Position numbers and translations under genes: made by a program
Notes under the pieces: generated by a model
The model's input: only the letters and a program-made list of their open reading frames with translations
Database searches by the model: none
Told to the model about the DNA's origin: nothing
Shown here: positions 1 to 33,911 of the stretch, piece after piece
Layout: every line of letters starts with the position of its first letter
Numbering within the stretch: the stretch's first letter is position 1
Assembly: GCA_017537265.1 (NCBI GenBank)
Contig: JAFYLE010000140.1
Span: forward strand, 1 to 33,911
Direction: 5' to 3'
Length of the DNA: 33,911 nt
Origin: Clostridia bacterium
GTDB lineage: Bacteria > Bacillota > Clostridia > Oscillospirales > SIG627

Positions 1-603
1 ACTCGTCCCGCGGGTGAACTCAACGAATTGGACGTGTATACCGACAGAGACGGTAAGATCACGCTCAACTACGTTGCCGGCACGGATGATCTTGCAGTCG
101 TGACCTTTTCCGGCACCGACGTTGCACCGAAGGTAGATGGCCAGATCAACGAGGCAACCCTGACGGCCGCCGTGCTGTCCGTTTTGCCCGACGATTTCAA
201 CGTTGACGAGTGGGAGCGCAGTTACGACGGCAGTGACTACGGCAGTATGCTCACCTACGTGAAGAAGATCGGTGAGTATCAGACCATTGAGCGTGTCGAA
301 GCGATCTTTGATTTTGAAGGTTACGTTATGGAGATCCGCGTGTATAACTACGGCCAGATGGCTGAAGTTGCGGATAAAGACGTTGATATGAGTGCTCTTG
401 AGGCGGCTGTTTCCGGTCAGATCCAGAAGTATTACCGCAAAGCGGCGGAGAACCCCATCACCTCCATTAAACTTATTTCTGCCGTCATGGGTAAGGACGT
501 CGACGGCGAGGTGTACTATTCCGTTTCCGCGGACATCACTTATACCAATACCACCTCCGCACCCGCCAGTCTTCAGGTGATCTATTTTCCGGATCGCGTA
601 TAA
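1..603 (+). CDS. 3' end of an unrecognised, possibly extracytoplasmic protein (5'-truncated)
   Basis: The reading frame is open from base 1 and ends at TAA 601-603, so about 200 C-terminal residues are present and the true start lies outside the window. A TTG at 28 is in frame but nothing suggests it is the start. I do not recognise the family. The visible part alternates short beta-strand-like stretches with helices, is acidic, and has no cysteine, membrane segment or catalytic motif. The composition (many Asp, Tyr, Thr, Val) fits a secreted or surface beta-rich domain, which is inference. The next gene has its own promoter right after the stop, so this gene ends its transcription unit. Confidence 0.6.
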   Translation, partial: TRPAGELNELDVYTDRDGKITLNYVAGTDDLAVVTFSGTDVAPKVDGQINEATLTAAVLSVLPDDFNVDEWERSYDGSDYGSMLTYVKKIGEYQTIERVEAIFDFEGYVMEIRVYNYGQMAEVADKDVDMSALEAAVSGQIQKYYRKAAENPITSIKLISAVMGKDVDGEVYYSVSADITYTNTTSAPASLQVIYFPDRV

Positions 604-608
604 GACGC

Positions 609-637
609 TTGACACACCGCTTGTTTTTGTGTAAAAT
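609..637 (+). promoter_or_regulatory. SigA-type promoter for the FAD dehydrogenase gene
   Basis: TTGACA at 609-614 and TAAAAT at 632-637 are separated by 17 bp. The site begins 6 bases after the stop codon of the upstream gene. Transcription would start near 644, upstream of the hairpin at 657-690. Confidence 0.7.
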
Positions 638-656
638 AAATAGCAAGCAATCAACA

Positions 657-699
657 ACGGACTTTTGCAAGAACGCTTGCAAAAGTCCGTTTTATTTTT
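657..699 (+). terminator. Perfect 15 bp hairpin with T-rich tail, in the leader of the FAD dehydrogenase gene
   Basis: 657-671 and 676-690 are perfect inverted repeats with loop AACG, followed by a T-rich tract (TTTTATTTTT). This has the form of an intrinsic terminator for the upstream gene. However, the good promoter at 609-637 lies before it and the ribosome binding site of the next gene starts right after it, so it may act as an attenuator or leader structure instead. Confidence 0.7.
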
Positions 700-711
700 A
701 GGAGAATCGTA

Positions 712-2115
712 ATGTTGAAAACAGATGTGTTGATCGTCGGCGCGGGTCCTGCAGGTATTTTTACCGCATTGGAACTTCTTCGCCTCGGCACCAAACGCCG
801 TATCGTTATGGTGGAGAAGGGACAGCCCATTGAGCGCCGTCATTGCCCCAAGGACAAGACCAGTCAGTGCGTGAATTGTCGGCCGTACTGCCACATCACG
901 ACCGGCTTTTCCGGCGCGGGCGCGTTTTCCGACGGTAAGCTTTCTCTTTCTTATGAAGTCGGCGGCGATCTACCTGATCTCATCGGCGCGGACGTGGCAC
1001 AGGACCTCATCGATTACACCGACGGCATCTACCTTGATTTCGGCGCCGATACCGCCATTGAAGGCATCTCCAATCCCGAGGCCGTGAAGGATATCCGCAC
1101 GAAGGCTATCCGCGCGGGGCTGAAACTCGTGGATTGCCCCATTCGTCACCTCGGCACGGAAAAGGCACAGGAGATCTATCTCGCTATCGAGAACTCCTTG
1201 CGTGAACAGGGCGTGGAGATGATCTTCGGCACCGAGTGCCAGGGTCTCATCATCAAGGACGGTCGTTGCAAGGGTGCCGTGTTGCAGTATAAGGACGGCA
1301 CAACCGAAGAGGTTGCCGCTGATAGCGTCGTAGTCGCCACCGGTCGCCGCGGCGCGGATTGGCTGGAGAAACTCTGCGTGGAGCACGGCATCGCTCACGA
1401 TCCGGGCACCGTTGACATCGGCGTGCGCGTGGAAGTGCGCAACGAAGTTATGGAGGAGGTCAACCGCGTCCTTTACGAGTCCAAACTCGTCGGCTATCCC
1501 GCACCGTTCAAGAATAAGGTTCGCACCTTCTGTCAGAACCCCGGCGGCTTTGTCAGTCAGGAGAATTACGACAACGACCTCGCCGTCGTCAACGGCCATT
1601 CGTATAAGGAAAAGAAGTCGGCGAACACCAACCTCTCCATTCTTTGCTCTCACAACTTTACCGTTCCGTTCAATCAGCCCATCGCCTATGCGCAAAAGGT
1701 TGGGGAACTGACCAATATGCTTGCCTCCGGTCATATTCTTGTACAGCGTTTCGGGGATATTCTGGACGGCAAACGCACTTGGCAGCGCGAACTTACCCGT
1801 TCCAACGTCCGCCCCACGTTGCCGGACGCCGTTGCGGGGGATATTACCGCAGCCATGCCGTACCGTGCCATGACCAACATCATCGGCTTCATTCAGGCCA
1901 TGGATAAGGTCGTGCCGGGCTTTGCTTCTCCGGAGACTTTGCTTTATTCGCCGGAACTCAAGTTCTACTCCAACAAAGTGCGCATGGACACCGACCTCAA
2001 CACCAGTATTGAGGGCCTGCATTGCCTCGGCGACTCCTCCGGTTGGACGCGCGGACTGATGATGGCGTCTGCCATGGGCGTTCTCATGGGTAGGAAATTG
2101 TTTGAAAAAGAATAA
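712..2115 (+). CDS. FAD-dependent dehydrogenase, COG2509 type
   Basis: This 467-residue protein starts at ATG 712 behind GGAGAA. Residues 6-20 form the N-terminal dinucleotide-binding motif (VLIVGAGPAGIFTALEL), followed by an acidic strand end (VEKG). A Cys-rich segment near residues 45-63 (HCPKDK, CVNCRPYCH) and GFSGAGAFSDGKL are typical of the uncharacterised FAD-dependent dehydrogenases of COG2509. VVVATGRRGADWLE lies mid-protein. The C-terminal LHCLGDSSGWTRGLMMASAMG is the second FAD-contacting region, with the Gly-Asp usual in this fold. The substrate is unknown. It is probably cytoplasmic, since no signal peptide or membrane segment is seen. It appears to be monocistronic, with its own promoter upstream and a separate rubrerythrin promoter downstream. 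Confidence 0.88.
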   Translation: MLKTDVLIVGAGPAGIFTALELLRLGTKRRIVMVEKGQPIERRHCPKDKTSQCVNCRPYCHITTGFSGAGAFSDGKLSLSYEVGGDLPDLIGADVAQDLIDYTDGIYLDFGADTAIEGISNPEAVKDIRTKAIRAGLKLVDCPIRHLGTEKAQEIYLAIENSLREQGVEMIFGTECQGLIIKDGRCKGAVLQYKDGTTEEVAADSVVVATGRRGADWLEKLCVEHGIAHDPGTVDIGVRVEVRNEVMEEVNRVLYESKLVGYPAPFKNKVRTFCQNPGGFVSQENYDNDLAVVNGHSYKEKKSANTNLSILCSHNFTVPFNQPIAYAQKVGELTNMLASGHILVQRFGDILDGKRTWQRELTRSNVRPTLPDAVAGDITAAMPYRAMTNIIGFIQAMDKVVPGFASPETLLYSPELKFYSNKVRMDTDLNTSIEGLHCLGDSSGWTRGLMMASAMGVLMGRKLFEKE

Positions 2116-2121
2116 AAATTC

Positions 2122-2149
2122 TTGCATTGCAAAGACTTTTGGCTATAAT
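2122..2149 (+). promoter_or_regulatory. Promoter of the rubrerythrin gene
   Basis: TTGCAT at 2122-2127 and a consensus TATAAT at 2144-2149 are separated by 16 bp. They lie just after the stop of the dehydrogenase gene and about 40 bases before the rubrerythrin start. Confidence 0.75.
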
Positions 2150-2186
2150 AAAATTATAACCCAAAAACAAAAGGAGACGTAAGATT

Positions 2187-2720
2187 ATGGAACTCAAAGG
2201 AACCAAGACCGCACAAAACCTCGCCACCGCATTTGCAGGCGAATCTCAGGCACGTAACAAGTACACCTATTTTGCTTCCGTTGCAAAGAAGGAAGGCTAC
2301 GAGCAGATCGCTGCCATCTTCGAAGCCACCGCCAATAATGAGAAGGAACACGCCAAACTGTGGTTCAAGGCACTCGGCGAACTCGGCACCACCGCAGAGA
2401 ACTTGCTTGCCGCCGCAGAGGGCGAGAACTATGAGTGGACCGATATGTACGCCACCTTTGCCAAAGAGGCCGAGGAAGAAGGCTTTACCAAGCTTGCCGC
2501 ACAGTTCAGAATGGTCGCCGAGATCGAGAAGAGCCACGAGGAGCGTTATCGCGCTCTGCTTTCCAACGTGGAGATGCAGAAGGTCTTTGAGAAGAGCGAA
2601 GAGACCATGTGGGAATGCCGCAACTGCGGTCACCTCGTCATCGGCAAGAAGGCGCCCGGCGTCTGCCCCGTCTGCGCACATCCGCAGGCCTTCTTTGAAG
2701 TCCGCAAGGAAAATTATTGA
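2187..2720 (+). CDS. rbr: Rubrerythrin
   Basis: This 177-residue protein has the usual two-domain rubrerythrin layout. Residues about 1-140 are a ferritin-like four-helix domain with diiron-ligand glutamates and histidine ([30 protein letters not shown]). Residues about 142-177 are a rubredoxin-like domain with two Cys pairs (CRNCG and [13 protein letters not shown]). In anaerobes rubrerythrins reduce hydrogen peroxide to water with electrons from NAD(P)H via rubredoxin or its reductase. The start is ATG 2187 behind AAAAGGAGACG. The gene has its own promoter and terminator, so it is transcribed alone. The neighbouring FAD dehydrogenase could take part in redox defence, but nothing in the sequence shows it. 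Confidence 0.96.
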
Positions 2721-2732
2721 TTGCAAAATGTT

Positions 2733-2759
2733 AAAAGCCGCGCAGCGCGCGGCTTTTTT
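2733..2759 (+). terminator. Intrinsic terminator after rbr
   Basis: An 11 bp stem (2733-2743 with 2747-2757, loop AGC), very GC-rich at its top, is followed by a T run. Confidence 0.9.
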
Positions 2760-2962
2760 CTTGCCGTCTTTGCTTTGCGCGCCAAAAGAGTCTGATTTGA
2801 AAAGTGATCGATCGTCCGAAGAAAACGTAAAGGCGAGTACAAGCGCGACAGCATTTTGCAAGTTTTGTGCCGTTCGAGGGCAAAAAACAACCGTTTGGCG
2901 CAAAACCGTGTTTTTTGGATTTGTTTTTGCTATACTGTCCCTGTCAGGAGGAAATGGACCGT

Positions 2963-3403
2963 ATGAAATTCACACTCATCGTTGATGAAACACGCGAGGA
3001 AGAGGTGCAGATGTTCGTGCATCGGGAAAGCCCCTTGTCCTCCGCAGTGGAGAGTCTGGTAACCGGGAAGACCCCCGCAGACAAATTGGTCGCCGTCGGT
3101 GAGGACGGAGAGCTTCTGCTCCTGCCCTTCGACGAAGTGGAGTGCATTTTTGTGCTTGATACAAAAACGTTTGCACATACCACCGAGGGCAAGCGTTTTC
3201 GTTTAAAGTCCAGACTGTATGAGATCGAGGCAAAATTGCCGCCGTACTTTTTGCGCATCAACAAGTCGTGCATTGCCAATGAGCATCATTTGCGCGCATT
3301 TCACCCAACTTTTTCGGGCGGCGTGGACGCCGTGTTTGCCAGCGGCTTTTCGGATTACGTTTCCCGCCGTGCATTTTCGGACATCAAACGGAGGTATCTG
3401 TAA
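2963..3403 (+). CDS. LytTR-domain DNA-binding regulator
   Basis: From ATG 2963 this is a 146-residue protein. An in-frame ATG at 2954 is only 2 bases from the AGGAGG at 2946-2951, so the second ATG is preferred. The C-terminal two thirds look like a LytTR DNA-binding domain: an Asp/Glu-rich strand (LLPFDEVECIFV), a RLKSRLYEIEAKLPPYFLRINKSCIAN core typical of the domain, and a terminal SRRAFSDIKRRYL. There is no response-regulator receiver domain, so it is a stand-alone LytTR protein. The stop codon overlaps the DUF3021 start by one base, a pairing common in Firmicutes where the membrane partner is thought to modulate the regulator. A TATACT at 2931-2936 could be its -10 box, but the -35 is weak. 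Confidence 0.88.
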   Translation: MKFTLIVDETREEEVQMFVHRESPLSSAVESLVTGKTPADKLVAVGEDGELLLLPFDEVECIFVLDTKTFAHTTEGKRFRLKSRLYEIEAKLPPYFLRINKSCIANEHHLRAFHPTFSGGVDAVFASGFSDYVSRRAFSDIKRRYL

Positions 3404-3813
3404 TGAAACAAACGGATAATTTTATCACGCGCGGCCTTTGGGGCGCATGGATCGGCCCTTTCGTCGTCGCCATCGTTTATTTGTGCATCTATTGGGCGGG
3501 CGCCATCGAGACTGTCGCCGTCCCCGAGGTTTGCGTTGCCGTTATCTCGTCCGTGTTTATGGGCTTTCTCGCAGCCGGTATCAGCTTCATTTATACGTGT
3601 GAGAAGTTGTCTGTCGTTATGCGTGCCGCCATTCACGCCGCCGTTCTGTATTTTGATTACCTTGGCTTCTATCTGTTGAACGGTTTCTTGCCAACTGATG
3701 CATTGTGGATCTTTACCGCGATCTTCTTTGCGGGTTTTATTCTTATCTGGTTTATCGTTTACGCCTCGATCCGCAGCAAGACCGCAAGGCTCAATCGCGC
3801 GCTTGCAAAATAA
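3403..3813 (+). CDS. DUF3021 family membrane protein, partner of the LytTR regulator
   Basis: This 136-residue protein has four predicted membrane helices (about residues 15-35, 40-62, 72-94 and 102-124) and a basic C-terminal tail (RSKTARLNR). Size and layout match DUF3021 proteins, which sit next to LytTR regulators in many Firmicutes. Its ATG shares a base with the stop codon of the LytTR gene (TAATG), with GGAGG at 3390-3394, so the two are translationally coupled. Its function is not established; by analogy with other LytTR/membrane-protein pairs it may inhibit or sense for the regulator. Confidence 0.85.
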   Translation: MKQTDNFITRGLWGAWIGPFVVAIVYLCIYWAGAIETVAVPEVCVAVISSVFMGFLAAGISFIYTCEKLSVVMRAAIHAAVLYFDYLGFYLLNGFLPTDALWIFTAIFFAGFILIWFIVYASIRSKTARLNRALAK

Positions 3814-3835
3814 GGGAACAGTATAAGGATCAAAT

Positions 3836-3866
3836 AAAAAAGACCGCCGATCGGCGGTCTTTTTTT
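3836..3866. terminator. Bidirectional terminator between the DUF3021 gene and valS
   Basis: AGACCGCCGA at 3841-3850 is followed immediately by its reverse complement at 3851-3860, flanked by an A run on one side and a T run on the other. It can therefore stop both the rightward LytTR operon and the leftward valS transcript, which ends 12 bases away. Confidence 0.92.
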
Positions 3867-3877
3867 GTCAAAGCATC

Positions 3878-6496
3878 TTACAGTGCGGCAAGTGCGACGC
3901 GTGCGTTTTCGAGCGCGGCGCGGTATCCTGCAAGCTTGTCGCGTTCTTTTTGCACCACGGCCTCGGGGGCGCGGGCAACGAAGTCGGCGTTGTCAAGCTT
4001 CTTTTCGGTGGAGAGGATGAGCTTTTCGAGGTTTTCACACTCGGCGCTCAAGCGTTTCTTCTCAGCTTCGGTGTCCACGAGGTCGGCAAGGCGCAAAAAT
4101 GCGGTGGCGGCAGTCGTCGCAGCGGCAATACAACCCTCGGGGGCTTCCTTGACGAAGGAGAGGGAGGCGGCACCGGCGAGGCGTTCGAAGAAGGCTGCGG
4201 AGGCCTTGAAATCGTCCTCGAATTCGGTTTTTAAGTAAACGGGTGCTTTCACCTTGGGAGCCACGTTCTTTTCGGCGCGAATGCGGCGCACGGCGGTAAT
4301 GGCCTCGATCACGCGCTCCATCGCACGCATTTCGTCTTCAAAGGCAAATTCGGCGCGCGCTTCAGGCCAGGCGGAGATCATGATGGAAGTATTGGCGGTG
4401 GGCAGTTTCTGGTAGATCTCCTCCGTAATGAACGGCATGAAGGGGTGCAGGAGCTTGAGTGTGCCGGACAAGATGTAGCAGAGCGTAGATTGCGCGGCAA
4501 GATTTGCGGCGGTGCCTTTCTCGTTCAAACGCGGCTTGGAGAGTTCAATGTACCAGTCGCAGAAGATATCCCAAACGAAGTCGTAGAGCTTGGAGAGTGC
4601 AATGCCGATCTCGTACTTATCGAGGTTGGCGCTCACTTCATCTACGAGGCGGTTGAATTCGCCGAGGATCCATTTATCTTCGGTGGCAAGCGCGGTGTCG
4701 GCGGGATCTGCGGGCGCATCGCCGGCGAGATTCATCAGCACGAAGCGGGACGCGTTCCAAAGTTTGTTGGCAAAGTTGCGGCTTGCTTCCACGCGGTCGA
4801 GCGAGAAGCGCAGGTCGTTTCCGGGGGTGGAGCCGCCGGCGAGGGTGAAGCGCAGGGCGTCCGCGCCGTACTGTTCGACCACTTCCAGGGGGTCAATACC
4901 GTTGCCGAGGGACTTGGACATCTTTCTGCCCTTGTTGTCGCGCACCAGACCGTGAATAAAGACGGTCGGGAAGGGTGCCTTGTCGGTCAGGGCAAGGCCG
5001 GAGAAGATCATCTTGGAGACCCAGAAGGTGATGATGTCGTAGGCGGTCACAAGGACGCTCGTCGGATAGTAGCGCTTGAGATCCTCGGTTTCGTCGGGCC
5101 AGCCGAGCGTGGAGAAGGGCCACAGCGCGGAGGAGAACCAGGTGTCCAGCACGTCTTCGTCCTGGTGGACCTTTCCGCCGCAGTGCGGACAGGTGTCAAT
5201 GTCTTCTTCGCACACGGTGGTCTTTCCGCAGTCGTCGCAGTAGAATGCGGGAATGCGGTGGCCCCACCAAAGCTGACGGGAGATGCACCAGTCGTGGATG
5301 TTTTCCATCCAGTTTAAGTAGATTTTTTCAAAGTGTTCGGGAACGAACTTGATCTCACCGCTCTTGACGGCCTCAATGGCGGGTGCGGCAAGGGGCTTCA
5401 TCTTCACGAACCACTGTTTGGAGGCAAGCGGTTCAATGACCGTGCCGCAGCGGTAGCAGTGACCGACGGCGTGAGAGTGCGCACGCTCACCCACGAGCAG
5501 GCCGGCCTCTTCCAAGTCGGCAAGGATGGCCTTGCGAGCCTCAAAGCGTTCCATACCTTCGTATTTTCCGCCAAACTCGTTGACGCGGGCGTGGTCGTCA
5601 AAGACGCAGATCTGCGGCAGGTCGTGGCGCAGACCGACTTCAAAGTCGTTGGGGTCGTGGCAGGGGGTGATCTTCACCACACCCGTACCGAATTCACGGT
5701 CGACGTATTCGTCGGCAATAACGGGGATCTTGCGTTCCACGAGCGGCAGGATGACTTCCTTGCCGATGATGGCCTGATAGCGCTCGTCCTCGGGGTGCAC
5801 CGCGATGGCGGTATCGCCGAGCAGCGTTTCGGGACGCGTGGTGGCGATGGTCACAAAACCGCTGCCGTCGGCAAGCGGGTAGTTGATGTCCCAGAAGTGG
5901 CCTTCCAGATCCTTGTGTTCGACTTCCGTGTCCGCAAGCGCGGTCACACAGTGGGGACACCAGTTGGTGATGCGGTAGCCCTGGTAAATAAGGCCCTTGT
6001 TGTAGTAGTCCACGAAGGTCTTGCGCACCGCGCGGGAAAGACCCTCGTCCATGGTGAAGCGCAGACGGGAGAAGTCGCAGGAAGAGCCGAGCTTTTGAGT
6101 CTGCTTGAGAATGGTCGCACCGTATTTTTCTTTCCAGGCCCAAACGCGTTCGGTGAACTTTTCGCGTCCGAGATCGTGGCGGCTCAGACCTTCTTCTTCG
6201 CGAAGCGCCTGCTCCACACGGATCTGGGTCGCAATGCCTGCGTGGTCGGTGCCGGGCAGCCAGAGCGTTTCAAAACCCTGCATGCGCTTGTAGCGCACGA
6301 GGATATCCTGCGTGGTGTGGTTGAGCGCGTGGCCGAGGTGGAGCTGACCCGTCACGTTGGGTGGCGGGATGACCACGGAGAAGGTGCCCTTGTCACCGGG
6401 CTTCGGATCGAAGTAACCGCCGGCGAGCCATGCGTTGTAGTGTTTTTCCTCAAAGGAGGAAGGGGAGTATGTTTTGTCGAGCATTTCGCTTTTCAT
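3878..6496 (-). CDS. valS: Valine--tRNA ligase
   Basis: This 872-residue class I aminoacyl-tRNA synthetase charges tRNA-Val. The HIGH-type motif is at residues 53-56 (PPPNVTGQLHLGHA) and the KMSKS motif near residue 525 (GRKMSKSLGNG). Between them lies the editing (CP1) region with TTRPETLLGDTA. A zinc-binding-like pair of CxxC motifs (CDDCG, CPHCGG) sits before the DEDVLDTWFSSALWPFSTLGWP signature, which is typical of ValRS. The last about 70 residues form the ValRS coiled-coil tRNA-binding arm. The start ATG follows GAGG, 12 bases after the DUF1015 stop, so both genes share an mRNA. No T-box leader is visible upstream of the operon. Confidence 0.97.
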   Translation of the reverse strand: MKSEMLDKTYSPSSFEEKHYNAWLAGGYFDPKPGDKGTFSVVIPPPNVTGQLHLGHALNHTTQDILVRYKRMQGFETLWLPGTDHAGIATQIRVEQALREEEGLSRHDLGREKFTERVWAWKEKYGATILKQTQKLGSSCDFSRLRFTMDEGLSRAVRKTFVDYYNKGLIYQGYRITNWCPHCVTALADTEVEHKDLEGHFWDINYPLADGSGFVTIATTRPETLLGDTAIAVHPEDERYQAIIGKEVILPLVERKIPVIADEYVDREFGTGVVKITPCHDPNDFEVGLRHDLPQICVFDDHARVNEFGGKYEGMERFEARKAILADLEEAGLLVGERAHSHAVGHCYRCGTVIEPLASKQWFVKMKPLAAPAIEAVKSGEIKFVPEHFEKIYLNWMENIHDWCISRQLWWGHRIPAFYCDDCGKTTVCEEDIDTCPHCGGKVHQDEDVLDTWFSSALWPFSTLGWPDETEDLKRYYPTSVLVTAYDIITFWVSKMIFSGLALTDKAPFPTVFIHGLVRDNKGRKMSKSLGNGIDPLEVVEQYGADALRFTLAGGSTPGNDLRFSLDRVEASRNFANKLWNASRFVLMNLAGDAPADPADTALATEDKWILGEFNRLVDEVSANLDKYEIGIALSKLYDFVWDIFCDWYIELSKPRLNEKGTAANLAAQSTLCYILSGTLKLLHPFMPFITEEIYQKLPTANTSIMISAWPEARAEFAFEDEMRAMERVIEAITAVRRIRAEKNVAPKVKAPVYLKTEFEDDFKASAAFFERLAGAASLSFVKEAPEGCIAAATTAATAFLRLADLVDTEAEKKRLSAECENLEKLILSTEKKLDNADFVARAPEAVVQKERDKLAGYRAALENARVALAAL

Positions 6497-6508
6497 AGTG
6501 TGCCTCGC

Positions 6509-7783
6509 TTACAGAAGTTTGTTCATGGTCAGACCGGTGATGAGCTTCGGGTAGAAGTAGGTGGACTTTTGCGGCATCTTGTCGCTTGCCGCGGCCACGT
6601 CACGGATCTGGTGGATCTTGGTGGGATTTAAGATGAAGGAGCAGTTTGCACGTCCCTCGCGGACGAGGTCGAGCGCCTCTTTTTCATCGCGGGTGTAGAT
6701 CAGGTTCTTTTGATTTGCCATGTTCTCGCGGTCGATGCCGAAGCAAACTTCCAGAATCAGGCTGTGCAGGGCGGTCACGTCCAGCGCGCGGTATGCGGCG
6801 GAACGGTCGGTGATGAGCGTATCAAGCACCGTGGGATCTTTCAGTCGCAGCAGCTTCCAACCGTTGCCGCCCGCGTAGAGGGCAAAACTCGGAACAGCGG
6901 CGTATTTTTTCAGTTCGTCTTCGATGCCGTTCAAACCCTCGCGGTGTTCGACGGTGAAGTATTCACTCGTTTTGGCAAGGACCGCTTCAAGGTCAAAGTT
7001 TTCAAGACCGAAGAGTACGCGGTGGGTCGGGAAGATGACCAAGCCCTCGTCGTCAATGTCGATCAAGTACATCATGACGTAGTTTGCTTTTGCATCCGTC
7101 TCGGTGGCGATGCCGTTTTCGTGCAGGTGGTTGCGGTAGTTGATGGCCGTTTCGTAGCGGTGATGACCGTCTGCGATGTAAAGCTGCTTGTCGGCAAAGG
7201 CGTTGACGATGGCGGCGATCGTTTCTTCATCGCGGCAGACCCACAGACGTTGGGTGATGCCGTCGGAGGTCACGAGGTCGTTCTCGGGTGCGGCGGATGC
7301 GATCTTGTCGAGTTCTTTTTTGATCACCTTTTCGGGATCGAGATACATACTGTAGATCTGGCTGAAGTTGCAACCGCAGGCGCACATGAGGTTAAAGCGA
7401 TCCTGCTTGGCCTTGGAGAGGGTCTCCTCGTGGGGAAGTACGACGCCTTTGGAGAATTCTTCCAGGCGTACCGTGCAGACCAGGCCGCGGATCTTTTTGA
7501 TCTCGCCGCGCACTTCGAATTCTTCTTCGTATACGTACAGACCTTCCTCGGCGTCTTCGGCAAGGATGCCGCGCGCCATCCAGTCCTTGAGGGTCTCCGC
7601 GGCGGCCTCGTAGGGGTTTTCACCGCGGGGCAGTTCCAGGCGGATGACGTTATTGGGGTTTTGTTCTGCAAGTTTTACACGCTCCGCCTCGGGAATGATG
7701 TCGTAGGGCGGGCACAGGCAGGAGGCAAGGTCTCCCGCTTTTTCGGTGAATCTGAGAGCACCGAAGGGGCGAATTTCAGCCAT
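6509..7783 (-). CDS. DUF1015 family protein
   Basis: This 424-residue protein has the DUF1015 (COG4198) hallmarks: N-terminal AEIRPFGALRF, CPPYDIIP near residue 24, LPHEETLSKAKQDR mid-protein, and the very conserved IADGHHRYETAINYR near residue 200. No membrane segment or signal is seen. The family has no firmly established activity that I can cite. Its genes are often found beside serA/serC in Clostridia; here it is instead first in an operon with valS, while serC-serA lie about 5 kb away on the other strand. The start ATG at 7783 follows a promoter 42 bases upstream. Confidence 0.9.
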   Translation of the reverse strand: MAEIRPFGALRFTEKAGDLASCLCPPYDIIPEAERVKLAEQNPNNVIRLELPRGENPYEAAAETLKDWMARGILAEDAEEGLYVYEEEFEVRGEIKKIRGLVCTVRLEEFSKGVVLPHEETLSKAKQDRFNLMCACGCNFSQIYSMYLDPEKVIKKELDKIASAAPENDLVTSDGITQRLWVCRDEETIAAIVNAFADKQLYIADGHHRYETAINYRNHLHENGIATETDAKANYVMMYLIDIDDEGLVIFPTHRVLFGLENFDLEAVLAKTSEYFTVEHREGLNGIEDELKKYAAVPSFALYAGGNGWKLLRLKDPTVLDTLITDRSAAYRALDVTALHSLILEVCFGIDRENMANQKNLIYTRDEKEALDLVREGRANCSFILNPTKIHQIRDVAAASDKMPQKSTYFYPKLITGLTMNKLL

Positions 7784-7824
7784 GATTGTGGTTCCTTTAT
7801 CTGTAAATTTAGAAAAACTAATTA

Positions 7825-7853
7825 ATTATATAATAATGCGTGCAAAAAATCAA
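7825..7853 (-). promoter_or_regulatory. Promoter of the DUF1015-valS operon
   Basis: On the minus strand TTGATT (7848-7853) and consensus TATAAT (7825-7830) are 17 bp apart. The leader to the DUF1015 start is only about 35 bases, leaving no room for a T-box. Confidence 0.8.
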
Positions 7854-7857
7854 GTTC

Positions 7858-9210
7858 TTACGCGCTCTTTTGTGTTTTTGGCGTGAAGTATCCGTCTTCG
7901 TCGATCTCCACGTTTTGCGAGAGGCGGCGCAGGGTGGACAAAATGCGCTCTCCCGACGCGGTGCCGCTCACCTCAAACACCTTTGCGGCAGATTGCACAC
8001 AGGGGATCATGCGCGCCTGAACCTCACCGTTTTCGGAAAGGGTCAGCGTTGCAAGCGCCGTGTCTTCGGTCTCCAAATTGAAGTAGAAGTTTCCGAGATT
8101 GTAGAAGATGGGTTTGCCGTCGTAGTAATCCACAGCCTGCAGGCGGTGCGCGTGGCTTCCCACCACGGCGTCCGCACCCGCATCAATGTACTCGCGCGCC
8201 TGGGTGACGATGGCTTGCTCAAGGTATGTTTCGTTCTCCGCGCCCCAATGCACGTAGGCAACGACGAAGTCTGCCGTCTTGCGCGCCTCTTCAATGACCG
8301 TCAAAAAGCGCGCAGAATCGTAGGTGCGCAGCACACCCGGGCTGTTTTCGCCCGCCTCAGGGGTCAGGACGGTCTTCTCCGCGCGCGTCGCACAGGCGTA
8401 GGCGATCACACGTCCGCCGATGACGAAATACTGCGGCATCATGGCTTCTTCCAGATCTTTTCCGCCGCCCGCATAGGGGATCCCGGCGGTCTTCAGCGTG
8501 TCAAGCGTGTCGAGAAACGCGTCTTTTCCGTAGTCAAAGCAGTGGTTGTTTGCAAGGCAGACAATGTCCGTGCCGATCGCCTGCAATATCTTTGCATTTT
8601 CGGGCTTTGCACGAAAAGTAAAGCGCTTTCCGGGCATTTTTTCTCCGCGGGCAGAGAAGCAGAATTCATTGTTAATAAGAAGCAGGTCCGCGCCCGTGAG
8701 TTTTTCGCGCAGAGTGCCGGGAAAGGCGTCGTTCGGGGTGTAGCCGCGGTTTTGATAGAAGGTCATGTTGTACCAGTCGTCCGCGAGGCAGACGTCACCC
8801 GTGAAGGCCAGCGTGAGTTCGCGTTTTTCTTGGCTTTTCACGTGCACGTTTTCGCGCGTTGTCTCCGTAAGCAGACGGAGCGCCTTGCTCGTCACACCGA
8901 AGGTCTCCCACAGCGTTTTTTCGTCCATCTTTTTGCTTTCTTTGCAGCGTAAGACCGTGTCGATCGCAGCCTCGTCAAAATCGCGGATAAGCACGTCGAG
9001 CATGTCCGCGCTGAAGGGGACTTCCGTGTCGTTTTCCTGCAAAAAGGCAAGCGCCTCCGCGCGTTTTTGCGCGGCAAGCTCTTCTTCGCTCGGTTCCTGT
9101 ACTTCGGGGGAAGAAAAAGAATCGCTCTGGTCACTCGGCATCTCTTGCGCCGTGCAGGCACAGAGGGAGAGGGCGAGGAGGACGGCAAGGATAAAAGCGA
9201 GTTTTCGCAT
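7858..9210 (-). CDS. CapA family lipoprotein (PGA_cap metallophosphatase-like)
   Basis: From ATG 9210 (behind AGAGGTG) this is a 450-residue protein. A longer frame reaches 9252, but only the inner start gives a clean lipoprotein signal: MRK, a hydrophobic stretch, then lipobox LCAC with Cys19 as the likely lipidated residue. An acidic Ser/Glu linker follows. The C-terminal about 320 residues form a CapA/PgsA-type calcineurin-like domain with metal-site motifs FTGDVCLADD, LLINNEF, CLANNHCFDYG, YVHWGAENE, GSHAHRLQ and NLGNFYFN. CapA proteins take part in poly-gamma-glutamate capsule export or anchoring, but many Clostridia carry stand-alone members of unknown role, and no other capsule gene is present here. 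It lies 2 bases after the SanA-like gene and is presumably co-transcribed with it. Confidence 0.92.
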   Translation of the reverse strand: MRKLAFILAVLLALSLCACTAQEMPSDQSDSFSSPEVQEPSEEELAAQKRAEALAFLQENDTEVPFSADMLDVLIRDFDEAAIDTVLRCKESKKMDEKTLWETFGVTSKALRLLTETTRENVHVKSQEKRELTLAFTGDVCLADDWYNMTFYQNRGYTPNDAFPGTLREKLTGADLLLINNEFCFSARGEKMPGKRFTFRAKPENAKILQAIGTDIVCLANNHCFDYGKDAFLDTLDTLKTAGIPYAGGGKDLEEAMMPQYFVIGGRVIAYACATRAEKTVLTPEAGENSPGVLRTYDSARFLTVIEEARKTADFVVAYVHWGAENETYLEQAIVTQAREYIDAGADAVVGSHAHRLQAVDYYDGKPIFYNLGNFYFNLETEDTALATLTLSENGEVQARMIPCVQSAAKVFEVSGTASGERILSTLRRLSQNVEIDEDGYFTPKTQKSA

Positions 9211-9212
9211 CG

Positions 9213-9899
9213 TTACACCTCTTGGTCGTTGGTCAGATCTCCGTTTGCCCAAATGGGAATCTCTTCGCCGAGATAGGTGGGAGAGGGCTTGAAGACGGCA
9301 GAGAGAAAGTCTTTGTTCCGTGCCAGAATCTCGCGCACGTCGCGCATTGCCTGCCCGCCGTAGGTGTGCAGATCCGCTTTGACGCCGTATGCCTCCAGCC
9401 CAAGGGCTTCAGCCACGTAGAGTGCGCGGTACAGGTGGTATTCCTGCGTTACGATTACCACTTTTTTGCAGGCGAAGATCTCTTTTGCGCGGTACAGACT
9501 CTCGTAGGTGGAAAAGCCCGCGTGATCCATGAAGATCGCCTCGCTCGCAACGCCTGCATTGACGGCGTATTTCTTCATGACGTTGACCTCGTCGTACTCT
9601 TTTTGTCCGTGGTCACCGCTCATCAGAAGTTTCGGTGCTACGCCGCGCGCGTAAAGGTCCAGCCCCACGTCCAGTCGGTCGCGCAGCATGTCGCTCGGTT
9701 TTCCGTTTTCTTTCACCTTGCAGCCGAGGATCAGAATGCAGTCCGCTTCGGTGAAGAGCTCCGCTTGCTCTGCGGTGATGATGCGCTCCGACGTGCTCGT
9801 CCTCACGTACGCGTCAACGGCAAAGATCGCGACGGCACCGAGAAGGACGAGGGCAAGGAGAATGCAAAGTGCGGTTTTCAGAACTTTTTTGCGTGTCAT
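9213..9899 (-). CDS. SanA/YdcF-like (DUF218) membrane-anchored protein
   Basis: This 228-residue protein starts at ATG 9899 behind GAGGTGG. An upstream in-frame ATG at 9911 lacks a ribosome binding site. Basic residues and one membrane helix (about residues 8-27) are followed by an extracytoplasmic DUF218 domain: ADCILILGCKVKENGKPSDMLRDRLDVGLDLY, LLMSGDHGQKEYDEVNVMKKY, and VVIVTQEYHLYRALYVAEALGLEAYGV. This matches the SanA/YdcF/ElyC group, linked in other bacteria to envelope integrity. The biochemical activity is not established. The gene precedes the CapA lipoprotein gene by 2 bases, suggesting the two act together in the envelope. Confidence 0.9.
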   Translation of the reverse strand: MTRKKVLKTALCILLALVLLGAVAIFAVDAYVRTSTSERIITAEQAELFTEADCILILGCKVKENGKPSDMLRDRLDVGLDLYARGVAPKLLMSGDHGQKEYDEVNVMKKYAVNAGVASEAIFMDHAGFSTYESLYRAKEIFACKKVVIVTQEYHLYRALYVAEALGLEAYGVKADLHTYGGQAMRDVREILARNKDFLSAVFKPSPTYLGEEIPIWANGDLTNDQEV

Positions 9900-9925
9900 A
9901 TTCCACCTCAATGTTTTCTGATTTT

Positions 9926-9954
9926 ATTATAGCAATTTCCCGTGCAAAAGAAAA
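9926..9954 (-). promoter_or_regulatory. Probable promoter of the sanA-capA operon
   Basis: A consensus TATAAT on the minus strand (9926-9931) lies about 27 bases before the start codon. The hexamer 17 bp further upstream (TTTTCT) is a poor -35, so only the -10 is convincing. Confidence 0.5.
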
Positions 9955-9961
9955 GGGGCAA

Positions 9962-9995
9962 ACAAAGAAAAACACTTGCGTTTCGCAAGTGTTTT
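9962..9995 (-). terminator. Intrinsic terminator after the MazG-like gene
   Basis: A 12 bp perfect stem (9969-9980 with 9984-9995, 3-base loop) is followed on the minus strand by a T-rich stretch. It separates the MazG-like gene from the sanA-capA promoter. Confidence 0.88.
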
Positions 9996-10034
9996 CATAA
10001 GGTGTGCAAGAGTTTGTTTGATGAAGGCGTGCAT

Positions 10035-10361
10035 TTACCAGCGCGTCATGTTTTTTTCGAATTTTTCCGAATATGCCTTTTTGAGTTCGTCGGCGGTAAT
10101 GCCGTAGCAAAGCATGACGTCGTTGTAGTACATCAGCACGTCGGCCATTTCCTCGACCAAGTCTTTGCGTAAGGCTTCATCGGTCGAGGCGTTTGTTCCG
10201 CCGTTCTTTTTGATGATGTCGATTACCTCGCCGATCTCGCCGATCATCCAAAGCAGTTTGTTCTGCCCGATCTCAGCGCAAATAGGCTCCCATTTGTGTT
10301 TGTATTTCTCCTGTAAGGCTTTTTGCATTTCCTGCATCTCGTTTATGCTGAAATCGGCCAT
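10035..10361 (-). CDS. MazG-like nucleotide pyrophosphohydrolase
   Basis: From ATG 10361, behind a strong GGAGGAG, this is a 108-residue all-helical protein. The frame extends to 10409 but that start has no ribosome binding site. The metal-binding signature of the MazG/all-alpha NTP pyrophosphatase family is present: EIGE in LLWMIGEIGEVIDIIKK, then EMAD in LVEEMADVLMYYNDVML. Such enzymes hydrolyse (d)NTPs to monophosphate and pyrophosphate, often cleaning up non-canonical nucleotides; the substrate here cannot be told. The length fits single-domain MazG-like proteins rather than full-length MazG. It has its own promoter and terminator. Confidence 0.88.
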   Translation of the reverse strand: MADFSINEMQEMQKALQEKYKHKWEPICAEIGQNKLLWMIGEIGEVIDIIKKNGGTNASTDEALRKDLVEEMADVLMYYNDVMLCYGITADELKKAYSEKFEKNMTRW

Positions 10362-10415
10362 CGCGCACTCCTCCGTCAATGATGAGATTTCTTGAATTGA
10401 ATACATCATAAAGTA

Positions 10416-10444
10416 AATATATCATAAAGCGCGGCCGTTTTCAA
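10416..10444 (-). promoter_or_regulatory. Promoter of the MazG-like gene
   Basis: On the minus strand TTGAAA (10439-10444) and TATATT (10416-10421) are separated by 17 bp. Further TATGAT-like hexamers lie nearby. Confidence 0.55.
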
Positions 10445-10540
10445 CCTTGTACAGAGCTTGATCCTCTCGCTCGCGCACCGCTTGCACGGCGAACGTCGCT
10501 TTCCGAGGTCGGATCCGATTGTCGTGGGCAAACGTCAAGC

Positions 10541-10575
10541 AAAAAAGCCACCTTTGTCCGCAGAAAAAGGTGACT
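10541..10575 (-). terminator. Terminator of the interrupted tRNA-Arg gene
   Basis: A 10 bp stem (10546-10555 with 10566-10575, one G-U-type mismatch) is followed on the minus strand by six T. It lies 8 bases downstream of the CCA end of the tRNA 3' half, where the terminator of the original tRNA gene would be. Confidence 0.8.
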
Positions 10576-10582
10576 TTCTTCG

Positions 10583-10626
10583 TGGCACCCCCTGCGGGAA
10601 TCGAACCCACAACTAACCCTTAGGAG
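10583..10626 (-). pseudogene. 3' half of an interrupted tRNA-Arg(CCT)
   Basis: Read on the minus strand, this gives the anticodon loop CTCCTAA, the 3' anticodon strand GGGTT, a short variable loop, a T-arm with stem GTGGG/CCCGC and loop TTCGATT, the 3' acceptor strand AGGGGGT, discriminator G and an encoded CCA. The 5' side of the molecule is missing here: upstream bases do not pair with GGGTT or AGGGGGT. The missing part is at 12920-12961, where GCCCCCT and AACCC complete the acceptor and anticodon stems. Confidence 0.9.
10616..10626. repeat. Left copy of the 11 bp crossover repeat (attachment core)
   Basis: ACCCTTAGGAG occurs here and again in the same orientation at 12920-12930. It covers the whole anticodon loop and four bases of the adjoining stem strand of the interrupted tRNA-Arg. 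Confidence 0.85.
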
Positions 10627-10756
10627 ATACCCAGGGAAACGGCGCTCGCATCCCCTCTAATACCTAAAAATCCCCTGCTGTCAGGGAATTTTTAAGGTTA
10701 AAGTGTTATCTTATATTACGCCGTTATTGCTGATTTTAAGTCGTTTTGTCCTAACT

Positions 10757-10777
10757 GATTAGCAGACAATTAGCAAG
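10757..10777 (+). repeat. Left ATTAGCA pair (possible integrase arm sites)
   Basis: ATTAGCA occurs at 10758-10764 and 10769-10775, start to start 11 bp. The pair and its flanks closely match the pair at 12534-12551 near the other end, in the same orientation. No gene lies at 10627-10906; besides these repeats the stretch has a weak hairpin around 10666-10697. Confidence 0.6.
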
Positions 10778-10906
10778 ACCCTCAAAATTAGGGAAACGGT
10801 TATATTCCCACAAGATGCCTTTGTTTAATCGCTTGTATCTCGGTCTGTTACTGAGTTTTATTTATTATAACTTATTTCGCTAAATTGGAATTTATCAAAA
10901 GGTGTA

Positions 10907-11566
10907 TTACACCGTGACAGTTTCCCGCTTTCTCAATAACCAATACAAGCCAAAAAACATCATTGCACTACCGAGGTTCATCGCTCCCATACCGGCGAAC
11001 ACAATACCTGCGATAAGCGTCAACGGAAGCGTGTTGACAAGGCATGCCCATTTCGGTAAGCAGGTCTTGTCTTTAAGTACGAGTATGAACAGTGGAATTG
11101 CGACAAGCATTACACCGATGTTACACATCCCACTAGTGACCGCTGTTTCAAAGAAGAAGGTCAGCATGATATCGTGTGCTTCTTTGGTGGCACTCGATTT
11201 CACGAAATACCACAGCATAGAAGTGCAAGTGAAATGCATCACCGCTCCCGATACACATGTCAGCACCGTACCAATGGCGGTAACGGTTGCTGTCTTTTTT
11301 GCAACAGGTTTTAAAAATAGATAGATCTGATAATATCCTACAAGTGCCATCATCATGGCGACTGTTCCGGCAATGCCGGAGATCGTAAACTGGAGCGGAT
11401 TAACCCCCTCAAGCATTTGTACCGTTTTGTCGTAATCGAATAAGCCCATAACATCGAGTGGTCCATTCGGCACAAAATACAACAGCAGATCACCACCCAA
11501 CCAACAGAGAAGATGACCAAATGCTGCTACAAGTAAAAATTTTATATTTATTGCATTTGTTTTCAT
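10907..11566 (-). CDS. Multi-pass membrane protein of unknown function, element cargo
   Basis: From ATG 11566, behind GAGGTA, this is a 219-residue protein; the frame extends to 11647 but lacks a ribosome binding site there. About six hydrophobic segments span residues 8-28, 55-80, 90-115, 135-160, 170-190 and 195-212. It ends in a short basic tail (LLRKRETVTV). I recognise no catalytic motif. It resembles small DUF-type integral membrane proteins of Firmicutes (DUF4386/DUF6796-like), but this is not certain. It is AT-rich compared with the flanking chromosomal genes. It lies 52 bases downstream of the hydrolase gene on the same strand, so the two are probably co-transcribed. It could transport or modify a substrate with the hydrolase, but this is only inference from position. 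Confidence 0.75.
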   Translation of the reverse strand: MKTNAINIKFLLVAAFGHLLCWLGGDLLLYFVPNGPLDVMGLFDYDKTVQMLEGVNPLQFTISGIAGTVAMMMALVGYYQIYLFLKPVAKKTATVTAIGTVLTCVSGAVMHFTCTSMLWYFVKSSATKEAHDIMLTFFFETAVTSGMCNIGVMLVAIPLFILVLKDKTCLPKWACLVNTLPLTLIAGIVFAGMGAMNLGSAMMFFGLYWLLRKRETVTV

Positions 11567-11618
11567 AATATGTACCTCATATTTTGATAATCTAATGTAA
11601 ATTGTCAAATTGAATTTT

Positions 11619-12365
11619 TTATCCAATTGTACTGTGGATTTTTTCACAACAATCGGCGGTATGTTTCATAAGAAATTCGCCGTGTCCAAACCCATCCATG
11701 ATTTCCTCGGCAAATTTGGGCAGATACTTTTTGAGAATATTGTGTGATTTTATCGCATACAGTTCTTTACTTCCACACCACAAATGCACCATCGTTTGAT
11801 TCTGTGCAATCTCTGGGCGTGTGCGATAGGTGTAGTTTTCAAGGAAGTTGCGATCAACGGTTTCGTCACTAGCGTTCATGTACATTCCTACTGTTAAGCC
11901 GTCTGCCATTTCTTCCAGTGTTGTTCCCATAAGGGTCATCATAATATGAATGAAACCGGGAAACTTGCCCGTATTCTTATACTTCTTGAACATCCACGCC
12001 GTTACTTTTGCTGACAACTTACCTTGATGTGCCACATAGCACCCATCCATAATTACAGTTCCCAAATCAACCTTGTTACGGGTGAGCAGTTCTGTCAACA
12101 TCAAGCCGCCTTGCGATGCACCATAAGCGCCATGTATTTTTCCATCATAGTGCTGATAAATATATTCTTCAACCTGTCGTGCCTGATCAGCAAAGGATGT
12201 GAAATCACCGCTGCCATCATAAAATCCATCCTGGGCAGGTATAATTAAGCGATAATACTCCTCTAACGGTTTGAGCATATCATACTCGCTGTGCCAATCC
12301 TGCATCATACCATGCAACAGCAAAACAGGCGGCTTGTCTTTGTTTCCAAATTCATTAAACAGCAT
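11619..12365 (-). CDS. Alpha/beta hydrolase, element cargo
   Basis: This 248-residue protein (start at 12365) has a typical alpha/beta hydrolase layout: PPVLLLHGMMQDW after the first strands (oxyanion-hole HG), the nucleophile elbow GASQGG near residue 90, and a late histidine in GFGHGEFLMKH. Possible starts are GTG 12374, ATG 12371 and ATG 12365; the anti-SD match AGGTGAT lies just before the last. It has no signal peptide, so it is cytoplasmic. The substrate is unknown; esterase, lipase-like or acyl hydrolase activities are all possible. It is AT-rich compared with neighbours outside the element. Together with the downstream membrane-protein gene it forms the only protein-coding cargo. Confidence 0.85.
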   Translation of the reverse strand: MLFNEFGNKDKPPVLLLHGMMQDWHSEYDMLKPLEEYYRLIIPAQDGFYDGSGDFTSFADQARQVEEYIYQHYDGKIHGAYGASQGGLMLTELLTRNKVDLGTVIMDGCYVAHQGKLSAKVTAWMFKKYKNTGKFPGFIHIMMTLMGTTLEEMADGLTVGMYMNASDETVDRNFLENYTYRTRPEIAQNQTMVHLWCGSKELYAIKSHNILKKYLPKFAEEIMDGFGHGEFLMKHTADCCEKIHSTIG

Positions 12366-12506
12366 ATCCATCACCTATCATTGTTTTATTGTAAATAATT
12401 ATAGCACATAAATATGAAAAATTCTACAAATTAAAGCAAAAAGAAAACGACAAGGTTTATTAATTGGCAAAACAAAAAGTCTATGGATGGAACATACGCC
12501 TGTGCG

Positions 12507-12583
12507 AATTAGCAGGATTTTGTTAAAAATCCGATTAGCAGGAGATTAGCAAAACGGGGATTTTCTGCTAATTGCAATTAGCA
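12507..12583 (+). repeat. Right ATTAGCA cluster (possible integrase arm sites)
   Basis: ATTAGCA occurs at 12508-12514, 12534-12540, 12545-12551 and 12577-12583, and inverted at 12566-12572. The 12534/12545 pair has the same 11 bp spacing and similar flanks as the left pair at 10758/10769. The stretch 12375-12592 holds no gene. Confidence 0.6.
12566..12583. promoter_or_regulatory. 18 bp perfect palindrome, putative protein-binding site
   Basis: TGCTAATTGCAATTAGCA is a perfect inverted repeat built from two ATTAGCA units. It could be an operator for a dimeric regulator or an inverted pair of arm sites. The element carries no recognisable regulator gene, so the binder would be encoded elsewhere. 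Confidence 0.5.
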
Positions 12584-12592
12584 AGGAATAGT

Positions 12593-12712
12593 GCCTCCCT
12601 CTGACGAGGGAGGTGGATTTTGCGTAGCAAAAGACAGAGGGAGAGAAAAAGCGAAAAACAAAAATCTCTCCCTCAGTCAGCTTCGCTGACAGCTCCCTCA
12701 TCAGAGGGAGCC
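12593..12712. repeat. 120 bp palindromic intergenic repeat (MITE-like)
   Basis: The outer ends are imperfect inverted repeats, GCCTCCCTCTGACGAGGGAG at the left and the complement of GGCTCCCTCTGATGAGGGAG at the right; each end can itself form a hairpin. Inside are two small perfect hairpins: TTTTGC/GCAAAA at 12618-12632 with loop GTA, and GTCAGC/GCTGAC at 12676-12690 with loop TTC. I recognise this sequence type as a dispersed repeat of gut Clostridia genomes. It has no coding capacity. Confidence 0.75.
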
Positions 12713-12752
12713 AAGACAGCCAAAGCCCTTTATTTATGCGGGTTTTAATCAG

Positions 12753-12780
12753 AAAAAACCGCCTCTTTCGAGACGGTTTT
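12753..12780 (-). terminator. Terminator of the element-borne tRNA-Arg
   Basis: An 11 bp stem (12755-12765 with 12770-12780, one mismatch, loop of 4) is followed on the minus strand by six T. It begins directly after the CCA of the tRNA at 12781-12857. Confidence 0.85.
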
Positions 12781-12857
12781 TGGCGTGCTTGCCCGGATTC
12801 GAACCGGGGGCGTTCCGCTTAGGAGGCGGACCCTCTATCCTGCTGAGGTACAAGCGC
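12781..12857 (-). tRNA. tRNA-Arg(CCT), complete, inside the element
   Basis: The 77-base cloverleaf is complete with encoded CCA: acceptor GCGCTTG/CAAGCAC, D stem CCTC/GAGG, anticodon stem TCCGC/GCGGA with loop CTCCTAA (anticodon CCT, reads AGG), five-base variable loop, T-arm stem CCCGG/CCGGG with loop TTCGAAT, discriminator G. Acceptor pair 2-71 is a C-A mismatch, unusual in a working tRNA. The sequence differs widely from the interrupted tRNA-Arg(CCT) around it, so it is not a duplicate of it. No convincing promoter lies in the 62 bases upstream, so it is probably transcribed from the promoter at 12973-13001. Confidence 0.92.
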
Positions 12858-12919
12858 ATATACAATACAATTCAAACAGATTACCATTTGCCTTTTTGCA
12901 AAGGCGAGCGTTAAAACAT

Positions 12920-12930
12920 ACCCTTAGGAG
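12920..12930. repeat. Right copy of the 11 bp crossover repeat (attachment core)
   Basis: ACCCTTAGGAG is identical to 10616-10626 and in the same orientation. The next base towards the element departs from the tRNA sequence, marking the edge of homology. Confidence 0.85.
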
Positions 12931-12961
12931 GGGTTTGTTATATCCATTGAACTAAGGGGGC
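12920..12961 (-). pseudogene. 5' half of the interrupted tRNA-Arg(CCT)
   Basis: On the minus strand it reads acceptor strand GCCCCCT, TA, a D-arm with stem GTT/AAC, then anticodon-stem strand AACCC, loop CTCCTAA and GGGT. After that the sequence leaves the tRNA fold: no T-arm or 3' acceptor strand follows. The acceptor strand pairs with AGGGGGT of the 3' half at 10583-10626 (first pair G-U) and AACCC pairs with its GGGTT. Confidence 0.9.
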
Positions 12962-12972
12962 GTGCGCGTTTC

Positions 12973-13001
12973 ATTATAACGGAAAAGACGATGAAAATCA
13001 A
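12973..13001 (-). promoter_or_regulatory. Native tRNA-Arg promoter, now upstream of the element-borne tRNA
   Basis: On the minus strand TTGATT (12996-13001) and consensus TATAAT (12973-12978) are exactly 17 bp apart, with transcription starting a few bases before the tRNA 5' half. Reading on, the transcript contains the orphan 5' half, about 60 bases of spacer, the intact tRNA-Arg and then its terminator at 12753-12780. Confidence 0.8.
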
Positions 13002-13104
13002 GGGCTCTTTCTCTTGGGAAAAGCAGGGGAGAGGTCAAGTTTCACAAGGGAGGGGGTAGCAGAAAATCTTTTTGTGTTATTTTGCCGAAATGGCGCGCTT
13101 TCTC

Positions 13105-13132
13105 TTGACGAACGGGCCAAAAAGTGTATAAT
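13105..13132 (+). promoter_or_regulatory. Promoter of serC-serA
   Basis: TTGACG at 13105-13110 and consensus TATAAT at 13127-13132 are 16 bp apart. The leader is about 45 bases to the chosen serC start. Confidence 0.8.
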
Positions 13133-13184
13133 GGAAACATGTAAAAAACTCGCTATATTTTACCAAGAAAGGATCGTGTTTCAA

Positions 13185-14267
13185 TTGGCCAGAGTTTACA
13201 ATTTTTCTGCAGGTCCGTCCATGCTTCCCGTCTCCGTTTTAGAGCGCGCGGCAGCGGAAATGACGGATTATCAAGGAAGCGGCATGTCCGTGATGGAGAT
13301 GAGCCACCGTTCCAAGGTCTACGACGCCATCATCAAGAAGGCCGAGGCTGATCTTCGCACCCTCATGCAGATTCCCGACAACTACAAAGTTTTGCTTCTT
13401 CAGGGCGGCGCCTCCACCCAGTTTGCGGCAGTCCCGCTCAACCTCATCGGCAAAACCGGTAAGGCGGACTACATTGTCTCCGGTCAGTTTTCCAAGAAGG
13501 CGTATCAGGAGGCCAAGAAGTACGGTGACGTCCGCTTGATCGCGAGCGGCGAGGACACCAACTTCGCCAAGATTCCCGAGATCACCCGTGACGACATCCG
13601 TCCGGACGCCTCTTACGTGCACATCTGCTATAACAATACCATCTTCGGCACCAAGTTCAATTACATCCCCGATACCGGCGACATTCCGCTGGTCGCGGAT
13701 ATGTCCTCCTGCATCCTGTCCGAGCCGGTCGACGTGACCAAGTTCGGCGTTATTTACGCAGGTGCACAGAAGAACATGGCCCCCGCAGGTCTCACCGTCG
13801 TCATCATTCGCGAGGACCTTATGGGCAACGCTCTGCCTTGCACCCCCACCATGTTGGACTATAAGGTTCAGGCAGAGGGCGAGAGCATGTATAACACTCC
13901 GCCTTGCTATGCCATCTACGTGGCTGGTCTCGTGTACGAATGGCTGCTCTCCACCGGCGGACTTGCTGCCCGCAAGGAGATCAACGAGAAGAAGGCGGCT
14001 CTGCTGTACGACTATCTTGACAGCCAGTCCTTCTACAAGGCGGGCGCGGACGCCTCTTGCCGTTCTCTTATGAACGTCACCTTCGTCACCGGCGACGAGG
14101 AGCTGGACAAGAAGTTCTGTGCCGAGGCGGCAAAGGTTGGCCTCATCAGTCTGAAGGGCCACCGCTCCGTCGGCGGTATGCGCGCTTCCATCTACAACGC
14201 CATGCCCGTGGAAGGCGTGGAAGCGCTCGTCGAATTTATGAAGAAATTCGCCGCGGAAAACGCGTGA
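13185..14267 (+). CDS. serC: Phosphoserine aminotransferase
   Basis: SerC converts 3-phosphohydroxypyruvate and glutamate to phosphoserine, the second step of serine synthesis, with PLP. The protein begins ARVYNFSAGPSMLP, the family's usual N-terminus, which supports TTG 13185 as the start (360 residues, normal size). The frame is open back to 13014 but that extension is upstream of the promoter. A GTG at 13176 is too close to the AAGAAAGGA ribosome binding site. The PLP-binding Lys is in IYAGAQKNMAPAGLTVVI near residue 195; LLLQGGASTQFAAVPLNL contributes phosphate contacts and HRSVGGMRASIYNAMP ends the fold. It is the first gene of an operon with serA, 10 bases downstream. Confidence 0.94.
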   Translation: MARVYNFSAGPSMLPVSVLERAAAEMTDYQGSGMSVMEMSHRSKVYDAIIKKAEADLRTLMQIPDNYKVLLLQGGASTQFAAVPLNLIGKTGKADYIVSGQFSKKAYQEAKKYGDVRLIASGEDTNFAKIPEITRDDIRPDASYVHICYNNTIFGTKFNYIPDTGDIPLVADMSSCILSEPVDVTKFGVIYAGAQKNMAPAGLTVVIIREDLMGNALPCTPTMLDYKVQAEGESMYNTPPCYAIYVAGLVYEWLLSTGGLAARKEINEKKAALLYDYLDSQSFYKAGADASCRSLMNVTFVTGDEELDKKFCAEAAKVGLISLKGHRSVGGMRASIYNAMPVEGVEALVEFMKKFAAENA

Positions 14268-14277
14268 GGTATTGACT

Positions 14278-15420
14278 ATGTATCGCATCAAACTGTTTAA
14301 TAAGATTGCAAAGATCGGCTTGGACCGTCTTCCTTCCGAGAACTACGTTATCGGCGAGGAGATGGAGAATGCAGACGCCATTCTCGTGCGCTCCGCCGCT
14401 TTGCACGACGTGACCTTTGATAAGAGCTTGCGCGCCATCGCCCGTGCGGGTGCCGGCGTCAACAACATTCCGATCGACCGTTGCACCGAAGAGGGCATCT
14501 GCGTGTTCAACACTCCCGGCGCCAATGCAAACGCCGTTAAGGAGCTTGCCATCTGCGCCCTGCTTCTCGCCTCCCGTAAGATCGTGGACGGCATTCTGTG
14601 GGCAAATACCCTTGAGGGTGAGGAAGTCCCCGCCGCCGTCGAGAAGGGCAAGAGTGCCTTCGTCGGTCCGGAGATCATGGGCAAGACTCTCGGTGTCGTC
14701 GGCTTCGGCGGCGCCATCGGTAAGAAAGTGGCACACGCCGCTTCCGCTTTGGGTATGGACATCATCGGCTACGACCCCTTCGCACCGGAGTGCATCATGG
14801 ACGAGTTTGGTGACAACGTCCGCCGTGTGACGGATCTTGCCGATCTCTTCGTCGATTCCGATTATATTACCCTGCACGTTCCCGCAACTGCCGAGACCAA
14901 GGGCATGATCAACGCCGACACCATCGCCACCATGAAGGACGGCGTGCGCATCTTGAATCTGTCCCGCGCCGCATTGGTGGACGACTCCGCCATCATTCCC
15001 GCGCTGGAGTGCGGCAAGGTCGCAGTTTACGTCACCGACTTCCCGAACGGCGACGTCATCGGTAAGAAAGGCGTCATCGCCATTCCTCACCTCGGCGCCT
15101 CCTCTCCCGAGAGCGAGGACAACTGTGCCGTTATGGCCGCGGATGAAGTGCGCGACTATCTGGAATGCGGCAACGTCAAGAATTCCGTCAACCTGCCGAA
15201 TATGCGCATGGACTGCTGCGGCGAGAACCGCATCACCGTCATTCACGACGCTTCCTTTGACGCGCATGAAGCCATTTGCGCCCTCGGCATCAAGGTGAAC
15301 GACTCTGCCTGCGGTAAGCGCGGCAATATCGCCTACACCATCGCGGATACCGATGCAGATGTATCTGCCGCCCTCACTTTGAACGAAAACGCTGCCGTCA
15401 AGCGCGTTGTCATTCTGTAA
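14278..15420 (+). CDS. serA: D-3-phosphoglycerate dehydrogenase
   Basis: This 380-residue enzyme oxidises 3-phosphoglycerate with NAD, the first step of serine synthesis. ATG 14278 is preferred to TTG 14272 because GAGG lies 8 bases upstream. Substrate-domain signatures are IARAGAGVNNIPID and FNTPGANANAVKELAICALLLASRKI. The NAD-binding loop reads GVVGFGGAIGKKVA, one residue longer than the usual GxGxxG spacing, followed by the Asp of GYDPF. Catalytic-region motifs are LNLSRAALVDD (Arg) and IPHLGASSPESEDN (His); the usual Glu region reads YVTDFPN. The last about 65 residues (ENRITVIHDAS onward) resemble an ACT regulatory domain, so serine feedback is possible. Transcribed with serC. Confidence 0.93.
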   Translation: MYRIKLFNKIAKIGLDRLPSENYVIGEEMENADAILVRSAALHDVTFDKSLRAIARAGAGVNNIPIDRCTEEGICVFNTPGANANAVKELAICALLLASRKIVDGILWANTLEGEEVPAAVEKGKSAFVGPEIMGKTLGVVGFGGAIGKKVAHAASALGMDIIGYDPFAPECIMDEFGDNVRRVTDLADLFVDSDYITLHVPATAETKGMINADTIATMKDGVRILNLSRAALVDDSAIIPALECGKVAVYVTDFPNGDVIGKKGVIAIPHLGASSPESEDNCAVMAADEVRDYLECGNVKNSVNLPNMRMDCCGENRITVIHDASFDAHEAICALGIKVNDSACGKRGNIAYTIADTDADVSAALTLNENAAVKRVVIL

Positions 15421-15450
15421 AAACCAAGTTTAAGAAAGGGAATTACCACT

Positions 15451-16410
15451 ATGGCACTTGTCAACACGAAAGAAATGTTCAAGAAGGCATACGAAGGCGG
15501 TTACGCCATCGGCGCATTCAACATCAACAATATGGAGATCGTCCAGGCGATCACCGAGGCCGCACAGGAACTCAACTCTCCCGTCGTGCTTCAGGTCTCC
15601 GCCGGCGCGAGAAAGTACGCCAAGCACGCGTACCTCATGGCCCTTGCGGAAGCAGCCGTGAAGGATACCGGCGTGGACGTGGCACTTCACCTCGACCACG
15701 GTGCGGACTTTGAGATCTGCAAGGCATGCATCGACGGCGGCTTCACCTCCGTTATGATCGACGGTTCTCACCACGCTTATGAAGACAACGTCGCCCTGAC
15801 CCGCCGCGTCGTGGAATACGCCCACGCAAAAGGCGTCGTCGTGGAAGGCGAACTCGGTGTTCTCGCAGGCGTTGAGGATGACGTCGTTGCAGAGCATTCT
15901 TCCTACACCCGTCCCGAAGAGGTCGAGGACTTCGTGACCCGCACCGGTGTTGACTCTCTCGCCATCTCTATCGGTACCAGCCACGGTGCCTATAAGTTCA
16001 CTCCCGCACAGTGCACCCGCAACGAAGAGGGCATTCTCGTGCCCCCGCCGCTTCGCTTCGACATTCTGGAAGAGATCGAAAAGCGCCTGCCCGGTTTCCC
16101 GATCGTTCTGCACGGTGCCTCTTCCGTCCCGCAGAACTTCGTCAAGGAGATCAACGAGCTCGGCGGCAAACTGCCCGACGCCGTCGGTATCCCCGAAGAA
16201 CAGCTGCGCAAGGCTGCCTCCATGGCCGTCTGTAAGATCAACATCGACTCCGACATCCGTCTGGCACTCACCGCGGGTATCCGTCGCGTCTTCAGCACCA
16301 ATCCCGAGGCATTCGACCCCCGTCAGTATCTGACCGTCGCCCGTGACAACGTGCGCGAAATGGTCAAACACAAGATCTTGAACGTCCTTGGCAGCGCAAA
16401 CAAGGCGTAA
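15451..16410 (+). CDS. fba: Class II fructose-bisphosphate aldolase
   Basis: This 319-residue zinc enzyme cleaves fructose 1,6-bisphosphate to dihydroxyacetone phosphate and glyceraldehyde 3-phosphate. Motifs of the class are ALHLDHGADFE (catalytic Asp and zinc His), VEGELGVLAG (zinc Glu region), ISIGTSHGAYKF (zinc His) and IVLHGASSVP. KINIDSDIRLA near the C-terminus binds the phosphate region. The start ATG follows AAGAAAGGGA, 30 bases after serA with no terminator between, so it may be read through from the serCA promoter. A strong terminator follows. Substrate specificity (fructose versus tagatose bisphosphate) cannot be settled from sequence, but the length favours the glycolytic type. 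Confidence 0.94.
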   Translation: MALVNTKEMFKKAYEGGYAIGAFNINNMEIVQAITEAAQELNSPVVLQVSAGARKYAKHAYLMALAEAAVKDTGVDVALHLDHGADFEICKACIDGGFTSVMIDGSHHAYEDNVALTRRVVEYAHAKGVVVEGELGVLAGVEDDVVAEHSSYTRPEEVEDFVTRTGVDSLAISIGTSHGAYKFTPAQCTRNEEGILVPPPLRFDILEEIEKRLPGFPIVLHGASSVPQNFVKEINELGGKLPDAVGIPEEQLRKAASMAVCKINIDSDIRLALTAGIRRVFSTNPEAFDPRQYLTVARDNVREMVKHKILNVLGSANKA

Positions 16411-16433
16411 TTACAAGAACAGTCAGTATGCTC

Positions 16434-16467
16434 AAAAAGGCAACGAATCCTCTTCGTTGCCTTTTTT
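16434..16467 (+). terminator. Intrinsic terminator after fba
   Basis: A 14 bp perfect stem (16434-16447 with 16453-16466, loop of 5) ends in a T run. It lies only about 22 bases before the topoisomerase B gene, with no promoter visible in between. Confidence 0.9.
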
Positions 16468-16488
16468 GAAAATAGTAAAGGAAGTATT

Positions 16489-18597
16489 ATGGCAGAGCGT
16501 AAAGAGTACAACGATCAAAGTATCACATCCTTAAAGGGTGCGGACCGCGTTCGCAAGCGTCCGGGCGTTATGCTCGGTTCCGACGGACTCGGCGGTTGCC
16601 AGCATACCTTTTTCGAGATCCTCTCCAACTCCATTGACGAGGCGCGTGAAGGACACGGCAAGGTGATCAACGTGCGCGTGTTCGCCGATCACACTCTGGA
16701 GGTGGAGGACTTCGGTCGCGGTATTCCGCTCGGCTATAACGAGAAGGAAAAGCGTTATAACTGGGAGCTCGTGTTCTGCGAACTGTATGCAGGCAGTAAG
16801 TACGACAACGCCTCGGGCGGCACGTACAAGTACTCCCTTGGCTTGAACGGTCTCGGTGCCTGTGCCACGCAGTATGCCTCGGAGTTTATGGAAGTCACCG
16901 TTTACTCCGGCGGTAACGAGTCGCACATTTCCTTTAAGAAGGGCAACCCCGCCTCCAAACTGGAGGTCAAGCCCTATCCGCATCGCCGCACGGGTACCGT
17001 CATTCGTTGGAAGCCCGACCTTGAGGTCTTTACCGATATCGCCATTCCGAAGGACTACTTTTTGCAGGTGTTGAAGCAGCAGGCCGTCGTCAACGCCAAC
17101 CTCACGCTCAATCTGGAGTGGGAGGTCGTCGGCGGCAAGAACGAGAAGTATTCCTTCTGCTATCAGAACGGCATTCTGGACTACGTACGCGAGATCGCAG
17201 GCGACTTGAATACCGAAGAGGGTGCCGAGGAAGAAAACGCACTTGACGCGGAGCTTGAAGCGGAGATCGCCGCCGCAGCCGATGAGGACGCGGACGAGGA
17301 TTCCCCCAAGAAGAAGGGCAAGAAATCCCGCGCCCGCACGCTGACCCTCCCCGTGTTTTGGGAAGGGGAGCGCCGCGGCCGTGACCGTGACGATCAGCCG
17401 GAGTACGATCTGTCCATCTCTGCCGCGTTTTGCTTCTCCAACGCCGTCAGCCGCATTGAGTACTTCCACAATTCTTCGCATTTGGAGCACGGCGGCTCGC
17501 CGGAAAAGGCGGTCAAGAGTGCCTTCGTGCGCGCCATTGACAATTATTTAAAGAACAATAACAAATACAATAAGACCGAGCAGAAGATCACCTTCCAGGA
17601 CGTGGAAGACTGCCTTATTTTGGTCACCAACTGTTTTTCGACTTACATTTCCTTCGAGCACCAGACCAAAAAGAGCGTTACCAACACCTTCATTGCAGAG
17701 GCAATGACGGAGTTCTTCTTGCATAATTTGGAAATTTACTTTGCGGAGCATCCCGCGGATGCAGAGCGTATCGCCACGCAGGTCATGGTCAACAAGCGCA
17801 GCCGCGAGTCTGCGGAAAACGCGCGAGTGTCTATTAAAAAGAAACTTTCCGCTACGCTGGATATCTCCAACCGCGTGGAAAAGTTTGCGGGGTGCCGCAG
17901 TCGTGACCCCGAAAAGCGCGAGTTGTTCATCGTTGAGGGCGACTCGGCATTGACCAGTTGTAAGCTCGGACGCGACGCGGAATTTCAGGCCATCATCCCC
18001 GTGCGCGGCAAGACGCTCAACTGCCTCAAGAGCACCTATGACAAGATCTTCAAGAGCGACATTATCGTTGACCTCTTGCGTGTCATCGGTTGCGGCGTGG
18101 AGATCCGTACCAAGGCAAGCCGCGAGTTTTCGGATTTTGATATCAAGAACCTCAAGTGGAGCAAGATCATTCTCTGTACGGATGCGGATGTGGACGGTTT
18201 CCAGATCCGCACCCTCATTCTGACCTTGTTCTACCGTCTTTTGCCCACACTCATTCGCGAGGGCCGCGTGTATATCGCGGAGAGCCCGCTGTATGAGATC
18301 ACCACCAAGAACGAGACGCTCTTTGCCTATGATGAGAGCGAAAAGACGGAGATCCTGGAAAAACTGGAGGGTCAGAAGTATTCCATTCAGCGTTCCAAGG
18401 GTCTTGGTGAGAACGAGCCGGATATGATGTGGCAAACCACCATGAATCCCGCCACGCGCCGCTTGGTGCGCATTTTGCCCGAGGACGAGCAGAAGACTTA
18501 CGAGATGTTCAATCTCCTTTTGGGCGACGATCTCGTGGGTCGTAAACGCTACATTTCCGAGTACGGTCACGAGTACCTCGACCGCGCGGACATCTGA
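16489..18597 (+). CDS. Divergent type IIA topoisomerase, ATPase (GyrB/ParE-like) subunit
   Basis: This 702-residue protein has the full B-subunit layout. GHKL ATPase domain: EILSNSIDEAREG, VEDFGRGIP and GLNGLGACATQYAS. Transducer domain, then Toprim domain with IVEGDSALTSC near residue 483 and CTDADVDGFQIRTL near 565, then RSKGLGENEPDMMWQTTMNP. All metal and ATP motifs look intact. It is more divergent than housekeeping GyrB. Residues about 242-284 form an inserted, highly charged stretch, acidic then lysine-rich (SPKKKGKK), near the start of the transducer domain. The partner A subunit is encoded about 5 kb downstream at 23660-25888 rather than next to it. It probably changes DNA supercoiling or decatenates; which of the two is not decidable. 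yigZ starts one base after its stop. Confidence 0.9.
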   Translation: MAERKEYNDQSITSLKGADRVRKRPGVMLGSDGLGGCQHTFFEILSNSIDEAREGHGKVINVRVFADHTLEVEDFGRGIPLGYNEKEKRYNWELVFCELYAGSKYDNASGGTYKYSLGLNGLGACATQYASEFMEVTVYSGGNESHISFKKGNPASKLEVKPYPHRRTGTVIRWKPDLEVFTDIAIPKDYFLQVLKQQAVVNANLTLNLEWEVVGGKNEKYSFCYQNGILDYVREIAGDLNTEEGAEEENALDAELEAEIAAAADEDADEDSPKKKGKKSRARTLTLPVFWEGERRGRDRDDQPEYDLSISAAFCFSNAVSRIEYFHNSSHLEHGGSPEKAVKSAFVRAIDNYLKNNNKYNKTEQKITFQDVEDCLILVTNCFSTYISFEHQTKKSVTNTFIAEAMTEFFLHNLEIYFAEHPADAERIATQVMVNKRSRESAENARVSIKKKLSATLDISNRVEKFAGCRSRDPEKRELFIVEGDSALTSCKLGRDAEFQAIIPVRGKTLNCLKSTYDKIFKSDIIVDLLRVIGCGVEIRTKASREFSDFDIKNLKWSKIILCTDADVDGFQIRTLILTLFYRLLPTLIREGRVYIAESPLYEITTKNETLFAYDESEKTEILEKLEGQKYSIQRSKGLGENEPDMMWQTTMNPATRRLVRILPEDEQKTYEMFNLLLGDDLVGRKRYISEYGHEYLDRADI

Positions 18598-18598
18598 T

Positions 18599-19225
18599 AT
18601 GGTGGAGAGCTATATCACCGTCAGAGGTGAGGGCCGCGGTGAGTATGAGGAGAAGAAAAGCCGCTTTCTCGCCGTCGTGCGCCCCGTCGCCACGGAGGGG
18701 GAGGCCAAGGCCATGCTGGAAGAGGTGCGCGCGGCGCATCCCGATGCCCGTCACAACGTTTACGCGTACTTGACGGACTTTTCCGCCGTTCAGCGTATGA
18801 GTGACGACGGCGAGCCGCAGGGCACGGGCGGCGTACAGCTTATGGAGCCCGTTCAGCGCAAGGGATACACCAATCTTTGCATCGTCGTGACGCGTTATTT
18901 CGGCGGCACTCTGCTCGGCGCAGGTCCGCTTGCCCGCGCGTACGGCAAGGCTGCCCGTCTTGCGTTGGAAGACGCAGGGGAGGCGCAGTACCGCCTTCAG
19001 GCGCGTTATGAGTTTCGCGTTCCGTACGCCTTGCAAAAGCGCGCGGAGTTTGAATTGAATAAAAAAGGCGCCCTCATGGAGGCGCCGAAATTCGGTGAGG
19101 ACGTCACCTTGACCTTCACCGTTCTCCTCGAGGAAAAGGAGGAGATCGAGCGTTTTTGCATCGATCTTTCCGCGGGCAGATCCTGTGCCGTTTTGGTTGA
19201 CGAGAGCTTCAGGCCCGTGTCGTAA
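18599..19225 (+). CDS. YigZ/IMPACT family protein
   Basis: This 208-residue protein shows the UPF0029/IMPACT signature: EEKKSRFLAVVRPV, ARHNVYAYL, MSDDGEPQGTGGVQLMEPVQRKGYTNLCIVVTRYFGGTLLGAGPLARAYGKAA. The C-terminal about 70 residues are the smaller DUF1949-like domain. The family's role is unclear; the eukaryotic relative IMPACT affects translation control through GCN1/GCN2. It starts one base after the topoisomerase B stop and is certainly co-transcribed with it; a bidirectional terminator follows. Confidence 0.93.
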   Translation: MVESYITVRGEGRGEYEEKKSRFLAVVRPVATEGEAKAMLEEVRAAHPDARHNVYAYLTDFSAVQRMSDDGEPQGTGGVQLMEPVQRKGYTNLCIVVTRYFGGTLLGAGPLARAYGKAARLALEDAGEAQYRLQARYEFRVPYALQKRAEFELNKKGALMEAPKFGEDVTLTFTVLLEEKEEIERFCIDLSAGRSCAVLVDESFRPVS

Positions 19226-19230
19226 CAAAG

Positions 19231-19259
19231 AAAAAGCACCGCATTGCGGTGCTTTTTTT
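19231..19259. terminator. Bidirectional terminator between yigZ and yihY
   Basis: AAAAAGCACCGC-type stem (19231-19243 with 19247-19259, loop ATT) carries an A run before and a T run after, so it serves both converging transcripts. Confidence 0.9.
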
Positions 19260-19284
19260 GTTTTCTGACGTAAGGCGTCCTTTT

Positions 19285-20136
19285 TTATTCTTCGATCTTC
19301 ATCTGGGCTTCTTCTTCCTTTTTGAAGTAGAGCATGGTGTTCAACTCCGCGCCGAGGAAGAGCAGCCACATGCAGAAGTACAGCCACAGCATCAAGAGGA
19401 TCAACGCAGTCAGCGAGCCGTAGATATAAGAGTAATTTGCAAAGCCGGAAATGTAGAGCGAGAAGCCCGTGGAGAACAGGATCCATCCTGCGGCCGTAAA
19501 GAGAGCACCGGGGAATTGTACTTTGAGTGAGGAAAGCGGTTTTTGCGCGGACGAGCAGTACAGAAGCAGTGCAAACAGCGTGATGAGCAGGGCAGAGACG
19601 AGGTATTTTGCAAGCGTCATAACCACGCTTGCACCAAGCAGATTTGGGAAGGCCTGCGAGAACAGTGACCATAGGGTGTTGCCGAAAACCAGAACGACCA
19701 GGGCAAAAAAGACCGTCAAAAGCAGTGCGACCGTGTAGAGCAGGGAACGCAGACGTTCTTTGTAGTAGATTGCCTTCGGCACGCGAAAGATGTGCCTCAA
19801 CCCCTGCGTTACGGAGTGCACCCCGCGCGAGGCGGCCCAGAGCAGCACGAGCGAGGAGACGGAGATGATGGAGAACGTTTGCTTGGAAAACAGATCGCGC
19901 ACCACACCGGTCAGGAAGGTCTGCATGCTTTCGGGCAGGTGTTCCTCCAGCGTTGCCACAAGTTCGGCTTCTTCGATGGGCACGATGAACTGCAACAGCG
20001 TGACCAAGAGCATCAAAAGCGGAACGAAGGAGATGATGAGGAAGAAAGAGGCTTCGGCGGAATACAGTCCGAGGTGCTCTTTTTGGATGCGCACCCACAG
20101 CGCGCGCAGGTATTCAAAAATGCGTTTGTGCTTCAT
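19285..20136 (-). CDS. YihY/BrkB family inner-membrane protein
   Basis: This 283-residue protein has about six membrane helices and the family's conserved features: an N-terminal GLYSAEASFFLIISFVPLLMLLV, SSLVLLWAASRGVHSVTQGLRHIF, and a C-terminal YSYIYGSLTALILLMLWLYFCMWLLFLGAELNTM. YihY/BrkB proteins were once called ribonuclease BN by mistake; their function is not settled. The start ATG lies 9 bases after AAGGAG. A consensus promoter is 28 bases upstream. The C-terminal tail is short and acidic. Confidence 0.93.
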   Translation of the reverse strand: MKHKRIFEYLRALWVRIQKEHLGLYSAEASFFLIISFVPLLMLLVTLLQFIVPIEEAELVATLEEHLPESMQTFLTGVVRDLFSKQTFSIISVSSLVLLWAASRGVHSVTQGLRHIFRVPKAIYYKERLRSLLYTVALLLTVFFALVVLVFGNTLWSLFSQAFPNLLGASVVMTLAKYLVSALLITLFALLLYCSSAQKPLSSLKVQFPGALFTAAGWILFSTGFSLYISGFANYSYIYGSLTALILLMLWLYFCMWLLFLGAELNTMLYFKKEEEAQMKIEE

Positions 20137-20163
20137 GCCTCTTTCTCCTTTCGTGTTTTCTTT

Positions 20164-20192
20164 AGTATAACACAGTTTTGCCGCCTCATCAA
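20164..20192 (-). promoter_or_regulatory. Promoter of yihY
   Basis: On the minus strand TTGATG (20187-20192) and TATACT (20164-20169) are 17 bp apart. The -35 overlaps the stop codon of the small upstream ORF. Confidence 0.7.
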
Positions 20193-20377
20193 GAGCGCGT
20201 GAGGTAACGGACGTGTACGTGGCGCATCAGCGGGAAGAGCAGGGCGTAGTCGCCGCACCTTGACACCACGCTCCAACGCACGCGGCAAAAGCGTGTCGGA
20301 ATGGGTGTGCGGTCGGGATAGCATGCGCCGCAAAAAATGCGCACGGCACACCCGAGCGTGCATTCGTTTCGTTTCAT
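20189..20377 (-). CDS. Small Cys-containing protein of unknown function (possible)
   Basis: This ORF encodes 62 residues and starts with ATG 20377 placed 7 bases after a strong AAGGAG, which is the main reason to believe it. The N-terminal third has four cysteines (C6, C10, C16, C19) and the rest is basic and Arg-rich with one more Cys in SRCGDY. There is no obvious membrane helix or known domain. The Cys spacing could bind a metal, but no standard zinc-ribbon pattern is present. Its stop lies within the yihY promoter. It could instead be a chance ORF in the intergenic region. Confidence 0.4.
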   Translation of the reverse strand: MKRNECTLGCAVRIFCGACYPDRTPIPTRFCRVRWSVVSRCGDYALLFPLMRHVHVRYLTRS

Positions 20378-20436
20378 TTGCCGTTCTCCTTGGTCTTTAA
20401 CATCCCGTGACAGTGTATGACAAATGTGAAAAAATC

Positions 20437-20465
20437 TTTACACTTTGCCGTTTTCGTGCTATAAT
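20437..20465 (+). promoter_or_regulatory. Promoter of asnA
   Basis: TTTACA at 20437-20442 and consensus TATAAT at 20460-20465 are 17 bp apart. The leader is only about 25 bases, too short for a T-box. Confidence 0.8.
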
Positions 20466-20497
20466 GATTCGTCAATTCATTCGGTAGAGGTATTGTT

Positions 20498-21511
20498 ATG
20501 AGTCAGACGAGATTTCCCGAGGGCTATGAACCCAAGGGGGGATTGTCCCTGTTTGAGACGCAGGCGGCAATCAGTTTTGTCAAAGACACGTTTGAAAAAC
20601 ATCTTTGCGACGCGCTTTCACTCACCCGCGTTTCCGCCCCGCTTTTCGTGGAGTGCGGCACGGGTTTGAACGACGATTTGAACGGTGTCGAGCGCGCCGT
20701 GCGCTTTGATATCCGCGCCGCCAAGAAAGACGCTGAGGTCGTCCATTCTCTTGCCAAGTGGAAGAGGGAGGCGCTCTGGCGTTACGGTTTTCCCGTCGGT
20801 CAGGGCTTGTACACGGACATGAACGCCATCCGTCGGGACGAGGACTTGGACAACCTGCATTCCGTGTACGTGGATCAGTGGGACTGGGAGAAGATTCTGC
20901 CCCCGCAGTCTCGCACGCGTGAGTATTTGCAAAAGACCGTCTCCTCCATTGCGGAGGCGGTGTATCAGACGCACCTCGCTCTCAAAGCGCGCCATCCCGA
21001 CATCCCCGCAAATCTGACGAGGGAAGTGACCTTTGTTACGAGCGAGGAGCTTTGTCGCCGTTATCCCGACATGACCTCCAAAGAGCGTGAGAACGCCGTT
21101 TGCAAGGAGTACGGCACCGTGTTTATCATCGGCATCGGACACGTGCTTTCGGACGGCAAGCCGCATGACGGCCGTGCCCCCGACTATGACGACTGGAATT
21201 TGAACGGCGACCTTTTATATTGGTTTGCGCCGCTTGAGTGCGCGTTGGAGATCTCCTCCATGGGCATTCGCGTGGACGAGGACAGCATGCGCGCCCAGCT
21301 TGTGCTTGCCGACCGTGAGGAGCGGGCAAGCTTGCCCTTCCACAGCCGCGTTTTGGACGGTACTCTGCCGCAGACCATGGGCGGCGGCATCGGTCAGTCC
21401 CGCCTTTGTATGTTGCTGATGAACAAAGCCCACGTCGGCGAGGTGCAGTCCTCCGTCTGGGATGACGAGACGTTGCGTCTGGCACGCGAGGCAGGCGTCT
21501 CCCTTCTGTAA
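20498..21511 (+). CDS. asnA: Aspartate--ammonia ligase
   Basis: This 337-residue enzyme makes asparagine from aspartate, ammonia and ATP through an aspartyl-AMP intermediate, and is related to class II aminoacyl-tRNA synthetases. Family motifs are SAPLFVECGTGLNDDLNGVERAV, HSLAKWKREAL, GLYTDMNAIRRDE, SVYVDQWDWEKIL and the C-terminal GGGIGQSRLCMLLMNKAHVGEVQ. The length matches the usual about 330 residues. The start ATG follows GGTAGAGG. It is monocistronic, with its own promoter and terminator. Confidence 0.97.
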   Translation: MSQTRFPEGYEPKGGLSLFETQAAISFVKDTFEKHLCDALSLTRVSAPLFVECGTGLNDDLNGVERAVRFDIRAAKKDAEVVHSLAKWKREALWRYGFPVGQGLYTDMNAIRRDEDLDNLHSVYVDQWDWEKILPPQSRTREYLQKTVSSIAEAVYQTHLALKARHPDIPANLTREVTFVTSEELCRRYPDMTSKERENAVCKEYGTVFIIGIGHVLSDGKPHDGRAPDYDDWNLNGDLLYWFAPLECALEISSMGIRVDEDSMRAQLVLADREERASLPFHSRVLDGTLPQTMGGGIGQSRLCMLLMNKAHVGEVQSSVWDDETLRLAREAGVSLL

Positions 21512-21517
21512 AGATTT

Positions 21518-21546
21518 AAAAAGAGGTTCGACGGAGCCTCTTTTTT
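21518..21546 (+). terminator. Intrinsic terminator after asnA
   Basis: AAAGAGGTTC pairs with GAGCCTCTTT (one G-U type mismatch, loop GACG) and is followed by a T run. Confidence 0.88.
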
Positions 21547-21597
21547 GCATAGCATCGCTTTTTTGCGGCACACTAAAAGCAAAAAAGGAGTGAGGGA

Positions 21598-21807
21598 ATG
21601 CAAACGCTGTATAAAATCAATTACACCACCCGCGACCGCCTTTTGCGCGCGTGGGAGGACGCCATGGAGAGCGTTCGGAGATTGGAGGTTTTTTCGCACG
21701 AGACCGAGGAGCATGAAGTCAAAGAGACCTTTGCCGCCTGCGCTGAACTGCAAGCGCAAACAGCGGCAAAACTATACGAGCTCCTGCGTGTGCGCGAGAA
21801 CGGTTGA
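21598..21807 (+). CDS. Small helical protein of unknown function
   Basis: This ORF encodes 69 residues and starts at ATG 21598 after AAGGAG at a good distance; it is followed by its own terminator. The sequence is predicted almost wholly helical, with charged and hydrophobic residues alternating in heptad-like fashion (RLLRAWEDAMESVRRLEVF, then EVKETFAACAELQAQTAAKLYELL). It has one Cys and no signal peptide. I do not recognise the family. No clear promoter is visible between the asnA terminator and the start, so transcription may come from a weak promoter or from read-through. Confidence 0.72.
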   Translation: MQTLYKINYTTRDRLLRAWEDAMESVRRLEVFSHETEEHEVKETFAACAELQAQTAAKLYELLRVRENG

Positions 21808-21815
21808 AGAGAGGG

Positions 21816-21843
21816 AAAAGCCGCTGAAACAGCGGCTTTTTTT
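21816..21843 (+). terminator. Intrinsic terminator after the small helical gene
   Basis: An 11 bp perfect stem (21816-21826 with 21830-21840, loop AAA) is followed by a T run. Confidence 0.92.
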
Positions 21844-21868
21844 GTTTGTGCTTCCCGTGATTTTTTGT

Positions 21869-21897
21869 TTGCAAAATGCGCGTAAATCTGTTATAAT
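21869..21897 (+). promoter_or_regulatory. Upstream rpmE promoter
   Basis: TTGCAA at 21869-21874 and consensus TATAAT at 21892-21897 are 17 bp apart. It is the first of two promoters in front of rpmE. Confidence 0.7.
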
Positions 21898-21983
21898 AAA
21901 TGCGGAAATTTGCTGCGCAAACGCTTGTTTTTGACCCCGCATCGCCTTTGCGGCGCAGGGAAAGAAAATATTTCAAAAAACAC

Positions 21984-22012
21984 TTGCATTTTCTCGTCTT
22001 GTGTGTTATACT
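21984..22012 (+). promoter_or_regulatory. Proximal rpmE promoter
   Basis: TTGCAT at 21984-21989 and TATACT at 22007-22012 are 17 bp apart, 38 bases before the rpmE start. Confidence 0.75.
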
Positions 22013-22049
22013 TCCAAGGTATCTTGAAAACACACATGAGGAGATAGCT

Positions 22050-22250
22050 ATGAAAAACGGAATCCATCCCGAATACAAAGACACCGTGATTGTTTGCGCT
22101 TGCGGTGCTGAATATCCGACCCGCTCCACCAAGCAGGACCTGCACATTGACATCTGTGCAAAGTGCCATCCGTTCTTCACCGGCAAGCAGAAGTTTGTCG
22201 ATGCCGGCGGTCGCGTGGACAAGTTCAAGAAGCGTTTCAACCGCGCATAA
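22050..22250 (+). CDS. rpmE: 50S ribosomal protein L31, zinc-binding type
   Basis: This 66-residue protein begins [12 protein letters not shown], the family's normal N-terminus. The frame is open back to 21900, but GAGGAGA directly before ATG 22050 and family length fix the start. Cysteines at CAC and CAKC provide the zinc site of the RpmE (C+) form, as opposed to the zinc-independent RpmE2/YtiA form. L31 sits at the subunit interface of the ribosome. Two tandem promoters precede it. Confidence 0.97.
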
Positions 22251-22296
22251 GTTTGCGCCTGCTTCTTGCGCGCCCCAGTGGCAAGTCAAGAGAACG

Positions 22297-22329
22297 AAAG
22301 AGCGGTACCGGTCGGTGCCGCTCTTTTTT
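22297..22329 (+). terminator. Intrinsic terminator after rpmE
   Basis: AGAGCGG and CCGCTCT form the core of a stem with a T run after it. Only 17 bases separate it from the hflX start and no promoter is visible in between, so hflX may depend on read-through. Confidence 0.85.
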
Positions 22330-22346
22330 CATATTCCGGGAGACTT

Positions 22347-23663
22347 ATGGACAAACAATTATTTCATACGGAAAATTTTGAGGCGGACGGAGAGATCCGG
22401 GCCGTCTTAGTCGGCGTTCTGGAAGGGCACATGTCGCAGGACGACTTGGAAAGTGCTTTTCTTGAGCTGGAGCGCCTTTGCGATACGGCAGGCCTTTCGG
22501 TAGTCGCCACACTTTCGCAGGCATTGGAGCGCACCGTTTCCGCAACCTGCATCGGTTCGGGCAAACTCAAGGAACTCTCCGAGCTTTGCGACGCGCAGGA
22601 GGTCTCTGTGGTCGTGTTTGATACCGACCTCACTCCGAGCCAGATCAAGAACGTTGAAGACGCGATCTCTCGTGATGTTCGTGTCATTGACCGCACCATG
22701 CTCATCTTGGACATCTTCGCCAAAAACGCCGTTACGGGCGAGGGCATGCTGCAGGTCGAGATCGCACAACTTAAGTATAACGTACCTCGCTTGACGGGCA
22801 AGGGCGTCGAACTTTCCCGTCTCGGCGGCGGCATCGGCACCCGCGGACCGGGTGAATCCAAGCTTGAGACTGACCGACGTCACGTGCGGCGAAAAATTGC
22901 CGCATTGGAGGAAAAGCTTGCGGAGCTTTCCAAGTCCCGTGCCCTGCGCCGCAAGTCCAGAGCCGCGGGCGGTATCCCGCAGATCACCATTGCGGGTTAT
23001 ACCAACGCAGGCAAGTCCACTTTGCTCAACCATTTGACAAAAGCGGGTATTTTGGCGGAGGATAGGCTGTTTGCCACGCTGGATCCCACCACCCGCCGTA
23101 TGAAACTTCTCGGCGCGGGGGAGATCCTTTTGACTGACACCGTCGGCTTTATCGACCGACTGCCGCACTCGCTTGTGGAGGCGTTTGCCTCAACGCTTGA
23201 CGAGGTCGCGTACGCAGACCTCGTGTTGGTCGTTTTGGACGCTTCAAGCGAGGCGCTTGAGCGTCATCTCTCCGTCACGCAGGAACTGCTTGCGGAGATC
23301 TTTGAAAAACGCAAAGTCCCCGCCGCTCCCGTTATTTACGTGTATAACAAGTGTGATTTGCTTGCCCGCGGGGAGCGTGCCGCCATCGGCAAAATGGCGG
23401 GTGAGACCAACGTGTTCATCTCCGCCGCGACGGGCGAGGGGATCGAGTCTCTCTTGTCTGCCGTGGAGGAAAAACTTTCCGAATTGCGCCGCCGCACGTG
23501 CTTTCACGTGCCGCACGGCAGGGAAGACGAGTGGAGTTTTCTTTATCGTCGCGCCACCGTGGAGAAGGTGGAATATTTGGAAGACTGTGTCGAGATCGTT
23601 GCCGTGGCGGACGCGGAATCCCGCGGCAAATTGCGCCAATACATCACCAAGGAGTCTGTATGA
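22347..23663 (+). CDS. hflX: GTPase HflX
   Basis: From ATG 22347 (GGGAG just upstream) this is a 438-residue protein. HflX binds the 50S subunit and helps split stalled ribosomes. The N-terminal domain carries VSATCIGSGKLKEL and a linker GIGTRGPGESKLETDRRHVRRKIAALEEKL, both typical of HflX. The GTPase domain has GYTNAGKSTLLN near residue 218 (G1), a G2 region around FATLDPTTRRM, DTVGFIDRLP (G3) and NKCD (G4). The stop overlaps the start of the topoisomerase A gene by four bases, so the two are translationally coupled, an unusual partnership. Confidence 0.95.
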   Translation: MDKQLFHTENFEADGEIRAVLVGVLEGHMSQDDLESAFLELERLCDTAGLSVVATLSQALERTVSATCIGSGKLKELSELCDAQEVSVVVFDTDLTPSQIKNVEDAISRDVRVIDRTMLILDIFAKNAVTGEGMLQVEIAQLKYNVPRLTGKGVELSRLGGGIGTRGPGESKLETDRRHVRRKIAALEEKLAELSKSRALRRKSRAAGGIPQITIAGYTNAGKSTLLNHLTKAGILAEDRLFATLDPTTRRMKLLGAGEILLTDTVGFIDRLPHSLVEAFASTLDEVAYADLVLVVLDASSEALERHLSVTQELLAEIFEKRKVPAAPVIYVYNKCDLLARGERAAIGKMAGETNVFISAATGEGIESLLSAVEEKLSELRRRTCFHVPHGREDEWSFLYRRATVEKVEYLEDCVEIVAVADAESRGKLRQYITKESV

Positions 23664-25888
23664 AAAAAGCCCGTAAGACGCTGGAAAAACAAAAGACCGC
23701 GCTTCCTCCCGCACCGATTCGTGAGGAGAACATCACCGATACCCTGCGCGAGAATTATATGCCCTACAGTATGAGCGTTATCGTTTCGCGCGCCAGTCCG
23801 GAGATCGATGGTTTTAAGCCCGCGCACCGCAAACTGCTTTATACCATGTACCTCATGGGGTTGCTTGACAGCGCCCGCACCAAGAGTGCCAACGTTGTCG
23901 GCGCAACCATGAAGCTCAACCCCCACGGAGACGCCGCCATTTACGAAACCATGGTGCGCCTGACCCGCGGCAACGGTGCTCTTCTGCATCCTTTCGTGGA
24001 CTCCAAGGGTAGCTTCGGTCGCAAGTATTCCAAGATGGCATACGCCGCCTCCCGTTACACCGAGGTCAAACTTGACCCCATTTGCAACGAGATCTTCTCG
24101 GGCATCAAGGCGGACGCGGTGGATATGGTCGACAACTACGACGGCCAACTCAAAGAGCCCGTTTTGCTTCCCACGCGTTTTCCGAATATTTTGGTCTCGC
24201 CCAATACCGGCATCGCCGTCGGTCTGGCGAGCTCCATCTGTTCGTTCAACCTACGCGAGGTATGCGACACGACCATCGCTCTTATTCGTGACCCCAACGC
24301 CAACTTGTTTGAGACCTTGAAGGCGCCGGACTTTTCCACCGGCGGCGAACTGATCTACGACCACGCCGTCATGGAGGAGATCTACCGCACGGGTCGCGGC
24401 AGCGTCAAACTGCGTTCCAAGTGGCGTTATCTCAAAGACGACGCTTGCATTGAGATCTATGAGATCCCGTATTCCACGGACGTGGAGACCATTCAGGAAG
24501 CCATCATCAAACTTGTCAAAGACGGCAAGTATAAGGAAATTTCCGACGTTCGCGACGAGACGGACCTCTCCGGTTTGAAACTCGTCATCGACCTGAAGCA
24601 TAAGACGACCGATCCCGCCCGCGTTATGGCGCGCCTTATGAAGGACACCCCGCTGCAGACCACCTTCCCCTGCAATTTCAACGTCCTCATCGGCGGCAGC
24701 CCGCAACTGCTGGGCGTGCGCGAAATTTTGGAGGAATGGCATGCGTTTCGCCGCGAGTGCCTGAAGCGCGAGCTGTTCCACGAACTGTCTCAAAAGCGCG
24801 ACAGACTGCACCTTTTGCAAGGTCTTGCCAAGATCCTCTTGGATATCGACCGCGCCATTGCCATCATCCGTCACACCGCGGAGGAAAGTCTGGTCATTCC
24901 CAACTTGATGGAGGGCTTTGACATCGACCGTATTCAGGCGGAGTATATCGCGGAGATCCGTCTGCGCCATTTGAACCGCGAGTATATCTTGAAGCGCACT
25001 GCCGAGACCGAGGATCTGGAGAAAGCCATTGCCGATCTGGAGGCTATTCTCAACTCTTCGCGCCGTCAGGATACCCTCATCATTAAGCAGCTGGAAGAGA
25101 TCTCCAAGAAGTACGGCATCGACCGTAAGACGGAGATCCTCTACGACGTGGACGACTCCATCGATCTTACTCAGGAGCCGGAGAAGGAAGAGTTCTTCCA
25201 CGTCACCATGACCGAGCAGGGCTATTTCAAGAAGATCCCGCGTCTCTCCATCCGTGCCGCAGACGAGCAGAAACTTAAGGATGGTGACGCCGTCGCGTTT
25301 TCGGCGGAGGTTTCCACCTTTGCAGAACTTCTGTTTTTCACCGATCGCGCGCAGGTGTATAAGGCACGCCTCGGCGATTTCGACGCCACAAAAGCAAGCG
25401 CCTTGGGTGATTATATCCCCGGCAAGCTCGGCTTTGACGAAGGGGAAAAGGTCGCGTGGTTCCTGCCCGTCAAGGAATTTACGGGACAGATCTTCATCGC
25501 CTTTGAAAACGGTAAATGCGTGCGTTTCCCGCTTGCCGTTTATCAGACCAAGTCCAACCGCAAGAAGCTCTCGCCCGCCTTTTCCGACGCCTCTCCCGCC
25601 GTCGGCTTCTGTCATTTGCAGAGCGGAGAAGTGCGCGACGTGTTCCTGCAGACTTACAACGGCAAGAGCGCACTCTTCAAGTCTGCTCTTGTCAGTGAGA
25701 AGGCCACCCGCACCAGCGCCGGCATTCAGGCCATGGCCATGAAGCGCGGGGATCGCGTGCGTCTCATGGTGGCGGTGGAACCGGGTGATACCACCTACGC
25801 TAAGTGCCGCAAGATCAAATTGCCAACCCCCGGCGTCATTTTCAACCCCATCGACCCCGTGGAGAATCAGACCAAACTTGAGTTTTGA
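23660..25888 (+). CDS. Divergent type IIA topoisomerase, DNA-cleaving (GyrA/ParC-like) subunit
   Basis: This 742-residue protein starts at ATG 23660 after AAGGAG, overlapping the hflX stop. The N-terminal winged-helix and tower region is intact: YSMSVIVSRASPEIDGFKPAHRKLLYTMYLMGL, NPHGDAAIYETMVRL, DSKGSFGRKYSKMAYAASRYTEVKL. The catalytic Tyr is residue 133. A coiled-coil with IRLRHLNREYI follows, then a beta-rich C-terminal region of about 230 residues. The C-terminal part is shorter than in GyrA and I see no clear GyrA box, so ParC-like (decatenating) activity is at least as likely as gyrase; this is inference. Its partner is the B subunit at 16489-18597, encoded apart. A new promoter follows immediately. 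Confidence 0.9.
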   Translation: MKKARKTLEKQKTALPPAPIREENITDTLRENYMPYSMSVIVSRASPEIDGFKPAHRKLLYTMYLMGLLDSARTKSANVVGATMKLNPHGDAAIYETMVRLTRGNGALLHPFVDSKGSFGRKYSKMAYAASRYTEVKLDPICNEIFSGIKADAVDMVDNYDGQLKEPVLLPTRFPNILVSPNTGIAVGLASSICSFNLREVCDTTIALIRDPNANLFETLKAPDFSTGGELIYDHAVMEEIYRTGRGSVKLRSKWRYLKDDACIEIYEIPYSTDVETIQEAIIKLVKDGKYKEISDVRDETDLSGLKLVIDLKHKTTDPARVMARLMKDTPLQTTFPCNFNVLIGGSPQLLGVREILEEWHAFRRECLKRELFHELSQKRDRLHLLQGLAKILLDIDRAIAIIRHTAEESLVIPNLMEGFDIDRIQAEYIAEIRLRHLNREYILKRTAETEDLEKAIADLEAILNSSRRQDTLIIKQLEEISKKYGIDRKTEILYDVDDSIDLTQEPEKEEFFHVTMTEQGYFKKIPRLSIRAADEQKLKDGDAVAFSAEVSTFAELLFFTDRAQVYKARLGDFDATKASALGDYIPGKLGFDEGEKVAWFLPVKEFTGQIFIAFENGKCVRFPLAVYQTKSNRKKLSPAFSDASPAVGFCHLQSGEVRDVFLQTYNGKSALFKSALVSEKATRTSAGIQAMAMKRGDRVRLMVAVEPGDTTYAKCRKIKLPTPGVIFNPIDPVENQTKLEF

Positions 25889-25889
25889 C

Positions 25890-25918
25890 TTTACAAAAAC
25901 TGAATAAATTGTTATAAT
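25890..25918 (+). promoter_or_regulatory. Promoter of the yybS-gdpP-rplI-dnaB operon
   Basis: TTTACA at 25890-25895 and consensus TATAAT at 25913-25918 are 17 bp apart, immediately after the topoisomerase A stop codon. Confidence 0.78.
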
Positions 25919-25933
25919 AATATTTCTAATATA

Positions 25934-25965
25934 AGCTTTTCCTGCGCACGCGCGCAGGAAAGGCT
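25934..25965 (+). other. Strong hairpin in the yybS leader
   Basis: TTTCCTGCGC at 25938-25947 pairs perfectly with 25952-25961 (loop ACGC), extended by four more pairs with one G-U. It has no T run, so it is not a typical terminator. It lies between the promoter and the ribosome binding site and could stabilise the mRNA or control its translation. Confidence 0.7.
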
Positions 25966-25982
25966 CTGTTTCGGAGTGTATT

Positions 25983-27086
25983 ATGGATCAGGCGCCTCAG
26001 GCAAAAAGTCGCACGGCAAGGTTGTTTTCCGTTCTTTTTTCGGAAGCTCTCTTGCTTGTGTTTTCGTTTTTGGCAGGCGGCATTTTTGCGCTGGATCTCT
26101 TTGATTACGGCTATAGCGTTGCCGCATGCTTCGTCTTGCTGTCCGTGCTGTTTTCTTCTCTTTGCGCCGTCATTTTGGCGTTTGTCAACCTGAAGAATCG
26201 CAATGTCCTGTGGGCGATCGCCCCCATTGTCGGTTACGGCGTCGCGGCGGCATTCGGCTTCTCGCTGTATATGATCCCCGTGTGGGTGATCACCGTTGGC
26301 GGCGCGGAGCTTCTGTACTTTTTGTTCTGGAAGAAGACGGCGCGCCTTCCGCTCGTCGCCTCTTTTTCCGCCCTTTGCACGGTGTGCGTGCTCGCCGTGC
26401 TTTTCTTACACGCGCGCGCGCGATTTGGTGCGTTTGACGTGCAGGTGATCTTGCAGTTTATCCAAACGCGTGTCGGCGACTTTGTGAGAACCGTGTATGA
26501 ACTTGCCGCCGAGTTCGGCATGACGGAAGGGGCCTTGGCACTTGGAAGCGCAGAGGACGTCGTTCGTGCGATCTCCACTTCTGCGGTGCTGTCTTTACCC
26601 GGCCTCTTTTTGTGCCCGCTCGTGTTTATCGCATACAGCATGAGTACCGTTTTGCGTCTTTTGACCAAGAAGAGCGGCGCGTTGCAGATCCTCTACGGTG
26701 AGGACGGATTTTTGCCTATGCCCACCGTCGTGACCGGCATCGTGTACCTCATCAGCCTTGTCGCAACGAATCTGCTTTACGCCGCACTTCCCACCGTTGC
26801 CGCGGCGGCAGCGTCCAATCTCTGCACCGTTTTGCAACTCGTCTTTGCCTTTGTCGGACTCGCGTTTCTCGTTCGTCCCCGCAGAGAGAGAAGAAAAGCA
26901 AATCTCGTCACAGCCCTCATCTCCGTCGTTGCCATCGCGGTATACGTTTGCGTCTCTGGTGCGGCCTTGACGTTTTTGTTGCTCGGAGTCTCCATGCTCG
27001 TCACCTTCGGCATTCCGGTGCTTTCTTACATCGGCCTTGCCGTTTCGTTGTTTACGTATTTCCGTTCCCGTCGCAAAGCCTCTTGA
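25983..27086 (+). CDS. YybS-like (DUF2232) membrane protein
   Basis: This 367-residue protein has about eight to nine membrane helices grouped in N-terminal (residues 15-140) and C-terminal (200-360) sets, separated by a more polar stretch (ARARFGAFDVQVI to ALGSAEDVV). Sequence alone identifies the family only weakly; position directly before gdpP, rplI and dnaB is the classical yybS-yybT-rplI-dnaC order of Bacillus, and size and layout fit DUF2232. Function is unknown. The C-terminus is basic (YFRSRRKAS). gdpP follows after 21 bases. Confidence 0.78.
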   Translation: MDQAPQAKSRTARLFSVLFSEALLLVFSFLAGGIFALDLFDYGYSVAACFVLLSVLFSSLCAVILAFVNLKNRNVLWAIAPIVGYGVAAAFGFSLYMIPVWVITVGGAELLYFLFWKKTARLPLVASFSALCTVCVLAVLFLHARARFGAFDVQVILQFIQTRVGDFVRTVYELAAEFGMTEGALALGSAEDVVRAISTSAVLSLPGLFLCPLVFIAYSMSTVLRLLTKKSGALQILYGEDGFLPMPTVVTGIVYLISLVATNLLYAALPTVAAAAASNLCTVLQLVFAFVGLAFLVRPRRERRKANLVTALISVVAIAVYVCVSGAALTFLLLGVSMLVTFGIPVLSYIGLAVSLFTYFRSRRKAS

Positions 27087-27107
27087 CCCACAGAAAGGAA
27101 TTGTGTT

Positions 27108-29093
27108 TTGAAGCAAACGAGTTATAACAAGTTTCGCGCAGGTGCCTTTTTCGCCTGCACGCTCGTCCTTTTGATTTTGTTCTCGGCGATCGTTGTTGCC
27201 ATGGATGCGCGCTTCTTGGTGCTCTGCGGCTGCCTTGTCGCCTTATTCGTGCTCGTCTTCGTGCTCTTTTCGCTTGCCGCCTCGCGCAGTGCGCGCCGTG
27301 CCCGCGGCGAGGGAGAGATGACGCAGAGCGTCTCCATGGACTTTTTGCACGCTTTTTCTCTGCCCACCTTGCTTTTGGGTGAGGAAGGTCAGATCCAGTG
27401 GTGCAACGAGGCATTCTCCACCTTGGTGGGGGAGGGTGCATCCGCCATCTATGGCGAGAACTTTAACCGTTTCCTGCCGGCGGACCTTCCCGTGAACGCT
27501 TTTGAGAAGCACGAGGGAGGGGAGATCGCCGTCAACGTCTCCGGCACGTCCTTTGATCTTTTGCCGCACGCTACGGCAGGCGGCTCGTACATCTGCGTGC
27601 TCATCGATCAGAGCGAACGCGAGTTTTTGCAAAACGAACTTGCCCGCAAGAATCCCGCCGTTCTTTTCCTGGCGGTCGATAACGTCTCCGATGACCCCGC
27701 CATGAGCGGCGCGGGCTACCGCACCGTCCTCTCCCGCATTTATCCGCTGTTAGAAGAGTGGGCACAGTCTCTTTCGGGCATCGTGCGCGAGTTTGGCCGT
27801 GACCGATACCTTGTCGTCTTGGAGGAGGAAAAACTCGAACAAGTGCGCGAGAGCAAGTTTGAGATCTTGGATCGCGTGCGCGCCCTGTCCGACGGTGTGG
27901 TGGAGATTCCCGTTACCGTTTCCGCGGGCGTCGCGTATCTCGACGGCACCCTGCACGAGAAGGAACTTGCCTCCTATCAGGCACTTGACATGGCACTTCA
28001 GCGCGGCGGTGACCAGGCCGTGTTTAAGGACCGCGACGGCACGCTGGAGTACTTCGGCGGCAGGACCAAGACCGTTCAGCGCCGCAGCCGTATCAAGAGC
28101 CGCATCATCGCAGGCCAACTCAAGAATCTCGTTTTGGCAAGTGAGCGCGTGATCGTCATGGGCCACGCCAATGCCGACCACGACTCCATCGGTGCCTGCG
28201 TCGGCCTTGCCCGTTTCTGTATGGAATTGGGCCGTCCCGTCAACATCGTCGCCAATCCGGGCGACGTCAATCTCAAGCCCATTTTAAAGACGCTTTCGGC
28301 CCTGCCTGAGTATGCAGACGTCTTTTTGGACGCCGCGAGCGCACAGGATCTCGTCTCACCCTCCACGCTTCTCATCGTGGCAGACGTGAACAACGTTCGC
28401 ACGTTTGAGTCCGCCGCTCTTTATGAGAACTCGCAGAACGTGGTCGTCATCGACCACCACCGCAAGTCGGACGAATTCATCGTCACCCCCAAGATCGCTT
28501 ACATCGATCCTGCCTGCTCGTCCACGTGCGAGATGGTCAGCGAAATTCTGGAACAGAGCCTTTCTCGCGGAAAACTGCAGAAGGAAGAAGCGGAGATCCT
28601 CTTTGCAGGCATCATGCTCGACACCAAGCAGTTTACGAGAAACACCGGCACGCGCACCTTTGCCGCCGCCCAGTTCTTGCGTGACGCAGACGCCAATCCC
28701 ACGCAGGCACAGCGTCTGTTCTCCACCAATCTCGAGACCATGCTCTCGGAATTGGATTTTGAGAAGAACGTCGTCATCTATCGCGACGTCATCGCCATCG
28801 CCGCAAGCGACAAGCCCGCCCGCTTGGCTGACAAGATCGCGGCAAGCCGCGCGGCGGATCGCCTCTTGAATTTGGAAAACGTGCAGGCGACCTTCGTGCT
28901 CTGCCGTATCGATGATTGTACCCACATCTCCGCGCGCAGCGCAGGTAAGGTGAACGTGCAGCTCATTCTGGAGCGCTTGCACGGCGGCGGCTATTTCGAT
29001 GCCGCGGGCGCTCAGCTCAAGGGTCTGGATTTTACGGGTGCCCTTGAATTGTTGAAAGAATCCATTGACGAATATTTGAACGTTGATCTATAA
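27108..29093 (+). CDS. gdpP: Cyclic-di-AMP phosphodiesterase GdpP
   Basis: This 661-residue membrane enzyme hydrolyses c-di-AMP to pApA. The start is TTG 27108, 8 bases after AGAAAGGA. Two N-terminal membrane helices (about residues 10-30 and 34-56) are followed by a PAS-like domain (about 75-165), a degenerate GGDEF domain (about 175-305) and the catalytic DHH-DHHA1 region. Metal-binding motifs are GHANADHDSIGAC, VADVNN and VVIDHHRKSDEF near residue 448; the C-terminal motif is GGGYFDAAGAQL. These residues look intact. It lies between yybS and rplI and ends 10 bases before rplI. Confidence 0.95.
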   Translation: MKQTSYNKFRAGAFFACTLVLLILFSAIVVAMDARFLVLCGCLVALFVLVFVLFSLAASRSARRARGEGEMTQSVSMDFLHAFSLPTLLLGEEGQIQWCNEAFSTLVGEGASAIYGENFNRFLPADLPVNAFEKHEGGEIAVNVSGTSFDLLPHATAGGSYICVLIDQSEREFLQNELARKNPAVLFLAVDNVSDDPAMSGAGYRTVLSRIYPLLEEWAQSLSGIVREFGRDRYLVVLEEEKLEQVRESKFEILDRVRALSDGVVEIPVTVSAGVAYLDGTLHEKELASYQALDMALQRGGDQAVFKDRDGTLEYFGGRTKTVQRRSRIKSRIIAGQLKNLVLASERVIVMGHANADHDSIGACVGLARFCMELGRPVNIVANPGDVNLKPILKTLSALPEYADVFLDAASAQDLVSPSTLLIVADVNNVRTFESAALYENSQNVVVIDHHRKSDEFIVTPKIAYIDPACSSTCEMVSEILEQSLSRGKLQKEEAEILFAGIMLDTKQFTRNTGTRTFAAAQFLRDADANPTQAQRLFSTNLETMLSELDFEKNVVIYRDVIAIAASDKPARLADKIAASRAADRLLNLENVQATFVLCRIDDCTHISARSAGKVNVQLILERLHGGGYFDAAGAQLKGLDFTGALELLKESIDEYLNVDL

Positions 29094-29103
29094 GGAGTAA
29101 ACC

Positions 29104-29547
29104 ATGAAAGTTTTCTTAAAACAGGATGTCAAAAATCTCGGCAAGGCCGGCACCATCGTGAACGTGTCCGACGGTTACGCCCGCAATTTCCTGTTCGCCC
29201 GCGGCCTTGCCGTGGAGGCGGATAAGAACGCACAGTCTCAGGCAAAGAATAAGGAGAGTGCCGAGGCGTATCGCCGCGAGCAGGAACTCGCGGCCGCCAA
29301 GGAGCTTGCTGCCAAGATTGCCGGCGTCAAGGTGAGCATCAAGGCGAGCGCAGGCGCCGACGGCAAACTTTACGGCTCCGTTACCGCCGCCCACATCGCT
29401 GACGCATTGAAGGAACAGACCAAGATCGAGGTGGACAAGCGCAAGATCGTGCTCGACGCACCCATTCGCACCTTCGGCACCTCTGTTTTGGATGTCAAGC
29501 TCACCTCCGGCGTTGTTGCCAAACTTACCGTTTCAGTGACCGAATAA
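29104..29547 (+). CDS. rplI: 50S ribosomal protein L9
   Basis: This 147-residue protein begins [16 protein letters not shown] and contains [16 protein letters not shown], the RNA-binding N-terminal domain of L9. A long charged connecting helix follows, then the C-terminal domain ([35 protein letters not shown]). Length is normal. It is preceded by AAGGAGT and sits in the usual gdpP-rplI-dnaB order. Confidence 0.97.
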
Positions 29548-29577
29548 GCATTACAGCCCCGTTTGGAAAGGACCGTC

Positions 29578-30948
29578 ATGGACAACAATTTCTCGCAAAA
29601 CAGCGTGATCCGCAGCGTCCCCGCCTCTGTTGATGCGGAGCAGGCACTGCTCGGCGCGATTCTCATCGACAGCAAGAAGGTGGATGAAGTCGCATCCATT
29701 TTGAGCGTTGAGGACTTCTACATTGAAGCAAACGGCTCCATTTATGCCGCCGTGCTCGCATTGCAGCAGGGCAGGGGCAACGTGGACGCCGTCACCGTGC
29801 TGGAAGAACTGAAGAAAAACGGCGTCTTCCAGGAAAAAGAGGGTTATGCCTACCTCATGCAACTTGCAGAGAGCACTCCCTCGGTCTCCAACGTGCGCGA
29901 CTACGCGGAGATCATTCGCGACAAGTCTCTGCTTCGCCGCCTTATCCGCCTGACGGAAGAGGTGCGCGACGAGGCGTTCAGTCAGTCGCGTGAGGCGCAG
30001 GATATCCTGCAGGATGCGGAAGCGCTCATTTTTAAACTCACGCAGGGTTACGTCTCCGGCGAGTTTGTGACGATGGATCAGGCTTTCGTTGCACTCTTTA
30101 AGCGCTTGAAGGAGCTTAAGAGCAACAACGGTGCCCTCGGTATCAAGACTTATTATTCGCATCTGGACGACGTGCTCAACGGCATGGAGGAGGGGGATCT
30201 CGTCCTCGTCGGTGCCCGCCCCGGTATGGGTAAAACGAGTTTTGTTTTGAACATTGCCACCAACGTCGCCCGCCATATCCAAAAGAAGGTCGTCATCTTC
30301 TCTTTGGAAATGAGCACCGTGCAGATCGCCTCTCGTATTCTCTCTTCCGAGGCGCGCGTGTCTTCCAGCCGTATGCGCCGCGGTGATTTGAAGGATGACG
30401 ATTTTGCCAAATTTGCGGAGAGCGCAAACGCCCTCTGTCACAATCATAACATTTTAATCGACGATACCGCAGGCATCACCGTGAATGATATGCGCTCCAA
30501 GCTGCGCCGCATTGATGACCTCGGCCTTGTCGTCGTGGACTATCTGCAGCTCATGCGCGGCCACGGCAAACGTTACGACAATAAGGTCAACGAAGTGGCC
30601 GATATCACCTGGGGACTCAAGATGATGGCAAAGGAACTTAAGGTTCCCGTGCTTTTGTGCTCTCAGCTTTCCCGTTCCAACGAGAAATCCACGGGCGGTC
30701 AGCGCCGTCCGCAGGCATCCGACCTGCGCGATTCCGGTGCTATCGAGCAGGACGCGGATATGATCCTTTTGCTTTATAACCCCGAGCATAACAATCCCGA
30801 TCTCAAGGGTCAGTCGGGGTATGAGGTGGAATGTATCGTCGCCAAGAACCGTCACGGCGCGACCAAAACGGTCAAATTGTATTGGGAAGGCGAGTTTACC
30901 CGCTTCTCCACGGTCGAACATCAGTATGAAGAACCGCCGCAGGGCTGA
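29578..30948 (+). CDS. dnaB: Replicative DNA helicase
   Basis: From ATG 29578, 6 bases after GGAAAGGA, this is a 456-residue protein; TTG 29563 overlaps the ribosome binding site and is rejected. DnaB unwinds DNA at the replication fork as a hexamer. The N-terminal domain has IRSVPASVDAEQALLGAILID, typical of the family. The RecA-like C-terminal domain has Walker A GARPGMGKTS near residue 213, VIFSLEMS, Walker B VVVDYLQLM, LLCSQLSR and DLRDSGAIEQDADMILLL. Its 3' end overlaps the start of tilS by 23 bases. No intein or insertion is seen. Confidence 0.96.
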   Translation: MDNNFSQNSVIRSVPASVDAEQALLGAILIDSKKVDEVASILSVEDFYIEANGSIYAAVLALQQGRGNVDAVTVLEELKKNGVFQEKEGYAYLMQLAESTPSVSNVRDYAEIIRDKSLLRRLIRLTEEVRDEAFSQSREAQDILQDAEALIFKLTQGYVSGEFVTMDQAFVALFKRLKELKSNNGALGIKTYYSHLDDVLNGMEEGDLVLVGARPGMGKTSFVLNIATNVARHIQKKVVIFSLEMSTVQIASRILSSEARVSSSRMRRGDLKDDDFAKFAESANALCHNHNILIDDTAGITVNDMRSKLRRIDDLGLVVVDYLQLMRGHGKRYDNKVNEVADITWGLKMMAKELKVPVLLCSQLSRSNEKSTGGQRRPQASDLRDSGAIEQDADMILLLYNPEHNNPDLKGQSGYEVECIVAKNRHGATKTVKLYWEGEFTRFSTVEHQYEEPPQG

Positions 30949-32374
30949 GAGTGCCGAAACGGTGCGCGCCTTGCGCCTGTTTGAGGAGGCAAAGTCCGAC
31001 GCCGATTTGTATCGGGGCGCGAATTCTGTGGTGCTCGCTTTGTCGGGCGGCAAGGATTCCGTCTGTCTCTTCCATCTGTTGCGTACGGCGCTTCCGCAGT
31101 TTGGCATCACGCTTCTTGCCGCTCACGTCAACCACAACCTTCGTGGCAAGGAGGCCTTGCGTGACGAGGCGTTTTGTAAACGTCTCTGCGAGGAATACGG
31201 CGTGGAATACCGCGCTTTTTCAGTGGATGCCGCCGCTTTTTCCGAGAGGGAAGGCCTGTCGCTTGAGGCCGCTTGCCGCAGCCTTCGGTACGACGTGCTG
31301 TTAGACTTTTGCAAAGAGCGCGGCGCCCTGCTCGCCACCGCTCATACCAAGAGCGATCAGGCAGAGACTGTGCTTATGCAGATCTGCAAGGGTGGGGGAC
31401 TCACCTCGGCGTGCGGGATCGCAAAGTGCCGCGAGGACGGCGTGATCCGTCCCTTGCTCGGCTTCAGTACGCAGGACGTCAAGTGCTTGTGCCGCCATTT
31501 CTGCTGGGAGCACGTCACAGACTCCACCAACCGCTCTACGCGTTACCTTCGCAATTTTTACCGCGAAAAACTCCTTCCATTGCTTAAGAAGAAGAACCCC
31601 TCGGTCGAGGAGTGTCTTGCGCGCTTTTCGGAGAATTGCCGTGCAGAACACACGGCATATCAACGTCTTTCGCGCGAGTATCTGGCACAGCTCGGTCTGT
31701 ATCCCGCAAAGTCGCGCATGGATAAACAGACGCTTGCGGCTCTGGCAAACGATGCGTCCATGCATGCCGTTTTGTACGACGCGCTTTTGGGAATGCTCAC
31801 TTCTGCCGGATGTCGCACTCCGCTTTCTCAAAACGCGTTTTTGCGCGTAACGGAAGCGTTGAGGCGCCCCGCCCGCATCGGTGCACGCGTGCAGGTGGGA
31901 CAGGGTGTTTCCTTCGTGTTCGAGCAGGATTCGCTCTTCGTTTTCGCACATGACACGGGCGTGCGGGAACAGACTGAGCTTTGTGAGGGGGGGGCTTGTT
32001 TCGGTGACGCCGTGTTTTCCCTTGTGAAAGGGACTTTTTCCAAAGAAAGTGCAAAAGTTCACAAAATACACACAAGTGTGTACGTTTCATGTGATAAGAT
32101 AATAGGGTGTTTGAGCATTCGTTTGCGCCGCGCAGGCGATACGTACACCGTGCGAGGGCAAGAGCGCACGCTCAAAGACTTGTTTTCCACCCGCCGCATT
32201 CCGCAAGCCTTGCGCGACTCCTATCCGCTCGTCTGTGACGACGAGGGTGTCGTTTGGGTCCCGGGCGAGCTTGCCGCAGATCGCGTGCGTGCCGAAGAGG
32301 GCGTTCTTTTTAAACTTGAATTACAAAGCGGTTCGCTGTTTGAAGAACTGCAAAAAAGGAGACAATATGAGTGA
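30926..32374 (+). CDS. tilS: tRNA(Ile)-lysidine synthase
   Basis: TilS attaches lysine to C34 of the tRNA-Ile that reads AUA, using ATP. From ATG 30926 the protein is 482 residues; no strong ribosome binding site precedes this ATG, and GTG 30962 is another possible start. The PP-loop is LALSGGKDSVCLFHLL near residue 38, followed by LLAAHVNHNLRGKEALRDEAF and ATAHTKSDQAETVLMQICKGGGLTS. The TilS C-terminal domain is present (LRRAGDTYTVRGQERTLKDLFSTRRIP). Its 3' end overlaps hpt by 8 bases. tilS-hpt-ftsH is the standard order in Firmicutes. Confidence 0.94.
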   Translation: MKNRRRAESAETVRALRLFEEAKSDADLYRGANSVVLALSGGKDSVCLFHLLRTALPQFGITLLAAHVNHNLRGKEALRDEAFCKRLCEEYGVEYRAFSVDAAAFSEREGLSLEAACRSLRYDVLLDFCKERGALLATAHTKSDQAETVLMQICKGGGLTSACGIAKCREDGVIRPLLGFSTQDVKCLCRHFCWEHVTDSTNRSTRYLRNFYREKLLPLLKKKNPSVEECLARFSENCRAEHTAYQRLSREYLAQLGLYPAKSRMDKQTLAALANDASMHAVLYDALLGMLTSAGCRTPLSQNAFLRVTEALRRPARIGARVQVGQGVSFVFEQDSLFVFAHDTGVREQTELCEGGACFGDAVFSLVKGTFSKESAKVHKIHTSVYVSCDKIIGCLSIRLRRAGDTYTVRGQERTLKDLFSTRRIPQALRDSYPLVCDDEGVVWVPGELAADRVRAEEGVLFKLELQSGSLFEELQKRRQYE

Positions 32375-32948
32375 CATCATGAAGAAGGCCTCTGCCGCCG
32401 ATCTGGAGTCGGTCTTAATTGGCGAGGAAGAACTGCAGCAGATCTGCGATCGCGTCGCGAGCGAGATCAACGAGCATTATCGCGCCGCCGTAGAAGCGGG
32501 CGAAAAACTTTTGGTCATCGGCGTGCTCAAAGGCAGCATCATCTTCATGGCAGATATCTTGCGCCGCATCGATCTGCCGCTTCAAATCGAGTTTTTGCGC
32601 GCCTCGTCGTACGGCCGTTCCACCTCGTCCAGCGGCGTCGTGGCCATCTCTCAGGCGCCCGACCCCGCGTTGTTTAAAGACGTGCACGTTTTGGTCGTGG
32701 AGGATATTTTGGATACAGGCAACACACTCTATAAGGTGATGTCCGTGTTTAAGGAGCAGGGTGCCAAGAGCGTGGAACTCTGCACGCTTCTGGATAAACC
32801 TGCTCGTCGCGTTGCAGATATCACCGCACGCTTTGTCGGCCGTGAGATCCCGGATGCCTTCGTGGTCGGCTACGGATTGGATTATGCGGAGCATTACCGC
32901 AACCTGCCGATGATCGGCATCTTAAAGCCCGAGATCTACAGTGAGTAA
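32367..32948 (+). CDS. hpt: Hypoxanthine phosphoribosyltransferase
   Basis: This 193-residue enzyme salvages hypoxanthine and guanine with PRPP. ATG 32367 follows AAAAAAGGAG; the frame is open further upstream but lies inside tilS. The PRPP-binding loop is VLVVEDILDTGNTLYKV, preceded by GVLKGSIIFMADILRRI and FLRASSYGRSTSSSG. The C-terminal FVVGYGLDYAEHYRNLPMIGIL completes the family signature. It overlaps tilS and lies 34 bases before ftsH. Confidence 0.96.
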   Translation: MSDIMKKASAADLESVLIGEEELQQICDRVASEINEHYRAAVEAGEKLLVIGVLKGSIIFMADILRRIDLPLQIEFLRASSYGRSTSSSGVVAISQAPDPALFKDVHVLVVEDILDTGNTLYKVMSVFKEQGAKSVELCTLLDKPARRVADITARFVGREIPDAFVVGYGLDYAEHYRNLPMIGILKPEIYSE

Positions 32949-32982
32949 TTTTTAGTACATTCCCCGAGGAGAAGTAAGACCC

Positions 32983-33911
32983 ATGAAACAAAATGGAAAG
33001 ACAATTCTGTTCTATGCCGTGCTTATCATCGGCATCGTGCTCGTCTGCTCGATGCTCTTTACCGGCATGGAATCGAAAGGTCCCGAGTACAGTGACGTCA
33101 TCGCCGCCTTTGAAGAAGAGAAGGTGGAAAGCTTTGTCATCACCGTAAAGAACGACATCACCCTGACCTTGAAGGACGGCAGCAAGCTTCAGTATCGCCT
33201 GCGCGACCTCGGTTTGTTCTGGACGCAGGTCGGCGACTTGATCGACGAACAGCGTGCCGCGGGCATCATCAAGAATTACGATTTTGAAAAGCCGCAGGAG
33301 ACCCCATGGTGGCAAGACTTTTTGCCGTATGCTATCGTCATGGCGGTCATCGTGTTCCTTTGGATCTATATGATGCGCCAGATCGGCGGCGGCAAGGGCA
33401 GTAAGATCAATTCTTTCGGCCGTTCCCGAGCAAAACTTAACACCAACGATAAGAAGAAAGTCTATTTTTCCGACGTTGCCGGCGCAGATGAGGAGAAGGA
33501 AGAACTTCAGGAAGTTGTGGAGTTTTTGAAGAACCCCGCAAAGTTCCGCGAACTCGGCGCGCGCATTCCGCGCGGCATGCTTCTCGTTGGCCCTCCCGGT
33601 ACGGGTAAGACTCTGCTTGCCAAAGCAGTCGCAGGAGAAGCGGGCGTTCCGTTCTATTCCATTTCCGGTTCGGACTTTGTGGAGATGTACGTCGGCGTCG
33701 GCGCTTCCCGCGTACGCGATTTGTTTGATACCGCCAAGAAGACTGCGCCCTGCATCATCTTCATTGACGAGATCGACGCCGTCGGTCGTCACCGCGGCGC
33801 AGGCCTCGGCGGCGGACACGACGAGCGCGAACAGACCTTGAACCAAGTGCTTGTGGAAATGGACGGTTTCGAGACGGAAGAGGGCATCATCATCATGGCA
33901 GCCACCAACCG
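32983..33911 (+). CDS. ftsH: ATP-dependent zinc metalloprotease FtsH, N-terminal part
   Basis: The gene starts at ATG 32983 after GAGGAGAAG and runs off the window after about 309 codons. FtsH degrades membrane and regulatory proteins. The first helix is at about residues 7-27, an extracytoplasmic domain follows (about 28-105), then the second helix at about 108-128. The AAA+ module is present up to part of its length: [18 protein letters not shown], Walker A GPPGTGKT near residue 203, [17 protein letters not shown], Walker [12 protein letters not shown] near residue 258, and [11 protein letters not shown]. The zinc-protease domain lies outside the window. Confidence 0.97.

Follow-up and report, generated by a model that had tools for sequence, protein, structure and literature searches.

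A tRNA-Arg(CCT) gene of a Clostridia bacterium split by an integrase-less mini-element that carries a probable substitute

In the window analysed here (the whole 33,911-nt stretch of DNA from a Clostridia bacterium), a tRNA-Arg(CCT) gene is interrupted at its anticodon loop by about 2.3 kb of DNA, which raises the question of what becomes of such a gene when neither end of the insertion puts it back together. The parts of the resident gene and its flanks are as follows.

12920..12961, minus strand: resident type-A tRNA-Arg(CCT), 5' half; the cut follows the anticodon loop (sequence, ARAGORN, stem-pair count)
10583..10626, minus strand: right core and, displaced from its 5' half, the 3' half of the same tRNA-Arg(CCT) gene (sequence, ARAGORN, stem-pair count)
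12920..12930, minus strand: left attachment core, 11-bp repeat (repeat search, comparison with relatives)
12973..13001, minus strand: host tRNA promoter TTGATT-17-TATAAT (promoter scan, aligned promoters)
10541..10580, minus strand: hairpin beyond the displaced 3' half, probably the terminator that the resident gene once had (inverted repeat)

A preliminary description of this DNA had placed both halves on the minus strand and proposed that they fit into one tRNA, and this proved correct at those positions: when rejoined by script over the 11-bp repeat they form a 75-nt molecule, scored by ARAGORN as tRNA-Arg(CCT), with 7/7 acceptor pairs and 5/5 anticodon-stem pairs. The direct repeats it had reported over the anticodon loop (ACCCTTAGGAG) were also found, their copies starting at 10616 and 12920 with a spacing of 2304 bp, and an 8-bp portion of this 11-bp core, CTCCTAAG, is common to all relatives. 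Uninterrupted type-A genes, which it had expected in relatives, are present, at 95% identity over 75 nt, in G006 (a genome of the same family) and in G052, and because uninterrupted genes of this type occur there, the two halves can be said to belong together. Neither junction of the insert rebuilds the target, as had been claimed, and according to ARAGORN the sole complete tRNA in the window is one that lies within the insert.

12781..12857, minus strand: complete replacement tRNA-Arg(CCT), type B (ARAGORN; Rfam RF00005, 57.9 bits)
12858..12919, minus strand: left-end spacer of the element, 62 nt (comparison across loci, promoter scan)
12754..12781, minus strand: intrinsic terminator directly 3' of the replacement tRNA (fold -16.8 kcal/mol, z -4.4)

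This internal tRNA is encoded on the same strand as the broken 5' half and starts 62 nt beyond it. The resident gene is thus broken, as the preliminary description had it, but the complete second tRNA-Arg(CCT) at 12781-12857 had been overlooked, and the plain loss of the tRNA that was implied does not agree with its presence. The resident type A begins GCCCCCTTAGTTCAA and the replacement type B begins GCGCTTGTACCTCAGC. A promoter scan of the minus strand of the 62-nt spacer found no sigma-70-like site, and the nearest promoter-like site upstream of the replacement tRNA on this strand is the host's TTGATT-17-TATAAT at 13001-12973. Since a full tRNA-Arg(CCT) stands behind the host promoter, its sequence and position suggest that the resident gene has been replaced rather than simply lost, and that the substitute may be functionally needed. 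The host draft genome (80% complete, 16 tRNA hits) yielded no further tRNA-Arg(CCT), and it also has tRNA-Arg genes with TCT, ACG and CCG anticodons; because tRNA-Arg(TCT) is present and might read the AGG codon, need for the replacement is not proven. The replacement tRNAs of four other loci (L170, L212, L227 and L299) are mutually identical over 77 nt, and the window's copy differs from them by 1 nt, which creates a C2-A71 mismatch in the acceptor stem; judging from the sequence, its activity may be reduced by this mismatch, perhaps a sign of early decay.

The arrangement is not confined to the window. A strict DNA pattern, consisting of a broken half followed by a second tRNA-Arg(CCT), was searched for with the reversed pattern as a control; it occurs in 23 of 394 genomes of the order (control 0) and in at least 119 further stretches of a species-genome collection. 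Nearly all of the 80 matches listed are labelled Clostridia or other Firmicutes, isolates and complete genomes included, and [Clostridium] asparagiforme DSM 15981 and Clostridiales bacterium CCNA10 are examples with the same architecture; cultured carriers also include Caproicibacter fermentans and Blautia caecimuris DSM 29492. One match labelled Alteromonadaceae (L230) fits the DNA pattern, yet looks like an ordinary tandem tRNA cluster and was set aside. Among the 119 matches listed, only 1 of 144 upstream copies is intact, versus 87 of the 101 terminal copies for which there was enough sequence, and some of the terminal copies scored as broken precede more copies lying outside the strict pattern (e.g., L217). 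In several genomes (G037, G038, G041, G169 and G273) many contigs break off inside the substitute tRNA or immediately past it, which suggests that the presence of the element varies in the sampled populations.

These counts bear on the simplest reading of the locus, namely that the gene was disrupted, the host lost its tRNA-Arg(CCT) and the internal tRNA came along as chance cargo. The real split of the gene, a possible reading of AGG by tRNA-Arg(TCT) through wobble and the substitute's stem mismatch would all fit; against this, the internal tRNA shares the anticodon of the broken one, its placement recurs in many unrelated loci, terminal copies stay intact in the proportions given above for the matches listed while upstream copies do not, and element-type tRNAs survive elsewhere as the sole detected copy. 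We therefore regard coincidental cargo as improbable. An assembly or binning artefact of the metagenome contig is less probable still: the window's genome is known from a draft in 145 contigs that is 80% complete, and many contigs of relatives break off within such elements, but the two junctions are internal to a 33.9-kb contig, well away from its ends, beside serC and DUF218 genes that adjoin the locus in G002 as well, and the same architecture is found in the named isolates and complete genomes and in G029 on a single contig.

Replacement by an integrating element is further supported by how the ends of such elements meet their targets. One left end is found behind 13-14 host acceptor types and another behind 9; the window's own left-end spacer type stands behind 5 different host 5' acceptor sequences at six loci, and one right end stands before 9 different host 3' acceptors. 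Because the spacer families are constant and the host 5' half varies, the junction can be placed at the CTCCTAAG core. As ARAGORN was too lenient a test of mates on mismatched halves, stem pairs were counted instead, and mates within one locus pair 12/12 at distances of 33 kb in G342 (5' half GTCCATA, mate 3' half TATGGAC), 6.3 kb in G029 and 1.97 kb in L269, as do the mate halves of G037, which lie on two contigs. Site-specific recombination, previously no more than proposed, is borne out by these identical ends adjoining many different tRNA-Arg halves and by the tyrosine integrases that related elements encode.

The remainder of the insert has the features of a small mobile element.

12508..12588, minus strand: left arm-type repeats TGCTAAT, several copies (repeat search, comparison)
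11619..12374, minus strand: cargo gene 1, alpha/beta-hydrolase fold protein (Pfam Abhydrolase_1, E 1e-5)
10907..11572, minus strand: cargo gene 2, DUF6796 protein (Pfam PF20599, E 1e-18)
10627..10790, minus strand: element right end, with arm repeats at 10757-10779 (homologous right ends elsewhere)

The G+C content is 42-45% in the three 1-kb intervals holding the insert versus 54-58% in the flanking kilobases. Two non-phage genes make up its entire gene content, which is not that of a temperate phage; Pfam found no integrase gene among them, PADLOC assigned no defence family to the cargo, and the host draft (80% complete) yielded no helper integrase. Homologous ends, variable cargo and the lack of a recombinase gene are instead those of an integrase-less mobilizable mini-element. 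A search with the window's right end gave matches in 10 of the 394 genomes of the order, in six of which (G187, G128, G078, G392, G157 and G142) the core and then a tRNA-Arg 3' half come directly after the match, and the right ends of L212, L269, G392, G128 and the window are common to all while their cargo differs. Both L212 and L269 are mini-elements with right ends and arms homologous to the window's: the former (1.53 kb) carries a trypsin-like peptidase and is probably part of a stack, since its two outer halves are not mates, and the latter (1.97 kb) has its own type-A tRNA between the pairing halves mentioned above.

Group I introns are known in some bacterial tRNA-Arg(CCU) genes, and an insertion in the anticodon loop has the position of known tRNA introns, so that splicing of the halves at the RNA level by a self-splicing intron has to be weighed. 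No Rfam intron model matches the window at the gathering threshold, however, and a terminator directly after the internal tRNA, two genes, a duplicated core and integrase-like arms at the ends are not what such an intron would bring, making it a most unlikely explanation. Several other observations concern these elements. At 12592-12713 the window has an inverted CTCCCTC...GAGGGAG repeat resembling dispersed repeats of gut Firmicutes, and the trypsin-like peptidase of L212 (6618-7469) is weakly similar to protease models associated with defence (LmuA, RT-protease). In L300 (G157:C53, 521-2192) the end of a Tn916-like ICE (Xis, integrase) is inserted amid the cargo of a tRNA-Arg mini-element, at a site resembling AAATT..AATTT, and a similar motif is found at 10880-10905 of the window. 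The integrase of G157, located by the homologous right end, was considered as a helper; it belongs to this Tn916-like ICE (Xis PF09035), and together with the ~100-140 nt behind it recurs in other genomes that have no tRNA-Arg, arms or core there, and a helper role was rejected.

A source of integrase is more readily seen in the larger relatives. Among the matches listed, 52 loci were testable, having at least 1.5 kb of sequence downstream, and in 20 of these a tyrosine recombinase (integrase) gene lies at most 2 kb from the last tRNA, always in convergent orientation; G037 additionally has an HTH_17 (Xis-like) gene. The motif TGCTAAT, which in the arm-type repeats presumably represents integrase arm sites, occurs 118-148 nt before the core and 3' half in 36 of the 394 genomes (control 0), an arrangement common to the integrase-bearing G029, G233, G235, G342 and G037 and to the mini-elements, the window's included. 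Larger relatives encode ParA and ParB (G055, L229), and G055 also RepA_N and DUF3801; this gene content suggests integrative conjugative elements. A scan of viral contigs with the G037 integrase gave no match. In longer spacers (e.g., G055) a promoter of the element's own was suspected from TATAAT, and the promoter scan gave it no clear support.

Taken as a whole, we consider it very probable that the window's mini-element cut the tRNA-Arg(CCT) gene, brought a substitute that took over both promoter and function, and was moved in trans. In the proposed sequence of events, a tyrosine recombinase would integrate the element into the anticodon loop of tRNA-Arg(CCT) by a crossover within CTCCTAAG, which leaves the host gene cut in two with neither end rebuilding the tRNA, and in compensation the element carries the full tRNA-Arg(CCT) at its left end. 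The host promoter, left with a dead 5' half, probably reads through the 62 nt into the element's tRNA, the transcript ending at that tRNA's own terminator; by this read-through the element would take over the promoter and function of the resident gene. As it has no integrase, it was probably mobilised by that of ICE-like relatives sharing its core and TGCTAAT arm motif. The core is also present in the substitute, so that this can in turn become the target of a later element, and repeated rounds would leave stacked dead 5' halves; an element that is lost could leave its substitute behind as the resident gene. Relatives show both patterns, though the order of events is our reconstruction.

Stacks reach up to 6 copies among the matches listed and appear, from their sequences, to record repeated rounds of integration. 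The longest are L148 (G233, 19258-19723), with five dead 5' halves before one full tRNA, and L237, with six copies; in the G233 stack several units of 93 bp are near-identical. Takeover is suggested by the sister species G001 and G002, in which the window's promoter also stands upstream of their single B-type tRNA-Arg(CCT), itself upstream of serC. In G002 this element-type tRNA is the only tRNA-Arg(CCT) detected, 2 nt different from the element-borne copy of L242, and in G040, from another family, a tRNA identical to that of L242 is preceded by a degenerate 5' half and by a spacer that can still be recognised, the rest of the element not being recognisable in the stretch read. These two patterns look like stages of domestication, in which the tRNA presumably passed from element to host rather than from G002-like residents to elements. 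Within one genus, the gene of G027 has no preceding half and the same gene in G050 follows a 92-bp unit (dead 5' half and spacer), consistent with a scar of integration followed by imprecise excision via the inner core.

G027 also has a conventional element with the same arm motif (G027:C23:517-696 with G027:C2:469-545), in which the tRNA is intact and a near-identical 3' half is displaced; it may be an evolutionary link between elements that restore the tRNA and those that replace it. Such a restoring relative, together with spacers elsewhere that resemble decayed 3' halves (the CGGCAG..GTTCGA.. series), would suit the idea that the window holds a conventional tRNA island whose restored copy has decayed, the 62-nt spacer having once been a 3' half and the full tRNA having been acquired later. 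The window's spacer contains no tRNA 3' half, however, and the same non-tRNA spacer occurs in six loci, so we judge this history very unlikely here; it would in any case concern the origin of the system and not its present working.

If replacement by mobile elements is accepted, a gene of the translation machinery can be taken over by mobile DNA repeatedly, the stacked halves being its fossil record, and the origin of divergent tRNA-Arg(CCT) genes becomes testable. It also cautions that a tRNA gene present only once in such a genome may belong to an element. A literature search found no description of this Clostridial system, which is no proof of absence; on balance we lean towards regarding it as undescribed, with ICE-like elements and integrase-less, cargo-swapping satellites repeatedly overwriting host tRNA-Arg(CCT), leaving one dead 5' half per round and replacing the gene type across species, in what would be non-phage tRNA-dependent integration with domestication of element tRNAs by the host. 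What appears new is the combination of such mini-elements and their ICE-like relatives with this target, serial stacking and takeover.

Cis-mobilizable or integrase-less satellites keep both attachment ends, have no integrase and are presumably moved in trans; unlike these generally, the Clostridial mini-elements carry a substitute for the gene that they destroy. Conventional tRNA-targeting islands and ICEs (Islander, PMC4383910) likewise combine a tyrosine recombinase, a tRNA target and direct repeats at the ends, and rebuild the tRNA with an element-borne part; the Clostridial target is not rebuilt and a second gene replaces it. Prophage Lj965 of Lactobacillus johnsonii, as cited in PMC10865867, is reported to leave the tRNA without rebuilding it and to encode a cognate tRNA; this is a single prophage case.

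The closest parallel is tRNA-dependent lysogeny, a principle known from actinobacteriophages (Guerrero-Bustamante & Hatfull 2024, PMC10865867), with cases at tRNA-Lys, tRNA-Ile2 and tRNA-Leu; one phage group can hold both restoring and replacing members, and tandem integration into the vector's own tRNA gene is mentioned there as speculation only. The logic is the same: a short common core lies inside the host tRNA, whose halves are separated, the element encodes a complete tRNA of the target's isotype, and a restoring relative with the same arm motif exists here too (G027). The window's element works like tRNA-dependent lysogeny but, having neither phage genes nor an integrase, is not a strict member of it. 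So far demonstrated for phages of Actinobacteria, the principle is thereby extended to non-phage elements of Clostridia, namely mini-elements and ICE-like elements that target tRNA-Arg(CCT), that place the replacement behind the host promoter at ~50-90 nt from the core and that show many stacked rounds.
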